Positions 1 to 64,000 of a stretch of DNA of 64,000 nt are shown here, one piece after another. Below the pieces are notes generated by a model that was not told the origin of the DNA, did no database searches, and was given only the letters and a program-made list of their open reading frames with translations. The DNA is from Candidatus Acidiferrales bacterium (GTDB taxonomy: Bacteria > Acidobacteriota > Terriglobia > Acidiferrales > UBA7541). Within the stretch, counting starts at the first letter, position 1. Each line of letters opens with the position of its first letter. The position numbers and the translations under genes were made by a program. The stretch is taken from NCBI GenBank assembly GCA_030037335.1, contig JASHRN010000171.1:1-64000 (forward strand), given 5' to 3'.

Positions 1-695
1 GCCGCTTCGCTGTCAGCTACAATGTCGATCTCGTGGTGAATCGGCTCGCCCGGAGGCGTGAGGTTATAGGCATGGTAGTATTCGCCGGCAATCACGGGCG
101 AGTCCACCAGGCGATTGAGTTCTGCGGGCTTGAACGTTATTTCGTCGCCTGATTCACTCTCGACAGGCAATGGCGTTCCGTACTTCCAGCCCTGCGGCAG
201 GACTAATTTCGCGTGGAAGATTTGCTGCTGCGCGCGCAGATTCGAAAGGTATAAGACATTCTGGTTCCAACTGATGACCACGAGCTTATCTGTAGACGAC
301 GCGGCGCCGGTGGCAAATCCTCCGGCCTGCGGTTCCAGGTAATCGAAATCAACATCGAGGCGATTGGTTCCCTCCGGAACATCCACGTGAAACGTGAAAA
401 CATCGAGCAAATCGCGCTGCCACGGAACCAATTTTCCGTTGGCATGAAACTTCAGACCGGTCACGTTGGCGATGGGGCCGTCCGGCTCGTGCTCGCCGGG
501 AATCCATTTTGGATAATAGAACGTCAGCGGTCCGGCCGTGACAGGAATCACTTCGTGCGTGCGCACGATTCCTTCCGGCACGTGCGCCGCGTCAACGGTC
601 AGTTCAATGTTTGCAGTGTCCTGCGCCAAACATGGCACGGCGAGAACAAGAAGAGCGAGAAGCCACAAGAGAATACGGACATCCTTTAGTTTCAT
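1..695 (-). CDS. Peptidase M61-like (glycyl aminopeptidase family) N-terminal part, truncated by window edge
   Basis: Open minus-strand frame from ATG at 695 to the window edge: MKLKDVRILLWLLALLVLAVPCLAQDTANIELTVDAAHVPEGIVRTHEVIPVTAGPLTFYYPKWIPGEHEPDGPIANVTGL; signal peptide plus an M61-type N-terminal domain. Missing from the ORF track because no stop lies in the window. Confidence 0.7.
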   Translation of the reverse strand, partial: MKLKDVRILLWLLALLVLAVPCLAQDTANIELTVDAAHVPEGIVRTHEVIPVTAGPLTFYYPKWIPGEHEPDGPIANVTGLKFHANGKLVPWQRDLLDVFTFHVDVPEGTNRLDVDFDYLEPQAGGFATGAASSTDKLVVISWNQNVLYLSNLRAQQQIFHAKLVLPQGWKYGTPLPVESESGDEITFKPAELNRLVDSPVIAGEYYHAYNLTPPGEPIHHEIDIVADSEA

Positions 696-951
696 TGCAG
701 CGCTCCTATTTAAGAGAAATGGAAGCCCGAGACCGCTTGTCAACTTCGGCTAAGATGATCGCAGTCAAAAACACGCACGGAACTCAAACACGCGTAATGA
801 AAAAAACACACGCAATGATTGACACGAACTGCAAATCATACGCCTATTGGCGAAGCGTCGCAGTATTTTTGTCCAAAAAGAAGAGACACAAATGCAGAAA
901 GAAAGCTGTTGCTACTACCGAACTGCGTAGATACACGCTCGGCGATTCTGC

Positions 952-1947
<996 letters not shown>

Positions 1948-1961
1948 TTACCTCCGGCTTC

Positions 1962-2594
1962 TCATCTAATATGGGCCTCAGTGCGCTTCAGTTTAGCTTC
2001 GAGCGCAACTTTTACAACCGGCCATTCGGAATCGATGATGCTGAAATATATGGAATGGCGAATCCTGCCGGTGGAAGTGATCATATGATTGCGAAAAATG
2101 CCTTCCTCACGCGCACCAATACGCCCAATGGCCTTGCGCGATTTTTCATTCAGCGAATCCGTCTTCAGTTCGACGCGAATGCAGCCGAGTGTTTCGAATG
2201 CATGGCGCAGGAGAAGATATTTGCATTCGGTATTCACAGCAGTACGCTGCCACGGAATCGCGACCCAGGTCCAACCGATTTCGATGCGGCGATGCACGTG
2301 CTCGATATTTGCGTAGCGTGTGGTGCCGATCACTTTGCCCGAAGCGCGCTCGACGATCGTGAACGGCAACGAAACTCCGCGCGCTTGCTGCTCTAAAGCC
2401 GCTGCGACGTAAGCCAGCATTTCCTCGCGCGAGTGGACGGGATCCGGAATCCATCGCCACAGTTCTTCGTCCAAGCCCACATCGGCGAGCATGGGGCCGT
2501 GCGCGGGCAGCATCGGCTCGAGCTGCACGAATTCGCCGGTGAGCGTCACCGGCTCGACGATCATTTGATTGGAGGTCGCCTCGCCCATCCCCAT
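1962..2594 (-). CDS. GNAT family N-acetyltransferase (RimJ/RimL-like)
   Basis: 210 aa; GTTRYANIEHVHRRIEIGWTWVAIPWQRTAVNTECKYLLLRHAFETLGCIRVELKTDSLNEKSRKAIGRIGAREEG. Confidence 0.85.
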   Translation of the reverse strand: MGMGEATSNQMIVEPVTLTGEFVQLEPMLPAHGPMLADVGLDEELWRWIPDPVHSREEMLAYVAAALEQQARGVSLPFTIVERASGKVIGTTRYANIEHVHRRIEIGWTWVAIPWQRTAVNTECKYLLLRHAFETLGCIRVELKTDSLNEKSRKAIGRIGAREEGIFRNHMITSTGRIRHSIYFSIIDSEWPVVKVALEAKLKRTEAHIR

Positions 2595-2683
2595 TGTTCC
2601 CTTCCCGTTCGGGCTAGCTCGCGAATCCGCCCGGCGGTATTATAGCGTTAGAACCGCGTGCTGCGCTGATTGAGGAGCGCCAT

Positions 2684-3082
2684 ATGAAGAATGCGAGTCG
2701 AGTTTCTCACCGATTTTCTTTTGTGTTGATCGCGGCGACCTATTGCTTTGTTTTCTGCTTTCCGCCAACGGGTGCGAGTCAACCCCCTCCGCAAAATCAA
2801 CACTGGATCGGCTACATCACGGACACGCATTGCGGCACGCACTGCCAGGTTACATCGAAAATGAGGCCGGATCTGAAATGCGTACGCCTTTGCGTGAAGA
2901 AAGGCTCAAAGTATGGCCTATGGACAGGCAATCAGGTTTACGTTCTGAATCCTCAGACGCTGGCCGCGCAGTTCGCCGCGCAAAACGTGAGAGTAACGGG
3001 CACAATCAAGAACGGCGTCATCTATGCCACGTTTATCGTTCCCGTGCCACTACAGAAACCTCCCACTAAGCCAGGCCGCTGA
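2684..3082 (+). CDS. Small secreted Cys-rich hypothetical protein
   Basis: 132 aa; N-terminal signal-like segment; DTHCGTHC...KCVRLCVKKGSKYGLW motif. Confidence 0.6.
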   Translation: MKNASRVSHRFSFVLIAATYCFVFCFPPTGASQPPPQNQHWIGYITDTHCGTHCQVTSKMRPDLKCVRLCVKKGSKYGLWTGNQVYVLNPQTLAAQFAAQNVRVTGTIKNGVIYATFIVPVPLQKPPTKPGR

Positions 3083-4432
3083 TTATTGTTTGTAGATAAC
3101 GCCGCCCTTCATCACGAAGGAAACTCTTGTCACCACGCTGATGTCCTCGAGCGGGTTGCCGGGCACGGCGACAATGTCTGCAAAATATCCGGGTTTCAAA
3201 TCGCCGATCTGACCCTGCCACATCAGCACCTTGGCCCCTTCGAGCATGTCGGCTTGAAGCACGGCAAGCGGCTTCATTCCATACTGCGCCATCAGGACCA
3301 ATTCCCGCGTCTGCGTGCCGTGCATGAACGGGCCGACATCTGAACCGACGGCGAACGGAATGCCCGCGGCGATCTGCCGTTTGAATTGCTGCGCCTTAAA
3401 GTCGAGCACGGCGTGCTCGCTCGCCGCCGCAGCAGGCGAAGGTGCATGGTCCGCGAAATATTCGAAAACCGTAAACGTGGGAACGGCAGGAATATCTTTT
3501 TCGCGCATGATGCGCATGGTTTCGTCGCTCAGGTACGTCGCATGATCGATGGACTCGACTCCCGCCTGCGCGGCGTAGAGCGCGCCCGGTTCGCCATTGC
3601 AGTGCACGCCGACTTTGGTGCCCAGCCGCGCCGCTTCCTGCACTCCAGCCGCGAGCTGCGCTTCCGTGTATTGATATTGCGAAATGAATTTGCCGTCGCG
3701 CAGAACATCACGGCCCGTTTCGTACATTTTCACGAAATCGGAGCCTTCCTTGTGCTGCTCGCGAATGGTTTCGACGATTTCGTCTATGGTATTCGCGTAG
3801 TCAGCATTTCCCAGCACGTGCTGCGCGGGATTGAAGCCGACTGCGTCTTCATGCCCGCCGAGAATAGAGATGGCATTACCGCTGAGGCGCAGGCGCGGAC
3901 CGGGAATTTCGCCGAGATTGATGGCGTTGCGCACCGCGGTGTCTGCCGAGCCAGCGCCTTCTGTGCCCATATCCCGCTCCGCGGTGAATCCAGCCATCAA
4001 ATCAGCGCGGGCGTTGAGCGTCGCGGTGATGGTGCGCTCCGGCGCGGATTCGTCTACGGTCTGCATGCCTTCGTTGCCGGGATGCAAGAAAAGATGTACG
4101 TGCGCGTCGATCATGCCAGGCATGAGCGTTGTGTCTCCCAGATCAATCGTCTGGGCATCGGCGGGATGCGTGACCGAGCTGCCCACTTCGGCGATTTTGT
4201 CGCCGCGAATGAGCACTTCCCCAGGCGAAATAATTTTGCCTGACTCAATGTCAAGCAAACGCGCGGCGTGGAGCACGATGGGATGATCTGGAGGCGCGTA
4301 AGTGTGCTCGAAACCGTTATGCATCGTTTCGCTCTGCGCAAATGCGGCTGGGACGACAGCGATTGTGGTGAGAATCGAAAGTGCAAACAGAAGGATGCAA
4401 TTCGGGATAATGTGCGTGTAATTGTTTTTCAT
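3083..4432 (-). CDS. Amidohydrolase family protein (imidazolonepropionase-like), secreted
   Basis: 449 aa; signal peptide; PGMIDAHVHLFLHPG, GVHCNGEPGALYAAQAGVESIDHATYL, AVGSDVGPF, LKPGYFADIVAVPGNPL. Confidence 0.9.
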   Translation of the reverse strand: MKNNYTHIIPNCILLFALSILTTIAVVPAAFAQSETMHNGFEHTYAPPDHPIVLHAARLLDIESGKIISPGEVLIRGDKIAEVGSSVTHPADAQTIDLGDTTLMPGMIDAHVHLFLHPGNEGMQTVDESAPERTITATLNARADLMAGFTAERDMGTEGAGSADTAVRNAINLGEIPGPRLRLSGNAISILGGHEDAVGFNPAQHVLGNADYANTIDEIVETIREQHKEGSDFVKMYETGRDVLRDGKFISQYQYTEAQLAAGVQEAARLGTKVGVHCNGEPGALYAAQAGVESIDHATYLSDETMRIMREKDIPAVPTFTVFEYFADHAPSPAAAASEHAVLDFKAQQFKRQIAAGIPFAVGSDVGPFMHGTQTRELVLMAQYGMKPLAVLQADMLEGAKVLMWQGQIGDLKPGYFADIVAVPGNPLEDISVVTRVSFVMKGGVIYKQ

Positions 4433-4469
4433 GGCGCCGGAATAATACCACTTCCCATGCGGCTTGGAA

Positions 4470-4886
4470 TTACGACTGTATCCGCGCTTCGGCTGCGGCG
4501 CGGATGTCAGCCGGAAAAGGACACGCTTTGCGCGTTTGGCGGTCGAGGTGAACGGCTGTCAGCTCCGTGGTCGCGGCCACTGTGCCCTTCTCGATGTTGC
4601 GCATTTCGTGCACGAAGCGAATCACTTTGTCGCGAACCTCCAGGACTCGCGACCTGACTTCGATCACGTCGCCAGCAAACAATTCCTCTTTGTAAGTTGT
4701 GTTTTGCTGCACGCCGGCGATGCCGCGATGCTGTTCGCGCATATACGTGGGTGTAATTCCGAGCTCCGCGAACAAATTCCACGTCGCCTCGTCGAATTTT
4801 CCCGTATACCACATCACGTTCATGTGTCCCATGTGATCGCAGTGCCACGGATGCACCGCGCCCTTGTAGGTGAGCATGTCCATCAC
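4470..4886 (-). CDS. Acyl-CoA thioesterase, 4HBT/hotdog fold
   Basis: 138 aa; HPWHCDHMGHMNVMWYTGKFDEATWNLFAELGI typical of 4HBT proteins. Confidence 0.85.
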   Translation of the reverse strand: MMDMLTYKGAVHPWHCDHMGHMNVMWYTGKFDEATWNLFAELGITPTYMREQHRGIAGVQQNTTYKEELFAGDVIEVRSRVLEVRDKVIRFVHEMRNIEKGTVAATTELTAVHLDRQTRKACPFPADIRAAAEARIQS

Positions 4887-4982
4887 CTCTCCTTTCCCAT
4901 TCGGCGGCGACCGGTGATCTTAACAGCGAAATGCGGCTGCCAATCAGGAAGTAGGCCATGTCCGTGATAAAATAGATTTATC

Positions 4983-5361
4983 GGGGGCGAAACGGTTTCG
5001 ACGGAGGCTGTCGCGGCCCGAAGGCATGCCGGGCGTCACCTGCCCGCAATCGGGTGAATAAGTATAACTGCCAATCAGAACTTGGCACTCGCTGCTTAAT
5101 TAAAAACTAAGTAGCGCGTCTCCCTTCCTGTCGCCCACGCGGGGAGGATGAGGCGTCGCAATGTGGGCTGGCTGGTGCGTTTCGGCCCGTAATGCGCCAG
5201 CGAGATCATCGGGCTAGTTGGCCGCGTTTCTTGCTCGTTCTGAGCGCGGCTGGCGAACAGCGGAGTGCTGCGAGGCATGGCCGCACCGGAACGAGCTAAG
5301 CATGTAGTCTTCGTGCTACAAGGCCTCTCGGACGGGGGTTCAACTCCCCCCGCCTCCACCA
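4983..5361 (+). ncRNA. ssrA: tmRNA (transfer-messenger RNA), predicted tag ANQNLALAA
   Basis: 5' GGGGGCGAAACGGTTTCGACGG; 3' GACGGGGGTTCAACTCCCCCCGCCTCCACCA; acceptor stem GGGGGCG/CGCCTCC pairs; tag ORF GCC AAT CAG AAC TTG GCA CTC GCT GCT TAA at 5070-5099. Confidence 0.97.
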
Positions 5362-5451
5362 AATTGTAGACAGACCATCACGTCGGAGCTGCTGAAAGCT
5401 GAGCGTGCGACAGCGCGCACGTCTGCATGTGCTAGAATTCCGCGCGACAGA

Positions 5452-8169
5452 ATGGGGCTCCTGGCCGGCACAAAAATCGGTGCGTATGAAATCATTGCTC
5501 CGCTAGGCGCGGGCGGAATGGGAGAGGTCTACCGCGCCACAGATACGCGGCTCGGGCGCGAAGTCGCGATTAAAGTACTCCCCGCTTCATTTTCGCGCGA
5601 TTCTGAGAGGCTCAAGCGATTTGAGCAGGAAGCGCGTGCCGCGGGCCAGCTCAACCATCCGAACATTCTTACGGTTCACGAATTTGGCATGCATGACGGC
5701 GCGCCGTATGTCGTTTCGGAATTGCTGGAAGGTGAAACGCTGCGCCAGCGCCTCACCGATCGCGACGGGCGCCGCATGGGCAGCGTCTCCGGCGCCACCA
5801 CGGATGCGAACGCGCGGACTCCGGGAAGCTCCGGGCGTGACACGGGCACGAAAACTTTCACGGCAGGCGTTGCACTTCCACCGCGCAAGGCCATCGATTA
5901 CGGCGTGCAGATCGCCAATGGGCTCGCAGCGGCGCACGACAAAGGAATCGTTCACCGCGATCTGAAGCCGGAGAACATTTTCATTACGCGCGACGGCCGC
6001 GTGAAAATTCTCGACTTCGGCCTCGCGAAACTGATCGCTCCCGAAATCGATGGCGAAACACGAACGCAAGCCGGCCCGGCAACAGCGGTGACGGATGCAG
6101 GAGTGGTGCTCGGCACGGCGGGATACATGTCGCCAGAGCAGGTTCGCGCACAGAAAACCGATCATCGCTCGGACATTTTTTCCTTTGGCACGATTCTGTA
6201 CGAAATGCTCTCCGGCAAACGCGCGTTCCATCGCGATTCCAGCGTGGAGACAATGTCGGCAATTTTGAAGGACGAGCCGCAGGAGCTTTCGTCGACGGCG
6301 CATAATGTTTCTCCGGCGCTGCAACGCGTGGTGGACCACTGTTTGGAAAAGGATCTCGAGGCCCGTTTCCAATCCGCGCGCGACCTTGCGTTTGCGCTGG
6401 AAGCAGCCTCGGGGACCTCTGGAGCGAGCGCGTCCGAAACAGCTCTCGGTTCCGCGGCGGCTTCGCGCAAGAAACGAAAACTCGTTTTCGCCACGGTGGG
6501 CACGCTAGGCCTCATCGTTGTCGGCGTTGCGGCGTTCTTTCTCGGCAGACGCACAGCGGTGCAGACACTACCGTCCTTCCAACGACTGACTTTCCGGCGC
6601 GGACTCGTCGATACGGCACGCTTCAGCCCCGACGGACAGACGGTCTTATATTCTGCGGAATGGGAAGGCGGCCCGGTAAACGTTTTTTCCACTATGCCGG
6701 GCAGCCCCGAGTCGCGCTCGCTCGGCCTGCCTCCGTCGAGTGATCTTCTTGCTATCTCATCTTCGGGCGAGATCGCTCTGCTCCTGCGCGCGCAAAGGGC
6801 GGCGAACTCGTTTCAAATTGTCGGCACGCTGGCAGAAATGTCGCTGGGCGGTGGCGCGCCGCGAGAAATCCTCAAAAATGTCGTGGATGCCGATTGGTCG
6901 CCAGATGGAAAACAGTTGGCCGTTGTGCAGATGGAGCCCGACAAGGAGACGCTCGAATATCCTATCGGCAAAGTTCTGTACGAGACACAGGGCTGGATCG
7001 CAAGTCCGAGAATTTCCCCTGATGGGCAGCACATTGCCTTCGCCGATCACCCCGTTGTAGGTGATGATCTCGGCACAATCTGCACACTTAACCTTTCGGG
7101 AAAGAAAATCGCGCTCACGGAGCGTTTTGGCAGCCTCCAGGGCGTTGCGTGGTCTCGCTCAGGCAATGCGATTTGGTTCACAGCCGCACAGTCCGGATCA
7201 GACCGCGAGCTTTATTCGGTAACACTCTCCGGCAGCCAGCATCGGATTGCCCAAACTCCGAACGATATGACACTTTTTGACGTGGGCAAGGATGGTCGCG
7301 TCCTCGTCAAGCAAGAAGACAATCGCGGCGAGATGGTTGCGGAAATTGGTGAGGATACCGAGCGGCCGCTGACCTGGCTCGACCTCTCTGTCCCTGCCGA
7401 TGTGTCCGCAGACGGAAAGACGCTGCTCTTTACGGAAGCGGGCGATGGCGGCGGGTCTGACTACTCGGTTTACTTGCGTAAGCTCGACGGCTCACCCGCC
7501 GTGCTGCTGGGAGACGGGCTCGCGCTAACGCTTTCGCCGGATGGGCAGTGGGTCACTGCTTATAACGTTAGTGGCCCCGAACAAGGGCACCTCTCTCTGC
7601 TTCCGACGGGCCCAGGACAGGCTCGCCAGTTGACCGCGAGCAGTGCTGCAGAGTATGCGCCTGCTTGGCTGCCCGATGGCAAGAGTATCCTGTTTACCGG
7701 AGGAGAAAAAGATGGCGGCGAGCGCGTCTACATGCAAGCGATCGATGGCGGTGCGCCGCGCGCCATCACGCCCGAAGGTTTCGAGTCCCCGGTACCTGAC
7801 GCCATCTCGCCTGATGGGAAATCATTCATTGCGCGCAGGACCTCGGATGGCGCCTGGGTTATTCTTCCCATCCTCGGAGGGCCGCCGCGCTCCATTCCCG
7901 GCACAGTGCCGGAGGATACTCCGCTCCGATGGACGCAGGATGACCGCTCGATCTATGTCGCCGAACTCGGCAGTTCGTCCTCGCCTGCGGAAATCTTCAG
8001 GCTGGATCTCGCCACCGGAAAACACACACTGGTGAAGGAATTAGTCCCTGGCGATCGCGCCGGGTTTTGGGGAGTTGATCACGCGGCCATTTCGGCAGAT
8101 GGCAAGACCATCGTGTTTGCGTACCACCGCCTCATTTCCAATCTCTACCTGCTCAAAACTGCGAGGTGA
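5452..8169 (+). CDS. Serine/threonine protein kinase with C-terminal TolB/WD40-like propeller
   Basis: 905 aa; [49 protein letters not shown] segment LVFATVGTLGLIVVGVAAFFLG; repeated SPDGKQ-type propeller motifs. Confidence 0.95.
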   Translation: MGLLAGTKIGAYEIIAPLGAGGMGEVYRATDTRLGREVAIKVLPASFSRDSERLKRFEQEARAAGQLNHPNILTVHEFGMHDGAPYVVSELLEGETLRQRLTDRDGRRMGSVSGATTDANARTPGSSGRDTGTKTFTAGVALPPRKAIDYGVQIANGLAAAHDKGIVHRDLKPENIFITRDGRVKILDFGLAKLIAPEIDGETRTQAGPATAVTDAGVVLGTAGYMSPEQVRAQKTDHRSDIFSFGTILYEMLSGKRAFHRDSSVETMSAILKDEPQELSSTAHNVSPALQRVVDHCLEKDLEARFQSARDLAFALEAASGTSGASASETALGSAAASRKKRKLVFATVGTLGLIVVGVAAFFLGRRTAVQTLPSFQRLTFRRGLVDTARFSPDGQTVLYSAEWEGGPVNVFSTMPGSPESRSLGLPPSSDLLAISSSGEIALLLRAQRAANSFQIVGTLAEMSLGGGAPREILKNVVDADWSPDGKQLAVVQMEPDKETLEYPIGKVLYETQGWIASPRISPDGQHIAFADHPVVGDDLGTICTLNLSGKKIALTERFGSLQGVAWSRSGNAIWFTAAQSGSDRELYSVTLSGSQHRIAQTPNDMTLFDVGKDGRVLVKQEDNRGEMVAEIGEDTERPLTWLDLSVPADVSADGKTLLFTEAGDGGGSDYSVYLRKLDGSPAVLLGDGLALTLSPDGQWVTAYNVSGPEQGHLSLLPTGPGQARQLTASSAAEYAPAWLPDGKSILFTGGEKDGGERVYMQAIDGGAPRAITPEGFESPVPDAISPDGKSFIARRTSDGAWVILPILGGPPRSIPGTVPEDTPLRWTQDDRSIYVAELGSSSSPAEIFRLDLATGKHTLVKELVPGDRAGFWGVDHAAISADGKTIVFAYHRLISNLYLLKTAR

Positions 8170-8180
8170 TTCCTGCAAAT

Positions 8181-8204
8181 CGGGCTGCCGCCAGAACCAG
8201 CCCG
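8181..8204. terminator. Possible bidirectional hairpin between convergent genes
   Basis: CGGGCTG-ccgccagaac-CAGCCCG, perfect 7-bp stem between the stops at 8169(+) and 8225(-); no U-tract. Confidence 0.35.
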
Positions 8205-8224
8205 TCTCCACGATTGAATTCGCG

Positions 8225-8596
8225 TTACTTTTGCGGCGTTTCCGGCAGCGGGTTGTTGTTAATGTATTTGCAGACGTCTTTCACTGCGTTGCTGAGCAGC
8301 ACAGTGCGCGTGGCGAACACGACATCACCGTTGGGTTTGCTCCTCAGCATAAAGCGGTACTGCTGCGGATACCAGCGCGCATCGAGCATATAGTTGGATT
8401 CTTTAGAACTGAGTGTCAAAGTGACGTTGGGGCACTTTTCTTCCAAATTCTTCACGATATCCGCCGATGGGACCCGGGACGCGGGCGACAGGATCAGCTT
8501 CACCGCCGAATACGACGAAGGGTGCTTAGCGTGAGCCGCACCAGCCGCGAATAGTAACGCCATTACCGAAGCTGCAATCACTAATTTCGTTTTCAT
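8225..8596 (-). CDS. Small secreted hypothetical protein
   Basis: Internal ATG start at 8596 gives the signal peptide MKTKLVIAASVMALLFAAGAAHA; the longer ORF start at 8638 is less likely. Confidence 0.6.
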   Translation of the reverse strand: MKTKLVIAASVMALLFAAGAAHAKHPSSYSAVKLILSPASRVPSADIVKNLEEKCPNVTLTLSSKESNYMLDARWYPQQYRFMLRSKPNGDVVFATRTVLLSNAVKDVCKYINNNPLPETPQK

Positions 8597-8883
8597 CCGT
8601 TCTCTCCCTGTGCGATCTCTTCCGCTATGCCTCGCCAACGCGCTATTGGACTCACACTTTTTTTGACGGATTCTTTAGCGAGATGGTTGCATCGTCTGAG
8701 CACTGAATTACTTCTCTCGCAACACGCGTCGTCGCCGCTCTCTCACACCTCGGCCCACTAACTTCATAAACACAATCGGCGCGCAAAAGTTGCGCTCTTA
8801 ACCTGCTTTGACGATAGGCGCAACCGTTCCATCACCAAGAAGCATCTTATCAATTAGAGCGCTCCAGCCCCGCTGTCGAGGCA

Positions 8884-9441
8884 ATGCTGCAGCAACTCCC
8901 CTCACTACCGGCTGCTCCAAAGAATCCGCCTGACGCGAATTCGAAGAAGTCCCGCGAAAAAGTCGATCGAGTGCGACGCCGATTCATCTGGACTTTTCTA
9001 TGGGGTTACTTGGGCGTGAATTTCCTGATGTTCCTGCGCTACTTCTTTCCGCGCGCCCTCTTCGAACCGAGCACGCAGGTCAACATTGGCTATCCTTCCG
9101 ATTTTGTGATCGGAGTAAATCAGCAATTCCTACAATCGAACCGCATCTGGGTACGCAAGGATCCCGGCGAGATTTTCGTGATTAAGGCCGTGTGCACGCA
9201 CCTGGGTTGCACCCCGGACTGGATGCCGCAGCAAAATATTTTTCACTGTCCGTGCCACGGCAGCGAATACGATATTGACGGAATCAACTTTGCCGGACCC
9301 GCGCCGCGTCCGATGGATCGTTGCTTCCTGCAACTTCAGCCCAACGGCACAATTCTCGTCGACACCGCGCGCCTGTACCTGAACGAGTCTTATGCCGGCA
9401 TCAATCAGTTCAACGATCCCGGCGCCTTCCTCAGCATCTGA
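8884..9441 (+). CDS. Rieske [2Fe-2S] protein, membrane anchored
   Basis: 185 aa; CTHLGC-x12-CPCHGS cluster-binding boxes, GPAPRP loop, N-terminal TM. Confidence 0.92.
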   Translation: MLQQLPSLPAAPKNPPDANSKKSREKVDRVRRRFIWTFLWGYLGVNFLMFLRYFFPRALFEPSTQVNIGYPSDFVIGVNQQFLQSNRIWVRKDPGEIFVIKAVCTHLGCTPDWMPQQNIFHCPCHGSEYDIDGINFAGPAPRPMDRCFLQLQPNGTILVDTARLYLNESYAGINQFNDPGAFLSI

Positions 9442-9475
9442 AGAAATAAACCCACCCGCTCTGTTCGCAAGATCC

Positions 9476-10135
9476 TTAGCGGCCGGCCGAGGCGCTTTTG
9501 GCTTTGTCGGCGCGGACGGCCGGCACATCGACGAGATGCTCGGCCAAGAACCAGACTTGCAGTTCATTGGTGCGAATCACCTCGCTGACGATCAGATCGT
9601 TGGTGCCATCATCGCCGCCGTCGTCGGCATCGCGCGCGAATATTCGCGCCTCCTTCAAAATAATTTCGTGCGCCTCGAGAAGACGTGAAAGCTGCACAGG
9701 GAGCTCTTCGCGGCCACGCGGCGGACGTGGAATCAGCGTCGTTTCGGCAACATCCGAGGCCATCGCGATGCTGACACCGCCAAGGGTCTGAATGCGCTCG
9801 GCGATAGCATCGACGAGCTCATTTTGCTCACCATAATGCTTATCGAACAGCAGATGGATTTGGTAGAAGGTGTGGCCGGTGACCTGCCAGTGATGCTTTT
9901 TGTACATATCGCGAAGCGTGATCGTGTCGGCCAGAAGCTGATTGAGATTTTCGGAGCTCGTGGCGCAGACTTTTTCATCAAGCGCGATGGGAAGCTTGGC
10001 AATTTTGCCGTAGGGCTGAATCTCATGGGCGTGCTGATGCAGGATCGGTCTCGATTGAGAGGACCCGGATTCTAATTGATTGTAATCGGGGGTGCGCTTA
10101 TCGTTTTTTGGGCTCATCGTTATTCTCTCCTTCAT
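9476..10135 (-). CDS. dps: Dps/ferritin-like DNA-protection protein
   Basis: 219 aa; LNQLLADTITLRDMYKKHHWQVTGHTFYQIHLLFDKHYGEQNELVDAIAERIQTLGG. Confidence 0.92.
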   Translation of the reverse strand: MKERITMSPKNDKRTPDYNQLESGSSQSRPILHQHAHEIQPYGKIAKLPIALDEKVCATSSENLNQLLADTITLRDMYKKHHWQVTGHTFYQIHLLFDKHYGEQNELVDAIAERIQTLGGVSIAMASDVAETTLIPRPPRGREELPVQLSRLLEAHEIILKEARIFARDADDGGDDGTNDLIVSEVIRTNELQVWFLAEHLVDVPAVRADKAKSASAGR

Positions 10136-10167
10136 AGCTATGTAGATGCCGGCGCGCGGCGCCAGTT

Positions 10168-11301
10168 TCAGCGAACCGCGTGGGCTACAGCATGATGATG
10201 ATTTGAGCCGGGGCTTTTCTTCGTACGCTTGGCGTGCGTGGCGCGATCGAAATAGCCGATCCGCTCGAGAACGGCTCCAACAATGAGCGGCAGGGAAACT
10301 GTCGCATCGTCGAATACTTCGGCGAAGCGTCCGCCTTCATCCGGCGGAACGAATTTTCCCCAGGAAACGGCCTCGGTGTATGTGCTGCCGGAGAGGCCGC
10401 CCCAATGAACGGGCTCAGGACAGATGCGCAGCCCATAATTGTAGCGTTTCAATGGCATATCCTCATATCCGCGCCGCGCGAGCAATTCTGCATACACGCC
10501 GAACTGCTGCGACCAATTTCGCGGAACACCGCCGCCAATCGTGAAAATTCCCATGCGATCCGTGGCGAGCATGATTTCAGCAAAATGCTCGAAATCTGCA
10601 AATGAATCGAAGCGGAGGGGATCGCGGCCTTCCTTGCGGCGCTGGCGGCAATGGAGCGCGAAGTCGATGCCCAGCTCTGAATCAGTGAAAGCGGGAATGA
10701 AAACGGGAACGTTCTTTTCAAGGGCGGATTTGAGGATTCCGCGGCCGGGCGCGTACCGATGTAGATATTCTCCGATGCGCTGATTCAACTTCCAACTGCA
10801 GACCGTTTCTTCCGGATCCCATTTATCCAGGAGCGCCTCGACAATTTCCTCGATGTAGTCGAGATTCAGCTCCGGCTCGAGCGAATCGTAAACGCGGTTG
10901 TATCCAGCAAAGAAGAGCTCTTTGTCGCACATCTTGGGGTCATAGCGGAAATGATGTTTGCCAGCGGCTTCGACGAGGCCGTGAGCCATCAGCGCCCCAG
11001 TCGAAACGACGGCTTTCACAATGCCGGAATCGATCAAATCACAAAAAACCAAGCCCATTTTCGCGACGGTCATCGCACCGGAAAGAGTAAGCACGACGAA
11101 GCAATCTTTGTCGCGCGCCATGGCTTCAAGGACGTCCGCCGCATCGCCGACCTGGCGTCCGGTAAAAGCAGTCTGGCCCATCGCGCGGACAAGCTCATCG
11201 ACAGTATGCGTTTTGGAAAGATCCAGCGGATAAATCGGAGTCAGTCGATCCTCAATCGGATCGTGCAGAACTCTTCCCGTCAGGCCCTTTTTCTTTGCCA
11301 T
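10168..11301 (-). CDS. Deoxyhypusine synthase-like protein (possible bacterial homospermidine synthase)
   Basis: 377 aa; VLTLSGAMTVAKMGLVFCDLIDSGIVKAVVSTGALMAHGLVEA, TIGGGVPRNWSQQ, and TEAVSWGKF matching the EAVSWGK active-site lysine motif of DHS enzymes. Confidence 0.9.
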   Translation of the reverse strand: MAKKKGLTGRVLHDPIEDRLTPIYPLDLSKTHTVDELVRAMGQTAFTGRQVGDAADVLEAMARDKDCFVVLTLSGAMTVAKMGLVFCDLIDSGIVKAVVSTGALMAHGLVEAAGKHHFRYDPKMCDKELFFAGYNRVYDSLEPELNLDYIEEIVEALLDKWDPEETVCSWKLNQRIGEYLHRYAPGRGILKSALEKNVPVFIPAFTDSELGIDFALHCRQRRKEGRDPLRFDSFADFEHFAEIMLATDRMGIFTIGGGVPRNWSQQFGVYAELLARRGYEDMPLKRYNYGLRICPEPVHWGGLSGSTYTEAVSWGKFVPPDEGGRFAEVFDDATVSLPLIVGAVLERIGYFDRATHAKRTKKSPGSNHHHAVAHAVR

Positions 11302-11410
11302 TCAGCATCCTCAAAGGTAATGTATCACCTTCGAAGCATTTCTGCGGGCTATAAATAGTACAGAGCGGGAAAAGAAGGAAGAAAAAATTTCACCTCAAGG
11401 AAATGTACTC

Positions 11411-12313
11411 GTGCCTCTAAAAACCTACGCTGCTGTGACACCGGAAAACTTTGGGGGAATTCCGGAAGAAAGTTCAAAGTACGAAACTTCGCGCGCTGTA
11501 ATTTTCCCGATTCCGCTCGAGCGCACCACAACTTACGAGCATGGCACTCGAAACGGTCCGAATGCGATTATCGCGGCCAGCCGCAACATGGAAACATGGG
11601 ATGAAGAGCTGGGCATTGAGACATTCGCGAAAATCGGAATCGCAACGCTGCCGGCGATCGATACCGCCGAAGGAACGCTCGAAAAAGTGCTGGCGGACAT
11701 TCATGCTACCGAGCTTGCGCTGCTTTCGGACGGAAAGTTCCCGTTGGCGCTGGGAGGCGAGCATTCGCTGACTCCGCCTTTGGTCTCTGCGGCGGTGAAA
11801 AAGTTTCCCGATTTGACAGTGCTGCAAATCGATGCGCATGCGGATTTGCGCGAAGCGTATCAGGGCAACCCCGCGAGCCACGCTTCAGCCATGCGGCGCG
11901 TTGTGGAGATGTGCCCGGCAGTGCAGGTGGCGATCCGATCGTTGTCCGTGGAAGAAGCGGAGGCCATTCCCCATTTGCGTACCAAGGTTTATTGGGCACG
12001 GGACATTGCGCGTGCGCCGCTTGAAAAATGGATTCCGCGCGTGATTGCGGATCTTTCGCAACACGTTTATCTGACTGTGGATTTGGATGGATTCGACCCC
12101 GCTTACATGCCCGCGACTGGCACACCGGAGCCGGGCGGACTCGATTGGTATCAGGTCACGACGCTGATTCGAGAAGTGGCACAAGCGCGAAAGATTGTGG
12201 CCGCAGACGTCGTGGAGTTGTTGCCGCAGCATGGGGATCACGCATCGGATTTCCTTGCGGCGAAGCTGATCTACAAGATTCTGGGTTATGCGCTGTACAT
12301 GAAGCGAAAGTAG
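11411..12313 (+). CDS. speB: Agmatinase/arginase (ureohydrolase) family protein
   Basis: 300 aa; LALGGEHSLTPPL, LQIDAHADLREAYQGNPASHASAMRR, LTVDLDGFDPAYMPATGTPEPGGL metal-binding motifs. Confidence 0.9.
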   Translation: MPLKTYAAVTPENFGGIPEESSKYETSRAVIFPIPLERTTTYEHGTRNGPNAIIAASRNMETWDEELGIETFAKIGIATLPAIDTAEGTLEKVLADIHATELALLSDGKFPLALGGEHSLTPPLVSAAVKKFPDLTVLQIDAHADLREAYQGNPASHASAMRRVVEMCPAVQVAIRSLSVEEAEAIPHLRTKVYWARDIARAPLEKWIPRVIADLSQHVYLTVDLDGFDPAYMPATGTPEPGGLDWYQVTTLIREVAQARKIVAADVVELLPQHGDHASDFLAAKLIYKILGYALYMKRK

Positions 12314-12374
12314 AACGACGCGTAGATTGAGCAGGCCTGAGTAACGAGAGCAATGATGCAAGCGGAGGAGCGGA

Positions 12375-12647
12375 ATGTATTTCTTTTATGTGAGCCACGG
12401 ACTGCTGGGATGGATCACCATCGGCTTGATTGCCGGATGGCTTGCGGGAACAGTTTCGCGAGGACGCGGGTTTGGATGCCTGGCAGACATTATTCTAGGT
12501 CTGATCGGCGCGGTGGTGGGCGGGTGGATTTTTTACAAGCTCGGAATACGAGTGGGCGGAGTGATTGGCAGCCTGGCGGCGGCGTTCGTAGGAGCGGTCG
12601 TTCTCGTCTCGATTGCGCGGCTGTTTGCGGGCCATCACGATCATTGA
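12375..12647 (+). CDS. GlsB/YeaQ/YmgE-family (transglycosylase-associated) membrane protein
   Basis: 90 aa; GWITIGLIAGWLAGTVSRGRGFGCLADIILGLIGAVVGGWIF. Confidence 0.88.
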   Translation: MYFFYVSHGLLGWITIGLIAGWLAGTVSRGRGFGCLADIILGLIGAVVGGWIFYKLGIRVGGVIGSLAAAFVGAVVLVSIARLFAGHHDH

Positions 12648-12715
12648 GGACAATGGATCAGATTGATAAAACCTGGAGACCGCCGAATACGTCTAAGAAC
12701 GAAGAGAAATGAACC

Positions 12716-13966
12716 TTGAACTCTGACCTCCAAAATAATCACAGCACCGCATTTCGTGACCTGGCGCGAATGACGTTGCGCGTGCTGGCGCGCAACAAAA
12801 TGCGTACGGCACTCACGATGCTGGGCATCACCATCGGGATCGCCGCGGTGATTTGCACCGTGGCGATCGGGGAAGGCAGTTCAGCTGAGATTCGGGAGCA
12901 GATTGCGAACCTCGGGGACAATTTGGTCTGGGTGCAAGCAGGCGGGCGCAACGTCAATGGCGTGCGGACCGGAAATGACAATACCAAGTCACTGACCGAC
13001 GCGGACGCGGACGCACTGCCCAAAGAAATTCCACTGCTGAAACAGTGCTCGCCGAATACCGACGGACACGTCCAGATTATTTACGGCAACGAGAACTGGT
13101 ACACACACATGCGCGGCGTCGGAACAAATTTCCAGCAAATCAAGAACTGGCCGCTCTCGAGTGGAATCAACTTTTCGGAAAACGATGTCGCAAGTTCGGC
13201 TCAAGTGGTGATATTGGGGCAAACGGTTGTGAATAACCTTTACCGGCCAGACGAAGATCCGATTGGAACAACGGTACGAATCAATGGGCTGCCATTCAAG
13301 GTCATCGGCGTGATGACAGAAAAAGGAATGACACCGTACGGGTGGGACCAGGATGACACCGCATCAATGCCGGTTTCGACAGCACAAAGGAAAGTTTTTG
13401 GTAATTATTGGCTCGACGATATTTTTTGCTCCGCAACTTCTTCGGACGCGATTGGGCCGGCGGATGACTTGGCAGAGCGGCTGCTGCGGCAGCGGCACCA
13501 TTTGCGTCCTGACGAGCTAGATGACTTCAACATTCGAACTCCAACCCAGTTCCTCGAAGCCCAGGAACAGGCGAGCAAGACTTTCACGCTGATGCTGGCG
13601 TGTATTGCGTCGGTGTCGCTTCTCGTTGGCGGAATTGGAATCATGAACATCATGCTCGTGTCGGTAACCGAGCGTACGCGTGAAATCGGCGTCCGCATGG
13701 CGGTAGGCGCGACCGAGCACGATATTCAACTGCAATTTTTGACCGAAGCAATCATTGTGAGCTTGCTGGGAGGAGTGTGCGGAGTTTTCTTTGGAATATT
13801 TGCGTCGCGCGTGCTGGCCAGCACACTGGCTTGGTCGATGCAGATTCCACCAATGGCCATCCTCATTGCAGCAGCGTTTGCGCTTTTTGTCGGACTGTTT
13901 TTCGGATTCTATCCGGCGCAGAAAGCCGCGCAACTGGATCCCATCGAAGCACTGCGCTTCGAGTAG
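12716..13966 (+). CDS. MacB/FtsX-type ABC transporter permease
   Basis: 416 aa; NKMRTALTMLGITIGIAAVICTVAIGEGSSAEIREQIANLGDNLVWV, GIGIMNIMLVSVTERTREIGVRMAVGA, YPAQKAAQLDPIEALRFE; TTG start. Confidence 0.93.
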   Translation: MNSDLQNNHSTAFRDLARMTLRVLARNKMRTALTMLGITIGIAAVICTVAIGEGSSAEIREQIANLGDNLVWVQAGGRNVNGVRTGNDNTKSLTDADADALPKEIPLLKQCSPNTDGHVQIIYGNENWYTHMRGVGTNFQQIKNWPLSSGINFSENDVASSAQVVILGQTVVNNLYRPDEDPIGTTVRINGLPFKVIGVMTEKGMTPYGWDQDDTASMPVSTAQRKVFGNYWLDDIFCSATSSDAIGPADDLAERLLRQRHHLRPDELDDFNIRTPTQFLEAQEQASKTFTLMLACIASVSLLVGGIGIMNIMLVSVTERTREIGVRMAVGATEHDIQLQFLTEAIIVSLLGGVCGVFFGIFASRVLASTLAWSMQIPPMAILIAAAFALFVGLFFGFYPAQKAAQLDPIEALRFE

Positions 13967-14066
13967 GTGTTCTCCCCCGTCTGACGTGCATCAGCGCAAA
14001 TCCTTCCTCGGAAGGCCTGTGATAGGATAAACGGACAAATCGTAGAAAGAGAGTCGAAGAGAACAA

Positions 14067-15734
14067 TTGAGTAAACCTTCCTTGTTGATGGTCCCGCTTG
14101 GCGGCCTGGGCGAATTCGGAATGAATATGATGGCCCTCCGCTACGGCGATGACATCCTCACCATTGACGCGGGCCTGATGTTTCCGGAGACGGAACTGCT
14201 CGGCGTCGACGTGGTGATTCCCGACATTACTTATCTGAAGCAGAACCGCGCCGGATTGCGCGCGCTCCTGCTCACCCACGCGCACGAAGACCACATCGGC
14301 GCGGTTCCTTATCTGCTGCCCGATCTCAACTGCCCCGTCTACGGGACACGATTCACGCTGGCCCTCGTGCGAAAAAAACTGGAGGAGCACGGACTGCTCG
14401 AAACCGCTGATCTACGAGAAATTGCTCCGGGCATGACCGTGACTCTGGGTCCCTTTCAGGTGGAATTTGTACACGTCACGCACAGCACGATTGAATGCGT
14501 CGCGCTGGCGATTCGCACGCCTCTGGGCATTGTCATTCACACCGGTGACTTTAAGGTAGACCCGACTCCCGTTGACGGCCAGCCATTCGACTTGCATCGC
14601 TTTGCGCGCTACGGGCAGGAAGGCGTGCTGGCGCTCTTGGCCGATTCGACCAACGCGGAACGGCCTGGCTACACGCCTTCAGAACGCGCAGTGCGGCCAC
14701 GGCTTGAGGAGCTCTTTCGCGCGGCTCCAAAACGCGTCGTCATTTCATGTTTTTCGAGCTCTGTCTATCGCATTCAGCAGATCATCGATATTGCCACCGA
14801 GCAAGGCCGCAAGGTGGCGTTCGTCGGGCGCAGCATGGGCGACAATGTTGAAATCGCCCACTCTCTTGGCCAATTGCGCATTCCGGATGGATCTGTGGTG
14901 CGCCCGCAGGACATCAAATCGTACGACCCGCGAAAAATCGTGGTGCTGGCTTCAGGAAGCCAGGCAGAACCGATGTCGGCGCTGTCGCGCATCGCCGTGG
15001 ACAATCACCGGCTGCTGGAGCTGCAGGAAAATGACACAGTAATTTTATCCGCGCGAATCATTCCCGGTAACGAAAAAGCAATTTCCCGGATGATTGACCA
15101 TCTTTTCCGCCGACGCGTGCTGGTCTATTACGAGAGTGGCCGCTCGGCGCCCATTCACGTTTCAGGCCATGCGAGCCAGGAGGAGATGAAGCTTCTGCTG
15201 AATCTGGTGCGTCCGAAATATTTTGTTCCCATTCACGGCGAATACCGGCAGCTCTTCCAGCATGCTGCACTGGCGCAGCAGGTGGGATCCGTCTCCGGAG
15301 AAATCATGATGGTGGAATCAGGCCAGCCGATTGAGTTCACGCCCGAGGGCGCGTTCCGCGCCGAGCCTGTTCCTGTCGGCCGCGTGTGCGTGGATTCCGG
15401 CTCGCTGGAGGAAATTGAAGATGTCGTGATTCGCGATCGCCGCCACTTGGCGGAAGATGGCGTGGTCGTGCCGATTATCGCCATCAACAAGCACAGCGGG
15501 CGAATGGAAACTTCACCGGAAATTGTGACGCGCGGATTTTTGCCTGCGGAAGACGGGCAGGAGTTGCTGGCGCTTGCACGCACCGTGATTCTGAAAACGA
15601 TGGAGCAGTCGAATCCGGAAGAGAAGATGGATTGGAGCGTCATCAAAGAAAAAATTCGTGTGGATTTGAAGCGATTCCTCAACAAGAAGACTTCAAAGCG
15701 GCCGATGATTTTACCAGTAATTTTGGAAGTTTAA
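14067..15734 (+). CDS. rnj: Ribonuclease J
   Basis: 555 aa; LLTHAHEDHIGAVPYLL, VHTGDFKVD, SGHASQEEMKLLLNLVRPKYFVPIHGEYRQL; TTG start. Confidence 0.95.
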   Translation: MSKPSLLMVPLGGLGEFGMNMMALRYGDDILTIDAGLMFPETELLGVDVVIPDITYLKQNRAGLRALLLTHAHEDHIGAVPYLLPDLNCPVYGTRFTLALVRKKLEEHGLLETADLREIAPGMTVTLGPFQVEFVHVTHSTIECVALAIRTPLGIVIHTGDFKVDPTPVDGQPFDLHRFARYGQEGVLALLADSTNAERPGYTPSERAVRPRLEELFRAAPKRVVISCFSSSVYRIQQIIDIATEQGRKVAFVGRSMGDNVEIAHSLGQLRIPDGSVVRPQDIKSYDPRKIVVLASGSQAEPMSALSRIAVDNHRLLELQENDTVILSARIIPGNEKAISRMIDHLFRRRVLVYYESGRSAPIHVSGHASQEEMKLLLNLVRPKYFVPIHGEYRQLFQHAALAQQVGSVSGEIMMVESGQPIEFTPEGAFRAEPVPVGRVCVDSGSLEEIEDVVIRDRRHLAEDGVVVPIIAINKHSGRMETSPEIVTRGFLPAEDGQELLALARTVILKTMEQSNPEEKMDWSVIKEKIRVDLKRFLNKKTSKRPMILPVILEV

Positions 15735-15747
15735 TTCTGCTGGTTCT

Positions 15748-16299
15748 GTGAACCCTCCACCAAAGGATGCGCGGCAACTGGCTTCAGCCAATATTGTCCT
15801 GCGTGCCGCGCGCGAACAGGACTTCGAAACGCTCTATGCGATTGACCAGGCATGCTATTCGTCGGACGTGGCTTACTCGCGCGCCGAGCTGCGCTGGTAT
15901 CTGAGCCTGCGCGGCGCTGAATGCATTGTTGCGGAACTAGTAGGGAGAAAATCTGGCAGGTCGCAGGCGCGCCAAAGGATCGCAGGATTTGTGGTGACCA
16001 CTAATCGCAGGCTTCATGGCCATATTGTGACCATCGACGTGCTGGAGATTTACCGAAGAAAAGGTGTGGCTTCGACCCTGCTGCGATGCGCCGAATCGAA
16101 AATGAGCCGGCAAGGTATTCAGGAGGTGTGGCTCGAAACGGCAACGAACAACGAGCCGGCAATTGCCTTCTGGAAAAAGCATGGCTATCTTAGCCGCGGC
16201 CTGCTGCCACATTATTACCCGAATAGACTGGACGCATACGCAATGTCGAAGACGCTGAGTCTACCCAATCCGGCATACGAAGGAGAACCGCGAGAATGA
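15748..16299 (+). CDS. GNAT N-acetyltransferase (RimI-like)
   Basis: 183 aa; HIVTIDVLEIYRRKGVASTLLRCAESKMSRQGIQEVWLETATNNEPAIAFWKKHGY. Confidence 0.88.
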   Translation: MNPPPKDARQLASANIVLRAAREQDFETLYAIDQACYSSDVAYSRAELRWYLSLRGAECIVAELVGRKSGRSQARQRIAGFVVTTNRRLHGHIVTIDVLEIYRRKGVASTLLRCAESKMSRQGIQEVWLETATNNEPAIAFWKKHGYLSRGLLPHYYPNRLDAYAMSKTLSLPNPAYEGEPRE

Positions 16300-17177
16300 C
16301 CCTATGGCACGTAATTATTCTGGCGATTGTGCAAGGACTTGCTGAGCTGCTGCCGGTATCCAGCTCCGCACATGTGATTGTTGCCGCTGAGTTGATGCAC
16401 GAGAACATGTCCACTCCGAATAATGCTTTGCTGCTCGTGCTTCTGCACACAGGAACGATGTTTGCGGTGATTGTCTATTTCTGGCGGCGATGGGCGGCGG
16501 AAATTTTCGAATCGTGGGAAACATTTTGGCGGACAGTGAAGCTGCTTTTTGTATCCACACTGCTTTCCGGCTTGGTGTTCCTGCCTATCGACAAGCTTGT
16601 CGAGCACGTCCTCAGCAGAGGTGGGCAGCACGCCGATATTGAAGCACTTTTCAACAAGCTGAATTGGATTGCGCCCGCTTTGGCGGCAGCTGGGGTGCTG
16701 ATCATTTATGCGGGTTTGTGTGAAGCGCGACGGCCGGAAAGTGAAGTGGAAAAATCTACAGCGCGGCGCGGCATTCGCTGGCCGGACGCGATTGTCATGG
16801 GAATTTTGCAAGGAATCGCAATTCCCTTCCGCGGCTTTTCGCGCTCTGGAGTGACGATTTCAGGCGGTCTGCTCACCGGTGGGGAGCGAAATGAAATTGA
16901 ATGGTACAGTTTCGCGATGGTTGTCGTACTCACCCCGCTGGCAATCGCTTGGGAACTACGCCGCGTCTACAAAACGGCGCATGTTGCAGGCTATGGAGTG
17001 CATTGGAGCCCTGTCCTCACTCCCGGAATCATTGGAATGATTTTTTCGTTTCTCGCGGGACTCCTGGCACTGAAGTGGCTGAGCCGCTGGCTCGAAAATG
17101 GAAAATGGCATTGGTTCGGGATTTACTGCCTGGCCGCGGCGATCGCCGTTGGGTACTTGTATCACCTGGGGTACTGA
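16296..17177 (+). CDS. uppP: Undecaprenyl-diphosphatase
   Basis: 293 aa; AIVQGLAELLPVSSSAHVIVA, FRGFSRSGVTISGGLLTGGERNE; overlaps the preceding stop. Confidence 0.94.
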   Translation: MTLWHVIILAIVQGLAELLPVSSSAHVIVAAELMHENMSTPNNALLLVLLHTGTMFAVIVYFWRRWAAEIFESWETFWRTVKLLFVSTLLSGLVFLPIDKLVEHVLSRGGQHADIEALFNKLNWIAPALAAAGVLIIYAGLCEARRPESEVEKSTARRGIRWPDAIVMGILQGIAIPFRGFSRSGVTISGGLLTGGERNEIEWYSFAMVVVLTPLAIAWELRRVYKTAHVAGYGVHWSPVLTPGIIGMIFSFLAGLLALKWLSRWLENGKWHWFGIYCLAAAIAVGYLYHLGY

Positions 17178-17363
17178 GCCTCCAAACAATGGGGAATACG
17201 CTGTGTTATACGCAAGTACGCATCCGCAAAATTTTCCTTCGCTCCATCGGTTTGCCCTGTATAGTTGTTGCGGCGTCGGAGTTCCTCCAAAACGGACCTG
17301 CGCGACAGCGCCCGCGCATTCCGTAAAGACGCTGAGGCCTTCCCCACAGCCCAGGAGATTCTT

Positions 17364-19685
17364 GTGCGCATATTCGAGCTGACGGAAAACCGCCGGATCA
17401 ACGAGCTGGTTGGATTTGTCGGAGTGACGCTTAGCGTCCTGCTGGCGCTGAGCCTTCTTTCCTATTCGCCGCAGGATGCGTCATTCAACGTCTCCGCGCC
17501 CGCACCGGTCGGCGGGCCTGCCCACAACTGGATTGGACCGGTCGGCGCGCACGTTGCTGACTTATTCTTTCAAGGTTTCGGTTACGCGGCATTTCTTTTT
17601 CCTCTCGCATTGCTGCTGCTGGCGCTCTGCTGGTTTCGAAGCAAGAAGGTCGCTACACCAATAGCGAAGGCAGCAGGTACTACGCTCTTCATCCTTGCGC
17701 TGCCGGCTGAATTTTCGTTATTAGGGCTACCCGATGTGCGCGGTGCGCTTCCTCCGGGCGGGTTGCTCGGCGAACTCGTAGCTCGTGCGTTGCGCGCGGG
17801 ATTCAATTCGATTGGCGCGCATGTAGTTTCGCTGGCCTGCATATTTGCCGGATTATTTTTGACGACGCAATTTACGTTTGCGGGCACGGCGAAGTGGATG
17901 AAGGGACCGCTTGCGGAGAACGGATTCATCGGCAAACGAATTCATGCGCTGGTGGATCGCGTACGAGACTGGCGCGAGGCGCGCGATTCTGAAAAATTGC
18001 GGCGCCGGGTAGAGGAAATCAAGATCGCCGGGCGGCCGGCAGTCGCAACGCAAGTCAAAATGACCAAGGCTAGCGCGCTGAAGGAGGAGGAAGAAGCGGA
18101 AGCGTCGCGGGAGAATTCGCGGCCGTTGCCGACGATCACTTTTGGCGAACGCGGCGATGATGAACGGGCGCCGCGCCGATCGAGTCCCGAACCAAAGATT
18201 GCGAAGGGCAAAACGGCGTATCGACTTCCCTCCCCTGGGCTGCTGCGCTTTTCAGAGCGCGGCGAACGAATGACAGAATCCGAATTAAAGGAGTACGCGC
18301 GGGCCATCGAGCAAAAATGCGGGGAGTTTGATGTTGCCGGCCACGTGACTCAAATCAATCCCGGCCCTGTGGTTACGACGTTTGAACTGAAGCCGGAAGC
18401 GGGAATCAAGTACAGCCGCATTACAGGATTGGCCGACGATCTCTGCCTAGCGCTCAAGGCTGAGTCGATTTTAATCGAGCGCATTCCGGGAAAATCTACT
18501 GTCGGAATCGAAGTTCCGAATCCGCATCGTGAAACGATTGCCTTGCGCGAGCTGATTGAATCGGCGGAATTTGTGCATTCATCGACGAAACTGGCGCTGC
18601 CGCTTGGAAAAGATTTGGTCGGGCATATTCGCGCGGCGGATTTAACGCAGATGCCACATTTGCTGATTGCGGGCGCAACCGGAACCGGCAAGAGCGTGTT
18701 CATCAATTCCATGCTGATGGGAATGTTGTTCAAATCGACGCCGGATGAAATGAAATTGGTGCTGGTGGATCCAAAGCGCATCGAACTGGGGCTCTATGAA
18801 GATATTCCGCACCTTTTCACGCCGGTGGTGACCGACCCCAAGGTTGCGTCAAACGTGCTGCGCAACGCAACGCGAGAAATGGAGCGGCGGCTGAAGTTGC
18901 TCGCTCAGCGCGGTGTTAGGAACATTGACCAATACAATCGCACCTTTGAAAAAGGCCAGTCACTCTCGCTATTCGACGAGACTGAGGACCAGGAGCACAA
19001 ACCTCTCCCATACATTGTGATTGTGATCGACGAGCTTGCCGATTTGATGATGGTGGATACGACGAACGTGGAGGAGTCCATCACGCGACTGGCGCAAATG
19101 GCGCGCGCAGTCGGCATTCATCTCATTCTGGCGACGCAGCGTCCGTCCGTTGACGTAATTACGGGGTTGATTAAAGCGAATTTCCCCGCTCGAATTTCGT
19201 TCCGCGTCGCGAGCAAAGTGGACTCACGCACGATTTTGGATACGAATGGCGCGGAATCGCTGCTGGGACGCGGCGATATGCTCTACTTGCCGGCCGGATC
19301 ATCACGAATTCACCGCATTCACGGGCCGCTAGTTACAGAATCGGAAGTTGCAGCCGTCTGCGAATTCTGGCGCGAGCAGGCCAAGGCCATTTACAACGAA
19401 GAATTGCTCAAGCCGCCGAAAGATGAGAATGCCGCCACGGGGGACGACGGCGGTGAAGAGGTTGACGACGAGCTTTACCAAGAAGCGGTGCGCGTGGTCT
19501 GCGAAATGGGCCGCGCTTCCACTTCGACGCTGCAGCGGCGCTTGCGCGTAGGCTATGGCCGTGCGGCTCGACTGATTGACTTAATGGAGAAAGATGGAAT
19601 TGTTGGCCCGCCGGATGGATCGCGCCCGCGCGAAGTCCTGAAAAAAAAGGATTGGATGCGCGAGTTTGATGAATCAATGAAATAG
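17364..19685 (+). CDS. ftsK: DNA translocase FtsK/SpoIIIE
   Basis: ORF 17265-19685; likely GTG start near 17364 (VRIFELTENRR). Walker A HLLIAGATGTGKSVFINSMLMG, VIVIDELADLMMV, ATQRPSVDVITGLIKANFPARISFRVASKVDSRTILD; C-terminal winged helix. Confidence 0.95.
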   Translation: MRIFELTENRRINELVGFVGVTLSVLLALSLLSYSPQDASFNVSAPAPVGGPAHNWIGPVGAHVADLFFQGFGYAAFLFPLALLLLALCWFRSKKVATPIAKAAGTTLFILALPAEFSLLGLPDVRGALPPGGLLGELVARALRAGFNSIGAHVVSLACIFAGLFLTTQFTFAGTAKWMKGPLAENGFIGKRIHALVDRVRDWREARDSEKLRRRVEEIKIAGRPAVATQVKMTKASALKEEEEAEASRENSRPLPTITFGERGDDERAPRRSSPEPKIAKGKTAYRLPSPGLLRFSERGERMTESELKEYARAIEQKCGEFDVAGHVTQINPGPVVTTFELKPEAGIKYSRITGLADDLCLALKAESILIERIPGKSTVGIEVPNPHRETIALRELIESAEFVHSSTKLALPLGKDLVGHIRAADLTQMPHLLIAGATGTGKSVFINSMLMGMLFKSTPDEMKLVLVDPKRIELGLYEDIPHLFTPVVTDPKVASNVLRNATREMERRLKLLAQRGVRNIDQYNRTFEKGQSLSLFDETEDQEHKPLPYIVIVIDELADLMMVDTTNVEESITRLAQMARAVGIHLILATQRPSVDVITGLIKANFPARISFRVASKVDSRTILDTNGAESLLGRGDMLYLPAGSSRIHRIHGPLVTESEVAAVCEFWREQAKAIYNEELLKPPKDENAATGDDGGEEVDDELYQEAVRVVCEMGRASTSTLQRRLRVGYGRAARLIDLMEKDGIVGPPDGSRPREVLKKKDWMREFDESMK

Positions 19686-19819
19686 ATTCATTCCTCATCC
19701 CGTTTCATCCGACGAGTATGGCCTGAGCTTCCGTAGGATGAACCCCTCCCCGCATTCCAATTCGGGGACGCCATTGGCAAATTCCCGAATTGCGTAACAC
19801 AGCCGCTTCGATCCTCAAT

Positions 19820-19848
19820 TTGACGCAAACCCGAACGCCCCGTATAGT
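19820..19848 (+). promoter_or_regulatory. Predicted sigma70-type promoter for valS
   Basis: TTGACG - 17 bp - TATAGT. Confidence 0.6.
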
Positions 19849-19928
19849 TATTTGCTTCACTTTCATGCATGCAGCTTACTTTCCTGGCATCCGTTTGAAT
19901 TGAGCCGGATTTATGATTAAAGACAAAA

Positions 19929-22679
19929 ATGCCCGCTGAAATTGGAAAATCCTACGAACCGCAGGAGATCGAGCGTAAGTGGGCTCGATTGTGGTTTGAA
20001 AAACAGCTTTACCGCCCGCGCACCAACTCAACTGGCAAGATTTTTTCTATCGTGCTTCCCCCGCCGAATGTCACCGGCTCGATCCACATCGGCCACATGC
20101 TGGAGCATACGCAGATAGACGTTTTGGTTCGCTGGCGGCGAATGCAGGGATTCGAAACACTGTGGCTGCCGGGGATCGATCATGCGGGTATTGCGACCCA
20201 AGTGGTGGTCGAGCGCCAGCTCGCAGCTGAAGGCTTAAAACGAGAGGAGCTTGGCCGCGACGAATTTGAAAAGCGTGTCTGGCAGTGGAAAGCCGAGAGC
20301 GGCGGAAAGATAAAAGAGCAGATGATCCGGCTCGGGGTTTCCTGCGATTGGACGCGCGCGCGATTCACGCTGGATCCGCCGCTTTATCGCGCTGTAATGG
20401 AGGCATTTCTCCGCCTCTATCGCGAGGGCTTGATTTACCGCGGCCGGTACATGGTGAATTGGTGTCCGCGATGTCAAACGGCGCTCAGCGATCTGGAAAC
20501 TGTGCATGAGCCTCGCGAGGGAAGACTGTGGTTCATCCGTTATCCGCTTCAAGGATCGAGTGAGTTCATCACCGTTGCGACCACGCGTCCTGAAACGATG
20601 CTCGGCGACACCGCAGTCGCTGTGCATCCCGATGATCCGCGGTATAGGCAATTCGTCGGCCGCAAAACCATATTGCCGCTGCTAAATCGCGAAATACCGA
20701 TTATCGCCGACGAATTCGTCGATCGCGAATTTGGTACCGGTGCGGTGAAGATCACACCGGCGCACGATCCCAACGATTTCGCCATGGCCCAGCGGCATCA
20801 TCTTGCGGAGATTGAGGCTATTTCTGCGGATGGGCACATCACAGCAGTTGGCGGGCCGTATGCGGGACTGGAGCGCTTCGCCGCAAGAGAAAAAATCGTG
20901 CAGGATCTGAAGCAAAGCGGCCTGCTGGAGAAAATCGAGCCGCATTCTCTGTCCGTCGCGATTTGCGACCGATGCAAAACGATTGTCGAGCCGCGACTCT
21001 CTGTTCAATGGTTTTGCAAAATGCCGCCATTGGCCGCGCCCGCAATCAGCGTCGTTGAGTCGAGTGTCATGACGATTGTTCCCGATAACCAGCGAAAGAT
21101 CTTTCTCGATTGGCTCACAAATATCCGCGACTGGTGCATTTCGCGCCAGCTCTGGTGGGGGCATCGTATTCCCGTCTGGCATTGCGGCAAGTGCGGAGCC
21201 ATGACGCCCGCCTCTGATTCGCGAGTCGAAGTCGTTGACGGATACGCGAGAATCGCCAGCATTCCGCAGGCTTGCCAGAAATGCGGCAGCAGCGAGTTGA
21301 CGCAGGACCCCGATGTTCTGGATACGTGGTTCAGTTCTGGTTTGTGGCCATTCTCAACTCTCGGCTGGCCCGACGACACTGAAGATCTGCGCACATTCTA
21401 TCCAACGAGTCTGCTCATCAGCGGCTACGACATTCTCTTTTTTTGGGATGCGCGCATGGTCATGCTGGGCCTGCACCTCATGCAGGGAAAAACTCCCGAG
21501 GAACGAATTCCCTTCCGACAACTTTATCTGCACGCGCTCGTGCGTGATCCTCACGGCATCAAAATGTCCAAAACCCGCGGAAACGTGATCGATCCTCTCG
21601 AAATCATCGAGAAGCACGGCACCGACGCATTGCGATTTGCCCTCGCCGTTATGGCCGCTCCCGGAACAGACATCGCGCTCAGCGAAGAGCGTATTCTTGG
21701 TTACCGCGCATTTGCGAATAAAATCTGGAATGCCGCGCGTTTCTTGTTTTTCAACCTCGAGAAAGCGGAAGCATCTGGACTGACACTCGAAGAGTTGGCC
21801 TCCCCGGCTGTTCGCGACGGCGCTCCCTATGAAACGGCCGACTCGCTTCCGCATCGCTGGATTTTCTCGCGACTCGCCTCCGTGGCTGCGCAGATCAACG
21901 AGGCGCTCGAAGCCTTTCGCTTCCATGAAGCCGCGCACGTGATTTACCACTTTTTTTGGGGCGACTTTTGCGACTGGTATATTGAATGGCTGAAGCCGCA
22001 GCTCAATTCTGAGAACCGCAAAGATGCAATCAGTGCTTGGCGGAATCTCTTCGCCGTTTTCGAATCCGCTCTTCGGCTGCTTCATCCATTTATGCCTTTT
22101 GTGACCGAAGAATTGTGGCATCGCCTGCCGGCGCGCGACGACATCGAATCGATTTCACTGGAGCGCTTCCCGCTTGAAAATGCGGCGTGGACCGATCCGG
22201 CAGCTGAGAATGACATGGCTTTACTCCAGGAAATCATTGGAAGCGCCAGAAACATCCGCGCAGAAGCAAACGTGGACGCGAAGAGAAAAGTGCCTGCCCA
22301 ACTCTCATCAAAAGACTCTGAAGTACGCGAACTGGTGGAGCAAAACAAAAACGCCGTGATGCGCCTGGGATCCCTCTCGGAGCTCAGCATTGAGCACGAG
22401 CGTCTGACCGGAGGCGAAGATGCTCTTGTCCGCTCGACTGCCCAATTCGACTTGCGAATTCACATTGGAAAACTCCGCAACGTTCAGGGCGAAGTCGAGA
22501 AATTGAAAAAGGAAGAAGCACGGCTTAGCAAAGACATCGAAGCGAAGCGCCAGCGATTGGCCGACAGCGAATTTCGCAGCCGGGCCCCCGAAAATATTGT
22601 TCGAGGACTCGAAGCAACGCTTGCCGAGCGGCGGCGGGAATATCAGAAAATTGTCAATCGGCTAGCGGAACTGTCATAA
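19929..22679 (+). CDS. valS: Valyl-tRNA synthetase
   Basis: 916 aa; PPPNVTGSIHIGHMLEHTQIDVLVRWRRMQGFETLWLPGIDHAGIATQ, KMSKTRGNVIDP, C-terminal coiled coil. Confidence 0.97.
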   Translation: MPAEIGKSYEPQEIERKWARLWFEKQLYRPRTNSTGKIFSIVLPPPNVTGSIHIGHMLEHTQIDVLVRWRRMQGFETLWLPGIDHAGIATQVVVERQLAAEGLKREELGRDEFEKRVWQWKAESGGKIKEQMIRLGVSCDWTRARFTLDPPLYRAVMEAFLRLYREGLIYRGRYMVNWCPRCQTALSDLETVHEPREGRLWFIRYPLQGSSEFITVATTRPETMLGDTAVAVHPDDPRYRQFVGRKTILPLLNREIPIIADEFVDREFGTGAVKITPAHDPNDFAMAQRHHLAEIEAISADGHITAVGGPYAGLERFAAREKIVQDLKQSGLLEKIEPHSLSVAICDRCKTIVEPRLSVQWFCKMPPLAAPAISVVESSVMTIVPDNQRKIFLDWLTNIRDWCISRQLWWGHRIPVWHCGKCGAMTPASDSRVEVVDGYARIASIPQACQKCGSSELTQDPDVLDTWFSSGLWPFSTLGWPDDTEDLRTFYPTSLLISGYDILFFWDARMVMLGLHLMQGKTPEERIPFRQLYLHALVRDPHGIKMSKTRGNVIDPLEIIEKHGTDALRFALAVMAAPGTDIALSEERILGYRAFANKIWNAARFLFFNLEKAEASGLTLEELASPAVRDGAPYETADSLPHRWIFSRLASVAAQINEALEAFRFHEAAHVIYHFFWGDFCDWYIEWLKPQLNSENRKDAISAWRNLFAVFESALRLLHPFMPFVTEELWHRLPARDDIESISLERFPLENAAWTDPAAENDMALLQEIIGSARNIRAEANVDAKRKVPAQLSSKDSEVRELVEQNKNAVMRLGSLSELSIEHERLTGGEDALVRSTAQFDLRIHIGKLRNVQGEVEKLKKEEARLSKDIEAKRQRLADSEFRSRAPENIVRGLEATLAERRREYQKIVNRLAELS

Positions 22680-22709
22680 AATCGCGCCGTTCTCGCCAGA
22701 CGAATTGAA

Positions 22710-23741
22710 ATGTCCTCATCGCGATCACGCGCTAAATTGGAAAACGACTGCCTGCCAGAGCAGACGGATCGCCGCATCGATTCCCTGCTCGCTTTGCTTG
22801 CGGAAAATCCCACCATTGTGATCAGCGGCGCGAAAATCGCCAGCGAAATCGGCGTGAAGCGGCAGACCGTGTGGCGATGGATCGAAACGCTGCGCGATTC
22901 CGGCGTGAATGTAAAAGGTCATCCACGCTCTGGGTACCACATCGAACGTGTTCCCGATATCCTCGCGCCGCAGTTACTTTCGTCGCATCTCCGGGGAACG
23001 CCATTCAGCAAGCGAATCCTTCATTTCTTCCAAACCGGATCGACGAACGACGTGGCTATGCGCTTGGCGCAGTCCGGCGAAGCGCACGGCACGGTTGTCA
23101 TCGCGGAGCGGCAAACTGCCGGACGCGGAAGAGCGGGGCATTCATGGGTTTCGGAGAAATCCGCGGGCATTTACTGCAGCGTGATCCTCCGCCCTCCCAT
23201 ATCGCCTATGCAGGCGCCAGCTCTTACCCTCGTCGCCGGCCTGGCCGCGCATCAGGCAATCGCCGAAGAAACAGGCCTCTCTCCCGATATCCGCTGGCCT
23301 AACGACGTGATGCTCAACGGGAAAAAAGTTTGCGGAATTCTGACGGAGATGCAGGCGGAGCTCGGCCGCATTCACTTCGCGGTGATCGGAATCGGAATTA
23401 ATGTCAATCATTCAAAGATGCCTCAGGAACTGGCGGGTATCGCTACTTCCCTGAGAATGGAGACAGCGCGCGAGCATTCGCGTCTGAAATTGCTTGCGCG
23501 TTTGCTCCGGCAGCTCGACCGCGACTACAATCAGTTCGTCACTTCGGGCTCCGCTCCAATTGTGAGCAGGTTCGCTGAGGTCTCGAGCTACGTTCAGGGT
23601 AAGCGCGTGCGAATCACAACCGAACAGGAATCGTACATCGGCACAACGGCTGGCCTCGAGCCGGCGGGCATTCTCCGCGTGCAACGGGAGGGCGGCAGAG
23701 TCGAATCGATAGTCTCCGGCACGGTTTCCGAGGTCCTCTGA
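22710..23741 (+). CDS. birA: Biotin-[acetyl-CoA-carboxylase] ligase with N-terminal HTH
   Basis: 343 aa; ASEIGVKRQTVWRWIETLRDSGVNVKGHPRSGYHI, FFQTGSTNDVAM, ERQTAGRGRAGHSWVSEKSAGIYCSVILRP, RWPNDVMLNGKKVCGILTE. Confidence 0.95.
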   Translation: MSSSRSRAKLENDCLPEQTDRRIDSLLALLAENPTIVISGAKIASEIGVKRQTVWRWIETLRDSGVNVKGHPRSGYHIERVPDILAPQLLSSHLRGTPFSKRILHFFQTGSTNDVAMRLAQSGEAHGTVVIAERQTAGRGRAGHSWVSEKSAGIYCSVILRPPISPMQAPALTLVAGLAAHQAIAEETGLSPDIRWPNDVMLNGKKVCGILTEMQAELGRIHFAVIGIGINVNHSKMPQELAGIATSLRMETAREHSRLKLLARLLRQLDRDYNQFVTSGSAPIVSRFAEVSSYVQGKRVRITTEQESYIGTTAGLEPAGILRVQREGGRVESIVSGTVSEVL

Positions 23742-24592
23742 TGCTGCTCGCGATTGACATCGGCAACACCAATACCGTTCTTGGCGTCTTCCGCGAAAAA
23801 GAACTTGTCTCTCACTGGCGGCTCACGACGGCGCGTGATCAAACCGTCGATGAGTACGGCATCCTGATCCGCGAGCTTTTCACCCTCGCTGGCCTTTCGG
23901 CAGCGGAAATCAACGGCATTATGATCGCGTCTGTGGTTCCCTCGCTCAATCCCACTCTGATGGAGATGGCCAAACGGTACTTCGATGCAAAAGCGCTGTT
24001 CGTAGAACCTGGTATCAAGACGGGCATGCCTGTCCACTACGATAATCCTCAAGAGGTGGGCGCGGATCGCATCGCAAACGGCGTGGCGGCGTTCGTGAAG
24101 TACGGCGGCCCGTGCATCGTTGTGGATTTTGGCACAGCGATCAACTTCGATGTCGTTTCGGAACGTGGCGAATATCTCGGCGGCGTTCTTGCGCCTGGGA
24201 TCGGGATTTCCGCCGACGCGCTCTTCGCTCGCGCAGCGCGCCTGTTTCGCGTGGAGGTACGTGATCCCGGCAAAATCATTGGCACAACGACCGCCGCGTC
24301 GATGCAGGCCGGCCTGTACTACGGCTTTACGGATTTGGTCGATGGAATCCTGGATCGTCTGAAAAGGGAGTTAGGGGCTCAGACTCGCGTCGTCGCGACC
24401 GGCGGGCAAGCTGCGTTGATCGCAGCCAGCTCGCGCCATATCGATGAGATTGATGAGCACTTGACGCTCTCGGGATTGCAAATTTTGTGGGAACGAAACG
24501 CCGTGCCCGAGCATTCCAGTCAGCGAAATTCCTCAGATTTCGGCACGAGCCGAAAAAAGAGTTCAGTCTCGCAGAAAAGATCGCTCGACTAA
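23741..24592 (+). CDS. coaX: Type III pantothenate kinase
   Basis: 283 aa; MLLAIDIGNTNTVLGVF, NPQEVGADRIANGVAAF, IVVDFGTAINFDVVS. Confidence 0.96.
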   Translation: MLLAIDIGNTNTVLGVFREKELVSHWRLTTARDQTVDEYGILIRELFTLAGLSAAEINGIMIASVVPSLNPTLMEMAKRYFDAKALFVEPGIKTGMPVHYDNPQEVGADRIANGVAAFVKYGGPCIVVDFGTAINFDVVSERGEYLGGVLAPGIGISADALFARAARLFRVEVRDPGKIIGTTTAASMQAGLYYGFTDLVDGILDRLKRELGAQTRVVATGGQAALIAASSRHIDEIDEHLTLSGLQILWERNAVPEHSSQRNSSDFGTSRKKSSVSQKRSLD

Positions 24593-24601
24593 GACTTCGA
24601 A

Positions 24602-25330
24602 ATGAGCGAGTTTAATTACTTCAATTACTTCACGGAAATCGAAGAACATTTCTGTAAAAAACGGGGTGCGCATCTCCTGGTGTCCCCGCTGGATTGGGCC
24701 GTGGTCGAGACCTGGCAGAAATCTGCGATTCCGCTTGAAGCCGTTCTGCGCGGAATTGATCGTTCGTTTGAGAGTTATGAACGCTCCCGCCGCGGAGCGA
24801 ACGGCCGGCCACTGAAGAGCCTCGTCTATTGCGTGGATGCCGTCCTCGAAGCTGCTTCAGAGCTTCAGGAGGCTGCCGCCGGAGCCGGGCCCAAGATCGA
24901 GAAAGAAACAGCCCCGCGCGAGCCGTTCTCTCATGAGGAAATATGCAACTTTCTCGAAGGTTGCCACAAAGCGCTGCTCGCCGGCGCCGCGAAACAGCGC
25001 ACCGCGTCGCCTCATCTCGCTCAACAATTCGAGCAGGTAGCTGCGGAAATTCCTCCCATTCGATCCGGTATCGACCCAGAAACGAATTTTGATCTGGAGG
25101 ATCTCGAGCGGCGCCTCACCGTATTGGAAGACAAACTGACCGCCGCGATTACGGTCGCGGCTGACAGCAGCGCCATGCTCGCAATCCGCCGTGACATGGA
25201 CCGCGCCCTCTCGCCCTACCGGCGCAAACTCACTGCTGATCAGATTGCCTCGATCGAACGGCAGTACTTGCAGAAACGTCTGTTCGAAACTTACAGACTC
25301 GCTCGACTGAGCCTCTACTACATAAAATAA
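24602..25330 (+). CDS. Hypothetical protein
   Basis: 242 aa; MSEFNYFNYFTEIEEHFCKKRGAHLLVSPLDWAVVETWQKSAIPLEAVLRGI; tightly spaced in the birA-comEC run. Confidence 0.75.
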   Translation: MSEFNYFNYFTEIEEHFCKKRGAHLLVSPLDWAVVETWQKSAIPLEAVLRGIDRSFESYERSRRGANGRPLKSLVYCVDAVLEAASELQEAAAGAGPKIEKETAPREPFSHEEICNFLEGCHKALLAGAAKQRTASPHLAQQFEQVAAEIPPIRSGIDPETNFDLEDLERRLTVLEDKLTAAITVAADSSAMLAIRRDMDRALSPYRRKLTADQIASIERQYLQKRLFETYRLARLSLYYIK

Positions 25331-25333
25331 GCC

Positions 25334-26653
25334 GTGGCACAAACGCCTATGCAAGTGAAAATCGAAAAACTCGTGTACGGTGGTGACGGCCTTGCTCGCG
25401 AGGGAGAAACCGCTCTCTTCGTACCTTTTGTCGTGCCCGGTGAAGAGATCGAAGTTGAAATAACCGGACGCAAAAAGAAACTCGTTCGCGGCCAAATCAA
25501 CCGCCTGCTCAAATCCGCGCCAGAACGCATCGCGCCCGCATGCCCACATTTTGGAGTTTGCGGCGGCTGCAATTACCAGCATATTTCGTATGAGGCGCAG
25601 CTCGCATATAAGGAACAAATCCTGCGCGAGACCCTCCGGCGCATCGGGCGAATCGACTGGACAGGGCCGATTGCCATTCATCGGTCGCCGTCGTGGGAAT
25701 ATCGAAATCGCGCGCAATGGACAGTTCGCGCGAATGAAGCGCGGTCGTCGCGCCAAAATGCAAGCACTGCGTCTGTGGGCTATTTCAGATCACACTCCTC
25801 AGAACTCTGCCCCGTGCGCACGTGTTTGATTATTTCACCGCGCCTGCTCTCGGTATTTCAGGCGTTGCGTGATACGTTTTCAACTGGCGCTCTTCCCAAC
25901 GCGATACGCGGAATCGAAGCATTCGCCGACGCCAGCGATGCAGAGGTCCTCATGAATGTGGCCTGCTCGTCTTTTCCGCGCGCGCCTGAAGCGTTGCTCC
26001 AGAAAATCCAGCAGATCGTGCCATCCGCAAAAAGCATCCTCCTGCAAGATGCGGCAGGCAGCCGCATGTCTCTTCTGGGGCCCGGCTTTCTGAATTATGA
26101 AGTCTTGCAGAAGAAATTCCGCGTGGGCCATCTCTCGTTCTTTCAGGTGAATCGGTTTCTGATCGAAGAAATGGCCTCGACTGTCTGCAATCTCGCCGGC
26201 CACGGCGAGCTCGCCTTCGATCTCTATGCGGGAGTTGGGCTATTCGCACGTTTTCTTTCAAATAATTTCATCGAAACAATAGCAGTCGAAGATAATGTGG
26301 CGGCTGCGCGCGATCTCGAAACCGTCGCGGCGGCGGGGTCCCACTCAATCACCGTTCACAACAAGCCTGCTGGCTCTTTCCTTGCAGATTGGCATCGGAA
26401 GCGCTCTGCGCGTGTTCCTGACGTCATTGTCGCGGACCCGCCAAGGGCTGGCCTAGAAACCGAGGCCGTCCATCCGATAATGGCCGTCGCTTCGCGCAAG
26501 CTGGTCTACGTCTCATGCGATCCATCGACGCTCGCCCGTGATCTGGCCAAACTCTGCTCGTCAGCGTATACTCTCCGGGAACTTCACTTATTCGATATGT
26601 TTCCACAGGCCTACCATATTGAATCGATTGCATTCCTGGAACGGGCGCGGTGA
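25334..26653 (+). CDS. RlmD/RumA-type 23S rRNA (uracil-5-)-methyltransferase with TRAM domain
   Basis: 439 aa; TRAM-like N-terminus (IEKLVYGGDGLAREGETALFVPFVVPGEEIEV), CPHFGVCGGCNYQH cluster, DLYAGVGLFARFLS, DVIVADPPRAGLE, VYVSCDPSTLARDL. Confidence 0.92.
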   Translation: MAQTPMQVKIEKLVYGGDGLAREGETALFVPFVVPGEEIEVEITGRKKKLVRGQINRLLKSAPERIAPACPHFGVCGGCNYQHISYEAQLAYKEQILRETLRRIGRIDWTGPIAIHRSPSWEYRNRAQWTVRANEARSSRQNASTASVGYFRSHSSELCPVRTCLIISPRLLSVFQALRDTFSTGALPNAIRGIEAFADASDAEVLMNVACSSFPRAPEALLQKIQQIVPSAKSILLQDAAGSRMSLLGPGFLNYEVLQKKFRVGHLSFFQVNRFLIEEMASTVCNLAGHGELAFDLYAGVGLFARFLSNNFIETIAVEDNVAAARDLETVAAAGSHSITVHNKPAGSFLADWHRKRSARVPDVIVADPPRAGLETEAVHPIMAVASRKLVYVSCDPSTLARDLAKLCSSAYTLRELHLFDMFPQAYHIESIAFLERAR

Positions 26654-29316
26654 AGCTGCCCGCCGTCTGGCTTGCGCTCGCGTTCGCGTCAGGAATTCTC
26701 GCGAGCCGCGTTGAAAAGAGCGCCGCCTTCTGGCTCGTCGCCTGCATTCTTGCCATCGCTCTGGGGCTTTCTGTTCTCCGGCTCGACAAGCTGACGAAGA
26801 CCTCCGCTCTGCTGGTTCTGGTGGCATGGTTCGCGCTCGGCGGGCTCGGTGCGAGCCTGGAACGCGCGTACATTCCTCACAATGACGTCACCGCACTGAT
26901 TGCGCATGGCGTGCTCAACGTGCAGGAACCGCTCCGCTGGCAAGGCCGTCTACGCGAAGACCCGGAGCAAACTCCCCTAGGATTGCGCTACGTCATCAAT
27001 CTCCAAAGCGTGGAGGCGGCCGGAAAAACCCTCGCCGTCCATGGCGGCCTCAGGCTGACTTACTATCGCAGCCCCGACGGCACAAATCCTCCGGAATTGC
27101 GCGCTGGCGATATTGTCGAGGCTCTTTGCCGCGCACGCATTCCCCGCAATTACCTTGATCCTGGCGCATTTGATGAACGGGGTTATCTCGCGCGCCAGGG
27201 CATCGAGTTACTCGCCTCCCTTCGCAGCGTCGAGCTGCTGCAGCGCGTGGGAAGTTCGCCTTGGTCCATTGCGGAAAGCTTGGCACGCGCGCGTGGCAAT
27301 CTTCTAAATCGCGTGGACCATCTCTTCGTGGGAAACCCCTCTCGTATTGCCGTTCTCCGCGCGATGCTTCTGGGCGACCGGAACTTCGTCAATTCAGACA
27401 TCGCCGTGGAATTCCAAAAGACTTCCTCTTTTCACGTGCTTGTGCTTGCCGGATTGCACGTTGCGGCTCTGGCGTTCTTCTTTTTCTGGCTTGGTCGAAT
27501 CTTTCGCCTGCCACCAGTGTTTACCACCGTACTGGTGCTGGCTGCGCTCGCGGCGTACGTGGGCGTTGTACAGGACCGCCCGCCCATCCTGCGCGCTGCG
27601 CTCATGACCGGAATCTTCTTGTGCGCGCGCCTTTTCTTCCGCCGCGTCGCTCTGCTGAATACCGTCGCGCTTGCGGCCATCATTCTTCTTGTTGTCCGCC
27701 CGAGCGATTTATTCCAATCGAGTTTCCAACTGTCATTTCTCGCCGCTGCGGTGATCGCCGGAGTGGCCATTCCCTGGATCGACCGCACCAGCACGCCCTA
27801 CCGCCGCGCTCTCGAGCATCTCAGCGACGCCACTCGCGACAGGCTCCATGCGCCTCGCGCCACACAGTTCAGGCTTGATTTGCGCGCGCTTACAAACTTT
27901 CTGGCGTCGAGCCTTCCGAAGCGAGTCGCGCATCACGCCGAGCTCTTTACCGCCATGCCGCTGCGCTTTGGGCTCCGCGTGTGGGAGATTTTCCTGCTTT
28001 CCTTCTGCATTCAACTTGGCATGTCTCCGTTGCTGGCCCTTTATTTCCATCGTGCGAGCATTTCGGGGCCGGTGAGCAATGTCTTCGCTGTCCCGCTGGC
28101 CGGCGTCATCGTACCGCTCGGCTTTCTGACGCTGACGATCAGCTACGCTTCGCCTGTGATTGCCGCGCTGCTTGCAAAATGCGAGAGCGCTCTGGTGGCG
28201 CTATTGCTTGTCGCTATGCGTTGGCTCAGCAGCGCTCCGGGGATTTCCTGGAGAATTCCCCAGCCACCGGCCGCGCTCCTTTTTGCATTTTTTATTGCAC
28301 TGACTTTCTTGGCAGTCATGGCATGGTCAGCGAGCGAGGCTCGCGCCCACCAAAACGCGCGTGTTCCGCAAACGAGTAGTACCGCAATCGCCGAGCACTG
28401 CGTTGTGATCGCCATTTTGATCCTTGCTGCGCTGATAGCCACCCATCCATTCGCGCCCAATCTGAAGCACTCGAAACTCGAAGCAACGGTGCTGGACGTT
28501 GGCCAGGGCGATTCAATCTTTGTCGCTTATCCCGATGGAAAAACGATGTTGATCGACGGAGGCGGCGCGAGCGGCGCTGCGCAAGTTCCCGGATTCCATG
28601 TTGGTTTCGACATTGGCGAGCAGGTAGTCTCACCATACCTCTGGTCCCGCGGAATCAAACGGCTCGACGTCGTGATGCTTACTCACGCACATCACGATCA
28701 TATCGATGGCCTGCACTCCGTCTTGAACAACTTCCATGTCGGCCAACTCTGGGTTGGCCGCGATGAAGATTCGCCTGCTTACCGCCAGCTTCTCGCCGAG
28801 GCTCGCACGCATGGCGTTGCAATTCTCCATGTGTCGCAAGGATATGACTTCAACTGGGATGGAACTCGCGGAGAAATTCTGTGGCCTCGCCCTGAAGACC
28901 CTTCCGCTGAACTTCCGGAACCCGCCAACAATGATTCCGTCGTCTTGCGAATCACAGACGGCCCAATCCACTATCTGTTGACCGGAGACGCCGAACGCCA
29001 AGTCGAAAAAACGCTGCTGGATGACCAGCAGAGCTTACAATCTGATTTTCTTAAAGTGCCTCATCACGGAAGCAAAACCTCTTCGACCGCTGCATTTCTG
29101 GATGCCGTCAAACCGCAGATCGCCGTAATTTCAGTTGGACAGGACAACTCTTACGGTCAGCCAAATCCAGAAACGATCCAGCGGTATATTGCCAGGAATA
29201 TTCCGCTCTTCCAAACAGATCTGAACGGCGCCGTGACCGTCTTGACCGATGGGCGCGCACTATCGGCGCAACCGTTTGTGCCGAATGGAAAAATTGAGAG
29301 TGCAGCCCTTCGATGA
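26650..29316 (+). CDS. comEC: ComEC/Rec2-family competence protein
   Basis: 888 aa; multi-TM N-terminal region, ComEC domain (VLVLAGLHVAALAFFFFWLGR) and metallo-hydrolase (ATVLDVGQGDSIFVAYPDGKTMLIDGGG, LTHAHHDHIDGL). Confidence 0.94.
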   Translation: MKLPAVWLALAFASGILASRVEKSAAFWLVACILAIALGLSVLRLDKLTKTSALLVLVAWFALGGLGASLERAYIPHNDVTALIAHGVLNVQEPLRWQGRLREDPEQTPLGLRYVINLQSVEAAGKTLAVHGGLRLTYYRSPDGTNPPELRAGDIVEALCRARIPRNYLDPGAFDERGYLARQGIELLASLRSVELLQRVGSSPWSIAESLARARGNLLNRVDHLFVGNPSRIAVLRAMLLGDRNFVNSDIAVEFQKTSSFHVLVLAGLHVAALAFFFFWLGRIFRLPPVFTTVLVLAALAAYVGVVQDRPPILRAALMTGIFLCARLFFRRVALLNTVALAAIILLVVRPSDLFQSSFQLSFLAAAVIAGVAIPWIDRTSTPYRRALEHLSDATRDRLHAPRATQFRLDLRALTNFLASSLPKRVAHHAELFTAMPLRFGLRVWEIFLLSFCIQLGMSPLLALYFHRASISGPVSNVFAVPLAGVIVPLGFLTLTISYASPVIAALLAKCESALVALLLVAMRWLSSAPGISWRIPQPPAALLFAFFIALTFLAVMAWSASEARAHQNARVPQTSSTAIAEHCVVIAILILAALIATHPFAPNLKHSKLEATVLDVGQGDSIFVAYPDGKTMLIDGGGASGAAQVPGFHVGFDIGEQVVSPYLWSRGIKRLDVVMLTHAHHDHIDGLHSVLNNFHVGQLWVGRDEDSPAYRQLLAEARTHGVAILHVSQGYDFNWDGTRGEILWPRPEDPSAELPEPANNDSVVLRITDGPIHYLLTGDAERQVEKTLLDDQQSLQSDFLKVPHHGSKTSSTAAFLDAVKPQIAVISVGQDNSYGQPNPETIQRYIARNIPLFQTDLNGAVTVLTDGRALSAQPFVPNGKIESAALR

Positions 29317-29340
29317 TGAGGTCAGGAGCTCTTCGCCGGA

Positions 29341-29613
29341 TTACTCCTCAGGACTTTCGAGTTCTATGCCTTCGCTGCTCCGGAGATACTCGGAAATCAC
29401 TTTGCGCGCTTCATCCGCCCGTGATTCCAGCACAATCACATCGGCATCGTGAAATGCTTCTCCAGATTCTCCCATGGGAAATGGATCCGTGTTCGAAGAA
29501 CCCGGCGATTCGATTCCGGCGCTCTGCAGCAGCCCGCGAATCACCATCGCTTCCGTGGCGGAGCCAGCTGTGTGAATGACTACAATCTTGTCTTTGCTAT
29601 GCCCGCTATCCAC
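29341..29613 (-). CDS. DUF2007-like small protein
   Basis: 90 aa; VVIHTAGSATEAMVIRGLLQSAGIESPG...VIVLESRADEARKVI. Confidence 0.65.
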   Translation of the reverse strand: MDSGHSKDKIVVIHTAGSATEAMVIRGLLQSAGIESPGSSNTDPFPMGESGEAFHDADVIVLESRADEARKVISEYLRSSEGIELESPEE

Positions 29614-29724
29614 GCAGCATCCTTGAAAAAGATATCTCGCTCGGTTCGGAGGTGCCGATAGTAATCCAATACCAGCGGTATGACCAGACAGGATTTTCCG
29701 CCTCTAGCCCGCTGCGTACAGAAT

Positions 29725-30273
29725 TTACGGAAGCCACCGCATTCTGATCCAAAGGAGCGCGATCCCTACGGCAAACCCTATCGCAGCTTGATACTCACGG
29801 TTTCGTCGATAGAGGTCTGCAGAAAACCGTTCCGCACCAAGCGATTCGAATTTTCGAACTCGCGGCCAGAAGAGAGGAACATCTGTCGCATATTTCTTGA
29901 AGCTCTCGCCGTAATGTGCCTGAAGTTCGGCTTCTTCACGCCGCATCACCGCTGGATAAAACACGGCGAGATACGCCGCAACCACGATCGCGGCCCAAAT
30001 CGACGCGCTTGCTACAACAAGTCCAGCGGCAAGAATCACGCTCCCAAAATAGAGAGGATTCCGCATATATGCGTAAGGTCCGCCGACGGCAAGGGCCTGA
30101 TGTTTTCGTAAGTGCCCAGCCGCCCAGGCTCGAATGATCAGTCCCAGCACCCCTATTCCGGCCCCGATGATCAGCGACCGAGGTGTGGGACGCGCCAGCG
30201 CAAGGTAGACAAGCGCGACCGGATAGCCGATGCGCACGCGCCAGCGAATCCAGAAGCTTGTCGCCTCAGCCAC
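29725..30273 (-). CDS. Isoprenylcysteine carboxyl methyltransferase-like (ICMT/PEMT family) membrane protein
   Basis: 182 aa; GLIIRAWAAGHLRKHQALAVGGPYAYMRNPLYFGSVILAAGLVVAS. Confidence 0.85.
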   Translation of the reverse strand: MAEATSFWIRWRVRIGYPVALVYLALARPTPRSLIIGAGIGVLGLIIRAWAAGHLRKHQALAVGGPYAYMRNPLYFGSVILAAGLVVASASIWAAIVVAAYLAVFYPAVMRREEAELQAHYGESFKKYATDVPLFWPRVRKFESLGAERFSADLYRRNREYQAAIGFAVGIALLWIRMRWLP

Positions 30274-31292
30274 TATGGCGTCCTCAGCCGTCGCTCGACA
30301 GCATCGAGCACATCCTCAACGCTAATGGCCAGCATCCCCGGAGACACAACCTTGCTATGACGATATGTAGTTTCTTCAGGCCGCGCTTTCCGCACGACGA
30401 TGTCGCCAGCCGAGAAAGGGCCATTTCGTGCCGGATCAGTCGGCCCATAGAGTCCCACCACTGGAATGCCCAGCGCCGACGCAAGGTGCAGCGGTCCTGT
30501 GTCGCCCGCAACCATCAGACTGGCGCCGCGCAAAAGTGCTATCAACTGCTTCAGATTGAACATTTCGACGATTGGTGCCGGGTCGCCAGCGCTCCGGCAA
30601 ACTCTTTCCGCTAATTCCTCTTCTCCGGGCCCAAAACTCACTATCCCTTGCCATCCGTATTTTTTCGTCAGCTCCCGATGCAACTCTCCGTAGCGCTCCG
30701 CGGGCCAGCATTTCGCGCCCCATCCGCCGCCGGGCGAAAGCACGAAATACTTCTCAACATTTTTCGCCGCCAAAATCCGTTTCACTTCTTCCGTTTCTCG
30801 AGCCGCTCCAGGAAGGGGAAAACGAATCTGGCCTTCGCGCGCCCCGGCCGCCCGCGCAAGCTCCAGGTTGTGCTCAATTTTGTGCGTACTGTGCGGATGA
30901 ATCGTTGTGGTATAGAAAAGTGCTGCTCCGCTTTCTCGCGAATACTGCGAATCGAAACCCAGCCGCTTTGGCGCGCCAGAAATCCATCCAAGAATCGCCG
31001 AGCGATAAAGCGATTGGAAATCGATCGCAATCGTGTAGTTTGCGGCTCTCAATCGGCGCACACACTCAAGTACATTTCGCCATGAGCCGCGGTTGATTGT
31101 GACCACGTGATCGATGCAGGGATTTTCGTCGAGGATTGCCGCCCACTTCTCGTCGACCAGCCAGTCAATCCTGGCCCGGGGAAACGCTTCCTGCAGAGTG
31201 CAAACCGCCGGAAGGGTATGAACAATGTCTCCGAGGGCTCCCATGCGAAGAATGAGAAAACGCTGGTCATCCATTTCGGGCATTTCTGGCAT
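30273..31292 (-). CDS. waaC: Lipopolysaccharide heptosyltransferase I-like (GT9)
   Basis: 339 aa; FLILRMGALGDIVHTLPAVCTLQEAFPRARIDWLVDEKWAAIL, LSPGGGWGAKCWPAERYGEL, MVAGDTGPLHLASALGIPVVGLYGPTDPARNGPFS. Confidence 0.9.
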   Translation of the reverse strand: MPEMPEMDDQRFLILRMGALGDIVHTLPAVCTLQEAFPRARIDWLVDEKWAAILDENPCIDHVVTINRGSWRNVLECVRRLRAANYTIAIDFQSLYRSAILGWISGAPKRLGFDSQYSRESGAALFYTTTIHPHSTHKIEHNLELARAAGAREGQIRFPLPGAARETEEVKRILAAKNVEKYFVLSPGGGWGAKCWPAERYGELHRELTKKYGWQGIVSFGPGEEELAERVCRSAGDPAPIVEMFNLKQLIALLRGASLMVAGDTGPLHLASALGIPVVGLYGPTDPARNGPFSAGDIVVRKARPEETTYRHSKVVSPGMLAISVEDVLDAVERRLRTP

Positions 31293-31791
31293 TTCGGGCG
31301 TTTCGGGGATTTTGGGAATGCCGAATGTGTTCGATAAGGTCTCGCGTCGAATGTTTCTTTTCGTCGCCTACAATGGCGATGCGGATACCCAGCCGCTCCG
31401 ATTCATCCCGCTCGGGCACGCTCTCCGGCGTGTAATCAGTTCCTTTCGCATGAACATCCGGATGCAACTCACGCAAAAGCGGACGAACATCCTCCTCGTC
31501 AAAAACCACAACAAAATCCACCGTCTTGAGCGCGGCAACCAATTCGGCACGATCCGATTGCGCCAAAATCGGCCGTCCCGATGCTTTCAGCTTTCGCACA
31601 CTTGAATCCGAGTTCACCGCAACGACCAGCAAATCACCCTCGTTGCGCGCCGCTTGCAAATATCTCACGTGCCCCGCGTGCAAAACATCGAAACATCCAT
31701 TCGCCAGGACTACGGTTTTCCCCGCCTTGCGCGCGTCGCCGAGCCGCCTCACAAGGCTCGCTCTATCCAAAATTTTCGTCCGCGTGTTCAC
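31267..31791 (-). CDS. rfaE2: D-glycero-beta-D-manno-heptose 1-phosphate adenylyltransferase
   Basis: 174 aa; TVVLANGCFDVLHAGHVRYLQAARNEGDLLVVAVNSDSSVRKLK nucleotidyltransferase motif; repetitive PRNARNARNARNG C-terminus. Confidence 0.92.
   Translation of the reverse strand: MNTRTKILDRASLVRRLGDARKAGKTVVLANGCFDVLHAGHVRYLQAARNEGDLLVVAVNSDSSVRKLKASGRPILAQSDRAELVAALKTVDFVVVFDEEDVRPLLRELHPDVHAKGTDYTPESVPERDESERLGIRIAIVGDEKKHSTRDLIEHIRHSQNPRNARNARNARNG
31272..31316. repeat. 9-bp degenerate tandem repeat, 5 units
   Basis: catttcggg/catttctgg/catttcggg/cgtttcggg/gattttggg spanning the rfaE2 3' end and waaC 5' end. Confidence 0.9.
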
Positions 31792-32849
31792 CGCGCACCA
31801 CTGGCTTCGCTGCGAATCGCTGCTTCAAGCTCCGCACGCGAAACTGTCGCCGTGCCTCGCTTCATGACCACAATCCCGCCGCCATAGTTTGCCAAATGCG
31901 CAGCCTCGACAAACGAAGCGCCTGCCGCCAACGCCAGCGTAAAAATGGCAATCACGGTGTCTCCTGCGCCCGTCACGTCCACAGCATCATCCGCGCCGTA
32001 AATTGGGATTTTATAGGGAGGTTTCCCTCGTTCAAACAGAACCATTCCGTCTTTGCCGCGAGTCACGAGCAGCGCCTGCAATTTCATCGCACGCAACGTG
32101 CGCAATCCGAATTCCTCGAGCCGCTTTTCATCTTTGCCGATTCGCACGCCATACAGAGCCTCCAGCTCCGGCTCGTTGGGCGTAGCCGCCGTAAATGAGG
32201 CCGCCCGATAATCCAGCAGCCGATAGCGTGAATCGAGCGTCGCGAATCTGGCTTTGACTCCTTTCAAAAGTTCGGGCGTGATTGAGCCAGCATGATAATC
32301 CGAGATGAGCGCGCCGTCGCATTTCGCAGCGCATCGAACGATTTTCTTGCGGAGCTTTGCCTGCACGCTCTTCGCCAGCGCCCCTCCCCCTTCGCGATCC
32401 ACTCTCAAAACTTGCTGTCTTCCGGTGTGTGACCATCGCGCGACAAATCGTGTTTTTGTCGTCGTGCTTGCCCCGCGCACTCGCAATATTCCGGAAACAT
32501 CCACTCCTTTGCCGCGAAAGTGCCCGATCAGCGCATCCGCGGCCGCGTCATCGCCAACGGCGCCTACTGGCAAAACACGCGCGCCAAGGGCAAGCAGATT
32601 ATTTGCTGCATTTGCAGCTCCCCCCGGGAAAAACTCTGTCGCTTGATGACGCAAGATAAGCACCGGAGCCTCGCGGGAAATACGCGAAATTTCCCCGGTG
32701 ACGTACTCATCCGCAATGAAATCCCCGATTACCGCAATCGTCTGCCGGGGAAAAGATGCAGTGATCTCCAACAGGCGTGAGAGGTCTACCGCGCCGCGCC
32801 GCTGCTCCGCTGACTTGCTTTTCATTGCCGCGTCTTTGCTGCACTGCAA
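31788..32849 (-). CDS. rfaE1: D-glycero-beta-D-manno-heptose-7-phosphate kinase (PfkB family)
   Basis: 353 aa; VIGDFIADEYVTGEISRISREAPVLILRHQATEFFPGGAANAANNLLALGA, DDAVDVTGAGDTVIAIFTLALAAG. Confidence 0.92.
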   Translation of the reverse strand: MQCSKDAAMKSKSAEQRRGAVDLSRLLEITASFPRQTIAVIGDFIADEYVTGEISRISREAPVLILRHQATEFFPGGAANAANNLLALGARVLPVGAVGDDAAADALIGHFRGKGVDVSGILRVRGASTTTKTRFVARWSHTGRQQVLRVDREGGGALAKSVQAKLRKKIVRCAAKCDGALISDYHAGSITPELLKGVKARFATLDSRYRLLDYRAASFTAATPNEPELEALYGVRIGKDEKRLEEFGLRTLRAMKLQALLVTRGKDGMVLFERGKPPYKIPIYGADDAVDVTGAGDTVIAIFTLALAAGASFVEAAHLANYGGGIVVMKRGTATVSRAELEAAIRSEASGAR

Positions 32850-33397
32850 ATCAAATCGACGGCCTCTTCGAGATTCTCAACCACGTGATCGGGCTGACGC
32901 GGCCATTTATCCCTGTTCCACTCGTACTCTCCGCGGCCATATCCTGAGAGCACCAGAATCCCGCGGCATCCCACCGCGTGCGCCATGGAAATATCGTCGT
33001 AGCGGTCACTCACAAGCACCGAATGCTCGAGATCGAGATTGTGCTCCGTGGCCGCTCGTTTCACCATTCCAGGCAGCGGCTTACGGCAGTCGCAGTTGTG
33101 GTCCAGGACGTGTGGGCAATAATAAATTCCATCAACATGCGCGCCTGCCTCTGCCAGTTGCTTCTCCATTTTCGAGTGAATTTCATGAACCAGCGATTCC
33201 GGGAAAAATCCGCGTGCCGCGCCGGACTGATTCGTGACCACAATCACTGCGAATCCGGCATCGTTCAGGCGGCGGATCGCCGCACCGGCATATGGGAAAA
33301 TTGAGAAACGGCTGAGATGATTCGCATAACCCATTTCTTCTGAAATTGTTCCATCCCGATCGAGGAACACTGCTGGTCTCTTGGCGCGATCAGGCAT
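32822..33397 (-). CDS. gmhB: D,D-heptose 1,7-bisphosphate phosphatase (HAD)
   Basis: VFLDRDGTISEEMGY, AVIVVTNQSGAARGFF, CNCDCRKP-like Zn motif (YCPHVLDHNCDCRKPLPGM); ATG at 33397 preferred to the ORF-track start at 33430. Confidence 0.9.
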   Translation of the reverse strand: MPDRAKRPAVFLDRDGTISEEMGYANHLSRFSIFPYAGAAIRRLNDAGFAVIVVTNQSGAARGFFPESLVHEIHSKMEKQLAEAGAHVDGIYYCPHVLDHNCDCRKPLPGMVKRAATEHNLDLEHSVLVSDRYDDISMAHAVGCRGILVLSGYGRGEYEWNRDKWPRQPDHVVENLEEAVDLICSAAKTRQ

Positions 33398-34424
33398 ACT
33401 TCTCCTGCTGCAGCCACCGCGCCGCCGCATCTCTCACATCCTTCACCGGAACCCGCTCCATGCATCGATGGTCAATCGGACATTCGCGCAGAAAACACGG
33501 GCTGCACGCCACCTTGTGCTGAATGATGGCCCGATGTGCCGTCATGGGAGCCGTCCCCTCCGGATCCGTGGACCCAAACACTGCCACCACAGGCACACCG
33601 ACAGCAGCCGCAACATGCATCGCTCCTGAATCATTCCCCACCAAGAGATCGCATCGCGAAAAAAGCGCGGGAAGCTCGCCGGCCGAAGTCTGCCCTGCAA
33701 GACTCATAGCCCGATGACGCATGCTTTTTGTGATTTGGCGGCAGATTTCAATTTCCGAATTCGAACCGAAAAATACCACATCCGCGCCAAAATCATCAAC
33801 GAGCCCATCGGCCACAGCAGCGAATCTCTCAGCCGGCCAGCACTTCGCCGAACCGTAAGCTGCGCCCGGCGCGACTGCGACGCGCTTCTTTCCCGCGAGC
33901 AGCCCTGCATCTCGCAAACGCGTCTCCGCAGCTTGAGAAGCCTCGACGCCCAGTCGAAGCGAGATCTGCTCAACTTTTGGAATGCTTTCCAGCCATCCCG
34001 CGCGCTGCAACAATGCTAGGTAATAATAGGTTTCGTGCGCCGAAATTTCGCCGCGCTTCGGCACAGCGATCGCTTTAGTCAACAAAATGCTCCGCCCATT
34101 TCGCGCGTACCCGATACGCTGCGGAATTTTCGCTCGCCATGCCAGCCACGCTGCCGAGAACGCATTCTGCAGCAGCACCGCACAGTCGAATTTTTCTGCA
34201 CGCAGACTTTCCGTCGCCTGCTCGATCGCAATCGGATTCCCCGAACGCGCTGTAAGCGCGACGACGCGATCCGCAAAATCCTGCCCGCTGTACATTGCCG
34301 CGACCCACGGGCGCGCCAAAATTGTAATTTCAGCTTCCGGCCATCGCTGGCGAATTGCTCGCAGCGCAGGAATTGACATGATCGCATCGCCGATCCAGTT
34401 CGTCGCGCGAACAAGAATCTTCAT
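33390..34424 (-). CDS. waaF: Lipopolysaccharide heptosyltransferase II
   Basis: 344 aa; ILVRATNWIGDAIMSIPALRAIRQRWPEAEITILARPWVAAMY, VAPGAAYGSAKCWPAERFAAVA, VGNDSGAMHVAAAVGVPVVAVFGSTDPEGTAP. Confidence 0.93.
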   Translation of the reverse strand: MKILVRATNWIGDAIMSIPALRAIRQRWPEAEITILARPWVAAMYSGQDFADRVVALTARSGNPIAIEQATESLRAEKFDCAVLLQNAFSAAWLAWRAKIPQRIGYARNGRSILLTKAIAVPKRGEISAHETYYYLALLQRAGWLESIPKVEQISLRLGVEASQAAETRLRDAGLLAGKKRVAVAPGAAYGSAKCWPAERFAAVADGLVDDFGADVVFFGSNSEIEICRQITKSMRHRAMSLAGQTSAGELPALFSRCDLLVGNDSGAMHVAAAVGVPVVAVFGSTDPEGTAPMTAHRAIIQHKVACSPCFLRECPIDHRCMERVPVKDVRDAAARWLQQEKYA

Positions 34425-35452
34425 CCTCTTCGCTCTTCCCTCTTGCCTTCAATTCGCTTCAAGATACTCTGCCACAAACCCTCTTCGTCGTTGAATTGCA
34501 TTCCGATGCGGCAGAAATACAGCGGCAGCCCGATCGCTACACCCGCCGGCAAATCATAAATATCTTTTTCAGTGCAAATCAACGAATCTGCGCCCGCCTT
34601 ACGCGCGGCCATCTCCAGAGAGATGAGATCCTGCGCCGTGTACCAATGATGGTCACGAAAACTCCTGTGGCCCGCAACTTCAATGCGCCATCTTTTAAGA
34701 TCAGCCAGGAATGCCGAAGGGTTGCCGATCCCGCAAAATGCGAAAAATCTGCGCTCATCCGCGTCTGCTTTCTGTGCGTCCGTGCTGCCCCATAATTTTA
34801 AATCCCGCAATTTCGTCTGCGAAGAGAAAATGGGCGCAGGCGTGTGTCGGCGAATGATGCTTTCGATTGCCGGAGCGCGCTCGGCGACTCGATGAATCAC
34901 CACAATATCCGCCCGTCGCAATCCTGAAAGAGGTTCGCGGAGCCTGCCCGCCGACAGAACATGCCCGCCGCCGAATGGCTGCATGCCATCAATCATTACG
35001 ATGTTCACATCACGCGCAAGCTGAAGGTGCTGAAATCCGTCGTCCAAAACAAAACACTGAACGCCGCGCGTTTCGAGTTGCTTCCCTGCGCGAAAGCGAT
35101 TTGCGTCGATCCCGTACTCTGCATTCGCGCCGAGCCTTCCACGAATCAGCTCCATCTCATCGTTGAACCTGGGCACGGCTTCATTATCTAAACTGGCACG
35201 ATTCTGTGGCAGCGGCCTGTATCCCCGTGAAAGGATCCCCACTTTTTCTCCGCTCTTCACAAAACGTTGCGCAAGCCAGATGACCATCGGCGTTTTTCCT
35301 GTCCCGCCGGTCGTGAGGTTGCCAACGCTCACCACAACGCCATTCAAGCGTTTCTGCCGGAGTATCCCTGCCCGATAGCTCCATGACCGAATTCGCGCCC
35401 CTGCGCAGTAAAGAATCGACGCCGGCCACAGCAGCGACCCGGCGAATTTCAC
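34421..35452 (-). CDS. lpxK: Tetraacyldisaccharide 4'-kinase
   Basis: 343 aa; VVVSVGNLTTGGTGKTPMVIWLAQ, ILSRGYRP, VLDDGFQHLQLARDVNIVMIDG. Confidence 0.94.
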   Translation of the reverse strand: MKFAGSLLWPASILYCAGARIRSWSYRAGILRQKRLNGVVVSVGNLTTGGTGKTPMVIWLAQRFVKSGEKVGILSRGYRPLPQNRASLDNEAVPRFNDEMELIRGRLGANAEYGIDANRFRAGKQLETRGVQCFVLDDGFQHLQLARDVNIVMIDGMQPFGGGHVLSAGRLREPLSGLRRADIVVIHRVAERAPAIESIIRRHTPAPIFSSQTKLRDLKLWGSTDAQKADADERRFFAFCGIGNPSAFLADLKRWRIEVAGHRSFRDHHWYTAQDLISLEMAARKAGADSLICTEKDIYDLPAGVAIGLPLYFCRIGMQFNDEEGLWQSILKRIEGKREERRG

Positions 35453-36765
35453 GCGTCGCCCCGCTGCTCAAGCACTGCAACGATCCGCTCGAGCGATCGT
35501 GCCGTGGCGCCGCGATTCGATTCCACCAGCGCGCGTGCCTTCTGTCCCATTCGTTCCCGTTTTGCGGAATTCGTTATCAGCTCAGCCCACGCTTTCCCGA
35601 GTTGCTGCCCGCTGCGCACCTGAGTTCCTGCACCCGTGCTGGAAAACTTCGCAGCAATTTCGCGAAAATTCTGCATCGAAGGTCCGTAAACCGGCGGCTT
35701 TCCAAACCAAGCGGGCTCAAGAATGTTGTGCCCGCCCGAATTCACCAATGATCCTCCTACGAACACCGCATCTCCAAGGCTGTAGATTCCCGCGAGCTCG
35801 CCAATCGAATCCAAAATCAAAACATCGCAATTTTCATCGAGCGATGCACCCATATTGACTTTGCTTCGCCGGACCACACTCCAGCCGCGCTCTTTCACCA
35901 GAGCCTCAGCCGCATCGAATCGCTGTGGTTTCCGCGGCGCCAGCACCAGCAGCGCATGACGCCACTGCCGCTGTACAACATCGTACGCGGCCAGCACCGC
36001 CTCCTCTTCACCTTCCACCACACTTCCCGCAACGAAAACCGGCCAGCGCTCCTGATGAGCAACCTGCTCCGCCAGCCATTTACCGAATGGGCTAAGACCC
36101 GGCGGTTCGATGTCATATTTCAAATTTCCCGTGACCTCGACCTTTTCTTCGCTCGCGCCCATCTCTTCCAGCCGCTTCGCGTCCTCTCCACTCTGCGCCA
36201 GAAACAACTCGGCATGGCTAAGGGCGCGGCGGAACAGCGGCTCAATCAACCGCCGAAATCTCCGGAAACGTCGAATCGACCGGTCTGAGATGCGGCTGTT
36301 AACGAACACCACAGGCACGCTTGCTCTCTCCGCTTCACGCATAAAATTCGGCCAAATTTCGGTTTCCAGGATCACCACCAACGCCGGCCGAACGGTTCCG
36401 AAAGCCCGTCGCACCGGCGCTCGCCAATCAAATGGGAAATAGAAGACTCCGCTCGCGCTCTGTATGCGGTCGCGTGCAAGTTGCTGTCCCGTAGCCGTTG
36501 TCGTCGATACAAAGATGGAACGCTCCGGAAACCTCTGGCGCAATCCATCAACGACTGGTTTGCTCGCGAGCACTTCGCCAACGGAAACAGCGTGCACCCA
36601 AATCGCACCGCCGTTTCTCAGGTTTCGCGCCAAAGACTCTGGCAAATAGCCCATCCGCTCGCGGAAATTGCCAATGTATTTGCCCCGCCGCAGCCCTTGC
36701 AGCACAAAATAGGGCGCCAGCAACACCATCGCAATGGCCGTCAGTGCGCTATACAAGAAATACAT
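35449..36765 (-). CDS. waaA: 3-deoxy-D-manno-octulosonic acid transferase
   Basis: 438 aa; IWVHAVSVGEVLASKPVVDGL, ETEIWPNFMREAERASVPVVFVNSRISDRS, VTGNLKYD, NILEPAWFGKPPVYGPSMQNF. Confidence 0.94.
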   Translation of the reverse strand: MYFLYSALTAIAMVLLAPYFVLQGLRRGKYIGNFRERMGYLPESLARNLRNGGAIWVHAVSVGEVLASKPVVDGLRQRFPERSIFVSTTTATGQQLARDRIQSASGVFYFPFDWRAPVRRAFGTVRPALVVILETEIWPNFMREAERASVPVVFVNSRISDRSIRRFRRFRRLIEPLFRRALSHAELFLAQSGEDAKRLEEMGASEEKVEVTGNLKYDIEPPGLSPFGKWLAEQVAHQERWPVFVAGSVVEGEEEAVLAAYDVVQRQWRHALLVLAPRKPQRFDAAEALVKERGWSVVRRSKVNMGASLDENCDVLILDSIGELAGIYSLGDAVFVGGSLVNSGGHNILEPAWFGKPPVYGPSMQNFREIAAKFSSTGAGTQVRSGQQLGKAWAELITNSAKRERMGQKARALVESNRGATARSLERIVAVLEQRGDA

Positions 36766-36861
36766 TGGGTGGGGAAAGCCGCATCAAGAGCCGCATTATA
36801 GTGCTATCCCGCAGTTGAGTCCCACAACGTTTCCACTTACGATTGCATCTATGAGCACGAA

Positions 36862-37494
36862 ATGAACATGAAACGCCCTTCGCTTGTCATTGCCGCTCTG
36901 GCACTCGCTCCGCTGGCTGCGCTTCAGATGCCCCAGATCGCTCCATCCGAGTGGGCGGCAAAGGACACTCATCAGAACTTCACCGTCGCCGCCAACGCTT
37001 ACACGGACGCCGCTCGGGCAAAAGACAAGTTCTCGAAAGCAGACCCCTATAAAGCCGGACTTCTCGCCGTCGACACGTACTTCAAGAACGACACGAATGA
37101 TCCCGTTCACGTCGACCTATCAACCATCCGGCTCAATGTCGACAGCCCTGACGGCAACTTTCATTTGCCGGCTCTCACTCTCCATCAGGCTGCGGCGAAG
37201 ATTGCGCACCCTGGCGGCCCGCCCTCGCCAAAAGTATTTCGCCTTCCGTCCATTGCGCCGACGGGAGAGGACGGCAAAACACGCGACATGGAGGAAAAAC
37301 TGTCGCCGCTAACTTTGCAATCCGACGTTGTTCCACCGCACGGCACGATTCAGGGCTTCCTCTTTTTCGACGTCGACCACCATTTCGACATGGTCGCCTA
37401 CGCTTCCCTCTATGTGCCGGACCTGAAATCCGTAGCCTCAAATGACGGACTCATCTATTTTGAAGTCCCTCTCGGATCCAAAGCTCCTCACTAA
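36862..37494 (+). CDS. Hypothetical secreted protein
   Basis: 210 aa; MNMKRPSLVIAALALAPLAALQMPQIAPSEWAAKDTHQNFTVAANAYTDAARAK; coding frame consistent. Confidence 0.65.
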   Translation: MNMKRPSLVIAALALAPLAALQMPQIAPSEWAAKDTHQNFTVAANAYTDAARAKDKFSKADPYKAGLLAVDTYFKNDTNDPVHVDLSTIRLNVDSPDGNFHLPALTLHQAAAKIAHPGGPPSPKVFRLPSIAPTGEDGKTRDMEEKLSPLTLQSDVVPPHGTIQGFLFFDVDHHFDMVAYASLYVPDLKSVASNDGLIYFEVPLGSKAPH

Positions 37495-37581
37495 GAAGAA
37501 TTCGATTCGTTCACGGCGATTTGCCGAATCGCACCCGCTCGGATAAAATTCGATTTCGTTTCTGAAGATTCCTTTCACACG

Positions 37582-39783
37582 ATGACGCTCCTCGACCAAC
37601 TCAATCCACGACAGCGCGAAGCGGTCACAGCAACCGCTGGACCTGTTCTCGTCCTTGCCGGCGCCGGCACGGGTAAGACCCGGGTCATCACCTATCGCGT
37701 TGCCCATTTGATCGCTCAGGGCGTCCCTGCACAGAATATTTTGGCCGTGACCTTCACGAACAAAGCCGCCGAGCAGATGCGCCGCCGTATCACGGAACTC
37801 GTTGTTGCGAGCGGCCGCGACACTTCGGGCATTTGGATCTCCACTTTTCATTCCTTCTGCGCGCGCCTCTTGCGCCGCGAAGCTCCTCACGCGAATCTTC
37901 CTCACTCGTTCACGATTTACGACGACGACGATCAGACTCGCGCCATCAAGCTCGCGCTGCAAAATATGAAAATCCCAGAGAAAGAGCTTGCGCCTCGCGC
38001 CCTGCGGGATCGCATCAGCAGCGCAAAAAATCACAGCATTTCACCGGACGAAATGGAAGCCGAAGCCTTCGATCCGTTCACCAAGAAAGCCGCTGCCGTC
38101 TACCGCGAATACGAATCGCTCCTGCGGAAGTCTGCCGCTCTCGATTTCGACGATCTTCTCCTCCGCGCTGTTGCGCTGCTCCGCGAAAACGCCGATGTAC
38201 GCTCGCGCTGGTCGCACCAGCTTCGTTTCATTCAAGTCGACGAATTTCAGGACACGAACGCTTCCCAAGAAGAGTTAGTTCGCCTTCTCGCAGGCAGCGA
38301 ACGCAATGTTTGCGTTGTCGGCGACGAGGATCAGTCCATCTACAGTTGGCGCGGCGCTGTGAGCGGCAATTTCCAGCGGTTCCTGAACGATTTTCCGGGA
38401 GCGAAAACCATTCGTCTCGAGGAAAACTATCGCTCCACGCAAACAATCCTCGACGCCGCCGCAGGCGTCGTCAGCCACAATCGCTCGCGCCTGGGCAAAG
38501 AGCTCAAGGCAACTCATGGCTCAGGAGATCGGCTGGCCTATTACGAAGCTCGTGACGCCGCGGACGAAGCCGAGCACATCGCCAGCAGACTCTCCGATCT
38601 ACTTCGGTCAGATTCCGCCTCCACGATTGCTGTGCTTTACCGCACCTCCGCGCAGTCACGGCCATTTGAAGAAACTCTTCGCCGCATCGGCATTCGCCAT
38701 CGCGTGGTTGGGGGCTTCAGCTTCTATCAGCGCGCTGAGGTCAAAGACACTCTGGCCTACATCCGCCTGCTTTTTCATCCCGATGACGATATTGCTCTCC
38801 TGCGCGTGTTGAATGTTCCTCCGCGCGGCATCGGCAAAGTTACAATCGATTCTCTGCGCGCAATCGCCCGTGAGTCGAACCAATCTCTTTGGGAAGCAAT
38901 CCCACTCGCAGCCCAGCGCATGCGCGGCGGCTCGGCTTTGACGGATTTTCGCAAAATGATGTTGGATATTACGCAAGAATGCGCCGAAAAAAATCCCGGC
39001 GAAATCGTTGAAACCATTCTCGACCGCACCGGCTATCTCGACTGGGCCGAACAGCAGGATCACCTCGACAATTCCAGTCGCGCCGACAATCTTCGCGAAC
39101 TTTCCAACGCCATTGCCGAAGCCATCGAGCAGGGCGAAACTTTGGAAGATGTCCTCGACCGCGCTTCTCTCGTCGCCGATACGGATGAATTCGACCAAAC
39201 CATTCCTGTCTCGCTGATGACTCTGCACAGCGCCAAGGGCTTGGAATTTGATCATGTCTTCCTTGCGGGATTGGAAGAAGGTCTGCTCCCGCACGGCCGT
39301 TCGATGAACAATGACAACGACATCGAAGAGGAGCGCCGTCTCTGCTACGTTGGCATGACGCGCGCCAAGCGCACGCTCTCTCTTTCCCGCGCCATCTATC
39401 GCCGCTCCTGGGCGAACACGGATCTCGCTGCCGCAACCCCGTCGCGTTTTTTGGCAGAAGTTCCCGCTGATCTCGTTGAAGCCGCTCCCGGCTCTATTGC
39501 GGAACCCGGCGAAAAACGCCGTTACGAGCCGGATCCCGACTATTATCAATCCACGCCGCGATTCCGCCGCCCGAGGAGAACCGCCGCGCCTGAAATTGAG
39601 TCCTCTGCAAGCAATCGCGCCTCAAATCGCCTCATCGGCGCTCGCGTCAAGCACCCTTCCTACGGCGTGGGAACCATTCTCAAAATAGAAGACGATGGCG
39701 ACGATCGCCGCCTCACCGTCAGCTTCCGCGATTACGGAACCAAGAAACTCATCGAGCGCTACGCCCATCTTCAATTCGTCTAG
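37582..39783 (+). CDS. pcrA: UvrD/PcrA-family ATP-dependent DNA helicase
   Basis: 733 aa; LNPRQREAVTATAGPVLVLAGAGTGKTRVITYRVAHLI, QVDEFQDTNASQEELVRLLAG, VGDEDQSIYSWRGA, TLHSAKGLEFDHVFLAGLEEGLLPH. Confidence 0.95.
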   Translation: MTLLDQLNPRQREAVTATAGPVLVLAGAGTGKTRVITYRVAHLIAQGVPAQNILAVTFTNKAAEQMRRRITELVVASGRDTSGIWISTFHSFCARLLRREAPHANLPHSFTIYDDDDQTRAIKLALQNMKIPEKELAPRALRDRISSAKNHSISPDEMEAEAFDPFTKKAAAVYREYESLLRKSAALDFDDLLLRAVALLRENADVRSRWSHQLRFIQVDEFQDTNASQEELVRLLAGSERNVCVVGDEDQSIYSWRGAVSGNFQRFLNDFPGAKTIRLEENYRSTQTILDAAAGVVSHNRSRLGKELKATHGSGDRLAYYEARDAADEAEHIASRLSDLLRSDSASTIAVLYRTSAQSRPFEETLRRIGIRHRVVGGFSFYQRAEVKDTLAYIRLLFHPDDDIALLRVLNVPPRGIGKVTIDSLRAIARESNQSLWEAIPLAAQRMRGGSALTDFRKMMLDITQECAEKNPGEIVETILDRTGYLDWAEQQDHLDNSSRADNLRELSNAIAEAIEQGETLEDVLDRASLVADTDEFDQTIPVSLMTLHSAKGLEFDHVFLAGLEEGLLPHGRSMNNDNDIEEERRLCYVGMTRAKRTLSLSRAIYRRSWANTDLAAATPSRFLAEVPADLVEAAPGSIAEPGEKRRYEPDPDYYQSTPRFRRPRRTAAPEIESSASNRASNRLIGARVKHPSYGVGTILKIEDDGDDRRLTVSFRDYGTKKLIERYAHLQFV

Positions 39784-39883
39784 CTAACCAACCCGAATCC
39801 CTCTGCATCGCAGCGGTTGCGCGATAGAGCGGCTCAATGTACAGTGCTCCCCTTGCCATGCCGACACGGCGGCCTTTGAACAA

Positions 39884-41614
39884 ATGAATCAGCAGCTCTT
39901 TCGCACCAAGAGCATCGACCGGCTGATTGCCGACGCCGACCGGCCCGAGCATCGCCTGAAAAAAACACTCGGCTGGCTCAGCCTCACCGCTCTGGGCATC
40001 GGCGCCATCATTGGCAGCGGAATTTTCATCACCACAGGTACCGCTGCGGCGGGCATGACCGTGCGCTACCCGTCCATCCTTCAGGCTCCGCTCTTGAGCG
40101 TGCTCATGCACGGCGCGCATGCAATGGGCATGAACGGCCGACCCGGCGCCGGCCCGGGCATTGCCGTCTCGTTTCTTGCCGTCGCCTTCGTTTGTGGACT
40201 CGCCGGCCTGTGCTACGCCGAGCTCGCTTCCATGATTCCCATCGCCGGCAGCGCCTACACCTACACTTACGCGACGCTTGGGGAACTTATTGCATGGATC
40301 ATCGGCTGGGACCTCATCCTTGAATACGCCGTCTCCAACATGGCCGTCGCCGTCGGCTTCTCCGCTTACGTGAATAATCTCCTCGGTACATTTCACCTTC
40401 ACCTTCCGGATTCGCTCGGCACTCCAGCCTACGATCCCGCTGTGGGCTGGTCCCTGCACTTCAATATCTTGAGCTTCCTCATCGTCATGTTCCTCACCGT
40501 GTTGCTCGTGCGCGGCATTCGCGAGTCGGCCGCCGCCAACAACATCATGGTCGGCATCAAACTCGTCGCGATCGCGGTTTTCTGCATTGTCGCCAGCAAA
40601 TATATTCAGCCCGCAAATATGAAGCCGTTTTTCCCCAATGGTTTTCAGGGCGTCCTCACTGGTGGCGCTATCGTTTTCTTCAGTTACATCGGCTTTGACG
40701 CTGTTTCCACCGCTGCCGAAGAGTGCAAGAACCCCAAGCGCGACGTTCCCATCGGCATACTCGCTTCTCTTTTTGTCTGCGCCCTTTTCTATGTCGCTCT
40801 TGCTGTCGTGCTCACCGGCATTCAAAAATGGAACACTCTCAACAACGCCGCTCCCGTCGCCCAGGCCCTCGAAGCCATTGGCCTGAAGATGACCGACCGC
40901 TGGGTCACTGCAGGCGCGTTGATGGGCATGATTTCCTCCATCCTCGTTTATCAGTTGGGACAAGCGCGCATCTGGTTTGCAATGTCGCGCGACGGCCTGT
41001 TGCCTGCCGTTTTCTCGCGGGTTCATAAGGCTTTCCGTACTCCTGACTTCGCTACCTGGGTTGCCGGATTTTTTGTCGCGATTCCGGCAGGAATTTTCGA
41101 TATCGGCACGCTCGCCGATCTTTCCAACATCGGCACCCTGTTTGCTTTCATTCTCGTTTCCATTGCGGTTCTGATTCTCCGCAAGCGCCAGTCTGACCGC
41201 CCGCGCGGCTTTCGAGTTCCCTTCACACCCTGGATTCCCATTGCCTCGGTGGTGTTTTGTTTTGTTCTCATGGCCAGCTTGACCGTCGTAAACTGGGTCC
41301 GCTTCTTCGTCTGGTTACTGATTGGCCTGCTCTTGTACTTTGATTTCGGCGTACGCCATAGCTCCGCGGGACGTGCAGCTGATTCTGTCGCTCAACGCCG
41401 GCTCCTGGTCGCTTCGGACAAAGCGCTTATCGTGCTGAGCGCCGCTCTCTTGGTACTTGCAACCGCCGGCGCAACGGTCGTCGCGGAAGGCCTTGTGTAC
41501 GGTGGCCTGGTCGAAAGAATCGGGCTGATTTTCATCGCGGCCGTCTCGCTGGTATTTCTAGTGCGTGGCTGGAAACATTACCGCGAAGACGCGCCGATGG
41601 CGGAAACCGCATAA
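39884..41614 (+). CDS. APC-family amino acid permease (cationic amino acid transporter-like)
   Basis: 576 aa; KTLGWLSLTALGIGAIIGSGIFITTG, AVSNMAVAVGFSAYVNNLL, FFSYIGFDAVSTAAEECKNPKRDVPIGI. Confidence 0.94.
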   Translation: MNQQLFRTKSIDRLIADADRPEHRLKKTLGWLSLTALGIGAIIGSGIFITTGTAAAGMTVRYPSILQAPLLSVLMHGAHAMGMNGRPGAGPGIAVSFLAVAFVCGLAGLCYAELASMIPIAGSAYTYTYATLGELIAWIIGWDLILEYAVSNMAVAVGFSAYVNNLLGTFHLHLPDSLGTPAYDPAVGWSLHFNILSFLIVMFLTVLLVRGIRESAAANNIMVGIKLVAIAVFCIVASKYIQPANMKPFFPNGFQGVLTGGAIVFFSYIGFDAVSTAAEECKNPKRDVPIGILASLFVCALFYVALAVVLTGIQKWNTLNNAAPVAQALEAIGLKMTDRWVTAGALMGMISSILVYQLGQARIWFAMSRDGLLPAVFSRVHKAFRTPDFATWVAGFFVAIPAGIFDIGTLADLSNIGTLFAFILVSIAVLILRKRQSDRPRGFRVPFTPWIPIASVVFCFVLMASLTVVNWVRFFVWLLIGLLLYFDFGVRHSSAGRAADSVAQRRLLVASDKALIVLSAALLVLATAGATVVAEGLVYGGLVERIGLIFIAAVSLVFLVRGWKHYREDAPMAETA

Positions 41615-41707
41615 AATAAGCTCGTGGAGACTTCGCCGCCGCATGCGAATCAAATAAATTCTCGAACGCTTTCCCCTCAGTACGTTCGCAGAGTAGAAGT
41701 TAGAATT

Positions 41708-41784
41708 GTCATTCCGAGCGGAGGCACGCGTCTTCTCTTATCTGTCGCGCAAGCGACAGCGCGTGGCAAAGCGAGGAATCAGCA
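41708..41784. repeat. Dispersed intergenic repeat, copy 1
   Basis: GTCATTCCGAGCGGAGG...GCGAGGAATCAGC; shares both ends with the copy at 48058. Confidence 0.55.
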
Positions 41785-41830
41785 GTTTGCTTTCTTGTAC
41801 GGAAAATTTGCGAACGCAACCACCTGAATC

Positions 41831-42880
41831 ATGGAATCAGCCCTGAGCGACGAATCTGCCTTAGCCCGACTTCCCAAGGCCGAACTTCACCTGCACCTCG
41901 AAGGCTGTCTCACACCCGCACTCGTTGTTCAGCTCGCCGCGTGGCATGGCGAGAGCCTGACACTCGAGCAAGCCAACGCCAGATTCGAGACCGCTTCTTT
42001 CGTGGATTTCCTCGAACTCTTCAAATGGGCCACCTCCTATCTTCGCCGACCCGAAGATTACGCGCCCCTCGCCACCCATGTTGTTCGGGAACTTGCAGCG
42101 CAAAATTGCCGTTACGCTGAAATCACTCTTTCCGTCGGCGTGATGCTTCTCCGAAAACAAGATGTCCATGCCAATTTTGCCGCCATCCGCGAAGCTGTGA
42201 GCAAAACCTCTGATGTTCACCACATTCGCATTCAATGGATTTTTGATGCCGTCCGCCAATTCGGCTCCGAAAAGGCCATAGACGTTGCGCGCCTCGCCTC
42301 CGAGATGAAATCGCAAGGCGTGGTCGCTTTTGGCATCGGCGGCGACGAACAATCTTTGCCTGCCGCCGATTTCCGCAAAGTATTCGACTATGCCGCTTCC
42401 GAAGGACTGCATCGCGTCGCTCACGCTGGCGAAATCGGCGGCCCGCAATCTGTTCGCGATGCCATCGAAATTTTCGGTGCAGAGCGCATCGGCCACGGCA
42501 TTTCCGCCATCCACGACGAGAGCTTGATGGGCCTGCTCATCCAGCGCCAAATCCCCCTCGAAATCTGTCCGACAAGCAATCTCCGCACGGGTGCCCTCGC
42601 GAAATTACTCGCCTCGAAAAACGCTCGCCTCTCCGATCATCCTCTTGCACAATTCGCCGCTTGCGGCGTTCCCGTCACGTTAGCCACTGACGATCCCGGA
42701 ATGTTCCGCACCAGCTTGAACGCTGAATATGCCGCCGCCCATGAGAAAATGGGCGTCACAATCCCCCAGCTCGCCTCCATCGCCGAAGCCGGCTTTCGCC
42801 ATTCCTTCCTGCCAGAAGGCGAAAAGCTCTCTGCTATTGAGAACCTCCGCTCAGAAGCGAAACGCCTCAATTTGCTATAA
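41831..42880 (+). CDS. add: Adenosine deaminase
   Basis: 349 aa; LPKAELHLHLEGCLTPALVVQLA, HAGEIGGPQSVRDAIEIFGAERIGHGI, PLEICPTSNLRTGAL, LATDDPGMFRTSLNAEY. Confidence 0.93.
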   Translation: MESALSDESALARLPKAELHLHLEGCLTPALVVQLAAWHGESLTLEQANARFETASFVDFLELFKWATSYLRRPEDYAPLATHVVRELAAQNCRYAEITLSVGVMLLRKQDVHANFAAIREAVSKTSDVHHIRIQWIFDAVRQFGSEKAIDVARLASEMKSQGVVAFGIGGDEQSLPAADFRKVFDYAASEGLHRVAHAGEIGGPQSVRDAIEIFGAERIGHGISAIHDESLMGLLIQRQIPLEICPTSNLRTGALAKLLASKNARLSDHPLAQFAACGVPVTLATDDPGMFRTSLNAEYAAAHEKMGVTIPQLASIAEAGFRHSFLPEGEKLSAIENLRSEAKRLNLL

Positions 42881-42889
42881 TCCCAACCT

Positions 42890-43132
42890 ATGAAAGCTCA
42901 TGTTTGGGTGATGCTGAAATCAACTGTACTCGACCCGCAGGGCCAGACTATCCACCACGCTCTTTCCTCTCTTGGCCACTCGGAAGTCAAGAGCGTTCGC
43001 CAGGGCAAATTTTTTGTCCTCGATCTGAACGGCATAACCGAAAACGAGGCCAAGCAGAAAATTGAGAAGATCGCCCGCGACATCCTCACCAACTCAGTCA
43101 TCGAAGAATTCCGCTTCGAAATCGTGAAGTAG
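42890..43132 (+). CDS. purS: Phosphoribosylformylglycinamidine synthase subunit PurS
   Basis: 80 aa; MKAHVWVMLKSTVLDPQGQTIHHALSSLGHSEVKSVRQGKFFVLDL. Confidence 0.93.
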   Translation: MKAHVWVMLKSTVLDPQGQTIHHALSSLGHSEVKSVRQGKFFVLDLNGITENEAKQKIEKIARDILTNSVIEEFRFEIVK

Positions 43133-43185
43133 CGGGTATCAGACGCGGTCTGCCTCGAAGTCCGAAAGCTCTCCGGACCCGTGAT

Positions 43186-43232
43186 GTCATCCCGAACCGC
43201 TCGCGCCATCCGCGAGCGTGTGAGGGATCTGC
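43186..43232. repeat. Dispersed intergenic repeat, degenerate copy
   Basis: GTCATCCCGAACCGCTCGCG...GAGGGATCTGC. Confidence 0.45.
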
Positions 43233-43321
43233 TTTTCGCTTTTATGTTGTCATCCTGAGGAGCGTTTTGTGTAACGAACACAGATTCAGATCGTCCTCGG
43301 GCGTGGCTGCGGCTGTGCATC

Positions 43322-43515
43322 CGGTTTCCTGCACAGTGTGTTCGGGTCGCAGACCTTGAGATGCAAAACCGCAAGTGAGCGGTGCAACGAGGCAACTCAC
43401 CGGCTCTCCACCAACCCCGTTCAACGGGGAAGCCGAGGTGGCTAAAGCTCCCTCGGGTGTTAAGTCTGAGGGAGCTACCGGGGTCCAAAACCTTCCATTA
43501 CGCCACAGGGGTCTA
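43322..43515 (+). ncRNA. Candidate structured RNA, possibly 6S-like
   Basis: No credible ORF. CCTG...CAGG closing ends about 180 nt apart; 5' CCTGCACAGTGTGTTCG resembles 6S 5' ends; apical hairpin CCCCG-ttcaa-CGGGG followed by AGCC; 3'-side hairpin AGCTCCCTC-gggtgttaagtct-GAGGGAGCT. Confidence 0.4.
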
Positions 43516-43553
43516 GCAGAATTTTCCTCAACCTACCAGGCCCCTGATTTCCC

Positions 43554-43582
43554 TTGACTTTTCATTATCTATGTGGTAAACA
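43554..43582 (+). promoter_or_regulatory. Predicted sigma70-type promoter
   Basis: TTGACT - 17 bp - TAAACA. Confidence 0.4.
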
Positions 43583-43632
43583 GACTGTTGCACCCGGAAC
43601 TTCCGGTTTGCGTGTAGCTTATATGAAGACAC

Positions 43633-43661
43633 AGCCGCGGCGACGCGGCTTTTCGCTTTTT
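43633..43661 (+). terminator. Predicted intrinsic terminator
   Basis: AGCCGCG-GCGA-CGCGGCT perfect 7-bp stem with GNRA loop, followed by TTTCGCTTTTT. Confidence 0.65.
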
Positions 43662-43939
43662 ATGCGCTTTCTGGATTCTAATCGAGTTTCTATGGGAAAT
43701 TAGAAATTGAGCCAACTCATTGAAAACAAAACGTGGACGCCAAGTCTAATCGAGGTTTTTCGCGAAAAAATTCGACCTATCGTCCATTTTCGAACACCGT
43801 CGGAATTGCCACCAATAGGTTTCTCCTTCGCTACTCGCCGGGCACAACCACGGCGGCCAGCCGGGCAGGATGTGCTAATCTTGAGACTCGTTGCCGCTTT
43901 CTTGCCGCAACGGCAGAGCCCCGCGGAGAATAGAACCCC

Positions 43940-45793
43940 ATGTGTGGAATTGTCGGCTACATCGGCTCTAAGAAAGTCGTGCCACTCATCCTAGATGGCT
44001 TGAAACGCCTCGAATATCGCGGCTACGACTCCGCGGGCGTCGCCGTTGTCAGTCAGAATGGCAAGCTCGAAATCCGCCGCGCTTCAGGCAAGCTGAGAAA
44101 TCTGGAAGAAGCCGTTCGCCTTTCGCCGCTCGAAGGCATGTATGGCATCGGCCATACGCGCTGGGCCACCCATGGCCGCCCCACGGAAGAAAACGCCCAT
44201 CCTCATCGCGACTGCACGGGCCAAATCGTCGTCGTCCACAACGGAATCATCGAGAACTATCTCGAACTGAAGCAGCAGCTCGCCGCCAAAGGCCACAAGT
44301 TCGTCACCGAAACCGATACCGAAGTCATCGCCCATCTTGTCGAAGCCAATTTGAACGGCAAGCTCGAAAATGCCGTCCAGAAAACCGTGAAGCAGCTCAC
44401 CGGCGTGTACGCTCTGGCGGTTGTCTCTACGAAGGACCCTCAGAAGATTGTCGCCGCGCGCTGGGGACCTCCCGCTGTTATCGGACTTGGCGAAAACGAG
44501 TTTTTCGTCGCCAGCGACATACCTGCTTTGTTGCACCACACGCGCAATGTTTTCTTCCTCGCCGATGGAGACATCGCTGTCATCACTCCCAGCGGCGTCC
44601 AATTAATGGATTTTGACGGCGCGGCGGTCGAGCGTCCCGTGCAGCACATCAGTTGGGATCCCATCATGGCCGAAAAGGGCGGCTTCAAACATTTCATGCA
44701 GAAGGAAATCTTCGAGCAGCCGCGCGCCGTACGCGACACGCTTGTCGGGCGCGTTTCCCTCGACTCTGGAAAAGTCTTTCTCGACGAAATGGACATCACC
44801 GAAGAAGAGTTCCGCGCCTTCCAAAACATTAAGATCGTCGCCTGCGGAACAAGCTGGCACGCCGGCCTCGCCGGGAAATTCATGATTGAGCACCTCGCGC
44901 AAGTGCCGGTGGAAGTCGACTACGGCAGCGAATTCCGCTACCGCGATCCCATCGTCGATCATCGCACGCTGGCCGTTGTCATCAGCCAGTCCGGAGAAAC
45001 CGCCGATACCATTGCCGCTCAGCGTGAGGCTCGCCAAAAGGGTGCGAAAACATTGGCCATTTGCAACGTCGTCGGCTCCATGATCACCCGCGAGGCTTCC
45101 GGGACTATTCTTACGCACGCCGGCCCGGAAATCGGCGTCGCATCCACGAAAGCCTTCACCGGCCAGCTTACAGCCCTGATGCTTCTTGCTTTGCATTTAG
45201 GAGAGTTGCGTGCCGGAACTTCTCCCGATGCCGCCAAAAACCTCGTCCAGGAAATGGCGCGCATTCCGCACAAAATGGAATGGATTCTCCAGCGCGACGA
45301 TCAGTACGAAGCTCTCGCTCGCCAATTTTTCCGCCACTCCGATTTTCTCTATCTTGGCCGCGGAATTCACTACCCCATCGCGCTCGAAGGCGCCCTCAAG
45401 CTCAAGGAAATTTCCTATATTCACGCCGAGGGCTATCCGGCCGGCGAAATGAAGCATGGACCCAACGCGCTCATCGACGAAAATCTCCCCGTCGTCATCA
45501 TCGCCACCCGCGACGAAAACGATCCAGCTTCCATGACTCGCTACGAAAAAACCGTCTCGAACATAAAAGAAGTCAAAGCCCGTGACGGCATCGTTATTTC
45601 CATTGTCACCGAAGGCGATCGTCTGGCTCGCGAGGCATCTGATCACGTCATCGAAATTCCTGCTGCACCCGAAGTCTTGACGCCCATTCTCGAAATCCTG
45701 CCGCTGCAACTTTTGGCCTATCACATTGCCGTCCGACGCGGCTGCGACGTGGACCAGCCCCGCAACCTCGCCAAGTCCGTCACGGTCGAGTAG
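43940..45793 (+). CDS. glmS: Glutamine-fructose-6-phosphate aminotransferase (isomerizing)
   Basis: 617 aa; [36 protein letters not shown]; two SIS domains; C-terminal [13 protein letters not shown]. Confidence 0.97.
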
Positions 45794-45834
45794 CCCGTTT
45801 TCGAATTACGCCGCATTGGCTTAGAATAATCTGC

Positions 45835-47172
45835 ATGGATGCGTCGCGCCCTTCACTCCGCATTTCCGCGCCAACTTGCCTTGCTATCTTTATTGCTCTT
45901 GCACTCGCGGCCTTGTCTCCAGAGAGAGCGCTCGCGCAGGCCGCGCCCGCCGATTTCCAAGCGAAACTTTCGTCCGTCACCGAGATCGGCTCGCAAGCCT
46001 ACACCTCGGCTCAGGTCGCAGCGTTTGGCGGCTTACAAATCGGCTCCACAGTAGACCGCACCGCCATTCAAGTCGCCGCCGACCGCCTTGCTCGCTGCGG
46101 TCTATTCGCAACTGTGCGCTACCACTTCGCCACCGACGCAAACGGTCTCACCGTCACTTTCGAGCTTCAGGATGCGGAAACTTTTCCCATTTCCCTCGAC
46201 AATCTTCCGTGGATCACCGGCGATGACCTCACGCGCATCCTGGCTCAGGCCGGCATCCCCGGAAAAACTTCCGCGCCCGCGTCGGGCTCGATCGACGACA
46301 ACATCGCGCAAGCACTCCAACAAACTCTCCAAACCAAAGGCGTGCACGCAACGGTAAGCTTTTCCGTGATGCCTGTCCCCGGCAGCCCCGTCGGAACCAA
46401 TGACCGCGTCCTCGAATTCAAGGCTACCGGGGCCGATGTGCGCCTTGCCTCGCTTCAGTTCACTGATCCTCTTGCTGCCAACAATTCCGGGCTGCGAGAC
46501 CAGCTTGCAACGATCATCGGCAAGCCTTTTTCGCTCACCGCCGTCGAGCGCTTCGATTTTGACCAGGTCCGCCCGCTCTATCTTTCGCGTTCTTATCTCA
46601 ACGTCAATTTCTCCGCGCCCGAGATCCGTTTCTCCGGCTCCGATGCTGTCAACGTCACCGTGCCAATCGTGCCCGGCCCAACCTTTGTTTGGGGCGGCGT
46701 CACCTGGATTGGGAATCACGCGTACACAACCGCCGATCTCGACGCGCTCGTCAATGGAACCGGCCTCACTGCTGGCTTTCCCGTTGATGGCACGAAAATC
46801 GCCCCTCTATGGCAGAGCGTTCGCGCGGCCTACGGTCATCGCGGCTATATCGATGCCACCGTCGACCCGCATGCCACATTCAATGATGCTGCTCATCGCG
46901 CTTCCTATCAGGTGAACATCTCTGAAGGCGAGCAGTATCACATGGGCCAGCTTGTTCTCACCGGCCTCGCCATCGACGCCGAACGCCGCCTTCGTACCGC
47001 CTGGCGCATTCCAGAGGGCCAGGTTTTCGATCAGACTTACTGCGATTATTTTCTCGCGCGCGGAATCGCAGAAACTCTCAAGGGCCTGCCGGCAGGTCAG
47101 GCCACCATCAGCCACTACCTCGAAAAAAATCTGCAGCAAAAAACGGTTGATGTGATGATCGACTTCCAATAG
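45835..47172 (+). CDS. POTRA-domain outer-membrane-assembly-like protein lacking a beta-barrel
   Basis: 445 aa; signal peptide; repeated POTRA-like segments (GGLQIGSTVDRTAIQVAADRLARCGLFATVRYHF; GQLVLTGLAIDAERRLRTAWRIPEGQVFDQTYCDYF); ORF ends after the last POTRA-like unit. Confidence 0.7.
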   Translation: MDASRPSLRISAPTCLAIFIALALAALSPERALAQAAPADFQAKLSSVTEIGSQAYTSAQVAAFGGLQIGSTVDRTAIQVAADRLARCGLFATVRYHFATDANGLTVTFELQDAETFPISLDNLPWITGDDLTRILAQAGIPGKTSAPASGSIDDNIAQALQQTLQTKGVHATVSFSVMPVPGSPVGTNDRVLEFKATGADVRLASLQFTDPLAANNSGLRDQLATIIGKPFSLTAVERFDFDQVRPLYLSRSYLNVNFSAPEIRFSGSDAVNVTVPIVPGPTFVWGGVTWIGNHAYTTADLDALVNGTGLTAGFPVDGTKIAPLWQSVRAAYGHRGYIDATVDPHATFNDAAHRASYQVNISEGEQYHMGQLVLTGLAIDAERRLRTAWRIPEGQVFDQTYCDYFLARGIAETLKGLPAGQATISHYLEKNLQQKTVDVMIDFQ

Positions 47173-47206
47173 ATGTTCCGCGTTATACTGATTCCATAGT
47201 GATTCC

Positions 47207-48031
47207 ATGACCGACGCGCTGCAAAAACAAGAAGCGATGCTCGCCTCGCTCCGCCCGCTCGGCTCTTTGCTCGTCGCTTTTTCCGGCGGAGCCGATTCGG
47301 CCTATCTCGCTTGGGCCGCGCATCAGGCTCTCGGAAATCGCGCGCTCGCTGTCACCGCGCTTTCACCGAGTTTCTCCGCACACGATCGCCGCGAATCCGA
47401 ACGCTTCGCTGCCGAAAACGGCATTCGCCACGAATGCATCGAGACCAGCGAATTTTCGAATCCGCTTTATGTCGCCAACGACGCCGACCGCTGCTATCAC
47501 TGCAAAGATGAACTCTTCGACAAGCTCAAAGCTCTCGCGCACTCCCGTGGCTTTTCCGCCATCGCGTATGGCGTGAATGCCGACGACACGCACGAATTTC
47601 GCCCTGGCCATCGCGCCGCCGCCGAGCACAAGATTCTCGCGCCTCTTCTCGAAGCCGGCCTTCGCAAACAAGAAATTCGCGACCTCTCGTGGCTCGCAGG
47701 ACTTTCCACATGGGACCGTCCCGCCGCCGCTTGCCTTTCCTCGCGTGTCGCGTACGGAACCGCCGTCACTCCCGAACTCCTCGCCCGCATCGAGCGCGGC
47801 GAAACCTTTCTCCGCGAGCAGGGCTTCCGCCAGTTTCGCCTTCGCGTTCACGGCGAACTCGCCCGCATCGAAATTTCTCCCGATGAATTGGATCGAGCTA
47901 TGGGAAGTGAAATCCGTCAGAAAACTTCAGCTTTCCTGAAAGAACTGGGCTTTACTTACGTGACCATCGATCTCGAAGGCTACCGCACCGGCTCGCTCAA
48001 CGCCCTCATCAAAAAGCGCTCAGCACTTTAA
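47207..48031 (+). CDS. larE: LarE-like ATP-dependent sacrificial sulfur transferase
   Basis: 274 aa; LLVAFSGGADSAYLAWAAHQALG (PP-loop), NDADRCYHCKDELFDKL, RPAAACLSSRVAYGTAVT. Confidence 0.92.
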   Translation: MTDALQKQEAMLASLRPLGSLLVAFSGGADSAYLAWAAHQALGNRALAVTALSPSFSAHDRRESERFAAENGIRHECIETSEFSNPLYVANDADRCYHCKDELFDKLKALAHSRGFSAIAYGVNADDTHEFRPGHRAAAEHKILAPLLEAGLRKQEIRDLSWLAGLSTWDRPAAACLSSRVAYGTAVTPELLARIERGETFLREQGFRQFRLRVHGELARIEISPDELDRAMGSEIRQKTSAFLKELGFTYVTIDLEGYRTGSLNALIKKRSAL

Positions 48032-48057
48032 CAGTTTGCCGGAAAACCTTTTGAATT

Positions 48058-48091
48058 GTCATTCCGAGAAGCAACACGACGAGGAATCTGC
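48058..48091. repeat. Dispersed intergenic repeat, copy 2
   Basis: GTCATTCCGAGAAGCAACACGACGAGGAATCTGC. Confidence 0.55.
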
Positions 48092-48110
48092 ATTTTATAA
48101 TTGTTTCTTC

Positions 48111-49358
48111 TTAACTCTTCAAAATATTCAAAAACTTCGCCGGATCATTTTCAAATCCGGGAAACACCTGTCCCAAATCTTGATTCCCAAGGTGCTTCGT
48201 AACAATCTCGCCTAGCACGCTTCGGAAATCCGTCGTCACTGCCAAATCGCGATCCTGATACAACTGCCCGTCGCTCATTCCTGGCCACTTCGTATACACT
48301 TTTCCGCCTTTTACCGGTCCGCCCATCACCAACATGCAGTTTGCGTGTCCGTGATCTGTTCCGCGATTACCATTTTCGTGCGCCGTGCGTCCGAATTCCG
48401 ACATGCTGACAAACACCACGTCTTCCATCCGATCGCCCAAATCCTGATGGAACGCTGAAATTCCCTGCCCCAAATCGCCCAGCAAATTTGCAAGCTGCCC
48501 CTGCACTCCGCCTTCGTTCACGTGATTGTCCCAGCCGCCGCTGTCCAGAAAAGCCACTTCCATGCCCAAATCCGCCTTGAGCAGTTCAGCAATTTCCTGC
48601 AAACTTTTCCCGAAACGGCTCTTCGGATATTCCGCGCCATTCTCCGGCTGATAATTGTCTGGATCGAGTTTCTTCAGCGAATCAACCGCTTCAAACGTCT
48701 CCTGCCCCACTCCATGTAGCGCCTGATCCACCGTTTGCGCGTACATCGACTCGAATCCGCCTTCGGTCACCTGCGGATTGCCGTATAACCTAAACTGCTT
48801 CAGGTCCGGAATCGCAATCGCCGAAGCCTTGCCCCTAAGTGTCAGCGGCAAATAAGGCCCAAACGCCACCGCGCGAAAAGCGGACTCGCTTTTCTCCGGC
48901 ATTTCCTGAAGAGAGCGATTCAGCCAGCCATCCTCCGTGCTCCGCATGCCGGGCGTGCCCGATTCCATGAAGTCCTGCGCGTCAAAATGCGAGCGCGAAG
49001 GGTCAGGAGACCCCACGGCTTGCACAATCGCGAGCTGATTATTGTGAAAGAGCGCCTCAAGCGGCTGCAAGCTCGGATGCAATCCAAAAAATCCATCCAA
49101 GTCGATCACCGCTTCCTGACCGCCGCTCGTTGGCTGCGGAATCGCTATCGTGGGCCTGAGCGCGTAATAATTCGGCTCCGCAAACGGCACTACCATGTTC
49201 AAGCCATCCACCGCTCCGCGCTGGAACAGCACCACCAGTTTCTTTTTATTCGGCGCAGGTGTGTCCGCAATGGCCCGCCGCAAAAACGCCGGCATCGTGC
49301 TCATCCCAATCATCGCCACGCCGCCGCTCTTCAAAAAAACTCGCCGTGAAATCCTCAT
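48111..49358 (-). CDS. DUF1501-family protein with Tat signal
   Basis: 415 aa; MRISRRVFLKSGGVAMIG twin-arginine motif; LVVLFQRGAVDGLNMVVPF, FVSMSEFGRTAHENGNRGTDHGHANCMLVMGGPVKGGKVYTKWPG. Confidence 0.9.
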   Translation of the reverse strand: MRISRRVFLKSGGVAMIGMSTMPAFLRRAIADTPAPNKKKLVVLFQRGAVDGLNMVVPFAEPNYYALRPTIAIPQPTSGGQEAVIDLDGFFGLHPSLQPLEALFHNNQLAIVQAVGSPDPSRSHFDAQDFMESGTPGMRSTEDGWLNRSLQEMPEKSESAFRAVAFGPYLPLTLRGKASAIAIPDLKQFRLYGNPQVTEGGFESMYAQTVDQALHGVGQETFEAVDSLKKLDPDNYQPENGAEYPKSRFGKSLQEIAELLKADLGMEVAFLDSGGWDNHVNEGGVQGQLANLLGDLGQGISAFHQDLGDRMEDVVFVSMSEFGRTAHENGNRGTDHGHANCMLVMGGPVKGGKVYTKWPGMSDGQLYQDRDLAVTTDFRSVLGEIVTKHLGNQDLGQVFPGFENDPAKFLNILKS

Positions 49359-49451
49359 GACCGTTCTCCGTTCCCTTCCCTAACCCTTCGCGCGTCTCTT
49401 AGCTTCGCAATTTGATTGTGCTTTTGTTTGCTGACCACTGTGCAGTGATCA

Positions 49452-51449
49452 CTATCTTCTTTGAAATTCCGGCGAACCCAGCACCAGTCCCGCAATCAAT
49501 CCCTCATTGACGTGCTTCACCGGATCATCCAGCCGCGCCTGTAAAATTTGCGGATCGGAAAGCTGCTTTTCCAGCGTCACCCGCGTCTGCGAAGACACTT
49601 CGCCTCCTAGAAAATCATCCAGCGCCCGCGACAGCGCCAATTCGGGATTTGTGCTCGCATCCTGCCCCAGCAGTGCGTCCAAATCGGTGCTTGTCCCTGG
49701 CATATGGTTCGTTGCCAGCGTAAGTGCGAAATTCAGCCGGTTCAGCAGCGCCCCTGCATTCACCCACACGTCCGCCGTATCCGCGTACCCCGTCGGCGGC
49801 TCGCATTGGTACATCGGCTCGCCCATTCTGCCGAGCCATTGCACCAGTTGCGGTGAAATTGAAGTCTGCAAATCCAGCGCCCGCGCCGCGCTCACCGCAA
49901 CTTCAAACGGCGTCTTCACCTTCGCTCGAAAAGCCTCCTTCGACCAGAACTCCGGTGAGTAAATCATCGTCCGCAGCACCGCACGAATATCTCCATCGCT
50001 CTGCAGGAATTCATCTGCCATGCGGTCAACCAGCGCCTGCGGTGGATTGTCCGAAACAAACTGCTGCGCCAGCTCAAACGAAATATGCTTCGCCGTCGCC
50101 GGACTCGTCGCCAGCATGTGCAAAGCTTCCAGGCCATCCTTCATTCCACCGTAATCGAAGGTTTTTCCCATCACCGTTTTCGGCGACTGATCGTGAATCC
50201 GGTCATCAAAGAAAAACTGTGGATCCTTTCGCGGCGCGCGAATCGTCCAGCCGGTCAGGCACTCCGCCATCTGAATCACGTCCGCCTGCGTGTACCCGCC
50301 ATTGACGCCCAGCGTGTGCAACTCCATCACTTCGCGGCCGTAGTTCTCATTCAGCCCGCGATCCTCCTTTTTCGGAGGCAACCGCATCTGCATCTGCTGA
50401 TCCGCCGCGCCGCCCTGCGGAAATTCTCCCGGCTGAGGTGTCGTCGCCCCAGCGAATATCCCTTCGAATCTTCGCCGGCGCTGCGCCAGCTCAGCCTGCA
50501 TCTGCTGAAACGCAATTGGGTCCGCGCTGAGCCAGTTGTCCAGATAAAACAGCATCGCCGGACTTTCCGCCGTCGCCACCAGCAAATCCTCGAATTTCCC
50601 CATCGCTCGCGGCCGGATTGTGTGCTGCACGTAATCCGTAATCAGCCAGCGGTCCGCGCCCTTGTTCACGTTTACGTTGAAATGGTTTGCCCAGAAGTTA
50701 CTCATCACCTCGTAAAGCTGCCGGTCGCTGTAAATTGCGCGGTCAATCGTCGCGAGATCCAGCTCCGTCTGAATTCGCTGCGGCCCGGGCATCGTCTCGA
50801 ATTGAATCTGCGCAGGATCCATTCCCTGCTGCCGCAGCTCTTGCCGCTTCGCCTCCATCTCCTGCTGCATTTGCTGCCGGTATTCCTCCGGCGTGATGCC
50901 TTGCTGCTTCGCCACTTCATTTGGCGGCGGATATTTCTCGAGCAGCTCTTCCGAAGACATTCCGAGAGTCTTCAGTTCGCTCAATTTTCCATCCAGCGCC
51001 GCATCGTCGCCGGAATTGAAATTCAATTGTTGATTGATCCACTTCTCAAGCCCCATCTTGCGAATTCGCTCCACGTCTCCGGGCCGCGGCCCGTACGCCA
51101 GCCGGTTCAGCGCGTGCAGGATCGCTTCATCTTCTGTCAGTTGAGTAATCGGCAGGTTGCTCGCGAATGACTTGGGCAATTTCTTCCCTACGGCGGCTAG
51201 ATTGGCAGGAACGGTATTCCCAGCATCCGCGCGCGGCGCAAAGATAACGAGACCGCTAAAGCCACTGAAGAGCAGCACCGCGGCTAGCAGCACAAATCCG
51301 CCTGCGTCCAGCCGCTTGTTACTTTCAGTTCGACGAAAAATTCGGGGTTTTGTGGCCCTGTGCTGCCGAGGGATGGAGACTCTTCGCACGCCGATTCTTC
51401 TCTCCTCGTAGCTTAAACCCGACCCGCGTGACAAAGTTGTGAGTAGCAA
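49452..51449 (-). CDS. DUF1800-family protein
   Basis: 665 aa; AILHALNRLAYGPRPGDVERIRKMGLEKWINQQL, ANHFNVNVNKGADRWLITDYVQHTIRPRAMGKFEDLLVATAESPAMLFYLDNW, GLNENYGREVMELHTLGVNGGYTQADVIQMAECLTGW. Confidence 0.92.
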   Translation of the reverse strand: MLLTTLSRGSGLSYEERRIGVRRVSIPRQHRATKPRIFRRTESNKRLDAGGFVLLAAVLLFSGFSGLVIFAPRADAGNTVPANLAAVGKKLPKSFASNLPITQLTEDEAILHALNRLAYGPRPGDVERIRKMGLEKWINQQLNFNSGDDAALDGKLSELKTLGMSSEELLEKYPPPNEVAKQQGITPEEYRQQMQQEMEAKRQELRQQGMDPAQIQFETMPGPQRIQTELDLATIDRAIYSDRQLYEVMSNFWANHFNVNVNKGADRWLITDYVQHTIRPRAMGKFEDLLVATAESPAMLFYLDNWLSADPIAFQQMQAELAQRRRRFEGIFAGATTPQPGEFPQGGAADQQMQMRLPPKKEDRGLNENYGREVMELHTLGVNGGYTQADVIQMAECLTGWTIRAPRKDPQFFFDDRIHDQSPKTVMGKTFDYGGMKDGLEALHMLATSPATAKHISFELAQQFVSDNPPQALVDRMADEFLQSDGDIRAVLRTMIYSPEFWSKEAFRAKVKTPFEVAVSAARALDLQTSISPQLVQWLGRMGEPMYQCEPPTGYADTADVWVNAGALLNRLNFALTLATNHMPGTSTDLDALLGQDASTNPELALSRALDDFLGGEVSSQTRVTLEKQLSDPQILQARLDDPVKHVNEGLIAGLVLGSPEFQRR

Positions 51450-51603
51450 CGAATCCGATAATAGCCGCCCACTTGCCTCTCAAAACCGCAGACGAAAAGC
51501 ACGATTTGCTGCGTTGTCGTCAAAAATTGCTGATGCAGGTGTACCTCACCTGTAGTCATTTTGCGACGAACCACACCGCATTTTCCTCGCGACCAACGCC
51601 GCC

Positions 51604-54513
51604 TTGCCTTGCCTCGTTCGTTCCCTTACCATGACTGACGAGACCCGTAAACCCATGCTGACCGCCGGAACCAAAATTGGTCCCTATGTAATCGTCGCAC
51701 CCATCGGCAGCGGAGGCATGGGCGATGTCTACAAAGCCGAAGACACTCGCCTCGGCCGCACCGTCGCTCTCAAATTCCTCTCCGAAGAGCTGCGCAACGA
51801 CAAGCTTGCGCTCGAACGATTCGAGCGCGAGGCACGCGCCGTCTCCGCCCTGAACCATCCCGGCGTTTGCGTCCTGCACGACATCGGCAAATTCGAAGGC
51901 CATCACTTTCTCGTGATGGAACTTCTCGAGGGCCAAACCCTCCGCGAGCAAATGGCCGGAAAAGCGCTGCCGAACGATGTTCTGCTCGACCTCGCCATTC
52001 AAATCGCCGACGCACTCGACGCGGCGCACTCGCGCGGAATCGTTCATCGCGACCTGAAAACCACTAACATTTTCGTCACTTCTCGAGGCCATGCCAAGAT
52101 TCTCGATTTTGGCCTCGCAAAACAGTCGGCCGGCCGCGGCGTAGGCACGTTTGCATCGGCCACGGCAAGCAGCGATGTAACTTCCGATCATCTGCTCACA
52201 AGCCCCGGCGCCACTTTGGGCACGGTCTCCTATATGTCGCCCGAGCAGGCTCGCGGCGAAGAACTGGACGTGCGCTCCGATCTCTTCAGCTTCGGTTGCG
52301 TTCTCTACGAAATGGCTACCGGCCTAACGCCATTTACTGGCACCACCACCGCCGTGATCTTCGACATGATTCTCAACCGCATGCCCACCGCACCCAGTGA
52401 GATGAATCCGAACCTGCCGCCAAAGCTCGAAGAAATCATTGGCAAAGCCATCGAAAAAGACCGCGACCTTCGTTATCAAACAGCCGCTGAAATGCGAGGC
52501 GACCTGAAGCGCCTGAAACGTGATACCGACTCCTCGCGCGTCGCAACCGCAGCAACCACTTCGCAACGAATTCCCTCAGCCCCCGCCAGCGTCTCGCAAT
52601 CATCATCGAGCGGCTTTTCACGCACACCGTCAGCTCAAATTCCCGCTGCTTCGCCGGGGCAAGTCACAGAATCCCATGCCGAAAAACATTCGCTGTTGTG
52701 GCGCATCTTCCGCGATCCGCGGTGGTACTGGGCGCGCATAGGCGTTGCGGCGCTGTGCTTAGCCTTCGCCATCGCCGCGCATTACTGGGAGCGCTCCCAT
52801 TCGCTGCAAACTGCGTCTTCTTTTCAGCAGATGACCATTTCGCAGCTAACCACTTCCGGCGACGTCAGCCCAGCAGCTATTTCGCCGGATGGCAAATGGC
52901 TCGCCTATGTAGTCCATCAAAAAGAGGAGTCGCTCTGGATAAGACAAATGGCTACAGGCAGCACTGTCCAAGTGATCCCGGCAAGCGATACAAGCTACGC
53001 CGCCCTCGTGTTTTCTCGAGATGGAAACTACCTGTATTTCGTCGCGCGGCCGAAGGGAGGCACGCGCATTCTCGAGCAAGTGCCATCCGTCGGCGGCTCA
53101 GCTCGGACGATCCTCTCGGATATTGACAGCTCAATAGGCTTTTCGCCGGACGGCAACCAGTTCACATTCGTTCGCGATTCCAGCCAGAACAATACCTCCT
53201 CGCTAATGATCGCCAACTCGGATGGCTCGAATCCGCGCGCGCTGGCGACGGTTCACGATCCGGCGTTCTTCGGTGCTTTCGACATAGGCTCGTCGCCCTC
53301 CTGGTCGCCAGATGGCCAACGCATCGCCCCTGTGTTCGTGCAAAACGGCGTGTTTGCGGCCGCTGCACCCGAAACCGTTCTCGTTTCGAACGGCAAGCAG
53401 ACGCCGCTCGGAAGCGGTGGATGGAATCAATTGCGCCAGATGGCGTGGCTGCCGGACGGCTCAGGTGTAATTACCGAAGGAAGTCGTTCCGATGATCCTT
53501 CCGGCAACTCACAGATATGGGAGATCGAATATCCGAGCGGCGAAAAAAGAAGAATCACGAATGATTTGAACTTCTATGCCAACGCTAGCATCACCGCTGA
53601 TGGCTCGAAGATGGTTACCATCGAAGGGGTATTCCACTCCAGTTTGTGGCTGATGCCCGGTGAAGTATCGAAATTGGCTAATGCATCTCCGCATGAAATC
53701 GATCAGGATTCTGCAAGTGCGCAAGGTTTTCTCGGCGCTTCCTGGACGCCGAAAGGCGACATCCTCTCCGCTTACTACAACTCAGGGCAGACGGAATTGG
53801 CGAAGGTCTCTCCGGATACAGGCGAGTCCACAAATCTCGACATGAACCTCGCTGCCAGTATTGGGCCATCGACTTGTGGCAGCAGCGGCTACTTCGTTTT
53901 TATGACGAAACAGGGTGTCATGCGGGCAGATGTGGACGGCGGAAATTTGAAGCAACTCACCTCCAATCCAGCAGACATTTCTCCGGCGTGCTCGCCAGAT
54001 GGCAAAACAGTTTTTTTCGACCGCGTTTCGAATCAACAGACGACTCTATGGCGCGTTGGCGCCGATGGCCAAAACGCCGCCAAGGTTTCCGATAAGAGCT
54101 ACATCTTGCCGGCCGTTTCGCCTGATGGAAAGCACATTGCCGTCCTGGATTATGTGGATTCGCCGAAACTCATGCTGATCGTACTCGATGCGGCGACTGG
54201 CGCCGCCGAGTCGAGCTATCAGGTTCACGGCAACTCATTTTCGGTCGACCAAGGCGAAACTCGCATGGCTTGGACGCCAGACGGTCACGGAGTTGCATAC
54301 ATCGTTGATGATCCCGTTTCTGGCACCTCGAATCTATGGGAGCAACCTGTCGGCTCACCAGGAAGCAATCCGGCGCCGCCCCGACAGATCACCAATTTTC
54401 CTTCCTCGAATACACGCATTTGGTCTTTTGCCTGGTCGCTGGATGGGAAGCAACTTCTCCTGGCGCGCGGGCATGTTTCCAGCGACGCCATAATGCTCTC
54501 CAACCTTCACTGA
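51604..54513 (+). CDS. Serine/threonine protein kinase with C-terminal TolB/WD40-like propeller
   Basis: 969 aa; [67 protein letters not shown]; propeller repeats with SPDGK motifs. Confidence 0.95.
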
Positions 54514-54525
54514 GCGTCATCCGAT

Positions 54526-55521
54526 TCAGCGCGGCGACAGCCCTGAATGCGCGCGGCAAAATTCCACAATACGCGCGTCCGCCCAGAACCGTTGCCCATC
54601 CTTCTTGCGCCCAATGAACGCGCAATGCCCGCCATGGCGCGGAGTTTCCAGCGTAATTCGCGGATTCGCACCGATCTTCGCCGCGTCGAACGACCGAAAT
54701 GGAATCATCGGATCATCCTGCGCTAAAAGAACCAACGCCGGCACCTCAATCTTGCAAAGCAGCGGAAGCGCACTGGATTTCGCATAGTAGTCATTCGCAT
54801 CGCGGAAATTACAAAACTTCGCCGTGATCGCATCGTCGAATTCCCGCACGCTCCGCACTTTTTTCATTCCATTCAACGGATACTGCCCCGGAAAGAGCGC
54901 TGACTTTTGCTCCATCCTCCGTTTCAGCCGCCGCACAAAATGCCTCTCGTAAACGCGATTCCGAAATTCGCCGATCGCGTCGGCGCATGCGCCCAGGTCG
55001 CACGACGGACAAATCCCCGCTACTGCGCGCAGTTGCGGCGGAGCCGCAGCGCCAAATTCGCCCGCCATCTTCAGTACCAGGTTCCCGCCCATCGAAAATC
55101 CGGTCGCGAAAATTTCCGGAAGTTGATCCCGCTCAATCAGCTCGCGAACCACCGCGCACACATCGCAGCTCAAGCCGGAGTTGTAAAGTGTCGGCGTCAG
55201 TTTTTCCGTTCCGCCGCAGTTCCGCTGATTTAATCGCAGAACGTTGAATCCCGCGCCAAACGCGCAATCCGCTGTGCCCAGCATGTAGCCGGAATCGCTC
55301 GAACCTTCCAGGCCGTGCAGCAGCACCAGCGTCGGATGCTCGCGCGGCTCCGTCTGCCAGTGGCAATCCGCGCGCACCTGTGTCCCCGGCTCAGTTTCAA
55401 AAAATCGCGGAGTGGCCGCCTGCAAATGCGCGTACCGCCGGCGCCAAAAAGCGGCGGCAATAGTCATCAGATGAGGATTGCGAAGAAGAAACGGAGGCTC
55501 AAATTCCTTCATCAACTCCAA
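54526..55521 (-). CDS. YheT-family alpha/beta hydrolase
   Basis: 331 aa; PTLVLLHGLEGSSDSGYMLGTADCAFGAGFNVLRLNQRNCGGTEKLTPTLYNSGLS, ATGFSMGGNLVLKMAGEFG, ETPRHGGHCAFIG. Confidence 0.92.
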   Translation of the reverse strand: MELMKEFEPPFLLRNPHLMTIAAAFWRRRYAHLQAATPRFFETEPGTQVRADCHWQTEPREHPTLVLLHGLEGSSDSGYMLGTADCAFGAGFNVLRLNQRNCGGTEKLTPTLYNSGLSCDVCAVVRELIERDQLPEIFATGFSMGGNLVLKMAGEFGAAAPPQLRAVAGICPSCDLGACADAIGEFRNRVYERHFVRRLKRRMEQKSALFPGQYPLNGMKKVRSVREFDDAITAKFCNFRDANDYYAKSSALPLLCKIEVPALVLLAQDDPMIPFRSFDAAKIGANPRITLETPRHGGHCAFIGRKKDGQRFWADARIVEFCRAHSGLSPR

Positions 55522-55608
55522 TCTACGTCACGTAAGACCTCTCCGCAACCCGACGGCCGAGTTTCGACAACTTTTTGCGTGTCTTATTTTGAAATGCGGA
55601 GAATTCTG

Positions 55609-56232
55609 TCAGAAGTGAAAAACAATCCCAGCGGACACGCGCGGCTCGCTTTGCCTGCCCTGGTACAGTCGGGTCATCACATCATCGATTTGAATCACTC
55701 GCACCGAAAAAAACGGAAGCGCATGGATGTCGAGCCCGCCGCCGAGCGCCGTCGCAAAAGAGGTATCAGATCCCGGGCTAATTAAACTCGGATTTGTAAA
55801 TGCGCCGACCGATTCGTGCGCGAACCCTAGCTCCGCGTGCACAAACGGCGAAATCGGCCCCGGCAGCGACAATTGCGGCCCAAACAGATACGTCCTCACC
55901 CGCACGCTTCCGCCACTCAGCGACCCGTACTGTTCGCCAAAATCAGCCTTCGCGCTCAGGAATGGCACAAATTTGTACGCCGCAGAAAATTCCCACCCGA
56001 AAAGATTGGGATGCTGCGTAGCGATTGTAGGAGCGACAACGATCTGGCACTGCGGGCTGCACGGCGGATTGTTCTCTTGCTGAAAAGTTATGTTTCCGCG
56101 CAGGTACGAAAACCCGCCGTACAGCTCAACTTTGTCCTGCGCCTTCGCCGTCCCCGCCAAAGCAAACATCATGGCGCATAGAAACGCCGCAGCCTCAAGA
56201 ATCACCTTGCGCGTTGGTTTGAGCGGTCCCAT
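55609..56232 (-). CDS. Outer membrane beta-barrel protein
   Basis: Internal start MGPLKPTRKVILEAAAFLCAMMFALAGTAKAQ at 56232; DKVELYGGFSYLRG...SPFVHAELGFAHESVGA...SAGIVFHF with terminal Phe. Confidence 0.8.
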   Translation of the reverse strand: MGPLKPTRKVILEAAAFLCAMMFALAGTAKAQDKVELYGGFSYLRGNITFQQENNPPCSPQCQIVVAPTIATQHPNLFGWEFSAAYKFVPFLSAKADFGEQYGSLSGGSVRVRTYLFGPQLSLPGPISPFVHAELGFAHESVGAFTNPSLISPGSDTSFATALGGGLDIHALPFFSVRVIQIDDVMTRLYQGRQSEPRVSAGIVFHF

Positions 56233-56361
56233 AAGCACCTCCGAGTTCGCCGTTCTCGCTTTAACGATGCCCCATGCCCTCGTCAAGTTGGATGCAGACG
56301 TCCCTCCCGCAGCGTCACCGAGCCAATTTCCCTGGCATCCCAAGTTATGGGAGGCCTTTTT

Positions 56362-56727
56362 ATGATTTCGACTATCACCCGCGATGAACTGAAGAAAAAA
56401 ATCGACCGTCACGAAAACTTCTTGCTTCTCGAAACGCTTGAGCCGCCAAACTACGAAGCCACGCATCTTCCCGGCGCAATCAACCTTCCTCCATCTCGTC
56501 TGCAGGAGCTCGCCCCCAAACTCGCGCCCAAAAAAGATCGGGAGATCGTCGTCTACTGCGCGAGTCCCACATGCCACGCATCTGAAAACGCCGCCAAGGC
56601 CTTGGCGGAAATGGGCTACACCAACGTCAAAGACTACGCGGAGGGTAAATCAGACTGGATGGACGCCGGCTTTCCAACCGTGAAGCCGGGCGCCAAATCA
56701 GCGTCGCAGCAAAACAAGAATCCCTAG
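56362..56727 (+). CDS. Rhodanese-like domain protein
   Basis: LLLETLEPPNYEATHLPGAINLPPSRLQ...REIVVYCASPTCHASENAAKALAEMGYTNVKDYAEGKSDW; Cys in the active-site loop. Confidence 0.9.
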   Translation: MISTITRDELKKKIDRHENFLLLETLEPPNYEATHLPGAINLPPSRLQELAPKLAPKKDREIVVYCASPTCHASENAAKALAEMGYTNVKDYAEGKSDWMDAGFPTVKPGAKSASQQNKNP

Positions 56728-56748
56728 AGGGACGAAGCTAGGTCCTGC

Positions 56749-57417
56749 TCAGTACGTGAGTGACCACCCAATCAGCGTCGCTGCAAGCACCATCATCAGC
56801 ACGCCCAGGCTGACCAGGCTCAGCACTCTTCCGTGCCCCAGCAACGAGTCGCGCGTCTGCCGATGTCCGCACAGCAGAATCAGCACAAACGCGACTGCAC
56901 CCCATGCCAGCGTAGGAGGCAGCCCGCGATACCGCCCGATCATGGAGAGGAATTGCCCCGGCACTTGCCCCTCAGGTATCCACCACGGAATCATCGGCGT
57001 CACTGCCGCGGCCACCACGAACGTGAGCACCTTTTTCGTGACCCACCGCTTGATTTTGGGCCGCGTTCCTCTGAGCTTCGCGCGGCGCCAGATGAAGTAA
57101 TCCCACGCCAGCAATGCCCCAATAATCGGCAGCCATCCGTGCATCGCCGCTTTGTTATCGAGCCAGAGCCATGCCCCAAAAAGCTTTCCGGCATGATGCC
57201 CGTGCGCATACGTGAGTCGCGGCAGCACCAGCCACGCCGCCGCTGAATTGCACGCCGCCGCCGCAAACAGCGTGAGCAGGCTCATCAGTTGAAACCACTG
57301 CCGCGTTGGCACAGCGCCGCAACCGACACACACCCGGTGCTTGGGCTCGAATTCCTGCCCACAACGATCGCAGAAGAAGTCCTGCGCCAGCGGATTTGCC
57401 GTCGCAGCCATTCCCAC
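56749..57417 (-). CDS. Membrane protein with N-terminal zinc ribbon
   Basis: 222 aa; FFCDRCGQEFEPKHRVCVGCGAVP plus several TM segments. Confidence 0.7.
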   Translation of the reverse strand: MGMAATANPLAQDFFCDRCGQEFEPKHRVCVGCGAVPTRQWFQLMSLLTLFAAAACNSAAAWLVLPRLTYAHGHHAGKLFGAWLWLDNKAAMHGWLPIIGALLAWDYFIWRRAKLRGTRPKIKRWVTKKVLTFVVAAAVTPMIPWWIPEGQVPGQFLSMIGRYRGLPPTLAWGAVAFVLILLCGHRQTRDSLLGHGRVLSLVSLGVLMMVLAATLIGWSLTY

Positions 57418-57610
57418 AAGCCTAGCCCTCGGCGCCCGGCGCGGCTACTGTACGTTTGTGCAGATTTAGCGCAGGTACTGTGAATTTCAGCAAGTTTCGA
57501 GGCACCGAAACTACCTATAAACAAAGACTTTAGCAGCGTGCTAAGTTGTTGGATGTCGGTGTGATTTTAGGCTTTCCGGTGCTTGCCTACCGCCCCATAG
57601 TAAAGCATAC

Positions 57611-57639
57611 TTGACATTTAGACAAGAGATATTTACAGT
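57611..57639 (+). promoter_or_regulatory. Predicted sigma70-type promoter of the three-gene cassette
   Basis: TTGACA - 17 bp - TACAGT; GGAGGG Shine-Dalgarno at 57650-57655, 8 nt before ATG 57664. Confidence 0.65.
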
Positions 57640-57663
57640 GTCCGATGGCGGAGGGCATTGCTA

Positions 57664-58083
57664 ATGAACGAGGCGCCTGGGAGTTGCAAGGGATATTCGC
57701 GATGGACGCAACCATGGGTCCTGTGGGGCGCGGCGGGGTCGGTGACAGGCCTTGCGGTGGCGTGGGTCTTTCATAGTGAGAAGCTGAATTCTCCGAGCCG
57801 GATTGTTCTCGGATTCCTACCAGCTCTCTTGTGGATTATCTGTGTAGTGGCTCTAGTCCGCAAAATTCGCACATCGGACGAAATGGTAAAGCGCATTCAG
57901 ATGGAAGCCGCGTCCATCGCTTTTGTTGCGACAATCATTCTCAATTACGTTTTCGTCGGACTGGACGCCTCTCTGGGACTGGACGCCGCGAGAATTTACA
58001 CCGTGGAAGCGGGTGTCCTCGGAGCCGCCGGCATAGTGATTTGGGCAGTCGCTACTGCATTTCTAACCCGGAGATATCGATGA
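57664..58083 (+). CDS. Small integral membrane protein (DUF2178-like context)
   Basis: About 139 aa; four hydrophobic segments; IRTSDEMVKRIQMEAASIAFVATIILNYVF. Confidence 0.7.
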   Translation: MNEAPGSCKGYSRWTQPWVLWGAAGSVTGLAVAWVFHSEKLNSPSRIVLGFLPALLWIICVVALVRKIRTSDEMVKRIQMEAASIAFVATIILNYVFVGLDASLGLDAARIYTVEAGVLGAAGIVIWAVATAFLTRRYR

Positions 58084-58613
58084 AAAACGCCTCTTCAGCT
58101 TCGGAAGCCACCAAGGAACAGCAGTGCACGTTGAAGAACCTCTACTTCGGTCTGCTAGTATTTGCAATCCTCTATGCGGGCGGTGTGGTTTTCTGCGCCT
58201 ATAGAGACGATTGGCCCGCCCTCCTTTTGTGGTTGGTATTGTTGCCTTGCGCGAGATGGGTGGGCCTGCGTCTTGCTCCCATCACATTGAAACGCAGGGG
58301 CTATGGCTCCGTTGACGACAGGCTGCCTGCTAGCGTGAACAAGGCCCGTGTCGAGGTTGCTTTTTACTCTTACAACGGCTGTCCGTTCTGCCCGATCCTG
58401 AAAGGCCGCCTGGAAGCTTTGCAAAAGGAGATGGATTTCACCCTCAGGGAAATAGACCTTACGCTTAAGCCGCAGGTGGCATCAAGCAAAGGAATTCAGT
58501 CTGTTCCGGTGGTGGAGGTAGGCGACAAGCGCTTGCTCGGAAACGCCACGACCGAGCAGCTAGCTGAATTCATTGCTGGAGTGAAAACCTCCGAAGCCGT
58601 TCTTCCCGCTTAA
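58080..58613 (+). CDS. Membrane-anchored glutaredoxin/thioredoxin-fold protein
   Basis: 178 aa from the ATGA overlap with the previous stop; two N-terminal TMs, FYSYNGCPFCPILKGRLEALQ (CPFC), cis-Pro IQSVPVVEVGDKRLLGN. Confidence 0.8.
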   Translation: MKNASSASEATKEQQCTLKNLYFGLLVFAILYAGGVVFCAYRDDWPALLLWLVLLPCARWVGLRLAPITLKRRGYGSVDDRLPASVNKARVEVAFYSYNGCPFCPILKGRLEALQKEMDFTLREIDLTLKPQVASSKGIQSVPVVEVGDKRLLGNATTEQLAEFIAGVKTSEAVLPA

Positions 58614-58617
58614 CCGT

Positions 58618-58830
58618 ATGAAAAATCGTCTTCGCGTTCTTCGAGCCGAGCGTGAATGGTCCCAGGCGGAATTGGCCCACCAGCTCCGTGTGTCTCGCCA
58701 GACCGTGAACGCCATTGAAACTGGCAAGTACGACCCCAGCCTGCCGCTCGCGTTTCGCATTGCGAAGCTGTTCGATGCGCCTATCGAATCAATTTTCGAA
58801 TTGAACCCTGAGGAACAAAGTCCTTCCTAA
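58618..58830 (+). CDS. XRE/Cro-type HTH regulator (YozG-like)
   Basis: 70 aa; MKNRLRVLRAEREWSQAELAHQLRVSRQTVNAIETGKYDPSLPLAFRIAKLFDAPIESIFE. Confidence 0.93.
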   Translation: MKNRLRVLRAEREWSQAELAHQLRVSRQTVNAIETGKYDPSLPLAFRIAKLFDAPIESIFELNPEEQSPS

Positions 58831-58973
58831 AACTCCTCATACGCGCGCTCGCCGTGGAGAGACACATCCAAGCCGGCCTCTTCGGTCGCCTGCTGCACCT
58901 GCGAACTCAATTCCTGCGCCAAAATTCGACGGAAGCCGAAGACCTCAGCCAGGAAGTTCAACCTTGACGGTTG
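58827..58973 (-). pseudogene. Possible C-terminal remnant of an ammonium transporter (Amt)
   Basis: Minus-strand frame ...FGFRRILAQELSSQVQQATEEAGLDVSLHGERAYEEF* resembles the Amt cytosolic tail (EGLDLSxHGEEAY); no TM body upstream. Confidence 0.45.
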
Positions 58974-59205
58974 TGAAGATATCAATGATCCTCAACATTC
59001 CATGCGTGAAGATGAACGCCCACGCGCGACGGAGACGTGGAACGGCACTGCTCAGCAAGAGGGTCACTCGCGGGATTGCTCGCCCAAAGTCATCAATCGG
59101 GGCACTTGGATGATTAACGGACAAACGGAAGTTTGTACCGAGTGTTCGAGTCAACAAAGAATATTCGTTATTGTCGGCGCCGTATTTCTCTAGGGCGAGT
59201 ACTTT

Positions 59206-59694
59206 AGCGGGCGAAGCTATAAGCCGGATTTTGTGCGCCGCGAATCGCGCTGAGATTTCTCTCGAACGCAACCCGCAGCGTGGCGATCATTCCTCTGGGC
59301 CTTCGATCACTCGAAAGGCTCGATGCGGCCTACCCGAGGGTTTTCCTGCATCGGGCCGGGCCAGCCCTACCCTCCTATTTGGCCTTGCTCCACGCGGGGC
59401 TTGCCTTGCCTCCGGTGTCGCCACCGGAGCGGTGGGCTCTTACCCCACCTTTTCACCCTTGCCTGTGCCGCGCTAGACAAGGCCAGCCTGAGGTTTTGCC
59501 TCCGGCCGGCCGCCGAGCGCAATTCTCACCGGCGGTATCTTCTCTGTGGCGCTTTCCGTAGCAGAATCCTCGCGAATTCCGCCCCCTGGCGTTACCAGGC
59601 GCGTTGCCCTGCCGTTAAAACGGCGGAGTCCGGACTTTCCTCCAGCGCATCGCCTTGCGGCAAACGCGCCAGCGATCACCTGCCCCGCCCGCTC
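59206..59694 (-). ncRNA. rnpB: RNase P RNA (bacterial class A)
   Basis: On minus: 5' GAGCGGGCGGGGCAGGTGATCGC...GGAGGAAAGTCCGGACTCC...; 3' ...CACAAAATCCGGCTTATAGCTTCGCCCGCT; terminal GAGCGGGCG/CGCCCGCT pairing. Confidence 0.95.
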
Positions 59695-59699
59695 ATTTC

Positions 59700-59728
59700 A
59701 TTATAATCGCAGGCTTCGATAGCATCAA
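59700..59728 (-). promoter_or_regulatory. Predicted rnpB promoter
   Basis: On minus: TTGATG - 17 bp - TATAAT, immediately upstream of the RNase P RNA 5' end. Confidence 0.75.
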
Positions 59729-59942
59729 TTGCCGCTCGCGCTTTTGTGTCTCGCTCGCTTGCGCTTCCCTAATGCAGCACAGGAACGTTACGATTACTCA
59801 ATTTCGCCGCGTCTAAGGACAGAAACGCCTGAGAATGAAACAGCATCAGAATTCCAGAGCCGCGAAGCCTTACCGTACTCGCTGTTTGGAGGATCCGTTT
59901 CGCCATGCTTTTGGCTTGCAACGTAACGCTCATGTTCGGGAG

Positions 59943-61019
59943 ATGCTCATGCGCTCTGCGGCACTGCCGCTCGCTCTTTTCGCGTTAGCTTTTGCTGCTC
60001 TCGCTCAAACGCAAAAACCTGCTCCGCAAAAAACGCCTCAGTACGGCCATTGGGGACCTTCCGGCTATCACCTCGTCAAGACCATTCCCATTCCCGGCGA
60101 CCACTCCTACGACGGTCTCGCATTCGACCCCGCACGTCGCCGCTTGTTCGTTGCCCACGGCGTTCACGTTGTTGTCGTCGACCCCGACACCGCAAAAATC
60201 GTCGGCGATATTCCCAACACTCTCGGCGTGCACTCGATCGCGCTCGCGCCCGACATCAATCGCGGCTTCATCACCGACGGCCAGACCAACAACGTCACCA
60301 TTTTCAGCTTGGACACACTCAAAGTCATTGGCCTCGCGCCCACCGCCACCGAGCCCAATTCCATCGCTTACGACCCTGCCACCAAGCGAATTTTCACCAT
60401 GAATCATCGCTCCAGTACGGCCACCGCAATCGACGCCGTTACCGGCGCAATCATTGGTGACATTCCTCTAAATGGCGAGCCGACCGCCGTCGTTGCCGAC
60501 GGTCGCGGCCACATTTACGTCAATCTCGCCAGCACCAGCGAGGAACTCAAAATCAACTCCAAAAACCTTGCCATTCTCAATCGTTGGCCGATGTCTCCTT
60601 GCATCGAACCGAGCGGCCTCTCCATGGACCTCAAGCACCGCTTCCTTTTCATCGGCTGCTGGAACGACCGAATGGCCATCATGAACGCCGACAACGGAGA
60701 AGTCCTCGCCGCTCCCGCCGCCGGTTCGCGTGCCGGAATGGGCCGCTTCGATCCCGGAACCCAGTACGCCTTGAGCGCCAACGACGATGGCACGCTCACG
60801 ATTGTCATCGAGGCCGCCGATAACCGCTTCAACGTCGTCGAGAACGTCGAAACCGAGCACGGCGCGCACACAATGGCCCTCGATCCTACCTTGCATGAGG
60901 TTTTTCTGGTCACCGCGCAATATCAGCCGCCACCTAAAAAAGCTCCCCATGCCCTGCCGCAAATGATTCCCGGCACAGTCCACGTCCTCGTCTTTGGCCG
61001 CGATTACAACTATCGCTAG
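59943..61019 (+). CDS. YncE-like secreted beta-propeller protein, paralogue 1
   Basis: MLMRSAALPLALFALAFAALAQ signal; YHLVKTIPIPGDHSYDGLAFDPARRRLFVAHG...IPGTVHVLVFGRDY. Confidence 0.85.
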   Translation: MLMRSAALPLALFALAFAALAQTQKPAPQKTPQYGHWGPSGYHLVKTIPIPGDHSYDGLAFDPARRRLFVAHGVHVVVVDPDTAKIVGDIPNTLGVHSIALAPDINRGFITDGQTNNVTIFSLDTLKVIGLAPTATEPNSIAYDPATKRIFTMNHRSSTATAIDAVTGAIIGDIPLNGEPTAVVADGRGHIYVNLASTSEELKINSKNLAILNRWPMSPCIEPSGLSMDLKHRFLFIGCWNDRMAIMNADNGEVLAAPAAGSRAGMGRFDPGTQYALSANDDGTLTIVIEAADNRFNVVENVETEHGAHTMALDPTLHEVFLVTAQYQPPPKKAPHALPQMIPGTVHVLVFGRDYNYR

Positions 61020-61196
61020 TCTTCAGCGAAAAGTGCCGTCGTCTCGTATGAAACCTCGCGTCCCTTCCGCGCGTCCATTCTCAACGGAGGCGCTTGCGCC
61101 GGTGCGGGCGCGGGACGAATCATCCGCTGCCTTGCGCCCGTCGAGTGCTTCGTTGCGCAAATTTCAGTGCGCCCTGAATTGAGAGAGGAGCTTGCG

Positions 61197-62294
61197 ATGA
61201 CCCTCCATCCTAGATTACTGGCCCTGCTCCGAACCGCAACCCTTTACACTGTGGCGTTTCTCATCGCCCTCGCGCTCGTTGCCACCACGCGCACCTTCGC
61301 GAAGCGTCATCCTGCGCGCGCCGCGACAATGCAGAGCGCTGGACCGGGCTATCATCTTCTGAAAACGATTCCCATCCCCGGCGACAGTTTCTGGGATTAC
61401 CTGAAATTCCAGCCTTCCACAAACCGCCTTTTCATCACTCACGGCGACCACGTTGTCGTCGTGAACGTCAAGACCGGCAAAGTCGTCGGCAACATCGGCG
61501 GAATGCAGGGCATTCATGGCGTCGTGCTCGCGCCAGAGTTCAATCGCGGATTCGTCACCGACGGCCGCGCCGCGAAACTCTGGATTTTCAATCTCAAAAC
61601 GTTGAAAGTTATCGGCAGCGCGCCGACCGATCCTGACGCCGACGGCGACGTATACGATCCCTTTTCGAAACGCGTGTTCACCTTCAACGGCGATTCAAAC
61701 ACCTCCACCGTCGTCGATGCGCGCACGGGAAAAGCCGTGGGGAAAATTGAATTGGGCGGAGATCCGGAGTTTCCCGTCGCCGACGGTCGTGGTCACGTCT
61801 ACGACAATATCGAAAGCACCAGCGAAATCGTCGAGATCGACTCCACCACAATGAAAATCATCCATCGCTGGCCGCTCGCTCCCGGTGAGCATTCGAGCGG
61901 ACTGGCCATCGATGCCGAGCACGGAATACTCTTCTCCGGCTGCCACAACAAATTGATGGTCATGATGGACGCGAACGACGGCCACGTCATCGCCACGGAA
62001 CCCATCGGCGAGGGCGTCGACGCTACGCGCTTCGACCCCCGCACGCAGGACGCCTTCGCCTCAACCGGCGATGGCCATCTCACGGTCATTCACGAAGACT
62101 CGCCGACGCAATTCAGCGTTGTGGAAAATGCCTCAACCGAACGCGGTGCGCGCACCATGGCTCTTGACCCAATTACCGGCGACGTTTTTACGGTCACCGC
62201 GCAGGTCGAGCGCATCCCCAATCCGCCGCCGCACACCAGGCCATTCAAGATGGTCCCCGGCACCTTCCATCTGCTCATTTTCGGCAAAGAATGA
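61197..62294 (+). CDS. YncE-like secreted beta-propeller protein, paralogue 2
   Basis: YHLLKTIPIPGDSFWDYLKFQPSTNRLFITHGDHVVVVNVKTGKVVG...VPGTFHLLIFGKE; ATG at 61197 before a hydrophobic segment. Confidence 0.85.
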   Translation: MTLHPRLLALLRTATLYTVAFLIALALVATTRTFAKRHPARAATMQSAGPGYHLLKTIPIPGDSFWDYLKFQPSTNRLFITHGDHVVVVNVKTGKVVGNIGGMQGIHGVVLAPEFNRGFVTDGRAAKLWIFNLKTLKVIGSAPTDPDADGDVYDPFSKRVFTFNGDSNTSTVVDARTGKAVGKIELGGDPEFPVADGRGHVYDNIESTSEIVEIDSTTMKIIHRWPLAPGEHSSGLAIDAEHGILFSGCHNKLMVMMDANDGHVIATEPIGEGVDATRFDPRTQDAFASTGDGHLTVIHEDSPTQFSVVENASTERGARTMALDPITGDVFTVTAQVERIPNPPPHTRPFKMVPGTFHLLIFGKE

Positions 62295-62310
62295 TATAGA
62301 ATACCGCCAC

Positions 62311-63534
62311 GTGCACGGACGTGACCTATTGCCCGTGTGCTGGTGGGCTTCCTTGAAAATACATCTTGCCGCTCTGTTCATAGTTCTTATCGCGTGCAGC
62401 GCGTCCCTTGCGCGAGGGCAGTCCTCCTCAACTCCCACGCCTATGTCCAATGCCTCCGAATCTGAGCTGCTTAAGCCATATCACTTGGTCAAGACCATTC
62501 CTTTGCCTTTCCTTAAGAAAATGAGCGGTCAATTGGGATTTGACCAGGAGAATAACAGGCTCTTTTTCTCCGATGGCAAAGACCTAGTGGTCATCAACGC
62601 AGATAACGGCGAGCGTGTTGGCGTCGTCCCTAAAATTGAAAAGGTTTCCGGTATCGCGTTCGCGCCGGGTATTCACCGGACATTCGTTGTCGACGCGGAC
62701 AGCCGCACTCTGTTCGCGTTGGATTTGTCAACGCTTACGCTCGTCCAGAAAACGAATGCCGGCGCGGAATCTTTGTCCGTCTTGTACGACGCGGAATCAA
62801 AAGAAGTTTTTACCACTGGCAGGACGACTTCCACTTGCAAAGTGTTTGATCCTGCCACAGGCAAACAGATAGCAACCGTAAAGCTCGGCGGTTACCCTCT
62901 CCATGCCGTCGGGGACTCGCACGGAAATATCTATTTTGAACTTACTTCTAGTAATTCGGGCCCGCCAGTGATGGAAATGGCCGGCGACGCGTATCCCATA
63001 GCAATCTCTCTGAAATCAGCCATTGCGAAACTTGACACGCGGACTTTGGTTATGGGTGACCGCTGGCAAGAACCGTCATGTGCATTTATGCATCTATTGG
63101 GCGTCGACCGCTCTGGCGAAAACCTGCTCATAGGCTGCAAGGACTCGGCCATTTTAGCGGATCCGCAGACAGGAAGGGTCGTCGCTTCCAGCAACATCAG
63201 CGGCATTCGAGACGGCACGGCCGTAATCTTTAGCCCCGCGCTCGGAGATGCGTTCCTTCTCGGCCTCGACGAACAGTCGAGCGTCCATCGGACGGATTTG
63301 GCGATCATCCACGAGGATTCGTCCGGACATCTCGGTCCCGTCGTGTTGGCTCCACAAGTGTGGGCTCAACCCGAAGCATTTGATAGCGCCACTCAACAGT
63401 TCTTTGCCGTTCAAAGCGATACCAAAACTGTTGATTCAGGCCTTTTTATCGAAGCACTAGGAACGAGGAGTCCGGTTCCGGTGCAGCAGTCAATACCCGG
63501 CACTTTTCGTATTCTCGTGTATAGTAGGAATTGA
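62311..63534 (+). CDS. YncE-like secreted beta-propeller protein, paralogue 3 (divergent)
   Basis: GTG at 62311; YHLVKTIPLPFLKKMSGQLGFDQENNRLFFSDGKDLVVINADNGERVG...IPGTFRILVYSRN; the ORF-track start at 62071 lies inside paralogue 2 and is unlikely. Confidence 0.8.
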   Translation: MHGRDLLPVCWWASLKIHLAALFIVLIACSASLARGQSSSTPTPMSNASESELLKPYHLVKTIPLPFLKKMSGQLGFDQENNRLFFSDGKDLVVINADNGERVGVVPKIEKVSGIAFAPGIHRTFVVDADSRTLFALDLSTLTLVQKTNAGAESLSVLYDAESKEVFTTGRTTSTCKVFDPATGKQIATVKLGGYPLHAVGDSHGNIYFELTSSNSGPPVMEMAGDAYPIAISLKSAIAKLDTRTLVMGDRWQEPSCAFMHLLGVDRSGENLLIGCKDSAILADPQTGRVVASSNISGIRDGTAVIFSPALGDAFLLGLDEQSSVHRTDLAIIHEDSSGHLGPVVLAPQVWAQPEAFDSATQQFFAVQSDTKTVDSGLFIEALGTRSPVPVQQSIPGTFRILVYSRN

Positions 63535-63568
63535 CGCCTCAGCGCGACAAGGGCTTATCGCTCCTCGC

Positions 63569-64000
63569 TCATTTCTTGCCGAGGAGTTTTTCAAAGCCAT
63601 CTTCGTCGAGGATAGTCACGCCCAGCGCCTGCGCCTTCGCCAGCTTCGATCCCGGATCCGCCCCCGCCACTACGTAATCCGTCTTCTTGCTCACCGACGA
63701 AATCACTTTCCCGCCGTGTGACGCGACCAGTTGTCCTGCTTCTTCGCGCGAATGACGCTCCAGCGTGCCTGTGAACACGAACGACTTCCCCGCCAGCGCC
63801 GTGCTCACCGGCGCGCGCCTTTCCTCTTTCATGCGAACGCCCTTTTCGCGCAGCCGCTCGATTAGCTTCCGATTGGCCTTCTCCGAAAAGAAATCCGCCA
63901 CGCTCGCCGCCACTTTCGGTCCAATCTCATTCACTTCCATCAACTCTTCCGCACTCGCATCCGCAATTTTCTCGAGCGAGCCAAAATGCTCCGCCAGCAG
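63569..64000 (-). CDS. ligA: NAD-dependent DNA ligase, C-terminal HhH/BRCT part, truncated by window edge
   Basis: LLAEHFGSLEKIADASAEELMEVNEIGPKVAASVADFF then BRCT: LAGKSFVFTGTLERHSREEAGQLVASHGGKVISSVSKKTDYVVAGADPGSKLAKAQALGVTILDEDGF. Confidence 0.96.
   Translation of the reverse strand: MLAEHFGSLEKIADASAEELMEVNEIGPKVAASVADFFSEKANRKLIERLREKGVRMKEERRAPVSTALAGKSFVFTGTLERHSREEAGQLVASHGGKVISSVSKKTDYVVAGADPGSKLAKAQALGVTILDEDGFEKLLGKK

Follow-up and report, generated by a model that had tools for sequence, protein, structure and literature searches.

Clusters that bring together an arginine decarboxylase (ADC) and an enzyme of the deoxyhypusine synthase (DHS) family have been published as ADC-AUH-SpeY from Pelagibacter and ADC-AIH-NCPAH-SpeY from Fonsibacter (PMC9992855), and SpeD_A-SpeB-SpeY clusters are described from many phyla (PMC10407285). 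In Thermus thermophilus the pairing of CdmS with SpeB is established (PMC10981699). A further cluster, in haloarchaea, joins DHS and agmatinase to the acceptor aIF5A (PMC5178350); the locus reported here has the same linkage of a DHS homolog, which we call DHS-A, with an agmatinase, but no acceptor was found in it. It resembles the first group in having an ADC, an agmatinase or the equivalent of AIH/NCPAH, and a DHS-family enzyme, with the same alternative middle steps, but the ADCs of those clusters are derived from ODC or SpeD, whereas an archaeal-type pyruvoyl enzyme (PvlArgDC) is used here, and the Pelagibacteraceae proteins are about 30-32% identical to DHS-A and belong to a different clade. 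Given the published ADC/AUH/SpeY-type clusters and CdmS with SpeB, the pathway is of a known kind, and its new elements are the enzyme subfamily, PvlArgDC as the decarboxylase, and two-way replacements inside one bacterial family.

The DNA analyzed, hereafter the window, is positions 1-64,000 of the forward strand of contig JASHRN010000171.1 from Candidatus Acidiferrales bacterium (GCA_030037335.1). An earlier note on this sequence had described a DHS homolog divergent from an agmatinase, and both open reading frames are present where it placed them, with start codons back to back, although the gap is 109 bp and not 110 bp. The features are as follows.

9476-10135, minus strand: Dps-like ferritin (PF00210), downstream of DHS-A after a 32 bp gap.
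10168-11301, minus strand: DHS-A, a deoxyhypusine-synthase-family enzyme of 377 aa and candidate homospermidine synthase (SpeY-like), from PF01916, active-site residues, and fold.
11302-11410, no strand: divergent intergenic region of 109 bp, from the sequence, aligned with 14 relatives.
11307-11324, minus strand: conserved block that on the DHS strand reads TACATT (-10-like) .. GAGG (putative ribosome-binding site) and holds the left part of a 14-mer singled out by the earlier note, from the alignment.
11411-12313, plus strand: agmatinase (SpeB/AUH) of 300 aa with a GTG start, predicted to convert agmatine to putrescine and urea, from TIGR01230 and metal-ligand motifs.

Our reading, to which we give a probability of about two in three, is that these are two genes of a three-step route from arginine through agmatine and putrescine to homospermidine, in which DHS-A would act as a homospermidine synthase of the SpeY kind. 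Agmatine would be made by a pyruvoyl-dependent arginine decarboxylase, whose gene lies on another contig of this genome (G000:C53) but beside DHS-A in nearly all relatives, and the agmatinase at 11411-12313 would hydrolyze it to putrescine and urea, a step for which related genera would use AguA and AguB. DHS-A would then oxidize putrescine with bound NAD, keeping the aminobutyl group attached to K316 through an imine, and would pass that group to a second putrescine, with a reduction giving homospermidine. The substrate, product, and NAD dependence of DHS-A are predictions.

A Pfam profile search scores DHS-A against PF01916 at 252.5 bits (E = 6.4 × 10−75) where the gathering cutoff is 27. 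The AlphaFold model has a mean pLDDT of 87.8, with lowest certainty at residues 300-304, and its top PDB matches are human DHS structures, several with NAD, at TM scores of 0.7-0.8; Foldseek gives E = 2 × 10−20 and TM scores of 0.74/0.83 against human DHS. By gathering score, DHS fold, and the residues K316, W314, and E310, DHS-A is a member of the deoxyhypusine synthase superfamily (PF01916). It falls below every NCBIfam DHS equivalog cutoff, scoring 212.8 bits against the 500 needed for NF002699 (caldomycin/BGAN synthase CdmS) and 147 against the 450 for NF001980 (homospermidine biosynthesis protein), while the best-scoring model is NF002006 (PRK00805) with 237 of 434 bits. A search for a PRK00770 reference sequence in five genomes, chosen by way of named loci, gave nothing at or above the cutoff. 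A phage origin was considered and dropped after a search of 50,697 phage records gave no match to DHS-A. The neighbor is a metal-dependent ureohydrolase, as had been proposed, scoring 235.8 bits to TIGR01230 (equivalog cutoff 174.3) with intact metal-ligand motifs GGEHS at 115, DAHAD at 141, DLDGFDPA at 224, and VELLP at 268, and matching the agmatine ureohydrolase PDB ID: 3pzl at E = 2 × 10−45. The Dps-like ferritin also lies directly downstream of DHS-A in G037, a genome of the same genus, and beside DHS-A in none of the other genera examined; it is possibly a co-transcribed passenger in the window's genus only. The window also carries a tmRNA gene at 5000-5361 (Rfam RF00023, 147.9 bits), where the 5′ end of the match is set by the start of the search at 5000.

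The human DHS sequence used as a ruler for the active site was checked at 21 known residue positions. We take its NAD site to be S105, N106, E137, D238, A309, D313, and D342, and its spermidine site to be D243, H288, D316, E323, W327, and K329. The TEAVSWGK motif that the earlier note had pointed out is there in the 377-aa protein, with its catalytic lysine K316 aligning to human K329, and the alignment shows D238, G314, S317, E323, W327, K329, and D342 all kept (K316, W314, E310, and D207 being among these in the numbering of DHS-A itself). The substitutions, in human numbering, are S105G, N106A, E137H, D243I, H288N, A309E, D313W, and D316L. Retention of the NAD-binding residues, which the earlier note had put forward as a check, is therefore partial, with D238 and D342 retained and S105, N106, E137, A309, and D313 substituted; the first three of the substituted positions are likewise changed in NF002699-type proteins and other bacterial families making homospermidine or caldomycin. 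A309E and D313W, which count against our reading, set DHS-A apart from its characterized relatives and adjoin the NAD/substrate pocket, where the AlphaFold model is least certain. The spermidine-binding Asp243, His288, and Asp316 of authentic DHS become I212, N262, and L303. Of these positions, Asp243 and Asp316 have been discussed together with Lys329 for CdmS (PMC10981699), and His288 with Lys329 elsewhere (PMC7226451).

If DHS-A were a true deoxyhypusine synthase or other protein-modifying enzyme, it would pass the aminobutyl group to a protein lysine, which would suit a fold shared with human DHS and would have a parallel in the haloarchaeal cluster, where modification with agmatine followed by deguanidination has been proposed (PMC5178350). 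We regard this as very improbable, since Ile and Asn replace the human Asp243 and His288, no candidate acceptor gene lies within the cluster, SpeD-type spermidine synthesis is absent from the genus, and the eIF5A domain (PF01287) is in 0 of 89 genomes of the family by a search whose control matched in 2 of 4 DHS-bearing archaeal genomes. The SpeD count is 0 of 5 genomes of the window's genus, so that homospermidine would be the main triamine; a second triamine, made by CASDH/CASDC or HSS-type enzymes, is possible.

The gene neighborhood was compared over the window's GTDB family, comprising 89 genomes in 13 genera. DHS-A is present in 63 of the 89 and the pyruvoyl ADC (PF01862) in 84, with the SpeA type in 0. 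In 59 of the 63 genomes with DHS-A, the ADC lies within 5 kb of it, always on the opposite strand and convergent, and in the other four, including the window's genome, where this counts against our reading, it is on a different contig. There, on G000:C53, it sits with a metallo-beta-lactamase-fold gene and a 5′-nucleotidase-like gene, while G037 carries in one run AUH, DHS-A, Dps, MurB, the beta-lactamase-fold gene, ADC, and 5′-nucleotidase, which indicates that a rearrangement or an assembly fault has split off the ADC in the window's genome. With this ADC linkage, and with either AUH or AguB and AguA (AguBA) beside DHS-A in most genomes, the SpeY-type genomic link to putrescine-making genes is present. 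The arginine/agmatine-to-homospermidine module of the earlier note is well supported, and better than the gene pair by itself would allow, by the adjacent ADC and by the exchange of AUH for AguB/AguA described below, while its chemistry is still a prediction.

Of the 89 genomes, 25 have the window-type agmatinase (AUH), which adjoins DHS-A in the window's genus and in certain other genera. Genus g2, along with a few more, instead has N-carbamoylputrescine amidohydrolase (AguB) and agmatine deiminase (AguA) at that divergent position, assignments that score below the NCBI cutoffs but are the best and near full-length matches. AguA is present in 70 of 89, and in 34 genomes it takes the position of AUH, divergent to DHS-A and 1.1-4.2 kb away from it, with AguB between them where looked at. 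AUH and AguA are anticorrelated (Fisher 4 × 10−5, and 2.6 × 10−6 in genomes at least 90% complete) with 12 genomes having both. The family counts, those of DHS-A and DHS-B included, take no account of shared ancestry, though several genera (g1, g5, g6, g7, g11, g13) show switches among their own members. The earlier note had asked for conservation of the gene pair, and the pair is kept in the genus and related genera far beyond chance, but an obligate pairing fails, as most DHS-A genomes have AguBA, and some genomes of the same genus keep the agmatinase without DHS-A. DHS-A proteins of 74-80% identity are served by either of two routes from agmatine, and as both end in putrescine, this is most simply explained if putrescine is what DHS-A consumes. 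If AguA conceivably acted on guanidino-polyamines, the argument from this exchange would be weakened.

The exchange bears most directly on the route by which caldomycin is made in Thermus thermophilus. DHS-A would there couple two agmatines into 1,9-bis(guanidino)-5-azanonane, and the ureohydrolase would strip both guanidino groups to leave homospermidine, as CdmS with SpeB is proven to do in Thermus (PMC10981699). DHS-A too has a ureohydrolase for a neighbor, and it resembles CdmS in carrying Leu where human DHS has Asp316 and a hydrophobic residue where human DHS has Asp243. We mapped CdmS through a Trueperaceae homolog, L113, in which S67, F204, L286, E293, and K299 each lie exactly 4 positions earlier and E136 and D143 are E132 and D139; by this path CdmS E136, D143, L286, E293, and K299 all find their match in E144, E151, L303, E310, and K316 of DHS-A. 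Predicting the substrate from active-site residues alone was tried and abandoned, as every bacterial type compared retains the second-substrate acids of CdmS, which do not discriminate, so that the residues by themselves leave the substrate of DHS-A unfixed. DHS-A differs from CdmS in that Ser67, modeled as binding the guanidino group of agmatine, is Ala76, Phe204 is Ile, and Asp313 (human numbering) is Trp. The score to NF002699 and a position outside that clade also speak against this route, as does the persistence of AUH without DHS-A. The main argument is that the ureohydrolase is replaceable by AguB/AguA, the pair beside DHS-A in the 34 relatives, for which agmatine and N-carbamoylputrescine are the substrates known, an argument that is indirect because the specificity of AguA is presumed. 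On balance we consider coupling of two agmatines unlikely and prefer the putrescine-consuming, SpeY-like reading.

A second PF01916 type, DHS-B, is 25% identical to DHS-A and occurs in 26 of the 89 genomes; it is nearly always present where DHS-A is missing. The two are nearly mutually exclusive, with both in 5 of 89 (including the window's genome) and neither in 5 (Fisher 2 × 10−11), and, as a check on incompleteness, restricting the count to genomes of at least 90% completeness leaves the exclusion in place (Fisher 6 × 10−8). The copy in the window's genome lies outside the window:

L002 1447-2433 (G000:C147:46017-47003): DHS-B, catalytic lysine kept, adjoining a NicO nickel transporter.

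DHS-B is far under every NCBIfam DHS cutoff, has a stem of 7.3 changes per site in the tree, carries Y313, Y316, and D288 (human numbering), and is likewise constrained, with dN/dS of 0.05. ADC and AUH remain where DHS-A is gone, as in G038 and G040 of the same genus and in G071, indicating that the last step, the triamine synthase, is what is replaced while the putrescine supply is kept. Having both types in five genomes including this one, and DHS-A cleanly missing from two of the same genus, might mean that DHS-A is a catabolic or promiscuous polyamine enzyme, or a paralog nearing loss here as DHS-B is also present. That is quite improbable, since DHS-A is full length with all core catalytic residues kept, and dN/dS within the genus is 0.03-0.09 for DHS-A and the agmatinase, a sign of purifying selection and hence that DHS-A is not decaying. 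It is rather doubtful that DHS-A and DHS-B are independently diverged subfamilies, repeatedly replacing each other in Acidobacteriota and altered in the NAD/substrate pocket, of which at least one would have an undescribed triamine chemistry or substrate choice, such as mixed coupling of agmatine and putrescine. Elsewhere in the phylum, a DHS homolog at L206 1414-2469 has DFDQAQSYGR instead of EAxSWGK (K329R, W327Y, and E323Q in human numbering) and is probably catalytically dead; its genome (G311) has three PF01916 matches, and the case resembles the inactive DHS paralog of trypanosomatids (PMC3663545).

In the tree all DHS-A sequences group in a single clade with 100/100 support, carried by a stem of 3.6 changes per site. 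The node that unites this clade with NF002006-like proteins is weak (86/72), and SAR11, Sphingomonas, cyanobacterial, and Deinococcota proteins fall elsewhere, in the NF002699 clade; since long branches meet there, by a warning of the tree program, the deep placement is unsure. With NF002006-like proteins it shares W313, H137, and A106 (L177, L178, L182, L193) and, as in L177 (G094), N288, human numbering throughout, and an agmatinase stands next door in L177 and L178, but the partial model score, the long stem, and the weak node set DHS-A apart from them. The closest relative outside Acidobacteriota, L102 from a Nitrospira MAG, is 50% identical and falls inside the acidobacterial clade. At L102 8001-13338 are encoded a DHS-A-like protein, an aldehyde dehydrogenase-like protein, a pyruvoyl ADC, and an agmatinase, putting DHS, ADC, and AUH within 5.3 kb, which suggests transfer of the module. 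In the Sphingomonas plasmid L094, at 3491-5960, the gene immediately before a DHS homolog that carries the NCBIfam name BGAN synthase resembles type III PLP-dependent decarboxylases; the name may be too specific for the group if the decarboxylase makes putrescine from ornithine.

The earlier note had also proposed a shared 14-bp control element, GGTAATGTATCACC, located at 11316-11329. It is not an operator-like conserved palindrome, being mostly the -10/Shine-Dalgarno block of the DHS gene, and as an operator it was set aside, with 2 occurrences in the window at up to 3 mismatches against 1.5 expected by chance. Only its left part (CAGGTAATGTA) is conserved across relatives, the DHS strand reading TACATTACCTG..GAGG..ATG, while conservation of the right half (TATCACC) is limited to the genus. 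The core common to the 14 aligned relatives is CTCGCAGGTAATGTA, or TACATTACCTGCGAGG on the DHS strand followed by the start codon. Each of 17 loci from relatives has a single copy of the pattern TACAT[TC]ACCTG[CT]GAGG..ATG, from which the window departs to CCTTTGAGG, and from this pattern we infer a -10-like box and the ribosome-binding site of the DHS gene. A further short element in the gap, ATA[TG]TACA, is kept in many loci whether the gene opposite is AUH, AguB, or Transgly_assoc, and is a candidate for the other promoter. Scans of the region for sigma-70 promoters and terminators gave nothing above shuffled sequence, and a riboswitch was dismissed for want of an Rfam match near the locus.

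No report of homospermidine synthesis in Acidobacteria came to light in our literature search, which was of incomplete coverage. If the SpeY-like reading is right, a widespread soil phylum would gain a defined homospermidine pathway, one unnamed by the NCBIfam DHS models, in which the last enzyme and the step that yields putrescine would have been exchanged independently of each other. The family would then offer a natural experiment, DHS-A with agmatinase versus DHS-A with AguB/AguA, for separating putrescine-using from agmatine-using DHS homologs.
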